Shown here: in pieces, positions 1 through 64,000 of the stretch | Numbering within the stretch: the first letter of the stretch is position 1 | Layout: each line of letters opens with the position of its first letter | From: Mesonia sp. HuA40 | GTDB taxonomy: Bacteria; Bacteroidota; Bacteroidia; Flavobacteriales; Flavobacteriaceae | Assembly: GCF_008017835.1 (NCBI RefSeq) | Contig: NZ_VRLT01000021.1 | Coordinates: 62,001 to 126,000 of the forward strand | Direction: 5' to 3' | DNA: 64,000 nucleotides | Position numbers and translations under genes: made by a program | The notes under the pieces: generated by a model | Told to the model about the DNA's origin: nothing | The model's input: only the letters and a program-made list of their open reading frames with translations | Databases searched by the model: none

Positions 1-47
1 AATCCAGAACGGGTGTCTTTTTTGCCAGTGTCTATATATTTTTTCAT
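1..47 (-). CDS. Transketolase C-terminal subunit (5' end only)
   Basis: Only the first 15 codons are in the window, reading MKKYIDTGKKDTRSG from an ATG at 45-47; the rest lies beyond base 1. This start is typical of the separate C-terminal transketolase subunit (pyrimidine-binding and C-terminal domains) of Bacteroidetes. It lies 20 bases downstream of the N-terminal subunit gene on the same strand, so the two halves of the enzyme are probably co-transcribed. The identity rests on this short match plus the neighbour. Confidence 0.75.
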   Translation of the reverse strand, partial: MKKYIDTGKKDTRSG

Positions 48-67
48 GATTTTGTCCTTTTTAAAAA

Positions 68-913
68 TTAATAATCGCCTAAAGTTTCTGGATTTTGCGC
101 AAGGGCTATTTCAAGTTGCTCATCATTAGGAGCTTTACCGTGCCACTCGTGCGTATGCATCATAAAATCAACCCCGTTACCCATTACTGTATGCAACAAA
201 ATACAAACCGGCTTTCCTTGACCTGTTTTTTCTTTTGCATCTTGCAACCCTTGAATTACTTCGGTAATGTTGTTTCCATTTTTAACCTCTAAAACTTCCC
301 AGCCAAAAGCCTCAAACTTATCTTTTAAATTTCCTAAAGGTAACACACGATCTGTAGAGCCATCTATTTGCTGTCCGTTTAGGTCAACGGTTGCAATTAA
401 ATTATCAACTTGGTTACCGGCCGCATACATTATGGCTTCCCAATTCTGCCCCTCCTGTAATTCGCCATCACCGTGTAGAGAGTAAACCAAATGTTTGTCT
501 TTATTTAATTTTTTAGTTTGAGCTGCTCCAATGGCTACAGACATTCCTTGACCAAGCGATCCCGATGCGATGCGTACTCCCGGTAAATTTTCGTGGGTGG
601 TAGGGTGTCCTTGCAATCTAGAATCTATTAGTCTAAAGGTGTTTAATTCATCAACAGGAAAAAATCCGCTTCTAGCTAAAACGCTGTAGAATACAGGCGA
701 GATATGTCCGTTTGATAAAAAGAAAAGATCCTCGTTGTTGCCGTCCATTTTAAAATCGGTGGTATAGTCCATAATTTCTTGGTACAGCGCCGTAAAAAAT
801 TCTGCACAACCTAGAGAACCGCCAGGGTGCCCCGAGTTTACCTTATGTACTTGCCTAAGAATATCTCTTCTTACTTGCGTAACAAAATCTTCTAATTGTG
901 TTGTGTTTGCCAT
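68..913 (-). CDS. Transketolase N-terminal subunit
   Basis: This is the thiamine-diphosphate-binding half of a transketolase that is encoded as two proteins. Transketolase moves two-carbon units between sugar phosphates in the non-oxidative pentose phosphate pathway, in the cytoplasm. The 281-residue protein carries the substrate and cofactor loop KVNSGHPGGSLG near residue 24, with H29, and the ThDP motif GDGELQEGQNWE at about 148-159. I start it at the ATG at 911-913 (MANTTQLEDF), because the family begins there; the upstream ATG at 943 would add ten residues that look like leader. The C-terminal half follows after 20 bases. Confidence 0.93.
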   Translation of the reverse strand: MANTTQLEDFVTQVRRDILRQVHKVNSGHPGGSLGCAEFFTALYQEIMDYTTDFKMDGNNEDLFFLSNGHISPVFYSVLARSGFFPVDELNTFRLIDSRLQGHPTTHENLPGVRIASGSLGQGMSVAIGAAQTKKLNKDKHLVYSLHGDGELQEGQNWEAIMYAAGNQVDNLIATVDLNGQQIDGSTDRVLPLGNLKDKFEAFGWEVLEVKNGNNITEVIQGLQDAKEKTGQGKPVCILLHTVMGNGVDFMMHTHEWHGKAPNDEQLEIALAQNPETLGDY

Positions 914-1063
914 TGTTGTGTGGTTTAAAATCTGTTTGCGCAAAAATACTTTTATTTGTAGGCAATTGAAAATAAAAGTAAATAAATGTAAGTTTGGTTT
1001 TGGTTTTCTTTACGGAAGGCAATCCGTACAGCGATAAAAGTTAATAAATGAAACTAGCATCTG

Positions 1064-1091
1064 TTTGCTTTTAAGAAATTAATTACCTTTG
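1064..1091 (+). promoter_or_regulatory. Candidate promoter of tgt
   Basis: TTTG at 1064-1067, a 16-base spacer and TACCTTTG at 1084-1091 match the Bacteroidetes -33 TTTG / -7 TAnnTTTG pattern, 19 bases before the tgt start. The spacer is slightly short. Confidence 0.45.
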
Positions 1092-1110
1092 CCCATCTAA
1101 AATTTTATGC

Positions 1111-2241
1111 ATGCAATTTAAGCTTGAAGCGAATGATGTGGGTAGCAAGGCTAGAGCCGGAACAATAACCACAGATCACGGAAGTATAGAAACGCCTATT
1201 TTTATGCCTGTAGGCACCATTGCTACAGTTAAAGGGGTGCATCAACGTGAATTAAAAGAAGAAATAAATCCCGATATCATATTGGGAAATACCTACCATT
1301 TGTACATGCGTCCACACACTGATATTTTACAAAAGGCAGGGGGCTTGCATAAATTTATGAATTGGGACAGGAACATTCTTACCGATAGTGGTGGGTATCA
1401 AGTTTATTCTTTGTCGGCCAACCGAAAGATAAAAGAAGAAGGGGTAAAGTTTAAATCGCATATAGATGGCTCATACCACTTTTTTACTCCAGAAGGGGTA
1501 ATGGATATTCAGCGCCAAATAGGGGCCGATATTATTATGGCCTTTGATGAATGCACACCCTACCCTTGCGATTATAATTATGCTAAGCGGTCTATGCACA
1601 TGACACACCGCTGGTTAGAGCGCTGCTTAAAGCGTTTTCACGATACTCCGCCTTTATATGGTTACGAGCAAACCTTATTTCCTATTGTGCAGGGAAGTAC
1701 CTATAAAGATTTAAGGCAGCAATCTGCAGAATATATTGCCAATGCCGGTGCTCCAGGAAATGCAATTGGTGGCCTGTCGGTTGGTGAACCTGCCGAAGAA
1801 ATGTATGCGATGACCGAGGTGGTAACCGCCATTTTACCCGAAGATAAACCACGCTATTTAATGGGAGTAGGTACGCCTATTAATATTTTGGAGAATATTG
1901 CGTTAGGAGTAGATATGTTTGATTGTGTGATGCCTACGCGAAATGGTAGAAATGGTATGTTATTCACAGCACACGGAACCATAAACATTAAAAATAAAAA
2001 ATGGGAAGACGATTTCTCTCCTTTAGATGAAATGGGTATTACTTGGGTAGATAAGGAATACTCTAAAGCTTATGTTAGGCATTTGTTTAGTGTGAATGAA
2101 ATGCTTGGCAGGCAAATTGCAACTATTCACAATTTAGGATTCTATTTGTGGTTGGTACGCGAAGCTAGAAAGCATATTTTAGCCGGTGATTTTACAAGTT
2201 GGAAAAATCAAATGGTCAAGCAAATGGATAAAAGATTATAA
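1111..2241 (+). CDS. tgt: tRNA-guanine transglycosylase (queuine tRNA-ribosyltransferase)
   Basis: Exchanges guanine-34 for the queuosine precursor in the anticodons of Asp, Asn, His and Tyr tRNAs. The 376-residue length is normal. The general acid-base Asp is in TDSGGYQVYS (D92) and the likely nucleophile is D271 in DMFDCVMPTRNGRNG. Oddly, the CxCxxC zinc site usual in bacterial Tgt is absent: residues 295-325 contain no cysteine, although the final ligand-like H324 (VRHLF) is kept. I believe this is a lineage trait rather than damage, as the frame is otherwise intact. The stop codon is four bases before the GTG of the LptF/LptG-like gene, so the two form an operon. Confidence 0.95.
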   Translation: MQFKLEANDVGSKARAGTITTDHGSIETPIFMPVGTIATVKGVHQRELKEEINPDIILGNTYHLYMRPHTDILQKAGGLHKFMNWDRNILTDSGGYQVYSLSANRKIKEEGVKFKSHIDGSYHFFTPEGVMDIQRQIGADIIMAFDECTPYPCDYNYAKRSMHMTHRWLERCLKRFHDTPPLYGYEQTLFPIVQGSTYKDLRQQSAEYIANAGAPGNAIGGLSVGEPAEEMYAMTEVVTAILPEDKPRYLMGVGTPINILENIALGVDMFDCVMPTRNGRNGMLFTAHGTINIKNKKWEDDFSPLDEMGITWVDKEYSKAYVRHLFSVNEMLGRQIATIHNLGFYLWLVREARKHILAGDFTSWKNQMVKQMDKRL

Positions 2242-2245
2242 GCGA

Positions 2246-3316
2246 GTGAAAATATTAGATTGGTACATACTAAAACGTTATCTAGGCACATTTGTTATGT
2301 TGCTCTTATTGTTTATCCCCATAGGAATAACAGTAAATTTAGCCGAAAAAATTGATAAAATACTAGAAAATGAAGTGCCTTTTATAGAGGTGCTTTATTA
2401 CTATATTGATTTCACCGTTTATTTTGCCAATTTACTTTTCCCTTTATTTTTATTCTTGTCGGTAATATTTTTCACCTCAAAGCTGGCTAATAATACAGAG
2501 ATAGTAGCTTTTTTAAGTTCAGGTGTTTCATTTACTCGCTTTTTGCGTCCTTATCTCATTGGGGCTACCATTGTTTGCATAAGCGCTTTGGTTTTAAGTA
2601 TGTATTTGGCACCAAATGCAAGCCAAGGGTTTAATGAGTTTAAATGGAAGTATCTAAAGCGTGGTAAATCAGCTCAAGAAACCCAAGATGTATTCCGACA
2701 AATTAATGATAATGAATTTATTTATGCTACCAATTTTGATCCGGCTACTCAAACGGCACGTAATTTTACCTTAGAACATTTTGAAAACAACCAATTAAAA
2801 TTTAAAATAAGTGCCAGTAGGCTCAAGTTTGACGATAGTATTTTTGTACTTAATAACTATGAAAAACGTATTGTTGGGCAGCCCAACGACCGGTTGATAA
2901 GTAAAACCAAATTAGACACGTTGTTGCCATTTGAGTTTGATGCGCTAACACCCGTAGAATACATTGCCGAGACTTTAAATTTTAATGAGCTTAATGAATT
3001 CATAGAGCAGGAGAGAAGACGTGGTTCAGCCAACATTAATCGGTATCAAGTAGTGGCATATAAACGTTTAAGCTTACCTGTTTCTGCCTATATTTTAACC
3101 ATTATAGCGGTATCGGTATCTTCGGTTAAAAGAAGAGGGGGGATGGGCGTAAATCTGGCTATAGGAATCGCAATAGCTTTTATATTTGTGTTTTTTGATA
3201 AGGTTTTTGGTACTATTGCAGAGCGGTCAACCTTTAGCCCGTTGCTCGCCGTATGGTTACCTAATATTGTCTTTGGAATCTTAGCTATCTTTTTGCTGCA
3301 AAAAGCAAAACGATAA
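2246..3316 (+). CDS. LptF/LptG family permease (lipopolysaccharide export)
   Basis: Inner-membrane permease of the YjgP/YjgQ family, which with LptB extracts lipopolysaccharide from the inner membrane and passes it to the Lpt bridge. I start at GTG 2246 (reading KILDWYILKRYLGTF after the start), the canonical N-terminus; starting at ATG 2186 would overlap tgt by 56 bases with non-conserved residues. The 356-residue protein has a first membrane segment at about 12-32, two more by residue 120, a soluble beta-rich middle (about 125-265) and three membrane segments at the C-terminus. Which of LptF or LptG it is cannot be told from this sequence alone. It is probably translated from the tgt message. 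Confidence 0.88.
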   Translation: MKILDWYILKRYLGTFVMLLLLFIPIGITVNLAEKIDKILENEVPFIEVLYYYIDFTVYFANLLFPLFLFLSVIFFTSKLANNTEIVAFLSSGVSFTRFLRPYLIGATIVCISALVLSMYLAPNASQGFNEFKWKYLKRGKSAQETQDVFRQINDNEFIYATNFDPATQTARNFTLEHFENNQLKFKISASRLKFDDSIFVLNNYEKRIVGQPNDRLISKTKLDTLLPFEFDALTPVEYIAETLNFNELNEFIEQERRRGSANINRYQVVAYKRLSLPVSAYILTIIAVSVSSVKRRGGMGVNLAIGIAIAFIFVFFDKVFGTIAERSTFSPLLAVWLPNIVFGILAIFLLQKAKR

Positions 3317-3404
3317 AGTTTATAATTAATTTCGGTTAAGCCGAAGTGCATCGTAGAAGTTTTATATATTTGCTTACTAAAAACTACAAAAGCCATACCC
3401 GATT

Positions 3405-4358
3405 ATGGAATATTTAGAATTTGAAAAACCGATACAGGCTTTGCAAGAAGAGTTTAATAAAGCTTGCAAAATAGGAACAGATAATGACGTAGATGTTTCT
3501 GAAACCTGTCAGCAAATAGAGAAAAAACTCAAAGAAAAAAAGAAAGAAATTTATAAAAATTTAACCGCTTGGCAGCGGGTTCAACTTTCGAGACACCCTA
3601 ATCGTCCTTACACCTTAGATTATATTCAAGCACTTTGTGGCGATACCTTTTTAGAGTTACATGGAGACCGTACAGTAGCCGATGACAAAGCTATGGTAGG
3701 CGGTCTAGGTAAAATAGGCGAGCAAAGTTTTATGGTTATCGGGCAACAAAAAGGAACCAACACCAAAACTAGACAGTATAGAAATTTTGGAATGGCCAAT
3801 CCAGAAGGTTACCGTAAAGCGCTTCGTTTAATGAAGTCTGCAGAGAAGTTTAACTTACCGGTGGTTACTTTTATTGATACTCCAGGAGCATACCCCGGTT
3901 TAGAAGCCGAAGAACGCGGACAAGGTGAAGCTATTGCGCGTAACATTTTAGAGATGACACGACTTCAAGTTCCTGTAATTGTTGTAGTTATAGGAGAAGG
4001 AGCCAGCGGTGGAGCTTTAGGAATTGGTGTGGGTGACAAGGTGATGATGCTAGAAAACTCTTGGTATTCGGTAATTTCTCCAGAGAATTGTAGTTCGATA
4101 TTATGGCGCAGCTGGGATCATAAAGAGCAAGCCGCAGAAGCCCTAAAATTAACCGCTAAAGATGCCAAACGACTTAAAGTTATTGACTCTATTATTAAAG
4201 AGCCTTTAGGCGGAGCACATGCCGATCGAGTTGAAATGGTAAAAACACTAAAAAAGATAATTTTAGAATCTTATGCCGAACTAAAAGAGTTATCCCCAAA
4301 AGATTTAGTGAAATCTAGAATGGATAAATATTTGGCAATGGGTACATATAAAGACTAA
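3405..4358 (+). CDS. accA: Acetyl-CoA carboxylase carboxyltransferase subunit alpha
   Basis: The alpha subunit of carboxyltransferase, which with AccD transfers the carboxyl group from biotin to acetyl-CoA to make malonyl-CoA for fatty acid synthesis. The 317-residue length is normal. The N-terminal helical part is followed by the crotonase-like core, with the glycine-rich oxyanion motif [12 protein letters not shown] and the family signature [18 protein letters not shown] at 3365-3372 could be the -7 promoter element, although I see no good -33 partner. A strong terminator follows the gene, so it is probably a single-gene unit. AccD is not in this window. Confidence 0.96.
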
Positions 4359-4382
4359 ACACCCATATACATAGTAATGACT

Positions 4383-4413
4383 AAATCCGAAGTTTTTCTC
4401 TTCGGATTTTTTT
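4383..4413 (+). terminator. Rho-independent terminator after accA
   Basis: A perfect 10-bp stem (4383-4392 with 4400-4409, AAATCCGAAG / CTTCGGATTT), a seven-base loop and a run of T. Confidence 0.9.
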
Positions 4414-4526
4414 ACCTTTATTAACAAAAAACAAAAGTTATTAACAGGCGATTCGTTGATAACCTGTTGATTTTAGAAAATACAATTTAGCCTATTAGCC
4501 TTATAATTTTTGTTACATTCGCACCT

Positions 4527-6071
4527 ATGGAAAACGTCAAGAAAAATAAACCTTATACCCAAAAAAACCAGGATATTATATCACTGCAAAAAGGAAAAAT
4601 ACCTCCTCAAGCAGTTGATTTAGAAGAGGTTGTGTTGGGTGCTATGATGATTGATAAGAAAGGTGTAGACGAGGCTATTGATGTTTTACACCCTGATGTT
4701 TTCTATAAAGAAGCGCATAAATACATTTTTGAGGCTATTTTTAAATTGTTTCAAGACAGTCAACCTATTGACTTATTAACAGTTTCTAACCAGTTAAAAA
4801 AAGATTTGCGACTTGAAGTTTGTGGAGGCGATTATTACCTGATTCAGTTAACGCAAAAAGTTTCTTCTTCTGCCCACATCGAGTTTCATTCACGCATAAT
4901 ACTACAAAAATATATACAACGTAGTCTTATAAAAATATCAAGTGAGATCATTGAAGATTCTTATGAAGAAAGTACAGATGTTTTTGATTTACTAGATAAA
5001 GCTGAATCTAAATTGTATGAGGTTACTCAAGGCAATATTAAAAAATCATCAGAAACTGCGCAAAGTTTAGTTATTCAAGCTAAACGCCGAATTCAAGAAA
5101 TTTCAAACCGTGAAGGCCTAAGTGGTATTCCTACAGGATTTACCAAGTTAGACGAGCTAACCTCAGGCTGGCAACCTTCAGACCTTATTATCGTGGCAGC
5201 TAGACCTGGTATGGGTAAAACGGCGTTAACCTTATCTATGGCTAGAAATATTGCGGTAGGTCAAGATATTCCTGTGGCATTCTTTTCATTAGAGATGTCA
5301 TCTGTTCAATTGATCACCCGATTAATATCTTCAGAAACAGGACTTTCATCAGAAAAATTAAGAACGGGTAAGTTAAAAACGCATGAATGGGAGCAGCTTA
5401 ATGTAAAGGTAAAGGCCTTAGAGAAAGCTCCGCTTTTTATAGATGATACCCCTTCGCTATCAATTTTTGATTTACGTGCTAAAGCCAGAAGGTTGGCCTC
5501 TCAGCACGGTATTAAATTAATTGTAATTGATTATTTGCAACTAATGACAGCAGGAGGTACGCAAAAAGGAGGAAACCGTGAGCAAGAGATTTCAACCATT
5601 TCACGTAACCTTAAAGCTCTAGCAAAAGAACTTAATGTACCGGTAATTGCTTTATCTCAGTTATCGCGTGCTGTCGAGACTCGTGGCGGGAGTAAAAGGC
5701 CTTTACTGTCTGATTTAAGGGAGTCTGGAGCTATTGAGCAGGATGCAGATATAGTTTCGTTTATCTATAGACCTGAGTACTACAAAATAGATGAATGGGA
5801 TGATGAAGAGCAATCGCCTACAGAAGGTCAAGCCGAATTTATTATCGCTAAGCATCGTAATGGGGGCTTAGACAACATCCGACTTAAGTTTATCGGAGAA
5901 TTAGGTAAGTTTGATAACCTAGATCAATTCGACTTTCCATCTGAGATACCCTCGAGTATGAATACAGAATCTGATGAGGATAACTTTCCTGGCGGGAATT
6001 TTCCATCTGCCTCTGCAGCTTTCGGTTCACCCGATTTAGAAGAAGACGACGAAGATTCAGTACCTTTTTAA
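4527..6071 (+). CDS. dnaB: Replicative DNA helicase
   Basis: Hexameric helicase that unwinds DNA at the replication fork. The 514-residue protein has the N-terminal DnaB domain (about 27-130) and the RecA-like ATPase core. Walker A is ARPGMGKT at 225-232, Walker B lies in LIVIDYLQLM, and the late motif SDLRESGAIEQDAD is intact. The core shows no intein. The acidic, Ser/Asp-rich C-terminal tail after about residue 465 is longer than in E. coli. A weak -7-like sequence (TACATTCG, 4514-4521) ends only five bases before the ATG, so the transcript may have almost no leader. Confidence 0.97.
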   Translation: MENVKKNKPYTQKNQDIISLQKGKIPPQAVDLEEVVLGAMMIDKKGVDEAIDVLHPDVFYKEAHKYIFEAIFKLFQDSQPIDLLTVSNQLKKDLRLEVCGGDYYLIQLTQKVSSSAHIEFHSRIILQKYIQRSLIKISSEIIEDSYEESTDVFDLLDKAESKLYEVTQGNIKKSSETAQSLVIQAKRRIQEISNREGLSGIPTGFTKLDELTSGWQPSDLIIVAARPGMGKTALTLSMARNIAVGQDIPVAFFSLEMSSVQLITRLISSETGLSSEKLRTGKLKTHEWEQLNVKVKALEKAPLFIDDTPSLSIFDLRAKARRLASQHGIKLIVIDYLQLMTAGGTQKGGNREQEISTISRNLKALAKELNVPVIALSQLSRAVETRGGSKRPLLSDLRESGAIEQDADIVSFIYRPEYYKIDEWDDEEQSPTEGQAEFIIAKHRNGGLDNIRLKFIGELGKFDNLDQFDFPSEIPSSMNTESDEDNFPGGNFPSASAAFGSPDLEEDDEDSVPF

Positions 6072-6105
6072 TTATTAATACGCTTTTCTTTGTATCTTTT
6101 GCGCT

Positions 6106-7365
6106 ATGAAAAAGATGCTATTATTACTTATATTTTTTAGTTTATGCTTTTCCGCGAAAGCGAGCTACCTTTTAATCCCTATGGATGATATGGGGCAAAA
6201 AGATCACTTAAAGGCTTATGGCTTAACCTATTGGGTTTTGGAGCAGCAAATTAAGGTGAAGTGGTTACTTAATTACAAAGGCGGCTCTTTTTTAATTCCC
6301 GATTTAGAAGAAATAAGACGAGAATGTCAAATTCGTGGTGTTTCTTTTGAATTGTTAAGTGACGCAAAAACCCAGTCTATTCTTGATTTTATTGACAGTC
6401 CTTCACAAAATATGGATGCCGTGGTATTGGAGAAGGCACCAAAAATTGCTGTATACACTCCAGAGGGCCAAGCGCCTTGGGATGATGCCGTTACCATGGT
6501 GCTTACATATGCCGAAATACCTTACGAAACAGTTTATGATACAGAAGTGCTGCAAGATGAACTGTTACTATACGATTGGTTGCATTTGCACCATGAAGAT
6601 TTTACAGGGCAGTTTGGTAAATTTTATCGGGCATATCGGGCAACACCTTGGTATATAGAGGAAAAGAAACAGGCTGAGGCTCTAGCGACTAAATTAGGTT
6701 TTAATAAGGTTTCTCAAGCTAAACTAGCGGTCGCTAAAAAAATTAGAGATTATGTTGTGGGGGGAGGTTTTATGTTTGCCATGTGTAGTGCAACAGATAG
6801 TTTTGATATAGCCCTGTCTGCCGAAGGAATAGATATTTGTGAACCTATGTTTGACGGTGACCCGAGTGACCCTGCCTATCAAAGTAAAATCAACTATTCT
6901 AATACCTTTGCCTTTACGGATTTTATTTTGGAGCGTAGCCCAATGGTGTATGAATTTTCAAGTATAGACATGACTAGCAAGCGTAAAATACAAAAAGAGG
7001 TAGATTATTTTAGTTTGATGAATTTTTCGGCTAAATGGGATCCTATTCCGAGTATGCTTTGCCAAAATCATACCGCCTTAGTTAAGGGATTTATGGGGCA
7101 AACTACTTCTTTTGACCCAAACACGATAAAATCAAATGTTTTAGTGATGGGGAAAAATAGGGTAAACAATGAGGCGCGTTACATTCACGGTATTAAAGGA
7201 AAGGGTTTTTTTACGTTCTATGGTGGCCACGATCCCGAAGATTACCAGCATAAGGTAGGAGATCCTAAAACAGAGTTGTCTTTACATCCCAATTCTCCAG
7301 GTTATCGTCTTATTTTAAATAATATACTTTTTCCTGCGGCAAAGAAGAAAAAACAAAAAACCTAA
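6106..7365 (+). CDS. Secreted protein, often labelled 'asparagine synthetase B' in flavobacteria; function unknown
   Basis: A 419-residue protein with a signal peptide (MKKMLLLLIFFSLCFSAKAS). Proteins that look like this next to dnaB in flavobacterial genomes are, from memory, often named asparagine synthetase B. I see no support for that: there is no N-terminal catalytic cysteine, no PP-loop (SGGxDS) and the protein appears to be exported. The middle (KIAVYTPEGQAPWDDAVTMV) and the end (FFTFYGGHDPEDY) recall glutamine-amidotransferase-like or ThuA-like folds, which is inference only. It follows dnaB by 34 bases. Its 3' end overlaps the convergent OmpA-like gene by four bases. The exact role is unknown. 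Confidence 0.8.
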   Translation: MKKMLLLLIFFSLCFSAKASYLLIPMDDMGQKDHLKAYGLTYWVLEQQIKVKWLLNYKGGSFLIPDLEEIRRECQIRGVSFELLSDAKTQSILDFIDSPSQNMDAVVLEKAPKIAVYTPEGQAPWDDAVTMVLTYAEIPYETVYDTEVLQDELLLYDWLHLHHEDFTGQFGKFYRAYRATPWYIEEKKQAEALATKLGFNKVSQAKLAVAKKIRDYVVGGGFMFAMCSATDSFDIALSAEGIDICEPMFDGDPSDPAYQSKINYSNTFAFTDFILERSPMVYEFSSIDMTSKRKIQKEVDYFSLMNFSAKWDPIPSMLCQNHTALVKGFMGQTTSFDPNTIKSNVLVMGKNRVNNEARYIHGIKGKGFFTFYGGHDPEDYQHKVGDPKTELSLHPNSPGYRLILNNILFPAAKKKKQKT

Positions 7366-8318
7366 GGAGCTTTATAAAAAGATTCGTGGGGTAAAACAAT
7401 AATTTCTACCCGCCTATTTTTTTGTTTGTTGGTAGGGGTGTCATTGGGTGCCACCGGTTTTTGCTCTCCATAACTTTCGCTTTTAAAACGGTAAGCGCCT
7501 AAGAGGTTTAGTTTGGATTTTAAAAATTTTTCTACTTCTCGAGCTCGATTTAATCCTAAATTATGATTATACCTGCTGCTAGCATCACTATCAGTATGAC
7601 CTACAATTACGATTTGTGCTTTAGGTATTTTTCTAATGATATCTATAAATTCGCTAAGTTTATCTAGTGCTTGGTTTTTTAGATTATGGGAATCTATATC
7701 AAATAGTAGATGTGCCTTTACATTCAATTTTAAAACAGCTCCAATAGTTCCTACTGCATCTATATCTGCACCGGCCGTTGGGCCACTACAAAAAGAGGCT
7801 AAATCTTTAATTTTTACATAATAATAAATCTTTTTTTCTTCTTCTTTTTCTAGTGCTGAAGCAATATCTATTTGCGAGGCTCCACCTTCTATGCGCCCAA
7901 TATTTATCCATTCTTTTGCATCGCTAGAAATGGCGACTTCAAAAGCTTCTACAGAAGGGCCTATTTCAAAAAAATATAAATCGGGACCTTCTATATCAAT
8001 AAAACCATTATCTGTAAATGCAACGATTAATTCTCCTTTACAACCTATTGAAACATAGGATTGATCTAGATACTTCTTGTAATCTGGTTCTCCAAGGGCT
8101 GCTTTTGGGTTGGTGTATTTTTTTAAGGCTTTAGGTTCGCCTTCCTTAAAAGAGATAATAGCATCTGCAAAAGCTACGTTGCCTAGGGGTACATAAATTT
8201 CTGTATTATTCTTTAAGCGGTACATTTGCTTAAATTTAATATGATCTAATGGCACCTGAGACGCGCTCCAAAAAAAAGATAAAAGAGAACAAAGGGTAAT
8301 TAGCTTAATGTTTTTCAT
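7362..8318 (-). CDS. OmpA-family peptidoglycan-binding protein
   Basis: A 318-residue exported protein with a signal peptide (residues 1-19). The C-terminal 110 residues form an OmpA-like domain, with VIVGHTDSDASSRYNHNLGL followed by NRAREVEKFL and QKNRRVEII, which normally binds the diaminopimelate of peptidoglycan. The N-terminal half (about 45-190) carries a different pattern: LGEPDY, then CKGELIVAFTDN, then GPDLYFFEIG and a DIA stretch. That pattern resembles a jelly-roll-like domain seen in some bacterial surface proteins. It may link the outer envelope to peptidoglycan. It is transcribed towards the preceding secreted protein. Confidence 0.85.
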   Translation of the reverse strand: MKNIKLITLCSLLSFFWSASQVPLDHIKFKQMYRLKNNTEIYVPLGNVAFADAIISFKEGEPKALKKYTNPKAALGEPDYKKYLDQSYVSIGCKGELIVAFTDNGFIDIEGPDLYFFEIGPSVEAFEVAISSDAKEWINIGRIEGGASQIDIASALEKEEEKKIYYYVKIKDLASFCSGPTAGADIDAVGTIGAVLKLNVKAHLLFDIDSHNLKNQALDKLSEFIDIIRKIPKAQIVIVGHTDSDASSRYNHNLGLNRAREVEKFLKSKLNLLGAYRFKSESYGEQKPVAPNDTPTNKQKNRRVEIIVLPHESFYKAP

Positions 8319-8377
8319 AGCTTAAAGATACCATTTTTTGGCTATTCTTTTAGCGATACTTTAAGCTGATAATACAT

Positions 8378-8410
8378 AAAAAAACCACTTTAGCTTCCTA
8401 AAGTGGTTTT
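8378..8410 (-). terminator. Terminator of the thrS-infC-rpmI-rplT operon
   Basis: A perfect 13-bp stem (8381-8393 with 8398-8410) and a four-base loop. On the minus strand it is followed by seven T, 28 bases past the rplT stop. Confidence 0.92.
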
Positions 8411-8438
8411 ATATAGAGAGATAATAGGGTTTTGCAAA

Positions 8439-8783
8439 TTATTTTACTTTCTCAACAATGGCTTTAAAGGCCTCTGGGTGGTTCATAGCCAAATCTGCTA
8501 AAACCTTACGGTTTAATTCGATTTCATTGGCTTTTAATTTACCCATAAATTGAGAATAAGACATTCCGTTCATTCGAGCACCCGCGTTTATACGTGTGAT
8601 CCATAATGATCTAAATGTTCTTTTCTTTGCTTTACGGTCTCTATAAGCATATAACATTGCTTTTTCAACCGCATTTTTGGCTACTGTCCAAACGTTTTTA
8701 CGACGTCCGAAGTATCCTTTTGCTTGCTTCATCACCTTTTTTCTTCTGGCTCTTGAAGCTACTGAGTTTACTGATCTTGGCAT
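8439..8783 (-). CDS. rplT: 50S ribosomal protein L20 (bL20)
   Basis: A large-subunit protein that binds 23S rRNA early in assembly. It is 114 residues long and very basic, with the conserved start [16 protein letters not shown] and the core [16 protein letters not shown]. It is the last gene of the thrS-infC-rpmI-rplT operon, 97 bases after rpmI. In E. coli L20 represses translation of rpmI-rplT; the short rpmI-rplT gap here shows no obvious pseudoknot that I can identify by eye. Confidence 0.98.
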
Positions 8784-8880
8784 ATTTTAAATGATTTTGT
8801 AGTAGGCGTCTATACTTAAATAGCTCTTTTTTGGGCCCAACTCCAGGGTTATTAACTATTTTTAACCAATTAAATGGCTA

Positions 8881-9078
8881 TTACTTTAAACGTAATTGCA
8901 ATTTAATGTTGTCCTCATCGGCTTTATGTACTAAAGTCGAGTGAGTTAATTTAAGCTTACGTTTCTTAGACTTCTTTGTTAAGATGTGACTTTTAAACGC
9001 GTGCTTTCTTTTAATTTTTCCAGTACCGGTTAGCTTGAAACGCTTTTTAGCACTAGATTTAGTCTTCATTTTAGGCAT
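8881..9078 (-). CDS. rpmI: 50S ribosomal protein L35 (bL35)
   Basis: A small basic large-subunit protein of 65 residues with the typical start [20 protein letters not shown] and the [11 protein letters not shown] segment. It lies 41 bases downstream of infC and upstream of rplT in the usual bacterial order. Confidence 0.97.
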
Positions 9079-9119
9079 AATATATCCTTATTAATTATTA
9101 TCTCTCTAATGATAATATC

Positions 9120-9674
9120 TTATTTTGATTTTTTAGGCGCTATGAACATATTCATACGCTTTCCTTCTAACCTAGGCATTTGCTCTACTTTACCATATTC
9201 TTCTAAATCTTGTGCTAGACGAAGCAGTAAAATTTCACCTTGATCTTTAAAAACAATAGAACGACCTTTAAAGAAAACATAGGCTTTAAGTTTAGCACCA
9301 TCTTTAAGAAACCCGATTGCGTGATTTTTCTTAAACTCGTAATCGTGGTCATCGGTATTAGGGCCAAACCTAATTTCTTTAACCACAACTTTGGTTGCTT
9401 TTGCTTTTAAAGCTTTTTCTCTTTTCTTCTGTTCGTAGAGGAATTTCTTATAGTCCATTGCTTTTACAACGGGAGGTTTTGCATTTGGCGAAATTTCAAC
9501 CAAATCTACACCCAGTTCTTCAGCTTTGGCTAAAGCTTTTTCGATAGGATATACACCCATCTCTACATTATCACCTACTAAACGAACTTCTTTAGCACGA
9601 ATTTTATCATTGATTTTGTGCTGATCTTCTTTGATCTGCCTTGATCCTCTTGATTTTTTTCTACGAATTGCTAT
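9120..9674 (-). CDS. infC: Translation initiation factor IF-3
   Basis: Binds the 30S subunit, checks the start codon and initiator tRNA, and keeps the subunits apart. The first in-frame ATG (9560) would drop most of the N-terminal domain. Reading upstream in frame gives [20 protein letters not shown] and then the family motif [18 protein letters not shown], back to a TAG stop at 9681. I therefore place the start at an ATA at 9672-9674, giving 184 residues. Other rare codons nearby (ATA 9680, ATT 9668) are possible. A non-AUG start is a known device by which IF-3 represses its own translation. It begins 16 bases after the thrS stop. Confidence 0.88.
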
Positions 9675-9690
9675 GACTATCTATTTTAAA

Positions 9691-11637
9691 TTAAACTTCA
9701 AATGTTTTTAGCGATTTATTTATCTCATTAGAAATCAATTGAGCAAAATCTTCAATTGTCATTTCTCCTAAATCATCACCGCCGTGTTTACGTACAGATA
9801 CCGTGCCATTCAGCTCTTCTTGTTCACCAATTATGAGCATATAGGGTATTTTGTTCATTTCGGCTTCCCGAATTTTCTTACCCATAGTTTCACTACGGTT
9901 ATCTAACGCGCTGCGAATTTCGTGATTTTCTAATAAATTTAAAACTTTTTTGGTGTATTTTTCATATTTCTCGCTTAAAGACAAGATAATAGCTTGCTGT
10001 GGCATTAGCCAAAGTGGAAAATTACCTGCCGTGTGCTCTAATAAAATAGCTACAAAGCGTTCCATACTTCCAAATGGAGCTCGATGTATCATTACGGGTC
10101 TGTGTTCTTCATTATCGCTACCCTTGTAGGTTAAATTAAAACGTTCTGGCAAATTATAGTCAACTTGTATTGTTCCTAACTGCCAACTGCGACCCAAAGC
10201 ATCTTTAACCATAAAATCTAATTTTGGTCCATAAAATGCAGCTTCTCCAGTTTCGATAACATAATTGAGTTCTTTTTCTTTTGCAGCATTAATTATAGCC
10301 TGTTCGGCTTTCTCCCAGTTTTCATCGCTACCGATGTATTTTTCTTTATTCTCAGGATCTCTGAGGGAAACCTGAGCAGTGAAATTTTCAAAACCCAAAG
10401 AACCAAATACATACAGTACCAGGTCAATTACATTTTTAAACTCCTGATCTAATTGATCTGGTGTACAAAATATGTGTGCATCATCTTGCGTAAAGCCTCT
10501 TACTCGGGTTAAGCCATGTAGTTCGCCACTTTGTTCATAACGGTAAACGGTACCAAATTCGGCAAATCGTTTGGGCAAGTCACGGTAACTCCAGGCGCTG
10601 GCATTATAAATTTCGCAGTGATGCGGACAATTCATTGGTTTTAATAAAAACTCTTCATTTTCGTGTGGGGTCAAGATAGGTTGAAAACTATCTTCACCAT
10701 ACTTGGCATAGTGCCCAGAAGTCTCGTACAGTTCTTTTTGTCCAATGTGCGGTGTTACCACGCTCTCATACCCTGCTTTATGTTGTGCTTTTTTCAAGAA
10801 ATCTTCAAGTCTTTGCCTTAGTGCAGCACCTTTTGGTAGCCAGAGGGGTAGACCTTGTCCTACTTTTTGAGAAAAAGTAAAAAGCTGCAATTCTTTGCCT
10901 AACTTTCTATGATCTCTTTTTTTAGCTTCTTCTAAAAGAGCCAAATATTCTTTTAAATCTTTTTGTTTAGGAAAACTTATACCATATACACGGGTTAATT
11001 GCGGCTTGTTTTCGTCTCCTCGCCAATAAGCTCCAGCGACATTCATTATTTTAACCGCTTTTATATTGCCTGTATTGGGTATGTGCCCTCCTCGACATAA
11101 ATCCGTAAAGTTATCGTGATCACAAAATGTGATATCACCGTCTTCTAAATTCTCTATTAATTCAACCTTGAACGGATTTTGTTCTTTTTTATAAAAATCT
11201 AAAGCCCTTTGTTTACTAACTTCACGTAGTGAGAAGTCGTGTTTTCCACGGGCGATTTCCAGCATTCGTTTTTCAATTTTTGGAAAATCGGCATCTGAAA
11301 TTTTATGTTCTCCAAAATCAACATCGTAATAAAAACCATTTTCAATAGCCGGTCCAATAGTGAGTTTAACTCCTGGAAAAAGCTCCTGAAGGGCCTGTGC
11401 CATAACGTGAGATGAGCTATGCCAAAAAGCCTTTTTACCTTCTTTATCCTTCCAAGTAAAAAGCACTAAAGAGCCGTCTTGGTTTAATGGGGTAGATGTT
11501 TCAACCGTTTGCCCATTAAATTGGGCCGATAAAACATTTCGCGCTAAACCTTCGCTAATACTTTTAGCCACTTCTAAGACTGTTGTTCCTTGTTGGACCT
11601 CCTTTACGCTTCCGTCGGGTAGGGTTATTTTTATCAT
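9691..11637 (-). CDS. thrS: Threonyl-tRNA synthetase
   Basis: Charges tRNA-Thr. The 648-residue class II enzyme has the TGS domain (about 1-60), the second additional editing domain ([11 protein letters not shown] and the zinc-like [12 protein letters not shown]), and the catalytic core with motif 2 ([20 protein letters not shown]). The zinc Cys is in [12 protein letters not shown], motif 3 is [11 protein letters not shown], and an anticodon-binding domain closes the protein. It leads the operon with infC, rpmI and rplT. Confidence 0.98.
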
Positions 11638-11654
11638 AGTTTTATATTATGTTA

Positions 11655-11684
11655 CAAAGATAAACGCTTAGCTAATTTTTGCAA
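11655..11684 (-). promoter_or_regulatory. Promoter of the thrS operon
   Basis: On the minus strand TTG (11684-11682), a 19-base spacer and TATCTTTG (11662-11655) match the Bacteroidetes -33/-7 consensus with ideal spacing, 17 bases before the thrS ATG. Confidence 0.65.
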
Positions 11685-11707
11685 GTCCTATGTTATCTAA
11701 TATTAAA

Positions 11708-11758
11708 TAAAAAGCCCAGTAGTTTTCTAATGTCCCATAATAAGAAAACTACCAGGCT
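11708..11758 (-). terminator. Terminator after htpG
   Basis: An inverted repeat of 10 bp (11719-11728 with 11743-11752), extended by 4 bp (11713-11716 with 11755-11758) across a two-by-two internal loop. On the minus strand it is followed by T residues. Confidence 0.8.
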
Positions 11759-11780
11759 CTTTAGTTGAAATTTGAAATGA

Positions 11781-13664
11781 TTATTTCATCAATTCAAAAC
11801 TGCGTTTTACAAAATTGGTTAACTCTTCTCCTTTTAGAAGATTTTGAGAGAGTTTAGCCAAATCTAAAGCTTGTTTTATCGTTTTTTCTTGGACTTCTTT
11901 GTCTTGGTTTATTAGATCGCTCATGAGCGGATGATTTACATTTACCACCAAGTTGTACATATCTGGCATATTGCCCATGCCAAACATGCCCCCACCACCA
12001 GTTTGTTGCATTTCCTTCATTCTTCGCATAAATTCGGGCTGGGTAATCATTAATGGTGCCGCATTGCTATCCATAGGTTCTAATTGAACGGTGTATTTTT
12101 CTTTGGGTACAATGGCTTCAAAATCCGCTTTAAGCTTTTCTTTTTCCTCGTCTGATAATTTAGAAACCTGGTTCTCTTCTTTTTTAATTAGGTTATCAAC
12201 ATGATCGCTATCTACCCTAACAAAGGAGATGTTTTCTTTACTGCTTTCTAATTTTTGAATTAAATGTGCTACAATAGGAGAGTCTAATAATAACACCTCA
12301 TAGTTTTTCTCTTTTGCCGCTTGAATATAGCTGTGTTGCTCATCTTTATTTGAAGCATAAAGTACAACCGTTTTACCGTCCTTATCGGTTTGATTGGCTT
12401 TAATTTTTTCTATCAGTTCATCATAGGTGTAATACTTTTCGTCTACACTGGGGTATAATGCAAATTTGTCTGCCTTTTCAAAGAACTTGTCTTCAGAAAG
12501 CATACCATACTCGATTACCACCTTAATATCGTTCCATTTTTTCTCAAAATCTTCACGATTTTGGTTAAAGAGAGATTTTAATTTATCGGCTACTTTTCTA
12601 GTAATGTAACTTGAAATCTTTTTAACTGCTCCATCGGCTTGTAAGTAAGAGCGCGAAACGTTTAACGGAATGTCTGGTGAGTCAATTACTCCCTTAAGCA
12701 TGGTAAGAAACTCTGGTACAATTCCTTCTACATTGTCTGTAACGAAAACTTGATTTTGATAAAGCTGTATTTTATCTCTCTGCATACTCAAGTCATTAGA
12801 GAGTTTAGGAAAGTATAAAATACCGGTTAGGTTAAAAGGATAGTCTACATTTAAATGAATGTGAAAAAGTGGTTCCTCAAACTGCATTGGGTAGAGCTCC
12901 CGGTAAAAGCTTTTATAATCTTCTTCTTCAAGATCTGTGGGTTGCTTGGTCCAGGCCGGATCTGGATTATTGATTATGTTATCTACAGTAACTGTTTTTG
13001 CTTCTTCATCTTCTGGAGCATCTTCTGCCTTAGGTAAAGTTTTCTCTTTTGTACCAAACTTAATGGGCACAGGCATAAACTTATTGTATTTTGTCAATAG
13101 GTTTTCTATGCGTTGCTCTTCTAAAAATTCTTTTTCTTCTTCGTTGAGGTGTAAGATGATTTCTGTCCCCCTATTTTCTTTTGTGGTTTCTTCTAAAGTA
13201 AACTCGGTGGTTCCTTCACAAGTCCAATGTGCTGCGGGCTCATCTTTGTATGATTTGGTGATAATTTCCACTGTATCGGCCACCATAAAGGCAGAATAGA
13301 ATCCCAGACCAAAATGACCAATAATACCGCTATCTTTTGCCGAATCTTTATATTTTTCTAAAAATTCTTCGGCACCAGAGAAAGCTACTTGGTTGATGTA
13401 TTTTTCTACTTCATCTTTAGTCATTCCTACACCTTCGTCAATAATATGCAAGGTATTGTTTTCTTTGTTAATTTTCACCTCAATCACGGGTTTACCATAA
13501 GTTACATCGGTCTCACCAATGCGGGTAAGGTGCTTTAGTTTTAAGGTTGCATCTGTTGCATTTGAAATTAACTCACGTAAGAATATTTCGTGGTCGCTGT
13601 ATAAAAATTTCTTGATAAGCGGAAATATATTCTCTACCGATACATTTATTTTTCCTGTTGCCAT
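11781..13664 (-). CDS. htpG: Molecular chaperone HtpG (Hsp90)
   Basis: ATP-dependent cytoplasmic chaperone. The 627-residue protein has the GHKL ATPase domain with LRELISNATDA near residue 30, DEGVGMT and the GHFGLGFYSAFM lid motif, then the middle domain and the C-terminal dimerisation domain. A Gly/Met-rich stretch (GGGGMFGMGNMP) lies near residue 560. Upstream it shares a composite sequence element with hsp20 (see 13697-13738), which suggests joint heat-stress control. It is a single-gene unit with its own terminator. Confidence 0.97.
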   Translation of the reverse strand: MATGKINVSVENIFPLIKKFLYSDHEIFLRELISNATDATLKLKHLTRIGETDVTYGKPVIEVKINKENNTLHIIDEGVGMTKDEVEKYINQVAFSGAEEFLEKYKDSAKDSGIIGHFGLGFYSAFMVADTVEIITKSYKDEPAAHWTCEGTTEFTLEETTKENRGTEIILHLNEEEKEFLEEQRIENLLTKYNKFMPVPIKFGTKEKTLPKAEDAPEDEEAKTVTVDNIINNPDPAWTKQPTDLEEEDYKSFYRELYPMQFEEPLFHIHLNVDYPFNLTGILYFPKLSNDLSMQRDKIQLYQNQVFVTDNVEGIVPEFLTMLKGVIDSPDIPLNVSRSYLQADGAVKKISSYITRKVADKLKSLFNQNREDFEKKWNDIKVVIEYGMLSEDKFFEKADKFALYPSVDEKYYTYDELIEKIKANQTDKDGKTVVLYASNKDEQHSYIQAAKEKNYEVLLLDSPIVAHLIQKLESSKENISFVRVDSDHVDNLIKKEENQVSKLSDEEKEKLKADFEAIVPKEKYTVQLEPMDSNAAPLMITQPEFMRRMKEMQQTGGGGMFGMGNMPDMYNLVVNVNHPLMSDLINQDKEVQEKTIKQALDLAKLSQNLLKGEELTNFVKRSFELMK

Positions 13665-13696
13665 TTTTTAAAATTTTAAAATCGTTTCTTCAAGCA

Positions 13697-13738
13697 AGTC
13701 AAAAAAAATACCAATTCTAGATATCTGACAAACTGGCA
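13697..13738 (-). promoter_or_regulatory. Putative stress promoter element of htpG
   Basis: Read on the minus strand: TGCCAGTTTGTCA (13738-13726), 11 bases, then TTGGTA-N8-GACT (13714-13697), where the eight bases are all T. The same order, motifs and spacing occur upstream of hsp20 at 49544-49585. The GACT end lies 32 bases before the htpG ATG. Confidence 0.6.
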
Positions 13739-13837
13739 CATTATTTGAACGTTATGGTGAAAATATTAACAATTTATTTGTTTAATTTATTCGATAAAAG
13801 ATTAAACAAAGTTGTATATTTGATAAAAATATGAGCT

Positions 13838-14530
13838 ATGGCAGCAAAAAAGAACACAAGTACAAAAAGCAAGACGGTAAAACCCAAAGTAAAAAAGTTG
13901 CAAAAGACAGATTGGATTTCAGCCTACATGACATATGTTTTGGAGGAAGAAAAACGCCCCAAAAGCGTATATAAATTTGCTAAAAACTTAGGTGAAGAAG
14001 AAGCAGACTTTTACCAATTCTTTGGTAGTTTAGATGCCTTACAACGTAGTATTTGGGAAGAATTTTATCAAATGAGTATAGATTTGATGAATCAAGCCGA
14101 AGAAACAAGTAACTTTTCAAACAGAGAAAAAATGCTAACTTTCTTTTTTACTTTTTTTGAACTCTTGACAGCCAATAGAAGTTATGTGACTTATAGTTTA
14201 AGAGAACACAATTCTGCCCTGAAAAATCTTGAACAACTTGCCGGATTGCGTAAGCATATTAAACAATTTGCTGGTGAACTTATTGAAGATAAGAACGAAG
14301 GGCAAAAAATTAAACTACTTAGGCACAATAAAACGATTTTCACAGAAGGAGCTTGGTTACAAACTGTATTTTTAATGAAGTTTTGGTTAGATGACAATTC
14401 GCCACAATTTGAACAAACAGATATAGCGATTGAAAAATCTGTAAATACCATATTTGACGTATTTAATAACACGCCATTAGAGCGAGTTATTGATTTTGGA
14501 AAATTTATTTACCAATCGCAAAAGGTATAG
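13838..14530 (+). CDS. TetR/AcrR-like transcriptional regulator
   Basis: A 230-residue protein with a basic, lysine-rich N-terminal tail (residues 1-22), then a short helix-turn-helix-like part. In that part KSVYKFAKNLGEEEADFYQFFGS has the spacing of a TetR DNA-binding domain, though it is diverged. A larger all-helical C-terminal part follows, as in TetR ligand-binding domains. The stop is three bases before the ABC1-kinase gene, so they are co-transcribed and the regulator probably controls or serves that pair. TATATTTG at 13815-13822 is a possible -7 element. The ligand and targets are unknown. Confidence 0.7.
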   Translation: MAAKKNTSTKSKTVKPKVKKLQKTDWISAYMTYVLEEEKRPKSVYKFAKNLGEEEADFYQFFGSLDALQRSIWEEFYQMSIDLMNQAEETSNFSNREKMLTFFFTFFELLTANRSYVTYSLREHNSALKNLEQLAGLRKHIKQFAGELIEDKNEGQKIKLLRHNKTIFTEGAWLQTVFLMKFWLDDNSPQFEQTDIAIEKSVNTIFDVFNNTPLERVIDFGKFIYQSQKV

Positions 14531-14533
14531 CCT

Positions 14534-15838
14534 ATGAAAACAATAGATAAAATCCCTACAGGGAAAATAGGTAGAACTACAGAACTGGTTAAAACAGGTA
14601 TTAAGATTGGAGGAAATTACCTAAAGCATTACGGTAAAAAAGCTTTTAATCCAGATCTTTCTCGCGATGAGCTCGATGAAGATAACGCTGCCGATATTTA
14701 TGATGGTTTAAAAAATCTTAAAGGTAGTGCCCTCAAGGTGGCACAGATGTTATCTATGGAGAAAAGTTTACTTCCTAATGCTTATGTAGAGAAGTTTTCT
14801 TTGGCGCAATTTAGTGTACCTCCTTTATCTGCTCCTTTAGTTCGAAAAACTTTTCATAAATACCTTGGCGACTACCCAGAAAACATCTATGATGAATTTA
14901 ATTTAAACTCTGTAAATGCTGCGAGTATAGGTCAGGTTCATCGGGCACAAAAAGATGGGAAAAAACTTGCTGTGAAAATTCAATATCCGGGAGTCGCCAA
15001 TAGTATTAGCTCAGATTTAGCTATGGTTAAACCTGTTGCGATGAAAATGTTTAATTTGCAAGGAAAAGATTCAGATAAATATTTTAAAGAAGTTGAAGGT
15101 AAATTAATTGAAGAAACAGATTATTTGCTTGAAGTAAAGCAAAGTATAGAAATTTCTGAAGCCTGTAAGCACATACCTAATTTAGGGTTCCCAAAATACT
15201 ATCCTGACTTATCAAGTGAAAAAATTATTACTATGGATTGGGTAGAAGGCTTACACCTAAGTGAGTTTACCAAAACAGATTTCTCAAAAGAGCATGGCGA
15301 CCAAATTGGGCAAGCTTTATGGGATTTTTATATGTATCAAATGCACGAACTAAAAGCGGTTCATGCCGATCCGCACCCGGGTAATTTTTTAATAACGCCC
15401 AAAAATAAGTTAATTGCTATTGATTTTGGATGTATTAAACAAGTGCCAGAGGAGTTTTATAAGCCTTATTTTGAATTGGCAGTTCCTGAAAATATTAATA
15501 ACAAAGATTTTTTTCTGCAAAAGTTAAAAGAATTAGAAATTATTGTGGAAACCGATACCAAGCGTGAGATTGATTTCTTTTCAAATTTATTTTATGAAAT
15601 GCTGAGTTTGTTTACATCGCCTTTTCATAACGATTCATTTGATTTTAGCGATGAAACATTTTGGAGTAAAATAACCGACCTTAGTGAAAAGTATAGCAAA
15701 GATACTGAATTAAGAAAAATGAATGGAAACCGAGGAAGTAAGCACTTTTTATATATTAATAGAACTTTCTTTGGCCTATATAATTTGCTTCACGACTTAA
15801 AAGCGGAGGTGAAAATTAATAATTTTAAAAAGTTGTAA
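14534..15838 (+). CDS. ABC1/UbiB/AarF family atypical kinase
   Basis: A 434-residue member of the ABC1 (ADCK/UbiB) family, proteins with a kinase fold linked to quinone biosynthesis and membrane lipid metabolism. Visible motifs are KGSALKVAQMLSM (the KxGQ motif, here K-V-A-Q), NAASIGQVH (the Ala-rich loop, here N-A-A-S), LAVKIQYPGV with the ATP-binding Lys, EETDYLLE, the catalytic HADPHPGNF and the metal-binding IAIDFGCIK. No C-terminal membrane segments are evident, unlike E. coli UbiB. It is in an operon with the TetR-like gene. The substrate is not known. Confidence 0.88.
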   Translation: MKTIDKIPTGKIGRTTELVKTGIKIGGNYLKHYGKKAFNPDLSRDELDEDNAADIYDGLKNLKGSALKVAQMLSMEKSLLPNAYVEKFSLAQFSVPPLSAPLVRKTFHKYLGDYPENIYDEFNLNSVNAASIGQVHRAQKDGKKLAVKIQYPGVANSISSDLAMVKPVAMKMFNLQGKDSDKYFKEVEGKLIEETDYLLEVKQSIEISEACKHIPNLGFPKYYPDLSSEKIITMDWVEGLHLSEFTKTDFSKEHGDQIGQALWDFYMYQMHELKAVHADPHPGNFLITPKNKLIAIDFGCIKQVPEEFYKPYFELAVPENINNKDFFLQKLKELEIIVETDTKREIDFFSNLFYEMLSLFTSPFHNDSFDFSDETFWSKITDLSEKYSKDTELRKMNGNRGSKHFLYINRTFFGLYNLLHDLKAEVKINNFKKL

Positions 15839-15871
15839 TTTCATAATATTTGGTTAATTGTTATGTGTTTG

Positions 15872-15905
15872 GGCTACTAAATTTTCGAATTAAGTAGCCT
15901 TTTTT
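15872..15905 (+). terminator. Terminator after the ABC1 kinase gene
   Basis: A 7-bp GGCTACT / AGTAGCC stem (15872-15878 with 15893-15899) with an inner AATT / AATT extension, followed by six T. Confidence 0.75.
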
Positions 15906-16033
15906 ATTTTTTTAAAAAAGCTAACTATTAACTGCTAAAAATTAGAGCAAGACTTAGCTAGCTTAATTGCTTTTAATTTCTTAAATTTAAGAATAAAGGC
16001 AAAATAGTATTCTGTAAAACCTATTTAAATAAA

Positions 16034-16207
16034 ATGCAAAGCAACAGATTTTTACCTATATATTTTATAGCCGGTGCATTTATTACTGCATTCGTAGGGG
16101 CATTTTTTGAACCTGGAAATTTCTTACGTTATTTTTTTTACGGATTAATGAGCCTGTTCTGGATTATTGCTATCGCACTTTTTTTTAAATATATGAGAAA
16201 TTCTTAA
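16034..16207 (+). CDS. Small two-helix membrane protein, uncharacterised
   Basis: A 57-codon reading frame from ATG 16034 to TAA 16207 inside a 519-base gap between the ABC1 kinase gene and fabH. The product has two hydrophobic stretches, FIAGAFITAFVGAFF (about 12-25) and LMSLFWIIAIALFFKY (about 38-53), joined by a short polar turn (EPGNFLR), and ends in YMRNS. This looks like a real small membrane protein rather than random sequence. I recognise no family, and there is no clear promoter. The rest of the gap (15906-16033 and 16208-16357) holds nothing I can identify. Confidence 0.5.
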   Translation: MQSNRFLPIYFIAGAFITAFVGAFFEPGNFLRYFFYGLMSLFWIIAIALFFKYMRNS

Positions 16208-16357
16208 AGAAAATAATGTTTTGGTTTAAATGCACCGTAAAAACTAATTGAGGTGTTGCAAAGTATTTTCAGTTTAATTGCTGTTTAACCATTTAAGTTT
16301 TTTTCGTTCGAAGCCCATATTATGTATATTGCCACCTGAAAAATCAAAAGACATCAC

Positions 16358-17377
16358 ATGCTATATCAAACAAAAATTGCTGGAATAGGGAAATACGTCC
16401 CTGAAAATGTAGTCACTAACGACGATCTTTCTAAATTGATGGATACCAATGATGCTTGGATTCAAGAGCGTACAGGTATAAAAGAACGTAGACATATTAA
16501 AAAAGATGATGGTAATTCTACTGCTATTATGGGTGTTAAAGCAGCCAAAATAGCTTTAGAAAGAGCAAATGTAAGTAAAGATGATATCGATTTAATTATT
16601 TTTGCAACTTTGAGTCCAGATTACTATTTTCCTGGCTGTGGTGTTCAGGTTCAAGAAATGTTAGACATTCATACCTGCCCCGCCATAGATGTGCGAAACC
16701 AATGTAGCGGATTTATTTATGGGCTTTCAGTAGCCGATCAATTCATTAAAACTGGAATGTATAAAAATGTGCTGCTTATTGGAAGTGAGAATCATAGTGG
16801 AGGTTTAGATATGAGTACACGTGGTCGCGGGGTGTCAGTGATTTTTGGTGATGGTGCTGGTGCGGCCGTGTTAACCCGAAGTAACCATATAGGAGAGGGG
16901 ATTCTGTCTACTCACCTACATTCTCAAGGAAAACATGCGTTAGAGTTAGCTTTAGAAGGGCCAAGTACTATGCATTGGGTACCCGAGATAATTGAGGATC
17001 AAAAATCAGGGAAAGTAAAAGATATTCCTTACTACCCTTATATGAACGGACAATTCGTTTTTAAAAATGCCGTACAGCGTTTCTCAGAGGTTATAAATGA
17101 AGGACTCCAACATAATGGTTTAGAGATTAGCGATATAGATATGCTAATTCCGCATCAAGCTAATTTGAGAATTTCTCAATTTATCCAAAAAAAGTTCAAA
17201 TTAAGTGATGATCAGGTCTATAATAATATTGAACGATACGGGAATACTACAGCCGCATCAATACCTATTGCGCTAACTGAAGCTTGGGAAGAAGGAAAAA
17301 TCAAATCTGGTGACAAAGTTGTTTTAGCTGCCTTTGGTAGCGGATTTACTTGGGGAAGTGCTATAATAAATTGGTAG
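16358..17377 (+). CDS. fabH: 3-oxoacyl-ACP synthase III (FabH family)
   Basis: A ketoacyl-ACP synthase that condenses an acyl-CoA starter with malonyl-ACP to begin fatty acid synthesis; in Bacteroidetes it commonly uses branched starters. The 339-residue protein has the catalytic triad: Cys116 in VRNQCSGFIYG, His in LIPHQANLRI and Asn in YGNTTAASIP. The sequence is about 20 residues longer than E. coli FabH, with extra residues around 185-215. A strong terminator follows, so it appears to be a single-gene unit. Several FabH paralogues are common in this group, so the exact starter preference is uncertain. Confidence 0.9.
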   Translation: MLYQTKIAGIGKYVPENVVTNDDLSKLMDTNDAWIQERTGIKERRHIKKDDGNSTAIMGVKAAKIALERANVSKDDIDLIIFATLSPDYYFPGCGVQVQEMLDIHTCPAIDVRNQCSGFIYGLSVADQFIKTGMYKNVLLIGSENHSGGLDMSTRGRGVSVIFGDGAGAAVLTRSNHIGEGILSTHLHSQGKHALELALEGPSTMHWVPEIIEDQKSGKVKDIPYYPYMNGQFVFKNAVQRFSEVINEGLQHNGLEISDIDMLIPHQANLRISQFIQKKFKLSDDQVYNNIERYGNTTAASIPIALTEAWEEGKIKSGDKVVLAAFGSGFTWGSAIINW

Positions 17378-17403
17378 ATAATTTATATTTCAATTTAAAA
17401 AGG

Positions 17404-17434
17404 AACGCCACGATAATTATCGTGGCGTTTTTAT
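17404..17434 (+). terminator. Terminator after fabH
   Basis: A perfect 11-bp stem (AACGCCACGAT at 17404-17414 with 17419-17429), an AATT loop and five T. Confidence 0.93.
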
Positions 17435-17435
17435 A

Positions 17436-17740
17436 CTGCGGTCATTTTTTAAAGGCTAATTCAAATAAATTACCAACATACTCTATCTATAAGACGAATA
17501 AAAAATTAAAAAGTTGCATGCTTTAATATAGTTTAACATTTTGATAATGAGCTCTTAATGTTATGTAAAGAAAAAACGCATTTCCATTTATAAGTCATCA
17601 AGTTACTTATTCTAGCATACTGTTTAAATGACTTTAAAAAGATAGAGATGTTACAAAATTTTTAAAAAAATTTTTTGAGTCGCTTCATTTTGTATCTTCA
17701 ATTAAACTCAATTTTATACTAGTGTTTTAAATAACCGCAG
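17436..17740. repeat. Possible MITE-like non-coding element
   Basis: This 305-base AT-rich segment fills most of the 393-base gap between fabH and the CoA-binding gene. It starts with CTGCGGTCATTT (17436-17447) and ends with the near-perfect reverse complement AAATAACCGCAG (17729-17740), 11 of 12 matching. Both ends are flanked by TA. Terminal inverted repeats with a TA duplication are the mark of miniature elements mobilised by IS630/Tc1-type transposases. There is no coding frame inside. A chance inverted repeat is possible, and the promoter of the next gene presumably lies within or after it. Confidence 0.3.
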
Positions 17741-17770
17741 TATATGAACTGAATTTTAAAAATATATATT

Positions 17771-18139
17771 ATGAAAGACCAAAAAAAAACTTTAGTACTA
17801 GGAGCTTCACTAAAAGAAAACAGATATTCTAATAAAGCAATAAAAGCTTTAAGAAAATCAAATATACCTACTTGCGCCATTGGTTTACGTCCCGGTAATG
17901 TAGCCGATGTAAAGATAGAAACGGAGCCGCAAAATTTTGAAAATATAGATACAATTACCTTATATATGAACCCAAAACGTCAACCCGCTTTTTATGACTA
18001 TATTCTGGACTTAAGACCAAAACGTGTTTTGTTTAATCCAGGTACAGAAAATCCAGATTTCTATCGGTTGTTACGTGATGAGAGCATCAAAGTAGAGGTA
18101 GCTTGTACATTGGTTTTACTTGCGACGAATCAATATTAA
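17771..18139 (+). CDS. CoA-binding domain protein
   Basis: A 122-residue single-domain Rossmann-fold protein of the CoA_binding_2 type, related to the N-terminal domain of succinyl-CoA synthetase alpha. The nucleotide loop is [17 protein letters not shown] near the start, and the conserved later segment [16 protein letters not shown] is present. These small proteins bind coenzyme A or its esters, but their role is not settled. Its 3' end overlaps the convergent symporter gene by 24 bases. Confidence 0.87.
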
Positions 18140-19573
18140 GCCAATAAAAGTGAGCAAACCATTTACTATCAATAATTCATAATTAAAATGATATCCACCT
18201 ATAAGTTCGGCAGGAATACTGCCAATGGCATAGGTGGTAATAACCGAAAGCACAGCAACAAGTGCCACCCACTTATCTTTTACTTGATGCTTAGTAAAAA
18301 TGCCAAATGTAAACAGTCCCAATAAGGGTCCATAGGTATAAGAAGCCGCTTTAAGCAAAAGATCAATTACACTAGAATCTAGCAAATATTTAAAGGCTAC
18401 AATAACTAAAATGAGTAGTAGGCTGATGAGTAGGTGTACTTTTTTTCTCAATTTTTTTTGCTGCATGGCCTGTTTTTTCTTTATATCGAGAAAATCTACA
18501 CAGAAACTTGTGGTTAATGAAGTTAACGCGCTATCTGCACTCGAGTAGGCGGCTGCAATTAAACCTAATATAAAAACAATTCCTAAACCTAATCCTAAAT
18601 CGCCGTTGAGCGCAATTTCAGGAAAAAGTAAATCTGTTTTTTCTTTTCCATCTAGAAGTGGTACAGCAATACCATTTTGTTCAGCATACATAAATAAAAG
18701 TGCTCCTAGTAAGAGGAACAAAATATTAATAGGGACAAATACTAAACTGTAAGACAGCATGTTTTTTTGAGCGTCTTTAAGGCTTTTGCAAGTCAGGTTT
18801 TTCTGCATCATGTCTTGGTCTAACCCTGTCATGCAAATGGTAATAAACATACCTCCTAAAAATGATTTCCAAAAATAATTTCGCTCTAGCCAACTATCAA
18901 AAAAGAAAGTTTTAGAATAGCTCTTTAGCTGTGTAGAAGAGAATAAATCGGTTAAAGTCCAATTCATTTCATAGATAATTGTAAAAATTGCAATACCTAC
19001 GGCCAGTAACATAAACAGGGTTTGTAGCGTATCGGTGTAAACAATAGTTTTTATTCCGCCTCGAGCGGTATATATCCAAATAAATGCAATAGATAAGGAA
19101 ACCGTGAAAATAAAAGGAACCCCCCATTTTTCAAAAATGAAATACTGCAAGACCGTGGCCACCAAAAAAAGTCTAAAAGCGGCACCTAATACGCGAGAAA
19201 TAAAGAAAAAAAACGCTCCGGTTTTGTAGCTAACCACTCCAAATCGTTGAGATAAATACTCATAAATTGAAGTGACATTGAGCCGGTAGTAAATAGGTAA
19301 GAGAATATATACAATAACTAAGTAACCAAATAAATAGCCCATTACCACCTGTAAATAACTAAACTGGGCATCTTTAACCCACCCAGGCACAGATATAAAA
19401 GTTACTCCAGAAAGTGAAGCCCCAATCATACCAAAAGCTACAACATACCAAGGAGATTGACCCTTTGCTTTAAAAAACGTCTCGTTACTATCATCTTTAC
19501 CTGTGAGATAAGAAATTAAAATTAGCACCCCAAAATAGGCTAGAATTAAAAACAAAATTGTGGTTGGCTGCAT
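18116..19573 (-). CDS. Sodium:solute symporter (SSS family)
   Basis: An inner-membrane transporter of the SSS/SSF family (PutP, SGLT), which uses the sodium gradient to bring in a small solute such as a sugar, amino acid, sialic acid or vitamin. The 485-residue protein shows about 13 hydrophobic segments. It has the family's early motif [23 protein letters not shown], and the sodium-site region [20 protein letters not shown]. The substrate cannot be read from the sequence, and the neighbours (CoA-binding protein, recR) give no clue. It is transcribed alone, divergently from recR. Confidence 0.92.
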
Positions 19574-19700
19574 GTTTTTTCTTACAAACTTAGTTTTTTC
19601 TGCAAATTACAAAGCTGTTGTTTAAATTAATTATTCACTTTACTTCGCTTTAAGCGGATTATTGGCAATTAACAATAAAAATAAATTGTATTTTTGACCT

Positions 19701-20318
19701 ATGGATTTTTCATCAAAGTTACTAGAGAAAGCTGTTGAAGAAATAGCTTTGTTGCCAGGAATAGGGAAGAGAACAGCGTTACGGTTAGCACTTCACTTGT
19801 TAAAGCAACCCGAGGAGCAAACCGTGCACTTGTCTAAAGCCTTGTTAGATTTAAAAACGCGAATTGTATTTTGTGAAAATTGTCATATGGTGAGCGACAC
19901 AAAAATCTGTTCGATTTGTGCCAATGTTAAAAGAGATAAATCGACCGTTTGTGTTGTAGAAGATGTTCGTGATGTAATGGCTATTGAAAATACCAGTCAA
20001 TATCAAGGTGTTTACCATGTTTTAGGAGGAAAGATAAATCCTATTGAAGGTATTGGTCCTGGCCAATTAAACATATCTTCTTTAGTGCAAAAAGTAAAAA
20101 ACGGTACGGTAGAGGAAGTTATTTTTGCGCTTTCAAGTACTATGGAAGGCGATACTACCAATTTTTATATCTATAAACAACTCGAAAATGAATCGGTAAA
20201 AACCTCTACAATTGCCAGAGGAATTGGCGTAGGAGACGAATTAGAATTTGCCGATGAAATTACACTAGGAAGAAGTATTTTACACCGCATACCTTTTGAA
20301 AACTCTCTTAAAAACTAA
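19701..20318 (+). CDS. recR: Recombination protein RecR
   Basis: With RecO it helps load RecA on single-stranded DNA during RecF-pathway gap repair. The 205-residue protein has the helix-hairpin-helix [18 protein letters not shown], the four-Cys zinc motif [16 protein letters not shown], and the Toprim domain starting at [14 protein letters not shown]. An exact -7 box TATTTTTG (19689-19696) ends four bases before the ATG, so the mRNA may be leaderless or nearly so. The glycosyltransferase gene follows after six bases. Confidence 0.97.
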
Positions 20319-20324
20319 GTGTAA

Positions 20325-21434
20325 ATGAAACTCTCTGTAGTTATTTTAAACTATAAGGTGCCTTACCATTTAATGCTGTGCCTAGATAGTGTAGAAAGAG
20401 CCATTAAAAACCTAGATGCAGAAATTATTGTAGTTGACAATAACTCAAAAGATGAAAGTGTGGCTTGGGTAAAGCGGTATTTTCCTAATGTGATTTGTAT
20501 TGAGAATTCTAATAATTCAGGATTTAGCAAAGGCAATAATTTAGGAATTAAACAAGCAAAAGGTACTTATATCTGCTTATTAAATCCAGACACGGTGGTG
20601 GGAGAAAATTGCTTTATAAATGCTTTAGCTTACGCTGAAAAGAATGATGATTTAGGAGCATTAGGAGTGCGTTTAATTAGCGGGACGGGAGAATACTTAA
20701 AAGAAAGTAAACGACAAGTACCCACGCCACGCGTGGCCCTCGAAAAGATGGTGGGTTATGATAAGAATTATTATCATTGGTTGCATTTTGCCAAAAACGG
20801 AAAAGTTCAGGTTTTGGTAGGTGCTTTTATGCTCATGAGAAAAGATCGGTACTGGGAAGTGGGTGGACTTGATGAAGATTATTTTATGTATGGAGAAGAT
20901 ATTGATTTGAGCTATAAGTTTTTAAAGAAGGGCTATCAAAATTATTATTTAGGTAGTGAGCGCGTAATTCACTTTAAAGGAGAAAGTACCGTAAAAGATA
21001 AAAAATACAGGGAGCGTTTTTTTGGGGCGATGCATTTGTTTTATAAAAAGCATTTTAAAGAAAAAAGTTTAGGCTTGATAAAACCTGGCTTAAAACTACT
21101 TGAGGGTCTTTATGTTATGAAAACACAACAAAGAAACAAGCCTCAAAACCTAAAACAGATACTCTGCATTGAAACCGAGGCAGAACACAATCGGGCAATA
21201 TCAAAACAAGTGGATTTACCACTGCACCTAGCCGATAAAAAATTGATTTTAAAGAAAGATTTTTATGCTAGCCTTATAGTAATAGAAGCAAAAGCATTGG
21301 CTTATGAAGAAATTATTTATTTAATCCAAAAACAAAAAGCTAAACAAAACCGTTTTAGACTAATCCCCTCAAATTTTAATTTTGCACTAGGAAGCGATTC
21401 AAGTTTCACTCAGGGTGAAATTATAAAATTTTGA
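20325..21434 (+). CDS. Family 2 glycosyltransferase
   Basis: A cytoplasmic, membrane-associated GT-A fold enzyme that transfers a sugar from a nucleotide donor, probably for surface polysaccharide. The 369-residue protein has the N-terminal motif LSVVILNYKVPYHL, VDNNSKDES, the metal-binding region LLNPDTVV, and GAFMLMRKDRYWEVGG followed by YGEDIDLSYKFLKKGY, as in rhamnosyltransferase-like (WbbL) members. The C-terminal 100 residues are variable. It sits six bases after recR, an arrangement with no obvious functional link. Donor and acceptor are unknown. Confidence 0.9.
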   Translation: MKLSVVILNYKVPYHLMLCLDSVERAIKNLDAEIIVVDNNSKDESVAWVKRYFPNVICIENSNNSGFSKGNNLGIKQAKGTYICLLNPDTVVGENCFINALAYAEKNDDLGALGVRLISGTGEYLKESKRQVPTPRVALEKMVGYDKNYYHWLHFAKNGKVQVLVGAFMLMRKDRYWEVGGLDEDYFMYGEDIDLSYKFLKKGYQNYYLGSERVIHFKGESTVKDKKYRERFFGAMHLFYKKHFKEKSLGLIKPGLKLLEGLYVMKTQQRNKPQNLKQILCIETEAEHNRAISKQVDLPLHLADKKLILKKDFYASLIVIEAKALAYEEIIYLIQKQKAKQNRFRLIPSNFNFALGSDSSFTQGEIIKF

Positions 21435-21510
21435 AAAACAATTATTCATATAGACTTATTTTGAGTAAATTCGCAACCATTAATAACAAAATCATCTTTA
21501 GAAAAAAGAT

Positions 21511-22824
21511 ATGGCAAAATTTGAACTAAAACTTCCGAAAATGGGAGAAAGCGTTGCAGAGGCAACCATTACCAATTGGCTAAAAGAAGTAGGCGATAAG
21601 ATAGAAGAAGATGAAGCAGTTTTAGAAATCGCAACAGATAAAGTAGATAGTGAGGTGCCTAGTGAAGTAGAAGGTACAATTGTAGAAAAATTGTTTGATG
21701 TAGATGATGTTGTCCAAGTCGGGCAAACCATTGCAATTATAGAGACCGATGCCGATGTAGCCGATGAAGCACCGTCTTCACCCGAGAATAACCAATCAGA
21801 AGGTTCATCTGAGAGTGAACAGGTGCAAGAGCAAATTAATCAAGTTCAAGATTCATTGGCGACCGACTTTGCCGAGAGCGATAAATTTTACTCTCCTTTG
21901 GTAAAAAGCATTGCTCAAAAAGAAGGAATAAGTGTTGCCGAATTAGATAAAATTAAAGGCTCCGGTTTGGAGGGTCGTGTTACAAAAAATGATATATTAG
22001 CTTATATCGAGAATAGATCGAGTGCCGTATCTGCACCGGCAGCTACATCTTCAAAACAGAATACTAGTGCCCAAGCTTCTGCACCAAAAACCAGCCTTCC
22101 TATTCCAAGTCAAGACGGTGATGAGATTGTTGAAATGACTAGAATGGGTAAAATGATTGCTCACCATATGGTGCAAAGCGTTCAAACCTCTGCTCACGTA
22201 CAATCATTTATCGAAGTGGATGTGACGAAGATCTGGAATTGGCGTAAGAAAAATAAAGATGCTTTCCAACAACGTGAGGGTGAAAAGCTAACTTTTACTC
22301 CAATCTTTATGGAAGCAGTTGCAAAAGCAATTAAAGATTTTCCGTTGATTAATATTTCTGTAGATGGAGATAAAATTATCAAAAGAAAAAATATCAATCT
22401 TGGTATGGCGGCCGCTTTACCAGATGGTAACCTTATTGTGCCAGTAATCAAACATGCCGATCAATTAAACTTAGTTGGTATGGCCAAAGCTGTAAACGAT
22501 TTAGCCAACCGCGCTCGAGCAGGTAAATTAAAACCAGACGACACCCAAGGTGGAACTTACACCGTTACTAATGTAGGTACTTTTGGGAGCATCATGGGGA
22601 CCCCAATAATCAATCAACCTCAAGTTGCTATTTTGGCCTTGGGAGCAATCCGTAAAATGCCTGCTGTTGTTGAAACACCAGACGGTGACTTTATAGGTAT
22701 TCGCTATAAGATGTTCTTGTCGCATAGCTATGACCACCGCGTAGTAAATGGAGCTTTAGGTGGGCAGTTTGTGCAAAGGGTAGCGCAATATCTAGAAGGT
22801 TTTGATGAAAATAGAAGTATATAA
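21511..22824 (+). CDS. 2-oxo acid dehydrogenase E2 component (dihydrolipoamide acyltransferase)
   Basis: The core acyltransferase of a 2-oxo acid dehydrogenase complex, probably of the branched-chain type. The 437-residue protein has one lipoyl domain with the lipoylated Lys44 in EIATDKVDSEV, an E3/E1-binding domain around 125-160 (YSPLVKSIAQKEGISVAELD), Ala/Ser/Thr-rich linkers and the catalytic domain. The catalytic motif, normally HRxxDG, reads DHRVVNGA, with Asn in place of Asp. No E1 or E3 gene is adjacent. It may instead form the E2 of the 2-oxoglutarate or branched-chain complex, which motif reading cannot separate. Confidence 0.9.
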   Translation: MAKFELKLPKMGESVAEATITNWLKEVGDKIEEDEAVLEIATDKVDSEVPSEVEGTIVEKLFDVDDVVQVGQTIAIIETDADVADEAPSSPENNQSEGSSESEQVQEQINQVQDSLATDFAESDKFYSPLVKSIAQKEGISVAELDKIKGSGLEGRVTKNDILAYIENRSSAVSAPAATSSKQNTSAQASAPKTSLPIPSQDGDEIVEMTRMGKMIAHHMVQSVQTSAHVQSFIEVDVTKIWNWRKKNKDAFQQREGEKLTFTPIFMEAVAKAIKDFPLINISVDGDKIIKRKNINLGMAAALPDGNLIVPVIKHADQLNLVGMAKAVNDLANRARAGKLKPDDTQGGTYTVTNVGTFGSIMGTPIINQPQVAILALGAIRKMPAVVETPDGDFIGIRYKMFLSHSYDHRVVNGALGGQFVQRVAQYLEGFDENRSI

Positions 22825-22845
22825 ATTTAATTAATATTATAAAAG

Positions 22846-22875
22846 AAACCGTTTGCTTTGGCAAGCGGTTTTTTT
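22846..22875 (+). terminator. Terminator after the E2 gene
   Basis: An 11-bp stem with one G-U pair (22846-22856 with 22861-22871), a four-base loop and a T run. Confidence 0.9.
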
Positions 22876-22964
22876 GTTTAAATGAATAAATTATAAAAGT
22901 AATTAAACCCATTAATAGCACTTTTATTTTTAATATTGTTATTTTTGAAAATAAACACTAGACT

Positions 22965-23741
22965 ATGAATTTAAGGTTAACAAAACCCATTTGCTTTTTT
23001 GATTTAGAAACTACAGGAACGCAAATAGCAAAAGATAGAATTGTAGAAATTGCAGTTTTAAAGGTTTATCCCAATTCTAATAAAGAAAGTATTTGTTGGC
23101 GTGTTAATCCAGAAATGCCTATTCCTGCAGAAGTTACTAAAATACATGGTATTTCTGATGAAGATGTAGTTAATGAACCCACCTTTAAAGAAAGAGCTAA
23201 AGCATTATATGACATGATAAGAGGTTGTGATTTAGGCGGTTATAACAGTAATCGATTTGACATACCTTTATTAGCTGAAGAGTTTTTGCGGGCAGGCGTC
23301 GATTTCGATATAAAAAGTTCCTTGGCAATAGACGTGCAAACCATTTTCCATAAAAAGGAGAAGCGAACCTTAGAAGCAGCCTATAAATTTTATTGCAATA
23401 AAGAACTTATTGATGCTCATAGTGCCGAGGCTGATACCTTAGCAACTTTTGAAGTGCTAGAATCTCAATTAGAGCGTTATCCAGATTTAGAGAATAACAC
23501 TGAGTGGTTAGCTAATTTTAGCGCACATAAAAAATTTGTAGACTTTGCTGGGTTTATAGCTTACAATAAAAAACAAGAGGAGGTTTTTACATTTGGTAAA
23601 CATAAAGGTAAAAAGGTAGAAGAGGTTTTTGAGAAAGAACCAGGATATTACGGGTGGATTCAAAATGCTGATTTCCCGTTATACACCAAGAAAGTTCTTA
23701 CCGCCATTAAATTGCGCAAACTGACTCAAAAACTGAATTAA
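22965..23741 (+). CDS. 3'-5' exonuclease (DnaQ/DEDDh family) with DUF3820-like tail
   Basis: A 258-residue nuclease of the family that includes the DNA polymerase III epsilon subunit. The catalytic residues are D13 and E15 (FFDLETTGT), D99 in YNSNRFD, and H152 and D157 in AHSAEAD, so it is the DEDDh type. After about residue 200 it has a separate small module (FTFGKHKGKKVEEVF, then YYGWIQNADFP) like the DUF3820 protein encoded at 46143-46382. It may proofread or trim DNA or RNA ends. It starts a tightly spaced run with the FAH, HPt and cinA genes. TATTTTTG at 22940-22947 is a likely -7 box. Confidence 0.9.
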   Translation: MNLRLTKPICFFDLETTGTQIAKDRIVEIAVLKVYPNSNKESICWRVNPEMPIPAEVTKIHGISDEDVVNEPTFKERAKALYDMIRGCDLGGYNSNRFDIPLLAEEFLRAGVDFDIKSSLAIDVQTIFHKKEKRTLEAAYKFYCNKELIDAHSAEADTLATFEVLESQLERYPDLENNTEWLANFSAHKKFVDFAGFIAYNKKQEEVFTFGKHKGKKVEEVFEKEPGYYGWIQNADFPLYTKKVLTAIKLRKLTQKLN

Positions 23742-23743
23742 GT

Positions 23744-24358
23744 ATGAAGATTATTTGTGTAGGCAGAAATTATACAGATCATATCCAAGAGTTGGAGAAT
23801 CAAAGGCCAGCTGCTCCGGTTTTATTTCTAAAACCAGACTCGGCAATACTACTCAAAAAACAAGCTTTTTTTATACCAGATTTTTCTAATGAAATTCACC
23901 ATGAGGTGGAGCTATTGGTTAAAATTAAAAAAGTAGGTAAACACATACAAAAAAAGTTTGCACATAAATATTATGATGAAATAGGTCTGGGAATAGATTT
24001 TACTGCTAGGGATTTACAAAAACAACTAAAAAAAGAAGGTTTACCTTGGGAAAAAGCAAAAGCCTTCGATGGATCAGCTGTAATCGCAGAAAAATGGATG
24101 CATAAAGCTGAGATTAAAAATTTTGATCAAATTTCATTTAAGCTAAAGAAGAATAACGAGACGGTTCAGGAGGGTAATTCGGCGCAGATGCTCTATAAAA
24201 TAGATGAGTTAATCGAATATATTTCAAGTTATTTTACTTTAAAAATTGGAGATATTATTTTTACAGGAACTCCTGCGGGGGTTGGTAAGGTAAATCCAGG
24301 AGATACCCTCGAAGGATTCCTAGAAAAAATGTCCTTTTTTAAGGTAAATATCAAGTAA
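23744..24358 (+). CDS. Fumarylacetoacetate hydrolase family protein
   Basis: A short (204-residue) FAH-fold enzyme, of the size of acylpyruvases and 2-hydroxyhepta-2,4-diene-1,7-dioate isomerases. The metal site is visible as E54 and E56 in HHEVEL and D85 in GIDFTARD, with FTGTPAGVGKVNPGD near the C-terminus. The enzymes hydrolyse or decarboxylate small 2-oxo dicarboxylates; a housekeeping oxaloacetate decarboxylase or acylpyruvate hydrolase role is plausible. The start is two bases past the exonuclease stop. Confidence 0.9.
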   Translation: MKIICVGRNYTDHIQELENQRPAAPVLFLKPDSAILLKKQAFFIPDFSNEIHHEVELLVKIKKVGKHIQKKFAHKYYDEIGLGIDFTARDLQKQLKKEGLPWEKAKAFDGSAVIAEKWMHKAEIKNFDQISFKLKKNNETVQEGNSAQMLYKIDELIEYISSYFTLKIGDIIFTGTPAGVGKVNPGDTLEGFLEKMSFFKVNIK

Positions 24359-24359
24359 C

Positions 24360-24701
24360 ATGAAATTATATAATTTAGACGATGTGCGGGAAATGGCCGC
24401 TGGAGATAGCGATTTTATTAAAGAAATTGTACACGCTTTTCTCGAGGAAGTCCCTATTGATATTACCCAACTTTATGAGGCCGTTCAAAATGAAAATAAA
24501 CCCATGGTGTATGCGATTGCCCATAAAGTTAAACCAAATCTTCAATTGTTTGGTTTAGGATTAAGTCATGAAATTAAACAACTTGAAGGTTGGGGTAAGG
24601 AGCAAGAGTCTTATCGTGAAGATGAAATTTTGGCCATCGCAAGAAGGGTGAAAGACACGGTATTAATGGCTACCGAAGCACTCCATAAAGAGTTAGATTA
24701 A
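24360..24701 (+). CDS. Stand-alone HPt phosphotransfer protein
   Basis: A 113-residue, mostly helical protein with the histidine phosphotransfer signature YAIAHKVKPNLQLFGL. H55 is the expected phospho-acceptor and K57 and P59 the usual followers. Such proteins shuttle phosphate between hybrid histidine kinases and response regulators. No kinase or regulator gene is close by; it is squeezed between the FAH and cinA genes, with spacings of one and five bases. Confidence 0.85.
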   Translation: MKLYNLDDVREMAAGDSDFIKEIVHAFLEEVPIDITQLYEAVQNENKPMVYAIAHKVKPNLQLFGLGLSHEIKQLEGWGKEQESYREDEILAIARRVKDTVLMATEALHKELD

Positions 24702-24706
24702 ATTTT

Positions 24707-25954
24707 ATGAATGCAGAGATTATTACTATAGGAGACGAAATTCTTATAGGTCAAATCACAGATACCAACTCCGCTTTCTTAGCTCAAGAACTTAATAAAA
24801 TTGGTGTTGAGGTAACTCAAATTACTTCTATTCAAGATCATCCTACCCATATTTTTAATGCGCTTAAAAAAGCCGAAGCCTATAACCAGATAATTATTAT
24901 TACAGGAGGTTTAGGGCCAACTAAAGATGATAAAACCAAAGAGACGCTCTGTAATTATTTTCAAGACGAACTGGTCGAAAATCATGAGATGCTTAGCCAT
25001 ATAGAGGATCTATTTGAAAAATATATTGAAACTTCTTCAATCTCAAAACTTAACCGAGATCAGGCTTATATACCGTCAAAGGCAATTGCTTTAAAAAATG
25101 AATTTGGTACAGCACCAGGAATGTGGTTTTTTGAAAATGGAAAAGTTTACATTTCAATGCCAGGGGTACCGTATGAAATGAAAAATATTTTCACTAAAGA
25201 AGCTTTGCCTCGATTGGCTAAAACTTTTGAACGCCCCTATATTATACATAAAACAGCTTTAACTTATGGAGTAGGCGAGAGTACATTAGCTAAACTAATT
25301 GAAGATTGGGAAAACAATTTACCTTCTTTTATTAAATTGGCTTATCTGCCAAGTTTAGGAAAAGTTCGCTTGCGTTTAAGTGCTAGAGGAGGAAATAAAG
25401 AAATTTTAGAACAAACACTAGAGGAGGCATTTAAAAATTTAAAAAGCTATATTGGCGGATATATAAAAGGATTTGAAGGAGAAACTAGTATCGAAGAAGA
25501 AATAGCGAGTAAGTTCAATCTGAAAAATCAGTATTTGGCGCTGGCAGAAAGCTGTACAGGTGGTCAAATAGCCTCAAGCTTAGTAAATGTCCCAGGTGCT
25601 AGTTCTTACTTTCTAGCGGGTTTGGTAACCTATGCTACCCAAATGAAAATAGACTTACTCAAGATAGAAGAGTCGATAATTCAAAAGTACTCCGTAGTTA
25701 GTAAAGAGGTGACCTTAGAAATGGCTAAAAAAGTAAAACAGCAAACAGGGGCTGATGTCGCTCTGGCTACTACAGGAAATGCAGGGCCAACCAAAGGAGA
25801 TAGTCAAGCTGATATCGGTCAAGTTTATATTGCCTTAGTTGCACCTGGAGTAGAAAAAGTATTTAGTTTTCTTTGGAAAAAAAATAGAGAAAAGGTTATT
25901 GAAAAGGCAGTGGTTAAGGCCCAACAAATATTATTAGAAGAAAATTGGAATTAA
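24707..25954 (+). CDS. cinA: CinA family protein (NMN deamidase / competence-damage protein)
   Basis: A 415-residue two-domain protein. The N-terminal molybdopterin-binding-like (COG1058) domain begins MNAEIITIGDEILIGQITDTN and includes TGGLGPTKDDKTKE; its members hydrolyse ADP-ribose-type compounds. The C-terminal CinA domain (about 255-415) has LAESCTGGQIAS and ATTGNAGPTKGD and is linked to NMN deamidation in NAD recycling. It ends the exonuclease-FAH-HPt-cinA run. Confidence 0.94.
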   Translation: MNAEIITIGDEILIGQITDTNSAFLAQELNKIGVEVTQITSIQDHPTHIFNALKKAEAYNQIIIITGGLGPTKDDKTKETLCNYFQDELVENHEMLSHIEDLFEKYIETSSISKLNRDQAYIPSKAIALKNEFGTAPGMWFFENGKVYISMPGVPYEMKNIFTKEALPRLAKTFERPYIIHKTALTYGVGESTLAKLIEDWENNLPSFIKLAYLPSLGKVRLRLSARGGNKEILEQTLEEAFKNLKSYIGGYIKGFEGETSIEEEIASKFNLKNQYLALAESCTGGQIASSLVNVPGASSYFLAGLVTYATQMKIDLLKIEESIIQKYSVVSKEVTLEMAKKVKQQTGADVALATTGNAGPTKGDSQADIGQVYIALVAPGVEKVFSFLWKKNREKVIEKAVVKAQQILLEENWN

Positions 25955-25970
25955 ATCTTTGAAATTGTTG

Positions 25971-25998
25971 TTTGTTTCGAGATAATGTTGTTAATTTG
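25971..25998 (+). promoter_or_regulatory. Candidate promoter of rpmB-rpmG
   Basis: TTTG at 25971-25974, a 17-base spacer and TAATTTG (25992-25998), one base short of the TAnnTTTG box, 37 bases before the rpmB start. Confidence 0.4.
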
Positions 25999-26035
25999 CA
26001 ACCTGTTTTGAATAACGCGATAAAGATTAGAAAAC

Positions 26036-26275
26036 ATGTCAAGAGTTTGTGAACTTACGGGAAAGAAAGCGATGGTAGGAAATAACGTTTCTCACGCTAT
26101 GAATAAAACAAAACGTAAATTTAAAGCCAATTTGGTTAAAAAACGTTTTTACATCCCAGAAGAGGATAAGTGGGTTACTTTGAAAGTGTCTACTTCTGCA
26201 TTAAAAAATATTAACAAAAGAGGAATCTCTGCTGTCATTAAAGAAGCTAGAGAAAAAGGTTTCTTAACCAAGTAA
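26036..26275 (+). CDS. rpmB: 50S ribosomal protein L28 (bL28)
   Basis: A 79-residue basic large-subunit protein. It begins MSRVCELTGKKAMVGNNVSHA and has the conserved NKTKRKFKANLVKKRF. It leads a three-gene ribosomal unit with rpmG and the DUF4295 gene. Confidence 0.97.
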   Translation: MSRVCELTGKKAMVGNNVSHAMNKTKRKFKANLVKKRFYIPEEDKWVTLKVSTSALKNINKRGISAVIKEAREKGFLTK

Positions 26276-26301
26276 TCTTGAATCTTTAAAATCATAGAGC
26301 A

Positions 26302-26484
26302 ATGGCAAAGAAAGGAAATAGAGTACAAGTAATTCTTGAATGTACAGAGCATAAAGCAACTGGTAAGCCAGGTACATCTAGATATATCACAACTAAAAAT
26401 AAAAAAAACACGCCGGATAGAATGGAGTTAAAGAAATTTAACCCTATTTTAAATAAAATGACGGTTCATAAAGAAATAAAGTAA
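26302..26484 (+). CDS. rpmG: 50S ribosomal protein L33 (bL33)
   Basis: A 60-residue large-subunit protein with the typical [13 protein letters not shown] start and [21 protein letters not shown] core. The zinc cysteines of the C+ form are absent except for one, so it is a C- type L33. It lies 26 bases after rpmB. Confidence 0.96.
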
Positions 26485-26490
26485 TAAGTT

Positions 26491-26640
26491 ATGGCAAAGA
26501 AATCGGTAGCATCGTTACAAACAGGATCAAAAAGACTTACCAAAGCTATAAAAATGGTTAAGTCTCCAAAAACAGGAGCATATACTTTTGTTGAGGCAAT
26601 TATGGCGCCAGAACAAGTGAAAGATTATCTTAAGAAATAA
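26491..26640 (+). CDS. DUF4295 protein, Bacteroidetes-specific and ribosome-linked
   Basis: A 49-residue very basic protein from ATG 26491 to TAA 26640, six bases after rpmG. It begins MAKKSVASLQTGSKRLTKAI and contains MVKSPKTGAYTF. This is the DUF4295 family, which as I recall follows rpmB-rpmG throughout Bacteroidetes. Its size, charge and position strongly suggest a ribosomal protein. A lineage-specific large-subunit protein (named bL38) was reported in the Flavobacterium johnsoniae ribosome structure; whether this gene is that protein I cannot confirm here. Confidence 0.9.
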   Translation: MAKKSVASLQTGSKRLTKAIKMVKSPKTGAYTFVEAIMAPEQVKDYLKK

Positions 26641-26661
26641 GAATAACTTAACACAATATAT

Positions 26662-26693
26662 AAACCGTCTTGCTAAATCAAGACGGTTTTTTT
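26662..26693 (+). terminator. Terminator of the rpmB-rpmG-DUF4295 unit
   Basis: A perfect 11-bp stem AAACCGTCTTG / CAAGACGGTTT (26662-26672 with 26679-26689), a six-base loop and a T run. Confidence 0.93.
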
Positions 26694-26724
26694 AATTTAT
26701 GTAACTCGTATATTTTAGCATTAT

Positions 26725-26757
26725 TTTGGTTTTCATTGAATAAAAAAGCTAACTTTG
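26725..26757 (+). promoter_or_regulatory. Promoter of ftsY
   Basis: TTTG (26725-26728), a 21-base spacer and TAACTTTG (26750-26757), an exact TAnnTTTG box, 33 bases before the ftsY ATG. Confidence 0.6.
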
Positions 26758-26790
26758 AGTTTTTAAAATTACACCTCTAATAATTCTGTC

Positions 26791-27744
26791 ATGAATTTTT
26801 TTAAAAAGATATTTTCTAAAGAAAAAAAAGAGACCCTAGATAAAGGCTTAGAAAAATCAAAATCTAGTTTTTTTGGTAAGCTAAGCAAGGCCGTTGCTGG
26901 TAAATCAAAAGTAGATGATGAGGTTCTTGATAACTTAGAAGAAGTTCTAGTTAGCAGTGATGTTGGGGTAAAAACAACTATACGAATAATTGATCGCATT
27001 GAAGCTCGAGTTGCCAAAGATAAATATTTAGGCACAGATGAACTTGATCAAATTTTAAGAGAAGAGATTGCCGGATTGTTAAGCGAAACAGAAGACCAAG
27101 CCAATTTTAACTTGCCCGATAAAAAACCTTATGTAATTATGGTTGTTGGGGTAAATGGAGTAGGTAAAACTACAACCATAGGTAAATTGGCACATCAATT
27201 TAAAAGTCAGGGTAAAAGTGTTGTGCTGGGTGCAGCAGACACTTTTAGGGCGGCCGCTATAGACCAACTTCAAATTTGGGCAGATCGCGTAGAAGTTCCT
27301 ATTGTTAAACAAAAAATGGGTAGCGACCCGGCTTCAGTTGCTTTTGACACCCTTCAAAGTGGTGTAAATAAAAATGCCGATGTGGTAATAATAGATACCG
27401 CAGGAAGATTGCATAACAAAATCAACTTGATGAATGAGCTTACCAAAATAAAGCGGGTAATGCAAAAAGTAGTGCAAGATGCCCCACACGAAGTATTGCT
27501 GGTTTTAGACGGTAGCACAGGCCAAAATGCTTTTGAGCAAGCTAAACAATTTACAGCTGCCACCGAGGTGAGTAGTTTAGCAGTAACCAAACTTGATGGT
27601 ACAGCTAAGGGTGGGGTAGTAATAGGTATTAGCGATCAGTTTAAAATCCCTGTTAAATATATAGGGGTAGGAGAAGGAATTGATGACTTGCAAGTCTTTA
27701 ATAAATTCGAATTTGTTGATTCATTTTTCAAACAAAATTTATAG
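26791..27744 (+). CDS. ftsY: Signal recognition particle receptor FtsY
   Basis: The membrane-associated GTPase that docks SRP-bound ribosomes at the Sec translocon. The 317-residue protein has a short charged N-terminal part (1-35) in place of the long acidic region of E. coli FtsY, then the N domain and the NG GTPase. G1 is GVNGVGKTT at about 120-128, followed by DTFRAAAIDQL, G3 DTAGRL and G4 TKLD. The next gene begins five bases after the stop. Confidence 0.97.
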   Translation: MNFFKKIFSKEKKETLDKGLEKSKSSFFGKLSKAVAGKSKVDDEVLDNLEEVLVSSDVGVKTTIRIIDRIEARVAKDKYLGTDELDQILREEIAGLLSETEDQANFNLPDKKPYVIMVVGVNGVGKTTTIGKLAHQFKSQGKSVVLGAADTFRAAAIDQLQIWADRVEVPIVKQKMGSDPASVAFDTLQSGVNKNADVVIIDTAGRLHNKINLMNELTKIKRVMQKVVQDAPHEVLLVLDGSTGQNAFEQAKQFTAATEVSSLAVTKLDGTAKGGVVIGISDQFKIPVKYIGVGEGIDDLQVFNKFEFVDSFFKQNL

Positions 27745-27749
27745 ATAAT

Positions 27750-28043
27750 TTGGAAGAAAAGCCACCTTTATTTTCCGAGAGAGCCAAGGGGAACACTACA
27801 AAGGTAGTACTGCTGTATTGTTTATTCTTTGTTATCATGAAAATTGTGGCAGGTTTTCAGGGGTACGATTGGGGTTTAAACTTGCTCATTGCCCTCCCGT
27901 TTTTTATAATTCTTATGTTAGGCTATTGGCTTTATACAACTCACAAAATAAATTGGACTTTTCTTTTAATAAGTATTCTTGCTATGGCTGCAATCCATTA
28001 TTTTGAAGCCGACTTTGTAGCTTATTATACTCAAGTTAATTAG
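27750..28043 (+). CDS. Small three-helix membrane protein, uncharacterised
   Basis: A 97-residue protein read from a TTG start five bases after the ftsY stop. An ATG at 27837 is the only other candidate and would remove the first membrane helix. It has three hydrophobic segments (about 20-36, 43-62 and 69-85), a polar N-terminal tail (MEEKPPLFSERAKGN) and a short C-terminal tail. I recognise no family. Its close spacing suggests it is made with FtsY. Confidence 0.65.
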   Translation: MEEKPPLFSERAKGNTTKVVLLYCLFFVIMKIVAGFQGYDWGLNLLIALPFFIILMLGYWLYTTHKINWTFLLISILAMAAIHYFEADFVAYYTQVN

Positions 28044-28049
28044 TATATA

Positions 28050-28083
28050 TTTGCCCATTTTTAATTTTTAGATTGTACCTTTG
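28050..28083 (+). promoter_or_regulatory. Promoter of rimO
   Basis: TTTG (28050-28053), a 22-base spacer and TACCTTTG (28076-28083), an exact TAnnTTTG box, 18 bases before the rimO ATG. Confidence 0.6.
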
Positions 28084-28101
28084 CACACATTTTAAATAGC
28101 T

Positions 28102-29409
28102 ATGCGTACAAAATCTCTAAAGAAAAATAAAATAAACGTTGTGACCCTAGGTTGTAGCAAAAACCTTTATGATTCAGAAGTACTTATGGGTCAACTCAAA
28201 GCCAATAAGAAAGAAGTAGTTCATGAGCAAGAAGGTAATGTTGTTGTGATAAATACTTGTGGGTTTATAGACAATGCTAAAGAACAATCTGTAAACACCA
28301 TACTAGATTTTGTACAACGTAAGCAAGAAGGTTTGGTAGATAAGGTTTTTGTGACGGGTTGCCTCTCAGAACGTTATAAGCCAGATTTAATAGAAGAAAT
28401 TCCAGATGTTGACCAATATTTTGGTACAACCGAGTTACCGGCATTACTTAAGGCATTGGGTGCAGATTATAAACATGAGTTAATCGGGGAACGTATAACA
28501 ACCACACCAAAAAACTATGCATTCCTAAAAATTGCAGAAGGCTGTGATCGTCCGTGTAGCTTTTGTGCCATACCATTAATGCGTGGCAAACATAAATCAA
28601 CACCTATAGAAAACCTTGTGCAAGAGGCTAAAAACCTAGCCAAAAATGGCGTGAAAGAACTTATTTTAATTGCACAAGATTTAACTTATTACGGTTTAGA
28701 TCTTTATAAAAAGCGCGCTTTAGCGGATTTACTAAAAGAATTAGTGAAGGTGGATGGCATTCAATGGATAAGATTGCATTATGCTTTTCCTACGGGCTTC
28801 CCTATGGATGTGCTCGATGTAATTAAAAATGAACCCAAAGTCTGTAATTACCTAGATATACCTTTGCAACATATTTCAGATGATTTATTAAAATCTATGC
28901 GTCGTGGAACAACTCACGCCAAGACAACAGAACTCATTCACAAATTCAGAGAAAAAGTTCCAGCAATGGCTATTAGAACCACACTAATTGTTGGTTATCC
29001 TGGTGAAACAGAAGCACATTTTCAAGAATTGAAAGACTGGGTAAAAGCTATGCGCTTTGAACGTTTAGGCTGTTTTACCTATTCTCACGAAGAAAACACC
29101 CATGCTTTTAATTTAGTTGATGATGTGCCAGAAGATATAAAACAACAGCGCGCCAATGAGATTATGGAAATTCAATCGCAAATATCGTGGGAACTTAATC
29201 AAGAAAAAATAGGCCAAATTTTTAAATGCGTAATTGACCGTAAAGAAGGAAATTATTTTGTGGGCCGTACAGAATTTGATTCACCCGATGTTGATAATGA
29301 AGTGCTTATTGATGCAACGAAATTTTATTTAAAAACAGGCGATTTTGCCGAAGTGAAAATTACAGAAGCAGCCGATTTTGATTTGTACGGAGAACCCGTA
29401 ACCGCTTAA
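28102..29409 (+). CDS. rimO: Ribosomal protein S12 methylthiotransferase
   Basis: A radical-SAM enzyme that adds a methylthio group to a conserved Asp of ribosomal protein S12. The 435-residue protein has the N-terminal MTTase cluster cysteines in LGCSKNLYDSE, NTCGFI and TGCLSERY. The radical-SAM cluster is CDRPCSFC, and a C-terminal TRAM domain is present. LGCSKN and the absence of the MiaB-specific pattern support RimO over MiaB. Confidence 0.95.
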   Translation: MRTKSLKKNKINVVTLGCSKNLYDSEVLMGQLKANKKEVVHEQEGNVVVINTCGFIDNAKEQSVNTILDFVQRKQEGLVDKVFVTGCLSERYKPDLIEEIPDVDQYFGTTELPALLKALGADYKHELIGERITTTPKNYAFLKIAEGCDRPCSFCAIPLMRGKHKSTPIENLVQEAKNLAKNGVKELILIAQDLTYYGLDLYKKRALADLLKELVKVDGIQWIRLHYAFPTGFPMDVLDVIKNEPKVCNYLDIPLQHISDDLLKSMRRGTTHAKTTELIHKFREKVPAMAIRTTLIVGYPGETEAHFQELKDWVKAMRFERLGCFTYSHEENTHAFNLVDDVPEDIKQQRANEIMEIQSQISWELNQEKIGQIFKCVIDRKEGNYFVGRTEFDSPDVDNEVLIDATKFYLKTGDFAEVKITEAADFDLYGEPVTA

Positions 29410-29415
29410 ATAATA

Positions 29416-29446
29416 AAAAGCCTTGGTAATTTCCAAGGTTTTTTTA
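29416..29446 (+). terminator. Terminator after rimO
   Basis: CCTTGG / CCAAGG stem (29421-29426 with 29433-29438), extended by G-U and A-T pairs, with a seven-T tail. Confidence 0.85.
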
Positions 29447-29624
29447 TTACCATTATGCTTTGTGTTAATTTTTAATCCAAGTTTTTTATTTTTCAATATA
29501 TCTTTGATTCAGAATAAAGTTACCTATCCTATAGTTTACTTTACAGTTCGCGTTTTTTTGTTAACTAAAAATTAGTAGATTAAAAGCTTAACAAATGTAT
29601 CTTTGTACTTATAAAGTGTAATTT

Positions 29625-31223
29625 ATGTCAGACTGTATTGCTTATCAAGAAACCAATTACTTTTCTTCCCTAATTATAGACTACCTGAATAAAAAAAAGA
29701 CGCTTGATGTCTTTTACAACCGGTTTCCCGATTTAAGAAATTTTCAAAAGCAAATAGAAGAGAAACAAAAAAATTATAAAGCTGAAGATCGTAAAATTCT
29801 AGTGCGAGCACTTCACAAACAATATAAAAATTTAACGGTTTCAAAAAAAGTAGAGACCAATATAAGAGCTTTAGAAAAAGACAATACTTTTACCATTACT
29901 ACTGGGCATCAGTTAAATTTATTTACGGGCCCGTTATACTTTCTCTATAAAATTATCTCTACCGTGAACCTCACGGAAGAGCTAAATAATACGTATAAAT
30001 CTTATAAATTTGTTCCCATTTATTGGATGGCCACCGAAGATCATGACTTTGCCGAAATTAATTTCTTCAATTATCGAGACAACAAAATTAGTTGGGATAT
30101 TAATAGCTCAGGCGCTGTGGGCGAGCTAATAACAAAGCAATTTGATGAAGTTTTACAGTCTTTTCAATCGGCTCTAGGCGATTCAGAGAACGCGCAATAC
30201 TTGATTAATTTATTTAAAAAAGCCTACACTCAGCAGGAAACTTTAGCAGATGCTACCCGTTACATTGTTCATGAACTTTTTCAAGACACTGGTTTAGTTA
30301 TATTAGATGCCAATACTAAAAAATTAAAAGAAACATTTATTCCTCATATAGAAGATGAGGTGTTCAACCAAACTGCACATAAGCACATTGAGCAAACCTC
30401 TAAACAGTTGAAGGAAGCTAATTATAAAACGCAGGTAAATCCGCGTGGGATCAATCTTTTTTATCTAAAACCAAATGTACGGGAGCGTATTATTTATGAA
30501 GACGGTAAATTTAAGGTAAATAATACAGATATTATATTTACCGAAAATCAAATCCGTAAAGAAATAAAAGAACACCCAGAGCGATTCTCGCCAAATGTAA
30601 TCATGCGTCCATTGTATCAAGAGACCCTATTACCCAATTTATGTTATATAGGTGGAGGCGGTGAGTTGGCCTATTGGTTTCAATTAAAGTCTTATTTTAA
30701 ATCGCAAAAAGTCACATTTCCCATACTATTGCTCAGAAATTCTGCATTAATTGTCTCTGAAAAACAGCAACGCAAACGCAAAGAGCTCAATTTGGCTATT
30801 GCCGATTTATTTTTAGATCAAAATGAGTTGGTAAAGCAGAAAACAAAACAACTTTCGTCAATACAGATTGATTTTTCTTCACAAAAAGAGTTCTTGAAAA
30901 AGCAGTTTGAAGATTTGTATAGGCTTGCAAATAAAACCGATAAATCGTTTAAGGGAGCTGTAGCCGCCCAAGAGCAAAAACAAATAAATGGCTTGGTGCA
31001 TTTAGAAAAACGCTTATTAAAAGCCCAAAAAAGGAAACTAAAAGATAATTTAGAGCGCATAACTAAATTGCAAAACGCTTTATTCCCACAAGAAAGCTTA
31101 CAAGAGCGTCAACTTAATTTTGCTCAATTTTACGAAGAAAATGGAGAACTTCTAATAAAACGTTTACAAAATGAACTAAAGCCTTTAGACCTACGATTTA
31201 AAATAATAACTTTGCCGTACTAA
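29625..31223 (+). CDS. bshC: Bacillithiol biosynthesis protein BshC
   Basis: The putative cysteine-adding enzyme of bacillithiol synthesis, a thiol used in place of glutathione. The 532-residue protein has a Rossmann-like core with TTGHQLNLFTGPLYFLYKI and PIYWMATEDHDFAEI. It also has the later conserved segments MRPLYQETLLPNLCYIGG and ELAYW, and a long C-terminal coiled coil (about 375-500). An exact -7 box TATCTTTG at 29598-29605 precedes the start. The other bsh genes are not in this window. Confidence 0.94.
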   Translation: MSDCIAYQETNYFSSLIIDYLNKKKTLDVFYNRFPDLRNFQKQIEEKQKNYKAEDRKILVRALHKQYKNLTVSKKVETNIRALEKDNTFTITTGHQLNLFTGPLYFLYKIISTVNLTEELNNTYKSYKFVPIYWMATEDHDFAEINFFNYRDNKISWDINSSGAVGELITKQFDEVLQSFQSALGDSENAQYLINLFKKAYTQQETLADATRYIVHELFQDTGLVILDANTKKLKETFIPHIEDEVFNQTAHKHIEQTSKQLKEANYKTQVNPRGINLFYLKPNVRERIIYEDGKFKVNNTDIIFTENQIRKEIKEHPERFSPNVIMRPLYQETLLPNLCYIGGGGELAYWFQLKSYFKSQKVTFPILLLRNSALIVSEKQQRKRKELNLAIADLFLDQNELVKQKTKQLSSIQIDFSSQKEFLKKQFEDLYRLANKTDKSFKGAVAAQEQKQINGLVHLEKRLLKAQKRKLKDNLERITKLQNALFPQESLQERQLNFAQFYEENGELLIKRLQNELKPLDLRFKIITLPY

Positions 31224-31232
31224 ATATTTCAT

Positions 31233-32621
31233 ATGAAAAGTATGCACAGCATTGATATCAATACCGTCGAAATGACGCTAGATATCATGAAATATGCCAT
31301 CAATAGGATTTCTAATAATGATCCTGAGTTGGGTCACCCTAAAAAAGAAGAAGTTCTAAAAGAACTTGCGGGCGATACCATTACGGAAGAAGGAATAGGC
31401 GGAGAATACGCTTTCAATTTGTTTAAAGACGTTTTTGCAAAAGCAACCGTTCCTGTAGATCACCCAAGGCATCTAGCCTTTGTACCAGCAGCGCCAACTA
31501 AAGCTGCTGTTTTGTTTGATTTAGTTACATCTGCGGCTAGTATTCACGGCGCATATTGGATGACAGGTGGTGGCGGTATTTTCTGTGAAAACGAGGCTAT
31601 GAAGTGGTTAGTAAGCTTAACGGGCCTACCCGAAGGAGCTTTTGGGGTGTTTACCAGTGGAGGAACATCGGCTAACTTATCAGCTATGATTGCCGCCAGA
31701 GAAGCTTGGCGAGATCAAAACAAAGAGCATGAAAATTTAAAAGCGCTTTTAATTACTTCTAATGGAGCGCATTCCTCTATAAAATCAATGGCCAAGGTCA
31801 TAGATGCCGATATTATTCTGGTAGATGACGATGAAGAAGATCGTTTAACAGGTTATTGGTTAAAAGAGAAAATTAAAAGTTTATCGCCACACGACCGTAA
31901 AAGACTTTTTGCCGTAGTTGCCACGGGAGGAACTACCAACGCAGGAATAATAGATGATCTTGCTGGTGTGGCGCAAGTTTGTGAAGATGAAAATCTTTGG
32001 TTTCATGTAGATGCAGCATATGGTGGTGGAGCCCTTGCCGCACCATCTGTTCGTCATTTGTTCAAGGGTATTGAACGTGCCGATAGTATTACAATAGATC
32101 CGCACAAATGGATGTTCTCACCTTATGATTGCGGAGCGGTAATTTATAAAGACTTGTCTTTAGCCAAAAATGCGCACTCACAAAAAGGGGCTTATTTAGA
32201 TATTTTTAAAGACGAAGGTGCTCAAGGATTTAATCCAGCCGATTATCAAATTCAGCTTACGCGTCGCTTACGCGGATTGCCTTTATGGTTTTCCTTAGCT
32301 ATGCATGGAACGGCAAAATACACAGAAGCAATAGAGCGAGGCTTGTTTTTAGCAAAAGCCGCAGCCAAGCAAATAGAAGCACATCCCAACCTAGAGTTGG
32401 TGAGAAAACCAGGCCTTTCGTGCGTGCTGTTTAGAAGAAAAGGTTGGTCTCCAGATGATTATATAGACTGGACCTATACCAACCACCAAGCTGGATTAGC
32501 TTTGGTTACACCAACAAAATGGACTAAAAATGGAGAGAGTGAAACCATATCTAGATTTTGCTTTATAAATCCAGATACAACAGAAGAAGATATTCAAGAA
32601 ATTTTAGCCACAATGGCTTAG
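31233..32621 (+). CDS. Pyridoxal-phosphate-dependent group II decarboxylase
   Basis: A 462-residue PLP enzyme of the aromatic-amino-acid / glutamate / diaminobutyrate decarboxylase family. It has FTSGGTSANLSAM for phosphate binding, HVDAAYGGGAL with the cofactor-contacting Asp, and the Schiff-base Lys in TIDPHKWMFSPYDCG. The substrate is not evident; candidates are aspartate, 2,4-diaminobutyrate or an aromatic amino acid. It lies nine bases after bshC and is probably co-transcribed. Confidence 0.9.
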   Translation: MKSMHSIDINTVEMTLDIMKYAINRISNNDPELGHPKKEEVLKELAGDTITEEGIGGEYAFNLFKDVFAKATVPVDHPRHLAFVPAAPTKAAVLFDLVTSAASIHGAYWMTGGGGIFCENEAMKWLVSLTGLPEGAFGVFTSGGTSANLSAMIAAREAWRDQNKEHENLKALLITSNGAHSSIKSMAKVIDADIILVDDDEEDRLTGYWLKEKIKSLSPHDRKRLFAVVATGGTTNAGIIDDLAGVAQVCEDENLWFHVDAAYGGGALAAPSVRHLFKGIERADSITIDPHKWMFSPYDCGAVIYKDLSLAKNAHSQKGAYLDIFKDEGAQGFNPADYQIQLTRRLRGLPLWFSLAMHGTAKYTEAIERGLFLAKAAAKQIEAHPNLELVRKPGLSCVLFRRKGWSPDDYIDWTYTNHQAGLALVTPTKWTKNGESETISRFCFINPDTTEEDIQEILATMA

Positions 32622-32690
32622 TATAAACTTTAAAACCAATACTTAAATATTTAAGGATTTTAAATTAGGCCTTAATTTTTATTTTTAGCT

Positions 32691-34220
32691 ATGCAAAATA
32701 ACGTACTTATTCTCGACTTCGGTTCGCAGTACACGCAATTAATCGCCAGACGTGTGCGTGAATTAAACATTTACTGTGAAATACATCCGTTCAATAAAGT
32801 GCCAGAAAATGTAAATACCTTTAAAGCAGTTATCCTTTCGGGTAGTCCATTTTCAGTTCGGGCAGAAGATGCACCACACCCAGATTTGTCTCAACTTAGA
32901 GGTAAAGTACCCATGTTAGCGGTGTGTTATGGCGCACAATATTTAGCACATTTTAACGGTGGTAAGGTAGAGGCATCAGAGATCAGGGAGTACGGCCGCG
33001 CAAACTTAGCGGTAATTAAAGACCAAGAACTGCTTTTTGATGAAATTCCCGAAAATTCACAAGTTTGGATGTCGCACAGCGATACTATTAAAGAACTACC
33101 CCAAGGCGGTGTAAGGTTAGCCAGTACGCAAGATGTTTTAAATGCTGCCTATCGTATTGAGGGCGAACAAACATTTGCCATTCAATTTCATCCCGAAGTT
33201 TACCACTCACAAGATGGTAAACAATTACTTGAAAACTTTTTGGTAAAAATAGCAGGAGTTGCTCAAGAATGGACTCCAGAGGCTTTTGTCGATATGACAG
33301 TGAATGAACTGCGGGAGAAAATAGGTTCAGATAAAGTAGTACTTGGTTTAAGTGGAGGTGTTGATTCAACTGTAGCCGCTGTATTACTGCATAAAGCAAT
33401 TGGAAAAAATTTATATTGCATTTTCGTAAACAACGGTTTACTGCGTAAAGATGAGTTTTCTAATGTATTGAATCAATACAAGGGTATGGGCTTAAATGTA
33501 AAAGGTGTCGACTCATCAAAACGATTTTTAGACGCTTTGGCAGGTATAAGTGATCCTGAAGAAAAGAGAAAGAAAATAGGAAATACTTTTATTGATGTAT
33601 TCGACGACGAAGCACATGAAATTACCGACGTTACTTATCTGGCGCAAGGTACTATCTATCCAGATGTAATTGAATCTATTTCGGTAAACGGACCTTCAGC
33701 TACCATCAAATCGCATCACAATGTGGGAGGTTTACCCGATTTTATGAAACTTAAAATCGTTGAGCCCCTACGCATGCTATTTAAAGATGAAGTGAGAAGG
33801 GTGGGGGCCGAAATGGGCATAGATCCAGAATTGTTGGGAAGACATCCATTTCCCGGTCCCGGACTGGCTATTCGAATTTTAGGCGATATTACCGGCGAAA
33901 AGGTACGAATCTTGCAAGAAGTTGATTATATTTTTATTCAAGGATTAAAAGACTGGAATCTTTACGACAAAGTATGGCAGGCGGGAGCTATTTTGCTGCC
34001 AGTAAATTCTGTTGGAGTAATGGGTGATGAGCGCACCTACGAAAAAGTTGTAGCTTTAAGGGCGGTAGAATCAACCGATGGTATGACAGCCGACTGGGTT
34101 AATTTACCCTATGATTTTTTACAAAAAATATCAAACACCATAATAAATAGAGTAAAAGGCGTTAATAGAGTAGTTTACGATATTAGTTCAAAACCACCTG
34201 CTACAATAGAATGGGAATAA
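32691..34220 (+). CDS. guaA: GMP synthase (glutamine-hydrolysing)
   Basis: Converts XMP to GMP with glutamine. The 509-residue protein has the class I amidotransferase domain with Cys79 (AVCYGAQ) and the His-Glu pair in [10 protein letters not shown]. The PP-loop is [13 protein letters not shown], and the C-terminal dimerisation domain ends in [12 protein letters not shown]. Confidence 0.97.
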
Positions 34221-34234
34221 ATTTTACCTGTGTT

Positions 34235-36142
34235 ATGACTAGATTTAATATGTTTTTTTTGTTTGTTTTATTACTGATTTTCCCTTCAGCTGTGGCTCAA
34301 GGTTTTCGTACGCATGAGGTTAAAAAAGGAGAAAGCTTGGAGCAAATTGCTAACCATTATCAGGTGAGTGTCGATGAGATTTATAAATTAAATCCAGATG
34401 CCAAAAAGCGAAATATCAACCATATGGTGTTGGTAATTCCTGCGCAAGAACCTAAAGTTAAACTAAATGAAGAAAGCAAACAACTAAGTTTTAAAAGCTA
34501 TCAAATTCAAGCTAAAGAAACTTTATATAGCATCGCAAAAGCAAATCATTTAAGTATTGATGAACTTAAACAATACAACCCCGATTTGGTTGAAACCGAT
34601 ATAGCTATCGGGCAAACCATTAAAATTCCTATTTTTAGGAAAGATAAGCGCACACCTAATTTCAATGAATCCTTAACTAACTCTAGTTTTAGTAATATCA
34701 TACATATTGTTTTGCCAGGTGAAACAAAATATAGGATCGCCAAGCAATATGGATTAAGTGTTGAGCAATTGCAAGCACTTAATCCCACATTGTTAGACTT
34801 AAAGGCCGGACAGTTGCTTACCATTGTGAACAAGAATAAAGAGGCACTAACTAATAAAAATGAAGCGCCTTTAAACTTTTTTAATTATGAGGTGAAACCA
34901 AAAGAGACTATTTTTAGGTTAACCAAAATGTTTAATGTACCAGCCGATTCACTTTATGCTTGGAATCCTCAATTGAAACAGTCTGGTTTGAAAGAAGGTA
35001 TGCAAATAAAATTACCTAAGAAAGTGAATGTGCAAGTTGCCGGTTTATCTACAGACAAAGTGAACCTAGCAGAGAACATTAGTGATTATTCTACTCAAAA
35101 GGTAGCTGTTATGTTGCCCTTAAGTTTAGATAACATTAACGATGGTAATAAAGCTGATGTATTAAAGAAAGATAAAGTATTGCGTATTGCCTTAGATTTT
35201 TATAGTGGGGTTGAGGCTGCCATCCGTAAAGCCGAATTACTCGGGATTACAGTTGAGGCTAAAGTGTATGACACCCAGAGAAATTCGCAAAAGGTGGCGA
35301 GTATTATAAACAATAATGATTTTGATCAAGTTGACTTTGTTGTTGGACCATTTTTTACAAAAACCGTTGAAACAGCGTCCAAGCTATTAGAATCAAAAAA
35401 AATCCCTGTTTTAAGTCCTATTTCTAGCGGTGAAATTAATGGTGGTGTAAATTTAATTCAAACCCGCCCAACAGATATTATGATGCAGCAATCTATAATT
35501 TCCTTTATTAAATTGCATGGTGCAGATAAAAATGTTGTCGTTTTAGCTGATAAGGGTAAGGGGTATTTAGAATCAAAAATACTCTATACATTGCCTGAGG
35601 CAAAACTAGTAAACTTGCAAAAAGAGTATTTACAGCAAAGTGATCTAGCACGTGTTTTAGATAAGAATAGAACAAATTGGTTTATTCTTGAATCAGATGA
35701 TATGGCCACTGTAAGTAATGCCGCGTCTTATCTAAATACACTGCGTTCAACTTTTGACATTCAACTGTTTACTTCCAATAAAAATGATTTATACGATAGT
35801 GAAGTACCTAGCACTTATTTAGGAAATTTAAACTTCACTTACGCTGCTATTAATAAAGAGTACAATCAAGATCCTTTAGATGAGTTTGTAAAAATATATC
35901 GGGAAGATTATGGTTTGTCTCCCAATCAATATGTTATTCGTGGGTATGATGTAACATTAGATGCAATTTTAAGAAAAGCTAACTTCTCTGATTTTTATGA
36001 ATCGCTAAGCCTTGATCAAACCACAGAATATGTGGAAAATCAGTTTAATTATAACAAAAAATTGATTGGCGGGTATTTTAATAACGCGGTTTATATTTTA
36101 CAATACAATAAGGAGTTACAAATTCAATCTGTAGAGAATTAA
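34235..36142 (+). CDS. Exported protein with four LysM repeats and a periplasmic-binding-like domain
   Basis: A 635-residue exported protein. I choose ATG 34235, which gives a clean signal peptide (MTRFNMFFLFVLLLIFPSAV); the upstream ATG at 34211 would overlap guaA and add eight residues. Four LysM repeats follow, starting at HEVKKGESLEQIA, YQIQAKETLYSIA, HIVLPGETKYRIA and YEVKPKETIFRLT. LysM repeats bind N-acetylglucosamine polymers such as peptidoglycan. The C-terminal 340 residues, from KVAVMLPLSLDN on, look like a type I periplasmic ligand-binding fold, as in amino-acid receptors and LpoA-like proteins. It may anchor in peptidoglycan and sense or assist cell-wall enzymes; this is inference. 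Confidence 0.85.
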   Translation: MTRFNMFFLFVLLLIFPSAVAQGFRTHEVKKGESLEQIANHYQVSVDEIYKLNPDAKKRNINHMVLVIPAQEPKVKLNEESKQLSFKSYQIQAKETLYSIAKANHLSIDELKQYNPDLVETDIAIGQTIKIPIFRKDKRTPNFNESLTNSSFSNIIHIVLPGETKYRIAKQYGLSVEQLQALNPTLLDLKAGQLLTIVNKNKEALTNKNEAPLNFFNYEVKPKETIFRLTKMFNVPADSLYAWNPQLKQSGLKEGMQIKLPKKVNVQVAGLSTDKVNLAENISDYSTQKVAVMLPLSLDNINDGNKADVLKKDKVLRIALDFYSGVEAAIRKAELLGITVEAKVYDTQRNSQKVASIINNNDFDQVDFVVGPFFTKTVETASKLLESKKIPVLSPISSGEINGGVNLIQTRPTDIMMQQSIISFIKLHGADKNVVVLADKGKGYLESKILYTLPEAKLVNLQKEYLQQSDLARVLDKNRTNWFILESDDMATVSNAASYLNTLRSTFDIQLFTSNKNDLYDSEVPSTYLGNLNFTYAAINKEYNQDPLDEFVKIYREDYGLSPNQYVIRGYDVTLDAILRKANFSDFYESLSLDQTTEYVENQFNYNKKLIGGYFNNAVYILQYNKELQIQSVEN

Positions 36143-36143
36143 A

Positions 36144-36548
36144 ATGACAAAAATAGCGTTAACTTATTTAGGAAACTTGAGGGTAAATAGTATTCATCTC
36201 AAAAGTAATTCTGAGTTGATAACCGATGCCCCAATAGATAATCAAGGAAAAGGCGAAGCTTTTTCACCCACCGATACGGTAGCTTCCGCACTAGCTAGTT
36301 GTATGTTAACTATTATGGGCATTTATGCTAATGAAAACAATATTGATTTAAGCGGAACCAAAGCCGAGGTTGAAAAATTTATGGAAAGCAATCCTAGGCG
36401 TATTGATTGTATAAAAGTAAAGGTTATTTTTAATAAGAAGTTTGATGAAAAAACGACTAAAAAATTAGAACGCATCGGTTATACCTGTCCGGTTTACCAC
36501 AGCCTACATCCCGATTTGAAAAAGGAAATTACTTTTGAATATGCCTAG
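36144..36548 (+). CDS. OsmC/Ohr family protein
   Basis: A 134-residue member of the OsmC family of thiol peroxidases. The two conserved cysteines are present, C53 in ASALASCMLT and C115 in GYTCPVYHSL. These proteins reduce organic hydroperoxides or protect against osmotic and oxidative stress. The start overlaps nothing and is one base after the LysM protein stop, so they are co-transcribed. A bidirectional terminator follows. Confidence 0.9.
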   Translation: MTKIALTYLGNLRVNSIHLKSNSELITDAPIDNQGKGEAFSPTDTVASALASCMLTIMGIYANENNIDLSGTKAEVEKFMESNPRRIDCIKVKVIFNKKFDEKTTKKLERIGYTCPVYHSLHPDLKKEITFEYA

Positions 36549-36569
36549 TTATTTTAAAGAAAATAATAA

Positions 36570-36604
36570 AAAAGCCTGGTGTTTTAATTACCAGGCTTTT
36601 TTTT
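36570..36604. terminator. Bidirectional terminator between two convergent genes
   Basis: A perfect 11-bp stem AAAAGCCTGGT / ACCAGGCTTTT (36570-36580 with 36590-36600), T runs on the plus strand and A runs upstream. It serves the OsmC gene and the convergent oxidoreductase. Confidence 0.9.
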
Positions 36605-37559
36605 ATATAAAATGGTCTTTAACTGCGAGTTTGGCTTTTTGATAATCGGTCCATATTTGTTCTACAATTTCTTTTGCAGGAAGTATATCATTAATAAGAC
36701 CACTTATTTGACCAATTTCTAATTCACCCTCTTCTAAATCTCCCTCAAACATTCCTTTTTTAGCTCTAGCTCTACCTAGTAAATCAATTAATTCTTGTTT
36801 ACTTGGCGATTTGCTATAAAGGGATTTCACATCTTCGTAAAATTTATTTTTTAATAAACGTACTGGGGCTAGCTCTTTAAGGGTTAGTTCGGTGTCACCT
36901 TCTTGCGCATTTACCACACTATCTTTAAAATTTTGATGTGAAGAAGCCTCTTCACTTGCTACAAATCTACTTCCTATTTGTACGGCATCTGCACCCAAAA
37001 CCATAGCCGCCAACATTCCTGATCCTGTGGCAATTCCTCCTGCTGCTATTAACGGGATATTCAATTTTTCTTTCACCATAGGGATCAAAGTAAAAGTGGT
37101 AGTTTCTTCACGACCATTATGGCCTCCAGCCTCAAAACCCTCTGCAACCACTGCATCTACACCGGCGGCTTCCGCTTTAAGCGCAAATTTCACACTGCTC
37201 ACTACGTGAACCACGGTGATTCCTTTTTCTTTAAGCAATGGAGTAAATGTCTTGGGATTTCCAGCAGAGGTAAAAACAATTGGTACTTTCTCTTCAATAA
37301 TAATGTTTATTATTTCTTCCAAGTCGGGGTAAAGCATAGGCATATTTACCGCAAAAGGTTTATCGGTTGCTGCTTTACATTTTAAGATATGCTCACGAAG
37401 TACATTTGGGTACATAGAACCAGCCCCTATTATTCCTAAACCACCTGCATTGCTAACGGCACTGGCCAATCTCCAGCCGCTGGCCCAGATCATTCCGGCT
37501 TGTATTATGGGTAATTCTATATTAAATAGTTTGGTTATTCTATTATTATGAATCTGCAT
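36603..37559 (-). CDS. NMO/FabK-type flavin-dependent oxidoreductase
   Basis: A 318-residue TIM-barrel FMN enzyme of the nitronate monooxygenase / 2-nitropropane dioxygenase family. It has PIIQAGMIWASGWRLASAVS at the start, the conserved His in EGFEAGGHNG, and the phosphate-binding segments AAGGIATGSGM and ADAVQIGSRFVASEEA. Homologues oxidise alkyl nitronates, or act as enoyl-ACP reductase (FabK). The sequence alone does not decide between these roles. It is on the strand opposite to the OsmC gene. Confidence 0.88.
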   Translation of the reverse strand: MQIHNNRITKLFNIELPIIQAGMIWASGWRLASAVSNAGGLGIIGAGSMYPNVLREHILKCKAATDKPFAVNMPMLYPDLEEIINIIIEEKVPIVFTSAGNPKTFTPLLKEKGITVVHVVSSVKFALKAEAAGVDAVVAEGFEAGGHNGREETTTFTLIPMVKEKLNIPLIAAGGIATGSGMLAAMVLGADAVQIGSRFVASEEASSHQNFKDSVVNAQEGDTELTLKELAPVRLLKNKFYEDVKSLYSKSPSKQELIDLLGRARAKKGMFEGDLEEGELEIGQISGLINDILPAKEIVEQIWTDYQKAKLAVKDHFI

Positions 37560-37614
37560 TCGGTTAATTTTTAAAATTTGCTAAATATACTTAGAATTTT
37601 ATAGGTACACCATC

Positions 37615-38805
37615 TTATCCGATAACTCCCGACCCTAGTAGTTCATCATCCATATGCCAAGCTACAAATTGCCCTTCTGTGATAGCAGATTGCGCTTCTT
37701 TGAAAACAACATAAAGTCCTTCTTTCGTTTGATGTAATTTAGCCTCCTGAAGAGGTTGTCTATACCGAATACGTGCTTTCACCGCCAAACTTTCACCCAA
37801 GCCTAATTTCAAATCTTCTCTAACCCAGTGAATGTCTTGAGGTTTTACCAAAAGACCACGGCGATAAAGCCCAGGATGATTTTTACCCTGCCCCACATAA
37901 ATAATATTTTTATTGACATCTGTTTCCAAAACAAATAGCGGTTCTGGTGTTCCTCCTACGGCAAGACCCTTGCGCTGACCTTTGGTAAAGAAATGCGCAC
38001 CGTTGTGTTCGCCCACCTTTTTTCCATTTTCTGTAGTATAATTATATTTCTCGCTTAAATAAGTCAATTCTTGATTTTCTAAACCTTGGTTTTGATATAG
38101 GGGTGAATCGCTAGGAATTTCAACAATATCTCCTGTTTTTGGTTTTAGCTGTTGCTGAAGAAAGTCTGGCAGTCTTACCTTACCAATAAAACATAAACCT
38201 TGTGAGTCTTTTTTATTAGCTGTTATTAAACCTTGTTCTTTAGCAATGGCACGTACCTCGCTTTTTTGTAAGTCGCCAATAGGGAAGAGAGATTTGGCTA
38301 ATTGATCCTGAGATAATTGGCAAAGAAAATAAGATTGGTCTTTATTATTGTCTTTTCCAGCCAACAATTTGTAAGTGGTTTTGCCATTAACCGAAGCGGT
38401 TGCTCTTCGCGCATAATGCCCAGTTGCGACATAATCTGCACCCAAGGAAAGAGCAATGTCTAAGAAAACATCAAATTTTATCTCACGGTTACACAGTACA
38501 TCTGGGTTTGGAGTACGTCCAGCCTCATACTCTTTAAACATATAGTTTACAATACGTTCTTTATATTGTTCGCTTAGATCTATAGTTTGAAATGGAATAT
38601 TTAACTTATCTGCAACAAGCATGGCGTCATTACTGTCATCTAACCAAGGGCATTCATCACTTATGGTAACGCTATCGTCGTGCCAGTTTTTCATAAAAAG
38701 GCCAATTACTTCATAGCCCTGCTCTTTTAACAAGTAAGCGGTTACACTAGAATCAACTCCTCCGCTAAGGCCTACGATAACGCGTGCTTTCTTTTTATTT
38801 TGCAT
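37615..38805 (-). CDS. mnmA: tRNA-specific 2-thiouridylase
   Basis: Puts sulfur on U34 of Lys, Glu and Gln tRNAs. The 396-residue protein has the PP-loop [12 protein letters not shown]. The two catalytic cysteines lie in [14 protein letters not shown] (about 104) and [10 protein letters not shown] (about 200). It follows the YwqK-like gene by 15 bases on the same strand. Confidence 0.96.
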
Positions 38806-38820
38806 TTTTTGTTGAGTGTT

Positions 38821-39528
38821 TTATTTTTTTGTGTTCTTAAAAAGAGGTAAAGGATGCTGGATTTCTTTGTAATTACCATCATCCTGCCGTTCAAGCCAAA
38901 TGCCATCTTTCTTCCCATGCTTATAATTTCCTTTTGAGATAAGCTCGCCAGCGGCATCGTAAATTCTTGTTTTACCGTGTAATTTACCGTCTTTATAAGT
39001 GTAATGTTGAAGCAATTGTTTATTGGCACCAAAGATTTTAAGCTCACCGTTTAATTTACCATATTTATATTCTTCTATTTGAGCCAATTCTCCCGTATTA
39101 AAATAGGTTTTCTTTAGCCCGTGAAGCTGATTGTTTTTATAATGTTCTTCGAGCATAAGTTGATCGGAATTTTTATGATAGTATAACCAGATACCTTCTC
39201 TTTTCTGACCAATCATATTCCCTTTACTTACTGTATTTCCGTATCGGTTAAAATATTCAACAATTACGGTATCGGTATGGGCTTGGAAAGTCTTGCTAGC
39301 CACAGGCTGAGTGCCACTTTTGGGTTTGTAAAATTTAAACACACCAATTTCTTTACCATGTTCAAACTGTCCTTCGTATTTGATTTGATCTGATTTTTCA
39401 TATTTTTTTATCCAGCGACCGTGACGCTTTCCGTTTTGATCAAATTGATTGATTTTCTCTTGGGCAAAGCTTGAATCCGTAAAGGATAAAAAAACCAATA
39501 TATAGAATGGAATAATACTTAAATTCAT
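38821..39528 (-). CDS. Exported MORN-variant (YwqK-like) repeat protein
   Basis: A 235-residue protein with a signal peptide (MNLSIIPFYILVFLSFTDSS, cut near residue 23). About six repeats follow with the pattern of MORN_2, such as NGKRHGRWIKKY, GQKREGIWLYYH, NNQLHGLKKTYF, YGKLNGELKIFG and DGKLHGKTRIYD. Databases often call such proteins 'toxin-antitoxin system YwqK family antitoxin'. Nothing here supports a toxin-antitoxin role, as the protein is exported and has no toxin partner. It is probably co-transcribed with mnmA. Confidence 0.82.
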   Translation of the reverse strand: MNLSIIPFYILVFLSFTDSSFAQEKINQFDQNGKRHGRWIKKYEKSDQIKYEGQFEHGKEIGVFKFYKPKSGTQPVASKTFQAHTDTVIVEYFNRYGNTVSKGNMIGQKREGIWLYYHKNSDQLMLEEHYKNNQLHGLKKTYFNTGELAQIEEYKYGKLNGELKIFGANKQLLQHYTYKDGKLHGKTRIYDAAGELISKGNYKHGKKDGIWLERQDDGNYKEIQHPLPLFKNTKK

Positions 39529-39570
39529 AAGTTTTCTTTTTTGTATCTTGCTCTTTAAAAAAAATTATAA

Positions 39571-40959
39571 ATGAATCGATTTAGTTTCTCCTTTAGGTTT
39601 GCAAAAGTACTGCCAATTTTTCTATTAAGCGTATTTTTTTTGGCTTGTGATGAAGATGACAATGATAATGTTATCGAAGGCACCAACTCAATAATCAATT
39701 ATTTGAGCAAAAATCAAGAATTTTCTCAGTTAACTGAGTTAATTTTTAAAGCAGATTACCAAGGTAAATTAGATGGAAACTCGGGGAACTATACCTTTTT
39801 AGCTCCAACCAATCAAGCTATAAATGAATTTTTGACCAAAAATGGAATGAATGATTTATCTGCGCTTACGCAACAAGAAGCCCAAGAAATAGTTGATTAC
39901 CATTTGTTGTTGGAAAAGGTAGATACGAGTCAAACTACTACTGGATTTTTAACCACGGCTGCACAATTGAGATTGAACGATAGTGTCAGCTATCCATTAA
40001 GTTTGCACCTTAAAAAAGATACAGACTTATCATTTAATGCTTCTGCACAACTGGTGCAGGCCAATATTGAAGTAGATAACGGTGTACTTCACGTCTTAAA
40101 TGAAGTTTTAATAGTACCTAGTTTAGCAGATCTTTTAAGTTTTGATGAGCAAAGCGTGGGCTTTTTTAATTTATGGGATGATTTAGGTTTATTACCACTT
40201 TTAGAACAAGAAGCGCTACAGAGTTTATTTGCACCAGATACCGACAAACTTGCTGTATTTCTACAAAATCAAAATTTAAATGCACAAGAAAAAGAACAAT
40301 TTGCCAAGAATCATCTCTATCAGGGATTTTTACATACTGACGCCATAACAATGGGATATAGATATAGCGAAGCCAATCGGGACAATACTATGATAAGTAA
40401 TTTTTTTAATACTACCACGGGAATACTTATAAATAATAAAACTAGTGTAAGCACGCAAAATATTGTAGGGAAAAATGGTGTAATGCACATCTGCTCAGAT
40501 ATTTTAGCCTTACCAAGTCTTTGGAGCTTAATTGAGTCTAATCCAAATCTAGCTACCTTTGTACAAGGTGCAACTAGAACCGATTCCGCTTTAAGCGATT
40601 ATAAATCACTATTATCTGGCACAAACAATATTAACTTTACGTGCTTTATACCTAATAATTTGGCATTTGATACTTTTTTCAGTAACCAAGATGCAACTGG
40701 TATACTAAATATTGATAATATTGATGCTGGTACTTTAGAAACTCTCTTAATGACGCACTTATTTGAGAATACAGCACTAAAAATTGAAGAATTACCCAGT
40801 TCGATTGCAAATAATCAAGGAGTAATTACTATCAATAAATCTATATCAACTTGTAAATTAACCGATGAAAATGGAATGGAAGCTTCTGTTATTGAGCAAG
40901 ATATAAATAGTAAAAATGGGTTTATTCATACAATTGACAGTGTTTTATTAAACAATTAA
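39571..40959 (+). CDS. Fasciclin-domain lipoprotein (first of a tandem pair)
   Basis: A 462-residue protein with a signal peptide ending in a lipobox-like LSVFFLACDED, so it is probably lipidated at Cys26. Three FAS1 domains follow: about 38-172 (YTFLAPTNQAINEFL), 190-312 and 318-460 (FTCFIPNNLAFDTFF). FAS1 domains are adhesion modules in surface proteins. The paralogue at 41052 is next to it, so the pair arose by duplication. The acidic stretch after the Cys (CDEDDNDN) resembles the lipoprotein export signal of Bacteroidetes that carries lipoproteins to the cell surface. Confidence 0.9.
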   Translation: MNRFSFSFRFAKVLPIFLLSVFFLACDEDDNDNVIEGTNSIINYLSKNQEFSQLTELIFKADYQGKLDGNSGNYTFLAPTNQAINEFLTKNGMNDLSALTQQEAQEIVDYHLLLEKVDTSQTTTGFLTTAAQLRLNDSVSYPLSLHLKKDTDLSFNASAQLVQANIEVDNGVLHVLNEVLIVPSLADLLSFDEQSVGFFNLWDDLGLLPLLEQEALQSLFAPDTDKLAVFLQNQNLNAQEKEQFAKNHLYQGFLHTDAITMGYRYSEANRDNTMISNFFNTTTGILINNKTSVSTQNIVGKNGVMHICSDILALPSLWSLIESNPNLATFVQGATRTDSALSDYKSLLSGTNNINFTCFIPNNLAFDTFFSNQDATGILNIDNIDAGTLETLLMTHLFENTALKIEELPSSIANNQGVITINKSISTCKLTDENGMEASVIEQDINSKNGFIHTIDSVLLNN

Positions 40960-41051
40960 CTTTGTTTAATGTTTATTAACAAAAGTTAAACACTATTCTT
41001 TTTTTTAATGTTTTAGATTTGAATTATTAATCAATTTAAATCAAAAATACT

Positions 41052-42458
41052 ATGAAGAGAATCAGTTTACTACCCCTCTTAATGCTGGCGCTTAGTTTCT
41101 CCTTTTACTCGTGTAGTGACGATGACGATGGCTCAAGAAATTTACCGCCCGAAATGAACAATACTATTGCCGATGTGGTGATAGCCAATGAAAATTATTC
41201 TGTACTCGAAGCCGCTTTGATCAAAACAGATTTAGTAAGTACCTTTCAAGGTAGCTCAGAGTATACCGTATTTGCTCCCAACGATCAAGCTTTTCAAAAC
41301 TTTTTGAGCGATAATGGTTTTGCAAACTTAGATGATGTTCCAACCAATGTGCTAACCCAAGTACTATTATATCACGTTGTACCAGGAAGCTTGCAAGCGG
41401 CAGATTTACAAACGCAATATTATTCAACTTTAAGTTTAGAAGAAGATTCTCAAGCCTATTTAAGTTTGTATGCCGATACAAGTAGCGGTGTAGAATTAAA
41501 CGGAGCAACAGCCGTAATTACCCCAAATATTGAAGCTGATAACGGTGTAATTCATGGAATTGAAACCGTATTATCTCTGCCCACTGTTGCTGATTTGGCA
41601 ATATACAATGATAATTTTAATACCTTAGTTACTGCTTTAGGAAACGGAGGTAATACTACCGACTTTCTTGGACTAGCTTCAGATCCATCTGCAGATATCA
41701 CTGTATTTGCACCTACTAATAACGCTTTTGATACCTTTTTAAATGATTTAGGGGTAACACTTCCCGATGTTAGTGGCGCTGTGCTAGATAATCTTTTAAG
41801 AAATCATGTGGTAGCAAGTTCGGTTGCCTCAACACAGCTTTCCACAATGTATGTAAATACAGAGGCTACTTTTGACGCTACTTCTAATAAGTTGAGTATG
41901 TATATCAACACAGAAGACGGGGTAACCTTAAACGGACAGTCAAATGTAATTGTTGCTGACGTAGTAGGGGTAAATGGAATTATTCATGCTGTTGATGCAG
42001 TGGTCGCATTACCAACTATAGGAACTTTTGCGACTGCAGATAATACTTTTGAGACCTTAGTATCAGCTTTAACAAGAGAAACTAGTTTCACTTACGTGGA
42101 TTTGTTAAGCACAGAGAATGGAACGAATCCTGCTCCTTTCACTGTTTTTGCACCTATCAATGATGCTTTTGCAGATTTATTAACCGAATTGGGAGCTGAT
42201 AGCCTAGCCGATATAGATACAGCTACGCTTGAAGCTACCTTAAATATGCACGTTATCACAGGGGCCAATGTAACTGCTTCAGACTTAACTTCAGGAGCTG
42301 TTACTACAGCCGGAGGTGAGATGATTACAATCGATGCAAGTAATGCCACGATAACCGACCCTAATAGTCGAGTAAGTAATATTATTGTGACCGATGTTCA
42401 AGCAAGTAACGGAGTAATTCACGCCATTGATAAAGTAATTTTACCTGCTTTACCATAA
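41052..42458 (+). CDS. Fasciclin-domain lipoprotein (second of a tandem pair)
   Basis: A 468-residue lipoprotein with the lipobox region SFSFYSCSDDDDGS (Cys21) followed by an acidic stretch. It has three FAS1 domains, with the typical starts YTVFAPNDQAFQNFL, ITVFAPTNNAFDTFL and FTVFAPINDAFADLL. Each ends with a segment like NGVIHAIDAVV. It is 92 bases downstream of its paralogue with no terminator visible between, and a strong terminator follows. It probably acts in adhesion or in surface layer organisation. Confidence 0.92.
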   Translation: MKRISLLPLLMLALSFSFYSCSDDDDGSRNLPPEMNNTIADVVIANENYSVLEAALIKTDLVSTFQGSSEYTVFAPNDQAFQNFLSDNGFANLDDVPTNVLTQVLLYHVVPGSLQAADLQTQYYSTLSLEEDSQAYLSLYADTSSGVELNGATAVITPNIEADNGVIHGIETVLSLPTVADLAIYNDNFNTLVTALGNGGNTTDFLGLASDPSADITVFAPTNNAFDTFLNDLGVTLPDVSGAVLDNLLRNHVVASSVASTQLSTMYVNTEATFDATSNKLSMYINTEDGVTLNGQSNVIVADVVGVNGIIHAVDAVVALPTIGTFATADNTFETLVSALTRETSFTYVDLLSTENGTNPAPFTVFAPINDAFADLLTELGADSLADIDTATLEATLNMHVITGANVTASDLTSGAVTTAGGEMITIDASNATITDPNSRVSNIIVTDVQASNGVIHAIDKVILPALP

Positions 42459-42482
42459 GTATACAGAAGATTGCAAAATGAG

Positions 42483-42508
42483 AGGAGGCCCAGTAGGCCT
42501 CCTTTTTT
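42483..42508 (+). terminator. Terminator after the fasciclin pair
   Basis: An 8-bp GC-rich stem AGGAGGCC / GGCCTCCT (42483-42490 with 42496-42503), a five-base loop and a T run. Confidence 0.93.
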
Positions 42509-42571
42509 GTTTTATTGATAAAATATAAAGCCATATTGTCAATAATATTTGTATTTTTGCGCCCCGTATAG

Positions 42572-44209
<1,638 letters not shown>

Positions 44210-44256
44210 AAAATATAGATACTGTTCACAGATTGAACAAGATTTAAATGTAATGT

Positions 44257-46104
44257 ATGGAAAATAAAAAATTTGATTTAAACTCGCTTATCGGTTTTTT
44301 TCTAATAGGAGGTATCTTGCTATGGATGCTTTATTACAATAGTGATGAGCAAACTACTATTACCACAGAAGGAACACCAGAAGTAACGGAGCAAACCCAG
44401 AACGAAAATCAAAAATCAGAAGCTGTTGAAGAAATTGTACCAAAAAGCCAAGATTCATTAGCTATCGCACAAGCTAAAGAAAAATTAGGTGCTTTTGGTT
44501 ATGCCGCGGCTAAGGCAAAAGAGGGAACTACCACCATAGAGAATGATGTTTTAAAATTAATCATAAGTAACAAAGGTGGACAAATTGTATCAGCTAAACT
44601 GAAAAATTTTAAAACCTATGACTCTATTCCAGTACACTTAATCAAAGACGGGAATAGTGCGTTTAATCTTTCGTTTACCACTCAAGACAATCGTAACATC
44701 AATACTAAAGATATGTTTTTTGAGCCTCAAAAAAGCCAAAATGATGCACAAGCATCTTTTAGGTTAAAGGTGTCAGAAAATCAATACTTAGAGTATTACT
44801 ATGCTTTGAAACCAGGAGAGTATATGTTAGATTTTGCTATTCGCTCACAAGGTTTAAATCAGGTAGTTCAAAATAAAGATATTGCACTAGATTGGTCTTT
44901 AACCGCTTACCGACGTGCAAAAAGCATTTCTTATGAGAACAGGTATACCGAGATTTTATGGGAGTTCGAAGATGGCAATACAGATTATGCCGGGCAAGGA
45001 AAAGATGAGCAAGAAGAGGATAAACAAATTTCATGGGTAGCTTTTAAACAGCATTTCTTCTCTTCTATCTTACTTACTGATGATCCTTTTCAAAACGGGA
45101 CTTTTATTTCGAAAAATTTGGTAGAAGATGAAGAAATAGATACCGTTTACACTAAAGCATTTGAAGCTAAATTTCCTATTGCGTTAAAAGGGGGAGAATT
45201 TAATGAGACCATGAATATGTATTTCGGTCCTACCGATTATAAAATACTTGACAATTATCAGCGTAACTTGGATGAAATTGTGCCTTTAGGTTGGGGTATT
45301 TTCGGATGGATTAACAAGTATTTTATTATACGTTTTTTTAATCTCCTTAGCGGATTTTTACCGGCAGGTATTGCCATTATAGTTTTAACCATAGCGATTA
45401 AGATATTATTGTCTCCAGTACAATATAAGCAGTATGTTTCTCAAGCAAAGATGAAAGTGCTACGACCCGAAATCAACGAGCTTAATGAGAAGTATAAAGA
45501 CAACGCTATGAAAAAGCAACAGGAAACAATGAAGTTGTATAATAAAGCAGGGGCTAGCCCAATGAGCGGTTGTATACCTGGTTTGTTACAAATTCCTGTA
45601 TTTTATGCTTTATTTAATTTCTTTCCGAGTGCGTTTAGTATTCGTCAAGAAAGTTTCCTTTGGGCAGATGACCTTTCGAGTTATGATGTTATAGCCGAAT
45701 TGCCTTTCCATATTCCATTTTATGGAGACCACATTAGCTTATTTCCTATACTTGCATCTATTGCCATCTTCATTTACATGATGATGACAACTGGGCAGAC
45801 TATGCAAGCTTCTCAACCAGGAATGCCGAATATGAAGTTTATAATGTATATCTCTCCTTTGTTTATGTTGTTTTTCTTTAACAACTACGCAAGTGGGCTA
45901 TCATTGTATTATTTAACCTCAAACTTAATTACAATAGGAATTATGCTTGTAATTAAAAATTTCATAATTGACGAGGATAAAATTCATGCTAAAATCCAAG
46001 AAAACAAAAAGAAGCCAGCCAAAAAGAAAGGTAAATTTGCGAGGAAAATGCAGGAGATGATGGAGGAAGCTGAGCGTCAACAGCAGCAGGCCAAGAAAAA
46101 ATAA
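44257..46104 (+). CDS. yidC: Membrane protein insertase YidC
   Basis: Inserts and folds inner-membrane proteins, alone or with SecYEG. The 615-residue protein has an N-terminal membrane helix (about 10-27), a long periplasmic beta domain (about 75-340), and five C-terminal helices starting near 355. The conserved cytoplasmic loop is KYKDNAMKKQQETMKLY. A basic tail follows (KKPAKKKGKFARK). A terminator follows. Confidence 0.97.
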   Translation: MENKKFDLNSLIGFFLIGGILLWMLYYNSDEQTTITTEGTPEVTEQTQNENQKSEAVEEIVPKSQDSLAIAQAKEKLGAFGYAAAKAKEGTTTIENDVLKLIISNKGGQIVSAKLKNFKTYDSIPVHLIKDGNSAFNLSFTTQDNRNINTKDMFFEPQKSQNDAQASFRLKVSENQYLEYYYALKPGEYMLDFAIRSQGLNQVVQNKDIALDWSLTAYRRAKSISYENRYTEILWEFEDGNTDYAGQGKDEQEEDKQISWVAFKQHFFSSILLTDDPFQNGTFISKNLVEDEEIDTVYTKAFEAKFPIALKGGEFNETMNMYFGPTDYKILDNYQRNLDEIVPLGWGIFGWINKYFIIRFFNLLSGFLPAGIAIIVLTIAIKILLSPVQYKQYVSQAKMKVLRPEINELNEKYKDNAMKKQQETMKLYNKAGASPMSGCIPGLLQIPVFYALFNFFPSAFSIRQESFLWADDLSSYDVIAELPFHIPFYGDHISLFPILASIAIFIYMMMTTGQTMQASQPGMPNMKFIMYISPLFMLFFFNNYASGLSLYYLTSNLITIGIMLVIKNFIIDEDKIHAKIQENKKKPAKKKGKFARKMQEMMEEAERQQQQAKKK

Positions 46105-46113
46105 TTAAACTAA

Positions 46114-46145
46114 AAAAAAGACTCGGTTTCCCGAGTCTTTTTTTA
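46114..46145. terminator. Bidirectional terminator after yidC
   Basis: A 13-bp stem (46114-46126 with 46131-46143), a four-base loop and A and T runs on both sides, between yidC and the convergent DUF3820 gene. Confidence 0.92.
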
Positions 46146-46382
46146 TCTATATGGATTGGGGTAACGGGCCCTTAAATTTTTTAATAAATGTTCTAATCCG
46201 TTTATTTTTATCTCATAAACGGCTTGCATTTGTTGGCCTAATTTGCTTTTAGGAAATCCTTTTTGTGCGAACCAAACGAAATAAGATTCGGGGATATCAG
46301 ACAAAAAGAAACCTTTGTATTTTCCAAAATGCATTTTAGCATAGGCTAGAAAAAGCAATTCTTTTGTGTTGAAATCATTCAT
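46143..46382 (-). CDS. DUF3820 family protein
   Basis: A 79-residue protein with the motif MHFGKYKGFFLSDIPESYFV followed by WFAQKGFPKSKLG. This is the DUF3820 family, found alone or as a C-terminal extension of exonucleases; the module at the end of the exonuclease at 22965-23741 has the same pattern. The function is not established. Its stop overlaps the yidC terminator, and it is transcribed divergently from sucC. Confidence 0.83.
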   Translation of the reverse strand: MNDFNTKELLFLAYAKMHFGKYKGFFLSDIPESYFVWFAQKGFPKSKLGQQMQAVYEIKINGLEHLLKNLRARYPNPYR

Positions 46383-46515
46383 AAATCAAAAGTACATGAA
46401 AGCAAAATTAAGCAGTTAAGAATATTATTTTTCTTTGTAAAAAAAATATTTCTACATGCTGTTTGTTTTTGTTATTTTTGCTAAACAAAATTCGAACGAT
46501 AAGAAAAACCTGATT

Positions 46516-47709
46516 ATGAATTTACACGAATATCAAGGAAAAGAAATACTAAATAGTTTTGGCGTGCGCATACAGCGCGGGATAGTAGCCAATACACCTC
46601 AAGAAGCTGTTGACGCAGCTAAAAAGCTAACCGAAGAAACAGGAACAGGCTGGCACGTTATTAAGGCTCAAGTACACGCAGGTGGTCGTGGAAAAGGAGG
46701 TGGAGTTAAATTAGCTAAAAACCTTCAAGAAGTTGAAAATATTGCTGATGAAATTTTAGGAATGCACTTGGTTACTCCGCAAACCTCTGCAGAAGGTAAA
46801 TTGGTAAATCAGGTATTGATTGCAGAAGATGTTTATTACCCAGGAGATAATGAACCAGATGAGTTTTATATGTCTGTGTTGCTAAACCGTGCTAATGGTA
46901 GAAACATGATTATGTATTCTACAGAGGGAGGTATGGATATTGAAACCGTAGCAGAAGAAACTCCGCATCTAATTTTTACTGAAGAAATTGATCCTGCCAC
47001 AGGAATTTTACCTTTCCAAGCTAGAAAAATTGCCTTTAACCTAGGTTTGTCTGGAGCTGCTTTTAAAGAAATGACCAAATTTGTTACGGCTTTGTATACA
47101 GCTTATGACAAATCAGACTCTTCATTATTTGAAATCAACCCGGTTTTAAAAACCAGTGACGACAAAATTATGGCAGTAGATGCCAAAGTAACTTTAGACG
47201 ACAATGCTTTATACCGTCACAAAGATTACGCAGCTATGCGTGATGAGCGCGAAGAAAACCCAACAGAGGTTGAGGCGCGTAAGGCAGGATTAAGTTATGT
47301 TGATTTAGATGGTAATGTAGGGTGCATGGTTAACGGTGCTGGACTTGCTATGGCAACAATGGACTTGATCAAGCACGCAGGTGGAGAGCCAGCTAATTTC
47401 CTTGATGTAGGAGGAACAGCAGATGCTAAGAGAGTAGAAGAAGCTTTTAGATTAATTTTGAAAGACGAGAAAGTTGAAGCTATACTCATTAATATCTTTG
47501 GTGGAATTGTTCGTTGTGACCGTGTGGCCCAAGGAGTTGTAGATGCCTATAAAAATATGGGAGACGCCATTAATGTGCCAATTATTGTAAGATTGCAAGG
47601 TACTAATGCCGATATTGCTAAAGAATTAATTGATAGTAGCGGATTAAACGTACAGAGTGCTGTACAATTTAAAGAAGCCGCAGATAAAGTACAACAAGTA
47701 CTAAGCTAA
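46516..47709 (+). CDS. sucC: Succinyl-CoA ligase (ADP-forming) subunit beta
   Basis: Catalyses the substrate-level phosphorylation step of the citric acid cycle, with SucD. The 397-residue protein begins MNLHEYQGKEILNSFGV at ATG 46516; an in-frame ATG at 46456 would add 20 residues the family lacks. It has the ATP-grasp segment VHAGGRGKGGGVKLAKN and the CoA-ligase segment FGGIVRCDRVAQGV. An exact -7 box TATTTTTG (46473-46480) precedes it. SucD is not adjacent. Confidence 0.96.
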   Translation: MNLHEYQGKEILNSFGVRIQRGIVANTPQEAVDAAKKLTEETGTGWHVIKAQVHAGGRGKGGGVKLAKNLQEVENIADEILGMHLVTPQTSAEGKLVNQVLIAEDVYYPGDNEPDEFYMSVLLNRANGRNMIMYSTEGGMDIETVAEETPHLIFTEEIDPATGILPFQARKIAFNLGLSGAAFKEMTKFVTALYTAYDKSDSSLFEINPVLKTSDDKIMAVDAKVTLDDNALYRHKDYAAMRDEREENPTEVEARKAGLSYVDLDGNVGCMVNGAGLAMATMDLIKHAGGEPANFLDVGGTADAKRVEEAFRLILKDEKVEAILINIFGGIVRCDRVAQGVVDAYKNMGDAINVPIIVRLQGTNADIAKELIDSSGLNVQSAVQFKEAADKVQQVLS

Positions 47710-47729
47710 AGATTTTTAAAACGTATTAA

Positions 47730-47761
47730 AAAACCTCAATGCAAACATTGAGGTTTTTTTT
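47730..47761 (+). terminator. Terminator after sucC
   Basis: A perfect 12-bp stem (47730-47741 with 47746-47757), a CAAA loop and a T run. Confidence 0.94.
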
Positions 47762-47841
47762 AATTAAAATTTATAGAAACTGAATTCAATTTAGGTGTAA
47801 AATTCGCTATAAAATTCGGTTTGTATAAAAAAGGATAAGTT

Positions 47842-48102
47842 CTATTTTCTTTTTTCAGATTTATTTGGACGCTTTGGGGGTAACGGACCTCTAAGATGAA
47901 TAATAAGTCCGTCCAAAAAATTTCGTAAAAATTGGTCACCACATTCCATATATTTTGGGTGGTCTTCTTTTCTGAAAATAGCGTTCAATTCACTCTTGGA
48001 TACTTTAAAATCTACAAGCTTGAAAATATTAATAATATCATCATCTCTTAATTTATGTGCTACTCTTAGTTTTTTAAAAACGTCATTATTTGTTAGTCCC
48101 AT
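47842..48102 (-). CDS. DUF1456 family protein (YehS-like)
   Basis: An 86-residue protein with MGLTNNDVFKKLRVAHKLRD and the later segment YMECGDQFLRNFLDGL, the DUF1456 / YehS pattern. E. coli YehS has two copies of this module; this protein has only one. The C-terminus is basic (PPKRPNKSEKRK). The function is not known. TATTTTTG on the minus strand (48130-48123) could be its -7 box. Confidence 0.85.
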   Translation of the reverse strand: MGLTNNDVFKKLRVAHKLRDDDIINIFKLVDFKVSKSELNAIFRKEDHPKYMECGDQFLRNFLDGLIIHLRGPLPPKRPNKSEKRK

Positions 48103-48133
48103 AGGTTTAGTTTCTTGAAACGCAAAAATAACT

Positions 48134-49435
48134 TTATTCTTTTGATATATTAACGATATCTTGGTAAAGTTCTCCTATACGATTTTTATCGGTATCATTT
48201 GTGAGAGCCTCTTGCGCATCTTGGTAAATATTTTTAGCCTCCTTTAAAAGATTTTCTTTGAAGCAATTGTCTTCATTTTTTTGAAGGAGAAGGTATTTAA
48301 GCATAATTAAAAGCTTTTGTACACAAGTAATATCATGTTTACAATAAGTTCTATAACTCGCCAGTACCTGGTATAATAACTCAGCGAAATTTACCGTGGT
48401 TAAAAAAACCAATGCCTTATCACTTTCGTATATTATGGTTTCATCTCGCTTTTTCATCCGTAAAGCAAATAGCTCGGTTAAATAGTCTATGGTATTTAGA
48501 GCTGTTCCTGGATCATTGATGCCTGGTGACATGGCCTTGACACCAATTTCAGTTATTTGTTTAAAGCCCAATGCGTAATTATCTAAAACAATTTCGCCTC
48601 GAGCGAAGTTGAAGTTCTCTAATATTTTTTCTTTTAATTCATCGTCTATCGATCTGTTTACCTGAAATAAGGGGACTCCTTCCAAAACAAAGGCGCCTTT
48701 AAGCGGTAATATTTTAAGTTTAATTTCATTCTCTAAGCAAAGCAACTTTAAATTGTTTAATGCAAAGGTTTGCAAATAGCCCGTTTCTGTACTATAATAC
48801 TTTTGCCAACTGTCGGTGTTTGGAAAGCTGCTTTTATGATTTTTTTGTTCTCCCTCGATTAACCGGTTTAATCTGTTTTTAGCGTCATTAAATATGTTTT
48901 CTAAAATGCGGTTTACCTGAATTGATTGCGAGATAGAATGAATAAAATATAAAAATGCAGCAAAACATATTACTGTAAATATGATTCCTAATAATACCGA
49001 AAAGCCAGGTAATTGATATTGACTGTCTTCCTTGGGGTTTATGCCTACAAGGGTAAAAGTATTGTATAAAATAGTAGCAACATATAAACCTAAGACGTAT
49101 TGATGATTACGTTTCGATATTAACCCAGGAAGAACTCTAGGAGAAAAATTACTAGATGCTTGATTTAATAAAACCATAACCATTGAGAAGCTAAAAACCA
49201 TAATGGATATTATGCCTCCTGTTAAAAAACTTAAAAGAGTCTTGGCGGTATCTGCATTGTTGATCACCAACTCTGGAACATACTTGATCACAAAGCTTGA
49301 AACTCCCCTTTTCTCTAAATAAAGCATCAACATAGCAAAATTGAAGCCTAAGAAACTAATAATAGAGGGGTAAAAAGCTATATTCTCTTCAATACGGTGA
49401 AAGAAAGCAACTAGTTTATTATAAAGATTACGCAT
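48134..49435 (-). CDS. DUF2254 family membrane protein
   Basis: A 433-residue integral membrane protein. The first 180 residues hold four hydrophobic segments (about 22-40, 63-92, 112-130 and 147-168). A soluble C-terminal region has the conserved segments YLQTFALNNLKLL and IGVKAMSPGINDPGTALNTIDY typical of DUF2254. The role of the family is unknown; membership is clear. It is divergent from hsp20, with 178 bases between that hold the hsp20 stress element. Confidence 0.87.
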   Translation of the reverse strand: MRNLYNKLVAFFHRIEENIAFYPSIISFLGFNFAMLMLYLEKRGVSSFVIKYVPELVINNADTAKTLLSFLTGGIISIMVFSFSMVMVLLNQASSNFSPRVLPGLISKRNHQYVLGLYVATILYNTFTLVGINPKEDSQYQLPGFSVLLGIIFTVICFAAFLYFIHSISQSIQVNRILENIFNDAKNRLNRLIEGEQKNHKSSFPNTDSWQKYYSTETGYLQTFALNNLKLLCLENEIKLKILPLKGAFVLEGVPLFQVNRSIDDELKEKILENFNFARGEIVLDNYALGFKQITEIGVKAMSPGINDPGTALNTIDYLTELFALRMKKRDETIIYESDKALVFLTTVNFAELLYQVLASYRTYCKHDITCVQKLLIMLKYLLLQKNEDNCFKENLLKEAKNIYQDAQEALTNDTDKNRIGELYQDIVNISKE

Positions 49436-49512
49436 AGGTGAAGTTTGTAATAGAAATATACAATTTGTTTGGTAGGGGACTTCTTAATTTTTACATAAAC
49501 CTTCAATAGTAA

Positions 49513-49585
49513 TGACAAAATGACATTAATTAAAAAGTTTTAACGACAAAATGGCAGGTTATAGCAATTGGTATTTAATTTGACT
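49513..49585 (+). promoter_or_regulatory. Putative stress promoter element of hsp20
   Basis: Two copies of a TGnCA-N3-TGnCA-like motif occur: TGACAAAATGACA (49513-49525) and CGACAAAATGGCA (49544-49556). The second is followed after 11 bases by TTGGTA-N8-GACT (49568-49585). The htpG gene has the same arrangement with the same 11-base gap at 13697-13738. The GACT end is 28 bases before the hsp20 ATG. Confidence 0.6.
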
Positions 49586-49613
49586 ACTTACAAGAAAAAT
49601 AAATAAATACATT

Positions 49614-50045
49614 ATGAGTTTAGTAAAGCAGACAAATCCTTGGTTAAAGACAGCCTTTGAAGATTTATTTCAAGAAGACAGATTCAGTTCAAGTGCGGCA
49701 AAAAGTTTGGGAGTTCAAATTCCAGCAGTAAATATTATCGATGATGAAAATCAATTTGAAATTGAATTAGCTGCTCCAGGAAAAGTTAAAGAAGATTTTA
49801 AAATAGAATTGAAACAAGATTTATTGGTCATTGAATCAGAAACAAAGACCATCGAGAAACCCGAAAAGCCAAAGTATTCGCGTAGGGAATTTAATTATAG
49901 TCAGTTTAAACGGTCTTTTACTCTACCAGATTCTATTGACGTTGGTAAGATCAAAGCAAAATATGAACAAGGAATTCTACGTGTGATCCTACCTAAAAAA
50001 GAAGAATCAACAATTTCGGGCAAGAGATTAATAGAAGTTGCATAA
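49614..50045 (+). CDS. Hsp20 / alpha-crystallin small heat-shock protein
   Basis: A 143-residue ATP-independent holdase that binds unfolding proteins. The alpha-crystallin domain covers about 38-135, with VNIIDDENQFEIELAAPG and YEQGILRVILPKKEE, which includes the conserved GILRVILP. The N-terminal arm is short. The upstream region carries the element shared with htpG, in line with heat-stress control. A terminator follows. Confidence 0.95.
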   Translation: MSLVKQTNPWLKTAFEDLFQEDRFSSSAAKSLGVQIPAVNIIDDENQFEIELAAPGKVKEDFKIELKQDLLVIESETKTIEKPEKPKYSRREFNYSQFKRSFTLPDSIDVGKIKAKYEQGILRVILPKKEESTISGKRLIEVA

Positions 50046-50065
50046 TTTTCAAGGTTACCAATAAT

Positions 50066-50106
50066 AATAGCCCTCAAAAATGAAATTTTGAGGGTTATTC
50101 TTTTTT
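50066..50106. terminator. Bidirectional terminator between hsp20 and uvrB
   Basis: A 14-bp stem (50066-50079 with 50086-50099), a six-base loop and a T run after it. It includes the end of the convergent uvrB gene. Confidence 0.85.
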
Positions 50107-52101
50107 ATCCTTTAATTTTTGCTGTAACATTTTAAGTTCATCTCTAAATCGTGCTGCAGCCATGAAGTCTAATTCTTTAGCTGCGCTTTCCATTTCTTTT
50201 CTTACCTTTCTAATACGGTCTTCTAGCTGGTTTTCACTAAAATAAATAACCTCTTCTTCGGCCGCTTTTAAATTTTCAGCTGGTTTAAAGCTGTACGGCT
50301 CTACCTTTTTACCAGCTAAGGTGTTGTCTAATGATTTATTCAGTGCTTGCGGAGTTATATTATGCTTTTTATTATAATTGATTTGCTTGGTGCGACGGTA
50401 TTCGGTTTGATCAATTGTTTCTTGCATGCTTCGGGTAATTTTGTCGGCATACATTATCGCCTTGCCTTCTAGGTGTCGCGCTGCGCGTCCTATGGTTTGC
50501 GTAAGCGATCGATTACTTCTTAAGAACCCCTCTTTGTCAGCATCAAGAATGGCTACCAGTGAAACCTCTGGCAAATCTAATCCTTCTCTAAGAAGATTTA
50601 CGCCTACTAAAACATCAAATAGACCTTTTCGTAAATCTTGCATAATTTCTACTCGCTCTAGGGTGTCTATATCACTATGAATATAGCGGCAGCGAATATC
50701 AATTCGGCTTAAGTATTTGGTTAACTCTTCAGCCATTCGTTTGGTTAAGGTGGTAACTAAGGTACGCTGATCTTTTTCTACGCGTTCCTGAATTTCTTCT
50801 ATCAAATCATCAATTTGATTTAAACTGGGGCGCACCTCGATTATAGGATCGAGTAAACCAGTAGGTCGAATAACCTGTTCAACATATACACCGTCAGATT
50901 TCTGTAATTCATAATCTGCAGGTGTAGCACTAACATATACTACTTGGTTTTGTAAGGCTTCAAACTCTTCTAACTTTAACGGGCGGTTGTCCATGGCTGC
51001 TGGTAAACGAAATCCATATTCAACCAGGTTTTCTTTCCTCGATCGATCTCCACCATACATTGCACCAACTTGGGGTACCGTTACGTGACTTTCATCAATA
51101 ACCATTAAATAGTCGTCAGGAAAATAATCCAGTAAGCAGAAAGGGCGGGTCCCTGGCTGTCTTCCATCTAAATAGCGCGAATAATTCTCAATTCCAGAGC
51201 AATACCCCAATTCTTTTATCATTTCTAAATCAAAATTAGTACGCTCTTCTAATCTTTTTGCTTCCAAAGGTTTTCCAATTTCTTGAAAATAGCTCACTTG
51301 TTTTCCTAAATCTAAAGCAATTTGGTCTATCGCATTGTGCAAAACATCGGGTGAGGTAACAAACATATTGGCGGGGTAAATAGTAAGCCGCTCATATTTT
51401 TCTAGTATCTCATTATTTACAGGGTTAAAAGCCTCAATTTCCTCAATTTCATCACCAAAGAAATGAATCCGGAAGGCATTATCGGCATAACCAGGAAAAA
51501 CATCAACTGTATCCCCCTTAATTCTAAAATTACCATGTTGAAAATCCGCTTCTGTTCGTGCGTATAAACTTTGAACCAATCGCTGCAACAATTTGGTTCG
51601 CGATATTTCTTGATCGCGTTCTAGCGAGATAACATTCTTTTGAAATTCAATTGGGTTACCAATACCGTACAAGCAACTTACCGATGCCACCACGAGTACA
51701 TCTCGTCTACCTGATAGCAAAGAAGAAGTTGTGCTTAACCGCAACTTTTCAATCTCTTCATTTATAGATAAATCTTTTTCTATATAGGTACCAGAGGTTG
51801 GAATGTATGCTTCTGGCTGATAATAATCGTAATACGATACAAAATATTCAACCGCATTATTCGGGAAAAAAGTTTTAAACTCGTTATAAAGCTGCGCCGC
51901 TAGGGTTTTGTTATGCGCCAAAACTAAAGTCGGTTTTTGTACCTGCTCAACCACATTGGCCACTGTAAATGTTTTTCCAGATCCAGTTACACCTAGCAAG
52001 GTTTGGTATCTTTCGTCATTTTCTAAGCCATTTACCAATTGCTTAATCGCCTGAGGCTGATCTCCAGTCGGTTTAAAATCTGATTTTATATTAAATTTCA
52101 C
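50095..52101 (-). CDS. uvrB: UvrABC excinuclease subunit B
   Basis: The damage-verifying helicase of nucleotide excision repair. The 668-residue protein begins MKFNIKSDFKPTGDQPQAIK and has Walker A GVTGSGKT at 37-44. The beta-hairpin Tyr-rich segment is YYDYYQPEAYIP, helicase motifs GVNLLREGLDLPEV and QTIGRAARH follow, and the UvrC-interacting UVR motif lies at the C-terminus (about 625-665). It stands alone. Confidence 0.98.
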   Translation of the reverse strand: MKFNIKSDFKPTGDQPQAIKQLVNGLENDERYQTLLGVTGSGKTFTVANVVEQVQKPTLVLAHNKTLAAQLYNEFKTFFPNNAVEYFVSYYDYYQPEAYIPTSGTYIEKDLSINEEIEKLRLSTTSSLLSGRRDVLVVASVSCLYGIGNPIEFQKNVISLERDQEISRTKLLQRLVQSLYARTEADFQHGNFRIKGDTVDVFPGYADNAFRIHFFGDEIEEIEAFNPVNNEILEKYERLTIYPANMFVTSPDVLHNAIDQIALDLGKQVSYFQEIGKPLEAKRLEERTNFDLEMIKELGYCSGIENYSRYLDGRQPGTRPFCLLDYFPDDYLMVIDESHVTVPQVGAMYGGDRSRKENLVEYGFRLPAAMDNRPLKLEEFEALQNQVVYVSATPADYELQKSDGVYVEQVIRPTGLLDPIIEVRPSLNQIDDLIEEIQERVEKDQRTLVTTLTKRMAEELTKYLSRIDIRCRYIHSDIDTLERVEIMQDLRKGLFDVLVGVNLLREGLDLPEVSLVAILDADKEGFLRSNRSLTQTIGRAARHLEGKAIMYADKITRSMQETIDQTEYRRTKQINYNKKHNITPQALNKSLDNTLAGKKVEPYSFKPAENLKAAEEEVIYFSENQLEDRIRKVRKEMESAAKELDFMAAARFRDELKMLQQKLKDKKE

Positions 52102-52166
52102 CCTTTTTTTGTTTTTCCGTCAAGCGGATTTTTTAAATCTCATTCACTTCAAACATACTAAAACCG

Positions 52167-54488
52167 CTAACGTTTTAGCGTTAAATGCCCCTTAAAACTA
52201 CGTGAATTTTTAAATCGTATTATAAACCAATAATCATTAGAGGGCATAGGTTTGCCGTTGTAGTTACCATCCCAATATTGATAAGGATTCATTTGATGAA
52301 TTAGCTTGCCATAACGATCATATATCAAAACATACTCGATGTTTGGGTCTTGCCGACTTATACCTTGTAAGCGCCAAACGTCATTGACCCCATCTTGATT
52401 GGGAGTAAAAAATGCCATAAATCCTGGGATATTAACTTTTATGCTTGCTGTACCACATCCGTAAAGATCACGAGCATAAATGATATGCTCTCCCAAGCTA
52501 AGCGTATAGGCTGATTGAGTGGAGAAGTCTTGATTTTGATCAATAGCAAACGCATAGCTGCCCGTTCCAGAAGCTTTAATGGCTATTCTGCCGCTACCAA
52601 ATGGAGGTAGCAGCTCATAACTCAACCTAGGAAGGCTAGAAGGGATTACCTTAAATTCTTTTATTTTTTTACAAATAAATTCTTCTTCTTGAATACTAGT
52701 GGTTTGAGAAACCTCTACCCAATATTCACCAATTTCTTGTATTTTTATTTGTGGCGTCGTTTCTCCTGTACTCCATAAAAACCGATAAGAATTAGAAGGT
52801 TTTAGTTTGGTCGTTAGCGTGATTTCATCTACCGCTTCGCATAGTACAATTTCTTCATATGCCTTAATTTTTGGTTGAGGAGCAGCTAATAATTCAACTT
52901 CAATAATGCCAATACAAGTTGTTGCGTTTTCAATTTTCGCAAATAGAATTAAAGGCAATTCTTCAGCATTAAATTGGATATTAATGGGTAAGGAGTTTTC
53001 TCCTTTTAAAGCATCTTCTGCAGTTTGATAGTAGTTGATCCGTTTTCCTGGCGCATTAAACATGCTTTCAATTTGGGTAGTGGCATCTACTAAATTGTAT
53101 CTTACAAAACCCTCGGTATCAGGACAATTAATTAAGTTGATTTTGGTTTTAGGATTTTCTGTAGTTTCAAGGCGCAATTCACAAATATGATAACATCCTC
53201 TTGCCGTTTCTACCCGCGCAAATATCACTTGATTTTTAAGGGTGTTTTCAAAATTAATAGTAGTGGTAATAGGATTACTTTTGTTCTCGGCATTTAGTGG
53301 ACTGGTGTAAAAAGCTTGCACCTTATACAGAGTATTATTATTGGTTATGACACCAATACTAGACTCCAAATTAAAAATACTTAAACCATCATCGTCCGTA
53401 TCACAAGCAAGCAGCGTCTGGTTGTTAATTTCTTTAAAGTCAATATACTCCACCTCAATTTCATCTTCGGCAATGCAAGCGTTTCCATAATCTAAAACCA
53501 ATTTATATCTGCCTGCTTGATTTATTGAGTAGTTTGCTTCATTGGGACCGCTGGCTAATAGAATATCTGGAGCGTTTTCTTGTACCGCATACCAACTATA
53601 AGTTTGCGGAGTATTAGCAGTATTTTGGGAGCTAAGGCTGTAAACCTCTCCTGGACATAAGCCGTTTTCGCCCACTAAATCCTCACCCAAATTGGCACCA
53701 ATATTAAAACTACCTCCTTCTAAAAATACGGCAGAATCATAGCGATAATTTTTTTCATCGGCAATAATCAATTTGATATGGTAACTGGTATTAGGAATAA
53801 CATCTGCCGTAGCGGTCAATGTTTTGGTCTGACCATTAAAATTTATAGCAGCATTAGTTGGGTTAAAGCGATCAAAATAGGCTTCATTTTCTGCTTCGCA
53901 ACCTCCAGGAATAGCGGGGTGAACCGTAGTTACTTGTACTGGAGTATTGGTTCCTGGTACTACAGCAATATTAGAATAAGTTCCGCCTTGAGGTTTAATT
54001 AAAAAAGCAAAGACATCTGAATATCGGCAGGTGTTGGGGTCATTTTCTTGGTATTCTTCAGACGCGAATATATAATTAAACTGAATTTGATTAGCATTGG
54101 GCGTAAAATCAAATTCAATGATGCTGGCGTTTACGGTTCCTTGAACATTCAGCACTTGTTCTAAATCATTGTCTCCAACCCAGTTGGGCGCATCATCATC
54201 GCTTAAGGAAGTATTTGGTCCTGGGACATTAGAAAGTCTTCCCGTAGACATTACCACGCCATTAGCAAAAGGAAAAGAGGAATTGTTATTAGTAAAATAC
54301 CCGTAGCTCAAATCGCCACCACTAAAATTACCGCTAACAGCGTTGGTTACATTAACATTGCTAATGCAACCGCTATCCATTAAAATGTCTTCTATAAGTT
54401 CTTGTGGCGTAAAATTGGTTTGAACACTAATGTTCTGTCCAAAAACCGGGTAAAAAATAAGAATTAATAAAAATTGAAAAAATTTCAA
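52167..54488 (-). CDS. T9SS type B secreted protein with choice-of-anchor L domain
   Basis: A 773-residue exported protein with a signal peptide. The N-terminal region (about 25-260) has the choice-of-anchor L pattern (FANGVVMSTGRLS, FNYIFASEEYQEND). Long Ig-like stretches with cysteine pairs follow. The end (FFTPNQDGVNDVWRLQG to GHLTLKR) is the gliding-motility-associated C-terminal domain, the type B signal of the type IX secretion system. The protein is therefore probably exported across the outer membrane, to the cell surface or the medium. It is the last of three similar genes on this strand. Confidence 0.9.
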   Translation of the reverse strand: MKFFQFLLILIFYPVFGQNISVQTNFTPQELIEDILMDSGCISNVNVTNAVSGNFSGGDLSYGYFTNNNSSFPFANGVVMSTGRLSNVPGPNTSLSDDDAPNWVGDNDLEQVLNVQGTVNASIIEFDFTPNANQIQFNYIFASEEYQENDPNTCRYSDVFAFLIKPQGGTYSNIAVVPGTNTPVQVTTVHPAIPGGCEAENEAYFDRFNPTNAAINFNGQTKTLTATADVIPNTSYHIKLIIADEKNYRYDSAVFLEGGSFNIGANLGEDLVGENGLCPGEVYSLSSQNTANTPQTYSWYAVQENAPDILLASGPNEANYSINQAGRYKLVLDYGNACIAEDEIEVEYIDFKEINNQTLLACDTDDDGLSIFNLESSIGVITNNNTLYKVQAFYTSPLNAENKSNPITTTINFENTLKNQVIFARVETARGCYHICELRLETTENPKTKINLINCPDTEGFVRYNLVDATTQIESMFNAPGKRINYYQTAEDALKGENSLPINIQFNAEELPLILFAKIENATTCIGIIEVELLAAPQPKIKAYEEIVLCEAVDEITLTTKLKPSNSYRFLWSTGETTPQIKIQEIGEYWVEVSQTTSIQEEEFICKKIKEFKVIPSSLPRLSYELLPPFGSGRIAIKASGTGSYAFAIDQNQDFSTQSAYTLSLGEHIIYARDLYGCGTASIKVNIPGFMAFFTPNQDGVNDVWRLQGISRQDPNIEYVLIYDRYGKLIHQMNPYQYWDGNYNGKPMPSNDYWFIIRFKNSRSFKGHLTLKR

Positions 54489-54569
54489 AATACCAGTTTA
54501 AAAATGGGGAACAAAAATACAACTAAATAGTCTTTTGTTAATCTATAAACGGGTTAAAAATCAATTAAA

Positions 54570-56951
54570 TTATCGGTTCAAGTACACCCAGCCTTTAATG
54601 GGTTTAAAGTCGGGGTCATTTAAATTAAGCACATAGAAATAAGTGCCTGTTGGCAACTGTTTCCCTACATTGTTTAAGCCAACATTGCTAGTACCGTCCC
54701 AATTGGGGGTTTGATTATTTCCTTGATAAACCAAATTTCCGTAGCGCGAAAAAATCTTTAAATCAAAGCGTTCAAATACAGTATAGAGTCCTTTGATTCT
54801 AAAAACATCATTAATTCCATCATCATTCGGAGAAAAACCTTCAGGAATCCAGGGGGGGCAATGCTTGGTGCCAATCAATAGGCGGTATATTTTATGGCAT
54901 TCGTTGGGATCGTCAAAAGTTGTACGCAAATAAATTTCCTGCGGATTTTGGGTATTCTGATACGTATACGGATTTTTAATTGGATTTTCCTGCGCTTGTG
55001 CGAACGATAATGAGGTATAAAAATCAAATATTTCTTCATTATCTTTTAGATCTAATTTCAGTGCTAAATCGTATAAATCAAATATATTTTGGTTATACCC
55101 TAAATCGCAGCGCGTAACCGGTACTGAATTTTCAATGGCTATGGGCTTTATGCCTAATATAGTATCTAAAATCACAAAACAATCTTCAAAATCAGGGTGT
55201 TGAATCCTGATATAAATAAGCATTGGGTTTTGATTATTTATAAAAGCTTTAGGGTTGGGAATGGGGTTGGTATTTGATATTGCCTCATCTAAACTTGTGA
55301 AATATAAAAATCTGTATGCTGAAGGATTGGATAGAATTTCAGATTCAAGTTGTGTTAAATCAACTATACCAACTTCTTCTTGAGTGGTGTTATTACAAAC
55401 AACGATATCAGCCGGTTGATTCCATTGTGGTAAGGTGTAAACTTGTATGGTAAATGAAGTAATTATATAGCAATTTGGGTCTTGTAGGCTGGTTAACCTT
55501 ATATAAATTTCTTGCGGATTGTTCGTGTTTTCAAAAGCAGTAATATCAGTTATAGGATTTTGATTGTTTTGCGCTTGAATAAAATCCGTAAAGAATGAGA
55601 CTTTTACCTGCGTTTGATCGCCCTTTACCAAAGCGAGGTTGGTTGAAAAGTCAAAAATAGCCTTTGGTGTGGTGAATTGTTCTTGGCATACTTTTAAATC
55701 TTTTGGAGGCTGAGCAATAAATAAGTTTATCAAACTAGTAGGTTGTTCTGCGGTGTTATCATTTTTATTTAATTCTGGAATTATGACCTGTTTATTAGCA
55801 TCTAAATTGACTTCAATTTTTAAATTAAAATCTTGCGGAATACTATTGGGTATATTCAGTTGAGTAGTGAAATCTTGAAATGCGCCAACGGCAATGGGAC
55901 TCGGTGTAAACTCTTCTTTAAGAAAAGTATTATTCGCAAAAAATTTAACCGAAGTATTTGCGGGTAATACATCTGTACCGTTGGTATTGGCAATTCTATA
56001 GCTTAAATCGATGGATTTGGTGTTACAAACCGCGGTTACATCAAGAAAGCTAGGTGTAGGATCGGGTAGGGTGCTATTGAATACGGTAACAATATTACTT
56101 ACAAAAACAATATCGGCAGAAGAGTTAAGCTCTATACTTGCCATTGTATCTCCTATGTTGATGTAATTTTGAACATCGTACACATCTAGATCCATATTGT
56201 AAAGGTTGGTAGAACCGGTAAAAGAGTTGGTGCCATTAAAGGCATTGTTAGAGGGATTAAGACTATTGGAGAGTGTGTTGCCATTCAGTTTTAAGGTTTC
56301 GTTTACAGCTAGTGCCGAATCACCTTCCCAAGTAAGAAAACCAATTTTTGCTCCTTGATTGTCTATGACGTTTAGATTGTTTAGTTGAATACTCAAAGGG
56401 GTGCCGGTAGCGGCAAGGGTAACAAAACCATCGAAGACATCAACTTGATTTAGAGGTAAACTAAGGTCTTCATAAACAATAATAATACTCCAACCTCCAA
56501 AATTCATGCCGATATTACAATGACCATTATTGATAAAATTGGTTAAATCTAAATTAGATAATGTGTAACTTCCTGTTCCTGTATTTTGAACTTGGGTAGT
56601 CACATCTTTAAAGGCAGCAAAAAAATCAAGATTATTGATGTTATAATTAAAGGTACGATCAGCATTTAGGCTTTGGTTGTTTAAACTTACATTAAAATCA
56701 CCGGGCCCTGATCCGGCCCAGTATAAATAAGCGGCAATAATATTTTGATTGGCGGCTAGATTAAGATTTGCCGAAGAGGAAGTTAAAATGGTACAATTGG
56801 TAGAATTTTCATTTTCGACAACATTAAGTGTATTTCCTATAGCGAGATAATCATATTGCCCGTTGAATTGTTGGAATTTGGTTATAGGTGTTTGTGCAAA
56901 TCCGTGAAAACCACTTAAAATAAAAGCTAGAGCGAATATAAAAAACTTCAT
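54570..56951 (-). CDS. T9SS type B secreted repeat protein
   Basis: A 793-residue protein with a signal peptide (MKFFIFALAFILSGFHGFAQ). The N-terminal half (about 40-300) contains a beta-rich region (AAYLYWAGSGPG, WSIIIVYED) as in other large surface proteins, followed by several repeats with NPQEIYIRL / NPQEIYLRT-type segments. The type B sorting domain ends it (WIPEGFSPNDDGINDVFRIK to GWVYLNR). It follows the frameshifted paralogue by 43 bases. The biological role is probably in adhesion or surface structure; no enzymatic domain is visible. Confidence 0.88.
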   Translation of the reverse strand: MKFFIFALAFILSGFHGFAQTPITKFQQFNGQYDYLAIGNTLNVVENENSTNCTILTSSSANLNLAANQNIIAAYLYWAGSGPGDFNVSLNNQSLNADRTFNYNINNLDFFAAFKDVTTQVQNTGTGSYTLSNLDLTNFINNGHCNIGMNFGGWSIIIVYEDLSLPLNQVDVFDGFVTLAATGTPLSIQLNNLNVIDNQGAKIGFLTWEGDSALAVNETLKLNGNTLSNSLNPSNNAFNGTNSFTGSTNLYNMDLDVYDVQNYINIGDTMASIELNSSADIVFVSNIVTVFNSTLPDPTPSFLDVTAVCNTKSIDLSYRIANTNGTDVLPANTSVKFFANNTFLKEEFTPSPIAVGAFQDFTTQLNIPNSIPQDFNLKIEVNLDANKQVIIPELNKNDNTAEQPTSLINLFIAQPPKDLKVCQEQFTTPKAIFDFSTNLALVKGDQTQVKVSFFTDFIQAQNNQNPITDITAFENTNNPQEIYIRLTSLQDPNCYIITSFTIQVYTLPQWNQPADIVVCNNTTQEEVGIVDLTQLESEILSNPSAYRFLYFTSLDEAISNTNPIPNPKAFINNQNPMLIYIRIQHPDFEDCFVILDTILGIKPIAIENSVPVTRCDLGYNQNIFDLYDLALKLDLKDNEEIFDFYTSLSFAQAQENPIKNPYTYQNTQNPQEIYLRTTFDDPNECHKIYRLLIGTKHCPPWIPEGFSPNDDGINDVFRIKGLYTVFERFDLKIFSRYGNLVYQGNNQTPNWDGTSNVGLNNVGKQLPTGTYFYVLNLNDPDFKPIKGWVYLNR

Positions 56952-56994
56952 AATAAACTACTTTTATATAAAAATAGTTAAAAATGTAGATAGA

Positions 56995-59849
56995 CTAGCG
57001 TTTTAAAGTGAAATGTCCTTTTATTTCTATATTGTTCTTTAGTCTGATTATATACCAATAGTCATTAGATGGCATAGGCTTTCCGTTATAATTGCCATCC
57101 CAGCCTGGGCGTTCTGCATTAAATTGATAGAGCATTTTTCCAAATCTATCAAAAATTAATACCTCGGTGCCGCGCAAGTTATCTTCGTATTTACCTAGGA
57201 TTCTCCATTTGTCGTTAATACCATCGGCATTGGGCGTAAAAAAACGCATTAAGCCCAAAATGCTTACTTTCTTAGAAGTTATTCCGCAGCCTTGTTCGCT
57301 TTTGACATAAACGGTATATACTCCTGGAACCAAATTGTCGAAAAAAGGAGTATCTTGGTATGGACCTTCAGGACTTTCTATCGCGTATTGATAGCTGCCC
57401 AAGTTTTCTGGGTCTAAAATTACTTGAATACTACTATCTAAAGAGAAGTGCGTTTCTTTGGTCGTAAATTTTGCTTTTCCCACAGGAATTAAAGTAAATT
57501 TCTTACTCTGGGTACACCCATCTTCGTCGGTTACCCGTACAGTGTGAGTGGTAAGTTCTGCAGTATTAATACTAGGAGTGGTTTCGCCAGAGGGCTCCCA
57601 TAAGTAGGTGAATTTTTTATCTGATGGAGCATCGACGCTTACCGATAAGTTAATAGGGTTGGGACTGTTTTCTAAACAGTAAAAAATTTCTTCATCTGCA
57701 CCTAAACTAAAACTATTATTGAATTCAAAATTAATTTGATAAATGTCAGGGCAACCAATCCCATCGTCGGTTAAATAAATACTAAAGGGTAGGTTTTCCT
57801 TAACAATTTCAACCGTATCTTCTGTGTAAGGATTAATTTTTTAACCGCTTCATCTTCTGTGCGATAAAATTTAGGATTATTAAAGCTAATGTTGGTAGCT
57901 TCTATTATCGAACTGAACTCCTTGCTTATTTTTTGATCTATATTGCAAACTATTTGTTGAATAGGTATAAGATTGTAATTACTAGTATCAAGCGTTAGCG
58001 TAGCTTGATTTTTGCAACTGGTTTGGGTGTTGATTAATTGAACTTCAAGCTGTGTAGGTAGGTTAGCGGGGGTATAGTTTTGTGGGTTAGAAATTAGATT
58101 TTTGTTATTGTCTTTATCCCATTCGTAAAATTCAAAAACCAAATTAGAATCGGGAAAATCGGCGCTTAGCTTTTCGCGGATTTCGACTAGATTAAATACT
58201 GGCTGTTGGTTGGTTCGAGTACATTGAAAATAAGTGTAATCTTGAATATCGGGTAAAGCTTCAAACGTGATATTGGCAGTTCCTATCAAGGGACATTTCC
58301 CGTCGTTAAAGGTAATTTCTAAAATATATTCTTGGGTTTGTGGAAATCCTAAAGACAAATCTGGGGTAACCAATAAGCTGTTGCCAGTAACATTAGGAAG
58401 GGGAGAATCGTTTTTAGACCAAGTGTAGCTCGCGTTGGGTAAATTGAGATAAGCCAATTGATAATTTTCGGACTCGCACAAACTGATATTGGTAATTAAT
58501 TCATCATCATCTTGATTGATAATGTTGATGCGGTCTACAAAAAATGACTGAATAAAAGGAGGTAACCCAAAAACCGCATTTTTTTGAGCTAACGGAACAG
58601 CACCTTCAAAAGTACTTTCGGTATATTCAATTGAATTGAAATCGGCATTCGGGTTTTTTATTACTGCCAATTTCGGTTCGCCAATAACGGGTTTATAAAT
58701 TCTACCATCTGGACCTAATTGTAGGGCAGTGGCTTGCTCTGAGGTTGTGATGAGAATTTCATTTATACTGGCGGCCATATTGGACGCAGTTAAATCCCAT
58801 TGAAAAATCTTATTTGCCAGATTATCATTAGCGGTGGCATAAGCTTTTGTCGAATTTGCACTAAACTCTACGCCGTATGGGTTTACGTTTTCAACTAGGG
58901 CAGTACTACTTGTAACTTGACCAGTGGTAGGATTAAAATCTGATAAATATACCCCGCCATTTGGCAAATCATCACCACTAGTTGGATCAAAGGTTTTGGT
59001 ATGATGCGCAGTTAAAATTTTTAAACCATCGGGAGAGGCTTTAATATAACCCAATGCGGCTCTTCTGTAGGCGTTTAATGGTATATTAGGACCTATAGTT
59101 GAGATTACTGGGGTGGTGTTTATTCCATTTTGATCTATTTTAAAGGCATAAAAGCTATTAACAAAATGTGTAATCACCCAAATACTGCTACAATCTGCCC
59201 CTTTAACCGCCGTAATCTTCTCAGAACATTTATATTTTAATTCTTCAGGATCATTTTGATCATAGGTTATTAAATGTATATTTTTTTGACCAGTTACTAC
59301 ATCTCCTAATCCGTTGTTTAGCGTCATATCGACGACGGAGTAGTTAAAGCCATTGTTGAAACCATCATCGGCTACGGGTACAGCAGTGTTAGTGTCGCTG
59401 TAATTGGCTTGTGGAATCCCGTTGCTATTGGCCGGACCTTGATTGGGGTAAGCGAAAGCATTTTGGTGGTGTGGTTCATCAACCGTGAAAATAAAATACA
59501 AATCTTTATCTCCTGGATGAGGTACAATAAGTGCACTGCTTGTACTACTAGGATCGCCATGAAGCCCAGAATTACCATAATAATCGGCATTGCCCATAAT
59601 TTGGTGGTTTCGGTTCCAAACTGTTCTACCGTCTGAGTAAAACAGAAGATTTCCCGAAGCGTCTGAAATACTAGAGCAGCCTTCAGAGGTATTAATTTGA
59701 CCATTGGTTATGGCTGTAGGAGTGCCATTATCAAAGTTTATACCTGCGTTGTATCCAAAATACCAATTGTTAGCTTGCCCTTGGGCTTGTATATTTAAGT
59801 TGTTAAAAATAAGTAGAATTGATACAACTAGTGCAAGGCGAAAATTCAT
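56995..59849 (-). pseudogene. T9SS type B secreted protein, interrupted by a one-base frameshift
   Basis: The signal peptide and first 681 or so residues read in one frame from ATG 59849; the natural frame breaks at an A6 run at 57837-57842 (minus strand) and ends at 57771 in unrelated residues. Adding one A gives GTT AAA AAA ATT and an uninterrupted frame down to 56995, about 951 residues. Across the join it would read NPYTEDTVEIVKENLPFSIY, then Ig-like repeats and the type B C-terminal signal (MRFFTPNADGINDKWRILG to GHFTLKR). N-terminally it has a six-bladed-propeller-like WNRNHQ / ADPH-like region with many Gly, as in other large surface proteins. As written it would make a truncated, unsecreted-tail product. 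It may be a sequencing error, a real mutation or a phase-variable tract. It lies 13 bases after the ABC permease gene. Confidence 0.85.
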
Positions 59850-59862
59850 TAAGTCTGTATTT

Positions 59863-60696
59863 TTAAAGGTCTCGGCGTTTTAATAAAGCATAGCTTCCCC
59901 ATACAAAAATGAGAATCCAAACTAAAACGATTAGAATCTGATAAAGGTAAACATTCGAATCAAATTGAAGATCAGTGTTCAATTGGTTAGCGGTACTTTG
60001 TATAACATTTAATTTAGAAATGGGCTGTTTAACCAGATTGCTTATAGATTCTAGAGGGAAAAATTGGGTAATATTTCTTGCTACTTCTTCATTTCCTATC
60101 TCCCAACGAATAAGACCGTAAAGTAGATTTTCAAAAATCCACCAAACAAAAAGAAAACCTAAGGCAAAAGCCGATTTCTTTACAAAAATACCTAAAAACA
60201 TGCAGAAGCTAAAGAAACCAATCAACTTTATAAAATAAGCTAAGAGGTACTCGAGATCAGAAAAAATGATGCTCAACTCGTCGTAATCTGAAAATATAAT
60301 TCCAAGAATAAGCGATACAATAAAAATAAATAGGGTAGAAACTAATGAAAAAACTACTACGGTATAGAATTTAGAAAGGATAAATTCCTTTTTGCTTAAA
60401 CCGTCAATAAGGTTTTGTTTGAGGGTGCGGTTGCTGTACTCATTAGACATCATTGATACAATAACAATGGCTAGAAAAATCTTTAAAAAAGCAGCAAAAT
60501 AAGTGTTGAAATGCCAAATGTAAGGGAAGTTGAAAATTCCTTGGTCGGCCAGCTGAAAATCTATACCTCCAAACTTAAAGCGGATCGATGCAAATAGAGC
60601 AATGAGTGTAAATAAAGCGAAATATATTATACTTAAAACACGTGCAGAACGGCTGTGTTTTAATTTTTGAAATTCAATTTGTAAAAGTCTTTTCAT
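59863..60696 (-). CDS. ABC-2 type transporter permease
   Basis: A 277-residue inner-membrane protein with six hydrophobic segments (about 18-36, 57-80, 110-134, 148-166, 172-190 and 247-268), the layout of ABC-2 permeases for lipid, antibiotic or peptide export. It partners the ATPase gene, two bases upstream. The substrate cannot be told. The three T9SS proteins that follow may be on the same message. Confidence 0.88.
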   Translation of the reverse strand: MKRLLQIEFQKLKHSRSARVLSIIYFALFTLIALFASIRFKFGGIDFQLADQGIFNFPYIWHFNTYFAAFLKIFLAIVIVSMMSNEYSNRTLKQNLIDGLSKKEFILSKFYTVVVFSLVSTLFIFIVSLILGIIFSDYDELSIIFSDLEYLLAYFIKLIGFFSFCMFLGIFVKKSAFALGFLFVWWIFENLLYGLIRWEIGNEEVARNITQFFPLESISNLVKQPISKLNVIQSTANQLNTDLQFDSNVYLYQILIVLVWILIFVWGSYALLKRRDL

Positions 60697-60698
60697 GC

Positions 60699-61607
60699 TT
60701 AGGTGTTTTTTTGACTGGTAAGTTGTAAAAACTGTTGTTCGAGGCTTTCTTTTCGTTTAACGAGGTGAGAAAGTATGATGCCCTTTTTAATTAATAGCTC
60801 ATTTATTTCTTCAGCTTTAGCGGGCTCAGATAAAAAGGCGGTAATAAATTCATCTTCATCTTGTTTACTTACACGCTCAAATAGTTTGTTGGCTTCTAGA
60901 ACCTCCATTAGTTGCTGGGTGTTTTTAGCATTAAGCTCTACATAACCGTGATTGGCTGTGAGTTCGTGTACAGGGCCGGCATATAGTTTTTGCCCTTTTC
61001 GTAAAATTACCACGTGGTCGCATACCTTTTCTACTTCATCTAAAAGGTGAGAAGCTAAAAGTATGGTAGTGCCCATTTTTGCGATGGTCTTAATGATTTC
61101 TCTAATTTGATGAATTCCTTGTGGGTCTAAACCATTAGTAGGTTCATCTAGAATCAAAATTTCGGGGTCGTTGAGAAGTGCAGAAGCAATGGCCAGCCTT
61201 TGTTTCATCCCTAAAGAAAAGGCACTAAATTTTGTGTTTTTTCGATCGAGTAAGCCTACCAATTTTAATTTATCATTTATAGCCGATGTGGATACATTTT
61301 TTATTTTACAAACCAAAGCGAGGTTTTGGTATGCGGTCATGTACGGATAAAAATTGGGCCTTTCGATAATCGCACCTACCTTTTTAAGCGCCTGATGTGT
61401 GCTTTCTTCACCATTAAACCATTTAAACGAACCACTAGTAGCGTTTACTACATTGAGCACAATACCCAAAGTGGTTGATTTACCGCTTCCGTTAGGTCCT
61501 AAGATTCCGTAAACGTGGCCTTTTTCAATGGTAAAAGAAAGCTGATTTACCGCTGTAATTTTACCATAATTTTTGGTTATATTCTCAAGAGTAAGTATTG
61601 TATTCAA
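60699..61607 (-). CDS. ABC transporter ATP-binding protein
   Basis: A 302-residue ATPase, with Walker A GPNGSGKST at 37-45, the signature FSLGMKQRLAIASALL, Walker B ILILDEPTNGLDP and H-loop ASHLLDE. The C-terminal 90 residues are the extra domain seen in bacitracin-export-type (BcrA) ATPases. It is the first gene of the ABC unit and reads divergently from the kinase-like gene, 88 bases away. Confidence 0.93.
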   Translation of the reverse strand: MNTILTLENITKNYGKITAVNQLSFTIEKGHVYGILGPNGSGKSTTLGIVLNVVNATSGSFKWFNGEESTHQALKKVGAIIERPNFYPYMTAYQNLALVCKIKNVSTSAINDKLKLVGLLDRKNTKFSAFSLGMKQRLAIASALLNDPEILILDEPTNGLDPQGIHQIREIIKTIAKMGTTILLASHLLDEVEKVCDHVVILRKGQKLYAGPVHELTANHGYVELNAKNTQQLMEVLEANKLFERVSKQDEDEFITAFLSEPAKAEEINELLIKKGIILSHLVKRKESLEQQFLQLTSQKNT

Positions 61608-61695
61608 TATTTTGTTTTTTTATAAAACGATAAACTTACATAAATGTTACCGTATTTATACTGCGAAGATTAGTATTTTTGATAAAAAAATAAGC

Positions 61696-62763
61696 ATGTC
61701 AGATCGTTTAATGTCTAAAAGAAAACCAGCATTTCCTATTAATGAAAGGCTAAAGGCCTATTTGGTAAAATATAATAGAAGTACAAAGATTCCTGTGTTT
61801 TATGAAGATTTGTTGCGCTTTTCGGGAAGTATAGTGGTGTATGATGAGAAAGACGAAGACACCCTTTGGGTACGCTGTTATTACCCAGACCACGAGCGTA
61901 GTGATATTGATACCAGCTTAAAGCGGATTTATACCATCTTATATTCTGATGGTAGTGATGATTCTTTTAAATTTCTAAATATAGACGCCATTGATTATTG
62001 CACCTTTGGTAATTCAAAACCTTTTAGAGTTAAGGTGCGTAATATTTTAAACGATAGTGTTACCTACTTTTACGTGAAGAAAGCAGATGCTTCGCGAATA
62101 TATGGTTTAGAGTTTGAACACTTGTTATCTCCGCATCGTATTGGTTTCCTAGTGTATAGAGATACTTTAATCGAAGAGCATATAAGCGGAATACCAGGAG
62201 ATGTTTTCATTAATGATATGCTTCCTACCTGCGATGATCGTGATAAAACGTACATAGCCAAACAATTTGTAAAATTTAATGAGCGCTGTACCATAAGACT
62301 TTTGGGCGATATGCGTTCTTATAACTATGTAGTAATTCCTACCCATGATTTTGATCATGTGGCTTATCAAATTCGAGCCATAGATTTTGATCAGCAATGT
62401 TTTGAAGGCAAATTAAAGGTTTATCGGCCACAATTCTTTAAAGAAAATTATGCCATGGTAAAGCTCGTAGCAGATTATTTACAAGAATCATCTATAGAGC
62501 AGTATCAAAAAGAAGAACGTAGCCAAGTGGCTAAAAGATTAATAATTACGCAAAAAAGGTACAAACAATTGATACGTTGTATGATTGCCGATGAAATTTC
62601 TACACGAGAAAATGTAAAACAGCTAAGAAGAGAGTTGATGAATTTTTCAAACGATATTAGTTTTAAAAGGGCCAAATCTATGGGGCACATTTTAAAAACA
62701 GCTCTTAACTTTGTAAAAAGAAACTACCAAGATATAAGCAGTAAAGAATTCGAAGAATTTTGA
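61696..62763 (+). CDS. Uncharacterised protein with kinase-like motifs
   Basis: A 355-residue protein of no family I can name. I start it at ATG 61696 (MSDRLMSKRKPAFPINE), since the longer frame from 61573 runs into the ABC gene and lacks conserved residues. Motifs in order resemble a protein-kinase / APH fold. FYVKKA (K128 or K129, ATP-binding Lys) is followed by GLEFEHLL (E139 or E141), the hinge-like TLIEEHISGIPGDVF (about 157-171), LLGDMRSYNY with D205 and N210 (the D-x4-N of a catalytic loop), and RAIDFDQQ with D230 and D232 (metal site). The C-terminal 100 residues are helical. TATTTTTG (61674-61681) is a likely -7 box. Confidence 0.75.
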   Translation: MSDRLMSKRKPAFPINERLKAYLVKYNRSTKIPVFYEDLLRFSGSIVVYDEKDEDTLWVRCYYPDHERSDIDTSLKRIYTILYSDGSDDSFKFLNIDAIDYCTFGNSKPFRVKVRNILNDSVTYFYVKKADASRIYGLEFEHLLSPHRIGFLVYRDTLIEEHISGIPGDVFINDMLPTCDDRDKTYIAKQFVKFNERCTIRLLGDMRSYNYVVIPTHDFDHVAYQIRAIDFDQQCFEGKLKVYRPQFFKENYAMVKLVADYLQESSIEQYQKEERSQVAKRLIITQKRYKQLIRCMIADEISTRENVKQLRRELMNFSNDISFKRAKSMGHILKTALNFVKRNYQDISSKEFEEF

Positions 62764-62764
62764 A

Positions 62765-62795
62765 TAAAAAAACCAACTGAAAAGTTGGTTTTTTT
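62765..62795. terminator. Bidirectional terminator between two convergent genes
   Basis: AACCAACT / AGTTGGTT stem (62771-62778 with 62783-62790), GAAA loop and A and T runs on both sides. Confidence 0.9.
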
Positions 62796-62801
62796 GTGTT
62801 C

Positions 62802-63860
62802 TTATTTTTTATCCTCTTTGTTAAAATAAACTAAGTAGTAATACATCTGCCGTTCTTCGTCCCAGCCTTTTTCAATAAACTTCTCGGCGCTTTCTGGGTT
62901 TATAAAATCTAGCTTAATTTGTACATTAGTGTCTAGATTAATTACACTTTTTATTTTCTTTCTAGCCGCACTTACAGCTGTATTTGAAACAGGAAATTCG
63001 GTTAAATCTTCGATTTTATATTTAGGTGCTTTTTCTGTTTTATAATGTTGAAATTCAGGTATCAACTCTGGGTTTTCAAGCACCTCGTTTAAAAACTGGT
63101 CTTCTTTAAAGTTTTCATTTTTTGCAAAATGATTTACCGCTCGATTCATAAACAAAACTTCTTGTTGTTTGTCTTCGGCTGGTAAAACTACATCCTTAGC
63201 AAAATCTTGACAAAACTTTAGATAGCTTTTGGTATTAAAGTTTTCATCTGCAAATACATCTACCAGTAAAAATTGCTCTAACCAATACTTTGTATCATAC
63301 CTATTTGAATCTATACTTAAAATTTTATAGCCTTCTTCTTTGTTTTTATTAAAAATTAAGGCGCCTTTATCTAATTTATTCAAATTAACCCCCTGTTGTA
63401 AAATAGCTTCTAAGTTTCCTTGATTTTCATCAAATTGTAAAAAATCATGTTTCAACTCAGATTTAAAAATACCTACGCCATCAAGTTTTTCATGGTCCAG
63501 CATCAAATTTTCAAAATGAACTACGTATAACTCACCACTTTTAATGTGCGGATGTTTACCTTCATTAAACAATAACTGGGCTATTTTTTGTGATTGCTCG
63601 TGCGCTTTGCTAGGATTGTCAAATATTTGACTAACCGCTTTAAATAAATCGTGATATTCTAAATCTACATCATGGGTAAATTGATAATAAGTCTCTTCTT
63701 TTTCTCTAAAAGATTTAAGAAAATATTCTTTTAACAACGCATTGAGTTCATCGTTGAGCTGAAAAGGGTTTTGTGAAAGAAATAGATTTTCGTTTCTGCT
63801 TTTATTTCCTACTCGGTGTATCGATAGACTTTCGATTTGAGCGCTATATAAATTTATCAT
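62802..63860 (-). CDS. Nucleoid-associated protein (NdpA/YejK family)
   Basis: A 352-residue cytoplasmic protein of the 37-kDa nucleoid-associated family. It begins MINLYSAQIESLSIHRVGNK and has the conserved KSGELYVVHFENLMLD, DGVGIFKSELKHDFL and YDTKYWLEQFLLVD segments. E. coli YejK binds the nucleoid, but its role is not well known. It is probably transcribed with the partial upstream gene at the window end. Confidence 0.85.
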   Translation of the reverse strand: MINLYSAQIESLSIHRVGNKSRNENLFLSQNPFQLNDELNALLKEYFLKSFREKEETYYQFTHDVDLEYHDLFKAVSQIFDNPSKAHEQSQKIAQLLFNEGKHPHIKSGELYVVHFENLMLDHEKLDGVGIFKSELKHDFLQFDENQGNLEAILQQGVNLNKLDKGALIFNKNKEEGYKILSIDSNRYDTKYWLEQFLLVDVFADENFNTKSYLKFCQDFAKDVVLPAEDKQQEVLFMNRAVNHFAKNENFKEDQFLNEVLENPELIPEFQHYKTEKAPKYKIEDLTEFPVSNTAVSAARKKIKSVINLDTNVQIKLDFINPESAEKFIEKGWDEERQMYYYLVYFNKEDKK

Positions 63861-63911
63861 TTACTATATTTTAGTTTAGTGGTTTTCCGCTTTAGCGAAA
63901 AAAAATTAACG

Positions 63912-64000
63912 TTAATTCCAATACTGGTTATAGTCAATATCATCTAAGTTGTCTAGATTATCAAAGTCATCAAATTCATCGAATAAATCAGCGTCTTCTT
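63912..64000 (-). CDS. C-terminal end of an acidic protein (partial)
   Basis: The last 28 codons of a gene that extends beyond the window, ending in DIDYNQYWN and TAA at 63912-63914. The tail is rich in Asp and Glu (for example EDADLFDEFDDFDNLD). I do not recognise the protein. It ends 51 bases before the nucleoid-associated protein start on the same strand. Confidence 0.55.
   Translation of the reverse strand, partial: EDADLFDEFDDFDNLDNLDDIDYNQYWN

Follow-up and report, generated by a model that had tools for sequence, protein, structure and literature searches.

Control of the heat-shock response is, by textbook account, exerted through sigma-32 or through HrcA and its CIRCE operator, and to our knowledge the Bacteroidota mostly lack both. 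Promoters read by sigma-54 carry a -24/-12 consensus with GG-N10-GC spacing and require an AAA+ activator, the classical sites of which lie at about -80 to -150.

The closest described system is that of Flavobacterium psychrophilum, in which sigma-54 starts were mapped at htpG, dnaK, grpE and groES (Guerin et al. 2021, PMC9723704). Its SM4 promoters, gathered in cluster B254 and carrying a -24/-12 motif, serve groESL, lon, dnaK, grpE-dnaJ and htpG; five of the sigma-54 starts at these genes fall into one co-expression cluster, and three predicted PF00158 proteins are put forward as perhaps distinct activators, with the activator of these starts left unassigned in the main text of that paper (PMC9723704). 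A survey of the Bacteroidota predicts sigma-54 control of GroEL, GroES, IbpA, GrpE, DnaJ and DnaK and quotes the sigma-54 consensus as TGGCAC-N5-7-TTGCT (Carrera-Reyna et al. 2025, PMC12316311). Section 19 of that survey refers the sigma-54 dependence of GrpE and GroES in two Bacteroidota to a Blattabacterium genome paper (its reference 80), a citation that is apparently misnumbered. The starts of F. psychrophilum and the 2025 survey thus make sigma-54 control already known in a relative of Mesonia sp. HuA40, from which the window analysed here, the whole stretch of 64,000 nucleotides, is taken.

The composite element and the genes that it precedes

An earlier note, made from the letters of the window, had placed one composite promoter element upstream of both htpG and hsp20 with an identical spacing of 11 bases, and both copies read back exactly, as TGCCAGTTTGTCA-N11-TTGGTATTTTTTTTGACT on the minus strand (13738-13697) and as CGACAAAATGGCA-N11-TTGGTATTTAATTTGACT on the plus strand (49544-49585). 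The two 18-base boxes are identical at 16 of 18 positions, as had been counted, and the second repeat copy described for hsp20 was found. The features of the two loci are as follows.

13726..13738, minus strand: inverted repeat of htpG, TGCCAGTTTGTCA, the proposed EBP35 activator site, centred at about -45
13697..13714, minus strand: sigma-54-type -24/-12 box of htpG, TTGGTATTTTTTTTGACT
13687, minus strand: predicted transcription start of htpG (A), from the usual sigma-54 geometry
11781..13664, minus strand: htpG, HSP90 chaperone (Pfam PF00183)
49513..49525, plus strand: distal inverted repeat of hsp20, TGACAAAATGACA, 42 bp above TTGG and 31 bp from the proximal copy
49544..49556, plus strand: proximal inverted repeat of hsp20, CGACAAAATGGCA, 11 bp above TTGG
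49568..49585, plus strand: sigma-54-type -24/-12 box of hsp20, TTGGTATTTAATTTGACT
49595, plus strand: predicted transcription start of hsp20 (A), from the usual sigma-54 geometry
49614..50045, plus strand: hsp20, small heat-shock protein (Pfam PF00011)

These two genes had been regarded as the sole cytoplasmic chaperone genes of the window, and a Pfam scan that took in 36 of the 53 ORFs of the window named no other, the proteins named including the membrane insertase YidC. Elsewhere in the window (52167-57483), three adjacent ORFs carry a C-terminal CHU_C type IX secretion signal domain.

Searching for the 42-base composite with at most 3 mismatches gave 2 matches in the window vs 0 in 100 dinucleotide shuffles, and 2 matches in the 2.64 Mb genome of the organism vs 0 for the reversed pattern; a chance origin of the composite is rejected, as the counts lie far beyond shuffle expectation. 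With a looser pattern and 1 mismatch, the same genome was matched at four places, all outside ORFs of at least 120 codons and situated upstream of htpG, hsp20, dnaK and grpE, the latter two genes having been identified by Pfam. It follows from the shuffle and genome counts, together with the dnaK and grpE matches, that the composite element is real and that its gene set is wider than the window. The element is absent from trxA of this genome, and groES has a poor core with one repeat 21 bp above it; since the regulon was sought with one pattern and few proteins, it may be larger in this genome. The 18-base box alone was rejected as the unit: at up to 2 mismatches it gave 320 genome matches vs 236 for the reversed control, and among its 23 places at 0-1 mismatch (L003-L025) only those of htpG and hsp20 are promoter-placed, that is, outside ORFs of at least 100 aa and with the start of an ORF of at least 60 aa within 100 bp downstream.

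The exact pattern was then followed through one genome per species in 84,980 species, where at least 80 loci were matched, and all 80 listed lie in the Bacteroidota (assigned by taxon name, with four less obvious genera looked up). If the next gene is taken to be the longest of the ORFs that start no more than 400 bp downstream, the 80 listed loci precede genes for DnaK (54), GroESL (11), HtpG (9), thioredoxin (3) and Hsp20 (2), with one not callable (L171, no gene in 659 bp), so that 79 of the 80 stand before dnaK, htpG, groESL, trxA or hsp20. At nine of the groESL loci it is groEL that lies at 325-359 bp, presumably with groES between; cluster representatives of the next genes were confirmed by Pfam in five of six cases and HtpG by its sequence.

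A search of 148 genomes of the phylum with one mismatch allowed returned 71 matches. In the class to which Mesonia belongs, 32 of 37 genomes held a match (reversed control, 1 of 37) and five held none at one mismatch, as compared with 7 of 111 genomes of the other classes (reversed control, 2 of 111). The 64 own-class matches were labelled by BLAST to reference proteins, with clpC and miaB labelled by Pfam on one member each, as htpG (21), grpE (21), dnaK (10), hsp20 (3), trxA (3), clpC (2) and the miaB-EBP35 operon (2), and 11 of the 64 overlap a predicted ORF of at least 120 codons on one strand. Hence 62 of the 64 precede heat-shock genes or this operon and 2 do not, a placement far from the random scatter that the earlier note had named as the finding to speak against its reading. 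Nor did the other such finding named there, absence of the element from further heat-shock genes, come about: it stands before dnaK and grpE of the own genome, and elsewhere before dnaK, groESL, trxA and clpC. The proposal of a heat-shock regulon promoter is supported by these results. The agreement of the genes is not built in, as the search patterns were DNA only, with the caveat that genes of the same family share ancestry and that the genome samples are phylogenetically uneven.

The 7 matches outside the class comprise two at hsp20, one at groES, one located 270 bp before secA and three that are chance-like. The hsp20 and groES matches (L361 in G089, L362 in G060 and L363 in G105) may mean that some version of the system is older than the class. 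Within the family, 21 genomes searched gave 17 matches, including dnaK, grpE and one secA. The element also occurs before secA in one genome (L106), clpC in two (L347, L348) and thioredoxin genes in three (L316, L357, L358), which hints at drift of the regulon between lineages.

The -24/-12 box and the phased inverted repeat

The downstream box, TTGGTA-N8-GACT, can be written as TTGG-N10-GA and thereby has the GG-N10-G spacing of sigma-54 -24/-12 elements. At spacings of N11-13, the composite was present upstream of htpG in all 59 genomes of a same-family set (30 + 29 loci, L044-L073 and L261-L289), 52 of them matching exactly, 5 with 1 mismatch and 2 with 2, as against 0 of 1,180 mononucleotide-shuffled upstreams at up to 2 mismatches; G048, one genome of 60, had no htpG match and stands outside the 59-genome set. 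The distance from the repeat down to TTGG is 11 bp in 41 of these promoters, 12 bp in 17 and 13 bp in the remaining one. The TGG of the -24 element, the GG-N10-G spacing and the G of the -12 TTG are invariant among the 59, and the sixth place of TTGGYA is A in 58. After the -12 TTG, 34 promoters have A, 16 have T and 9 have C, which makes the C usual for sigma-54 the exception at htpG promoters. The pattern is accordingly TTG[A/T]C where TTGC[A/T] would be usual, with A or T after TTG in 50 of 59 and then C in 47 of 59; in the window this base is at 13699 for htpG and 49583 for hsp20.

A single rpoN is encoded in the own genome. As rpoN and EBP35-like proteins are each universal in the phylum sample (148 of 148 genomes), their co-occurrence is uninformative. 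From the form of the box, and from the starts mapped at the same genes in F. psychrophilum, we infer that sigma-54 is used at these promoters in Mesonia sp. HuA40.

The earlier note had set this promoter apart from the normal TAnnTTTG class and had seen no CIRCE box, and both observations stood. A sigma-A TAnnTTTG -7 box at 12-21 bp below the repeat was found in 0 of the 59 htpG promoters, and a sigma-A promoter at htpG is rejected for want of such a box at sigma-A spacing. The CIRCE operator, TTAGCACTC-N9-GAGTGCTAA, had 0 matches in the window at up to 3 mismatches, and was likewise rejected at the own htpG, hsp20, dnaK, grpE and groES loci, where the best match had 6-7 mismatches of 18.

The upstream half of the composite, TGnCA-N3-TGnCA, is an inverted repeat and, judged from its arrangement, behaves like an activator site. 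Of the family's 30 hsp20 loci, 20 have an exact sigma-54 core, and the other 10 were left out as the exact core was missing in the range scanned. The 20 upstreams hold 28 repeats at up to 1 mismatch (300 shuffles gave 0.5 on average and never more than 4), at distances of 11, 21, 32-35, 42-43, 51-53, 73-76, 85-86, 95 and 105 bp from TTGG, with one overlapping match at 3. For the 22 repeats beyond 15 bp, the vector strength peaks at 10.5 bp among the eight periods compared (R 0.82, a value as high being reached in 0 of 20,000 uniform draws), and without the common 42/43 class it is 0.72 (n=13, p 0.0006), these p-values being optimistic since the sequences are related and repeats overlap. The two hsp20 repeats of the window, at 11 and 42 bp, are part of this 10.5-bp series. 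The repeat thus shifts by 10.5-bp steps, as would an enhancer read on one face of the DNA.

A second repeat above the composite was encountered at 5 of 79 listed loci (shuffle mean 2.0) and 2 of 30 htpG loci (shuffle mean 0.4). Both perfect second repeats at the listed loci are those of two hsp20 loci (L147, L194), and in the listed loci and the 30 htpG upstreams the tandem arrangement is mostly missing at dnaK, groESL and htpG promoters. With its centre as near as -45, the site gives the DNA little scope to loop, which counts against the enhancer reading. What is gained beyond the earlier note is that the downstream box is of sigma-54 type, that the upstream half is probably the site of a separate regulator, placed in helical steps, and that there is a strong candidate for this regulator.

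Candidate activators and the miaB-EBP35 operon

Three strong enhancer-binding proteins were recovered from the own genome, seven further PF00158 matches being weak. According to Pfam, EBP34 has a receiver and an AAA domain with no HTH or other DNA-binding domain, EBP35 comprises Sigma54_activat, an AAA lid and HTH_8 with no Response_reg, and EBP36 is a response regulator of NtrC type (receiver-AAA-HTH_8). The EBP35 gene (C60:190366-191637 in the own genome) is situated between miaB and lptE in the one-strand order miaB-EBP35-lptE-TPR-secG-groES-groEL, and its product has a linker of 120 residues between AAA lid and HTH and no recognised sensor domain. The HTH end of EBP35 is conserved across relatives, in a comparison from which L326 is missing, in which L252 is partly misread and which includes the reference twice (ref, L319). 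EBP34 (L034, C33:27960-28460 in the own genome), with its receiver and AAA+ domains alone, is conserved in many relatives; on this domain make-up it may work from solution, and solution-acting activators of such kind have been described for some other groups (PMC3372290).

Relatives with small genomes narrow the choice. Ten of them keep the htpG element, and in eight of the ten EBP35, 66-76% identical, is the only HTH-bearing activator found (five of these eight assemblies being 80-93% complete), while EBP36 was found in only two. The activator loci of the small relatives could be typed in 19 of 20 cases, with the exception of L252, the end of which looks EBP35-like. A loose look at G174, which belongs to another order and measures 2.0 Mb, showed a relative of EBP35 (56% identity) as the sole activator candidate; htpG of this genome carries the element with 0 mismatches, at a place overlapped on the opposite strand by a predicted ORF of 206 codons.

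The promoter of the miaB-EBP35 operon carries the same repeat. It is perfect in 18 of 20 promoter regions, or in 16 of 18 once two regions are excluded (L387 and L388) that had been included because the one-mismatch pattern had already matched there; the misses are L382, where no miaB was seen in the region, and L386, where the repeat has one mismatch. Beyond those 18, the 28.7 kb of operon regions hold no perfect repeat, and none was present at the EBP34 or EBP36 loci. A TAnnTTTG box follows at 16-20 bp below the repeat in 17 of the 18 promoters and at 10 bp in the remaining one, the own promoter being TGTCAGTTTGTCA-N17-TATCTTTG. The repeat therefore covers the -33 region of this sigma-A promoter, a position suggesting that a bound protein blocks it, and EBP35 probably represses its own miaB-EBP35 operon through this repeat in the manner of PspF. 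On three grounds, namely that a conserved site precedes its own gene, that other candidates are eliminated in small relatives and that its HTH end is conserved, EBP35 is most likely the protein that would bind the repeat and act as activator.

Proposed mechanism, rival readings and known systems

We consider it highly probable that the composite is an enhancer-dependent sigma-54 heat-shock promoter, the repeat of which is bound by an AAA+ activator, most likely a self-repressing EBP35. The polymerase with sigma-54 would be held at TTGGYA...TTG (-24/-12), with the AAA+ activator placed on TGnCA-N3-TGnCA at 11-12 bp upstream or further away by whole helical turns. EBP35 would be supplied at a low level from its auto-repressed sigma-A promoter, and its AAA+ ring would open the chaperone promoter once the protein is free to act. 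PspA inhibits PspF in trans, and by way of a guess the stress signal might be the release of EBP35 from an inhibitor in trans or from free chaperones. The wider proposal, in which cytosolic heat shock throughout the Bacteroidia would run through one dedicated EBP35 with its site at about -45 on one helical face, a TTG[A/T]C element, self-repression and release from a trans-acting partner, possibly chaperones, is one whose chances we judge to be evenly balanced.

A sigma-54 promoter could also be served by another activator, namely EBP36, which too has a Fis-type HTH, or the widely conserved EBP34 acting from solution while another protein binds the repeat. This we regard as unlikely, as EBP36 occurs in so few of the small element-keeping relatives (some of these genomes being incomplete to the extent given above), Pfam shows no DNA-binding domain in EBP34, and the perfect repeat is placed at the EBP35 operon and not at the loci of the other two. 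The position of the repeat over the -33 region at miaB-EBP35 is one that a repressor would take, and a separate repressor might thus use the repeat as its operator, as HrcA uses CIRCE, over a sigma-54 or other promoter, with heat removing the repressor. Such a reading appears improbable: the 10.5-bp phasing, extending to about 95 bp above the hsp20 core, suits an activator better, an AAA+ activator would be needed at sigma-54 promoters anyway, and CIRCE is lacking in the window and at the own chaperone loci.

Most improbable of all, in our estimate, is that a factor of the sigma-70 family, sigma-A or an ECF factor, reads the box as an unusual promoter. The prevalence of A/T over C after TTG is indeed atypical of sigma-54; against this stand the invariant TGG and GG-N10-G in all 59 htpG promoters, the lack of TAnnTTTG at sigma-A spacing in every one of them, and the sigma-54 (SM4) starts of the same genes in F. 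psychrophilum (PMC9723704).

With the SM4/B254 promoters of F. psychrophilum, the loci presented here share the bacterial family and the genes; the upstream repeat, its phasing and a working activator are absent from the main text of that paper (PMC9723704). The prediction of the Bacteroidota survey is made by promoter matrix and, in the text of its prediction, comes with no upstream site or activator (PMC12316311). A search of the main texts of the open-access literature brought up no mention of the repeat, the phasing, the role of EBP35 or its auto-site. The start-site map of 2021 identified the sigma factor in a single species, F. psychrophilum. To this the present analysis adds a conserved site with its phasing signature, puts a name to a candidate activator and predicts a feedback loop, by which chaperone control across the large phylum Bacteroidota becomes a directly testable question.

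With the HrcA/CIRCE and sigma-32 systems the target genes are the same, the difference from HrcA/CIRCE being that no CIRCE was found in the window or at the five own loci compared, with a sigma-54-type box in its stead. The nearest likeness in architecture is to PspF, a receiver-less AAA+ protein with a Fis-type HTH that drives stress genes on sigma-54 and has its own gene on a self-repressed housekeeping promoter. EBP35 is likewise receiver-less with AAA+ and Fis-type HTH regions and would serve stress genes with sigma-54-type promoters, its self-repression being predicted. It differs in its putative targets, which are cytosolic chaperones and not psp, in its neighbours (miaB, lptE, TPR, secG, groES and groEL, with no divergent psp genes), in the long linker between AAA lid and HTH, and in a proximal site at about -45.
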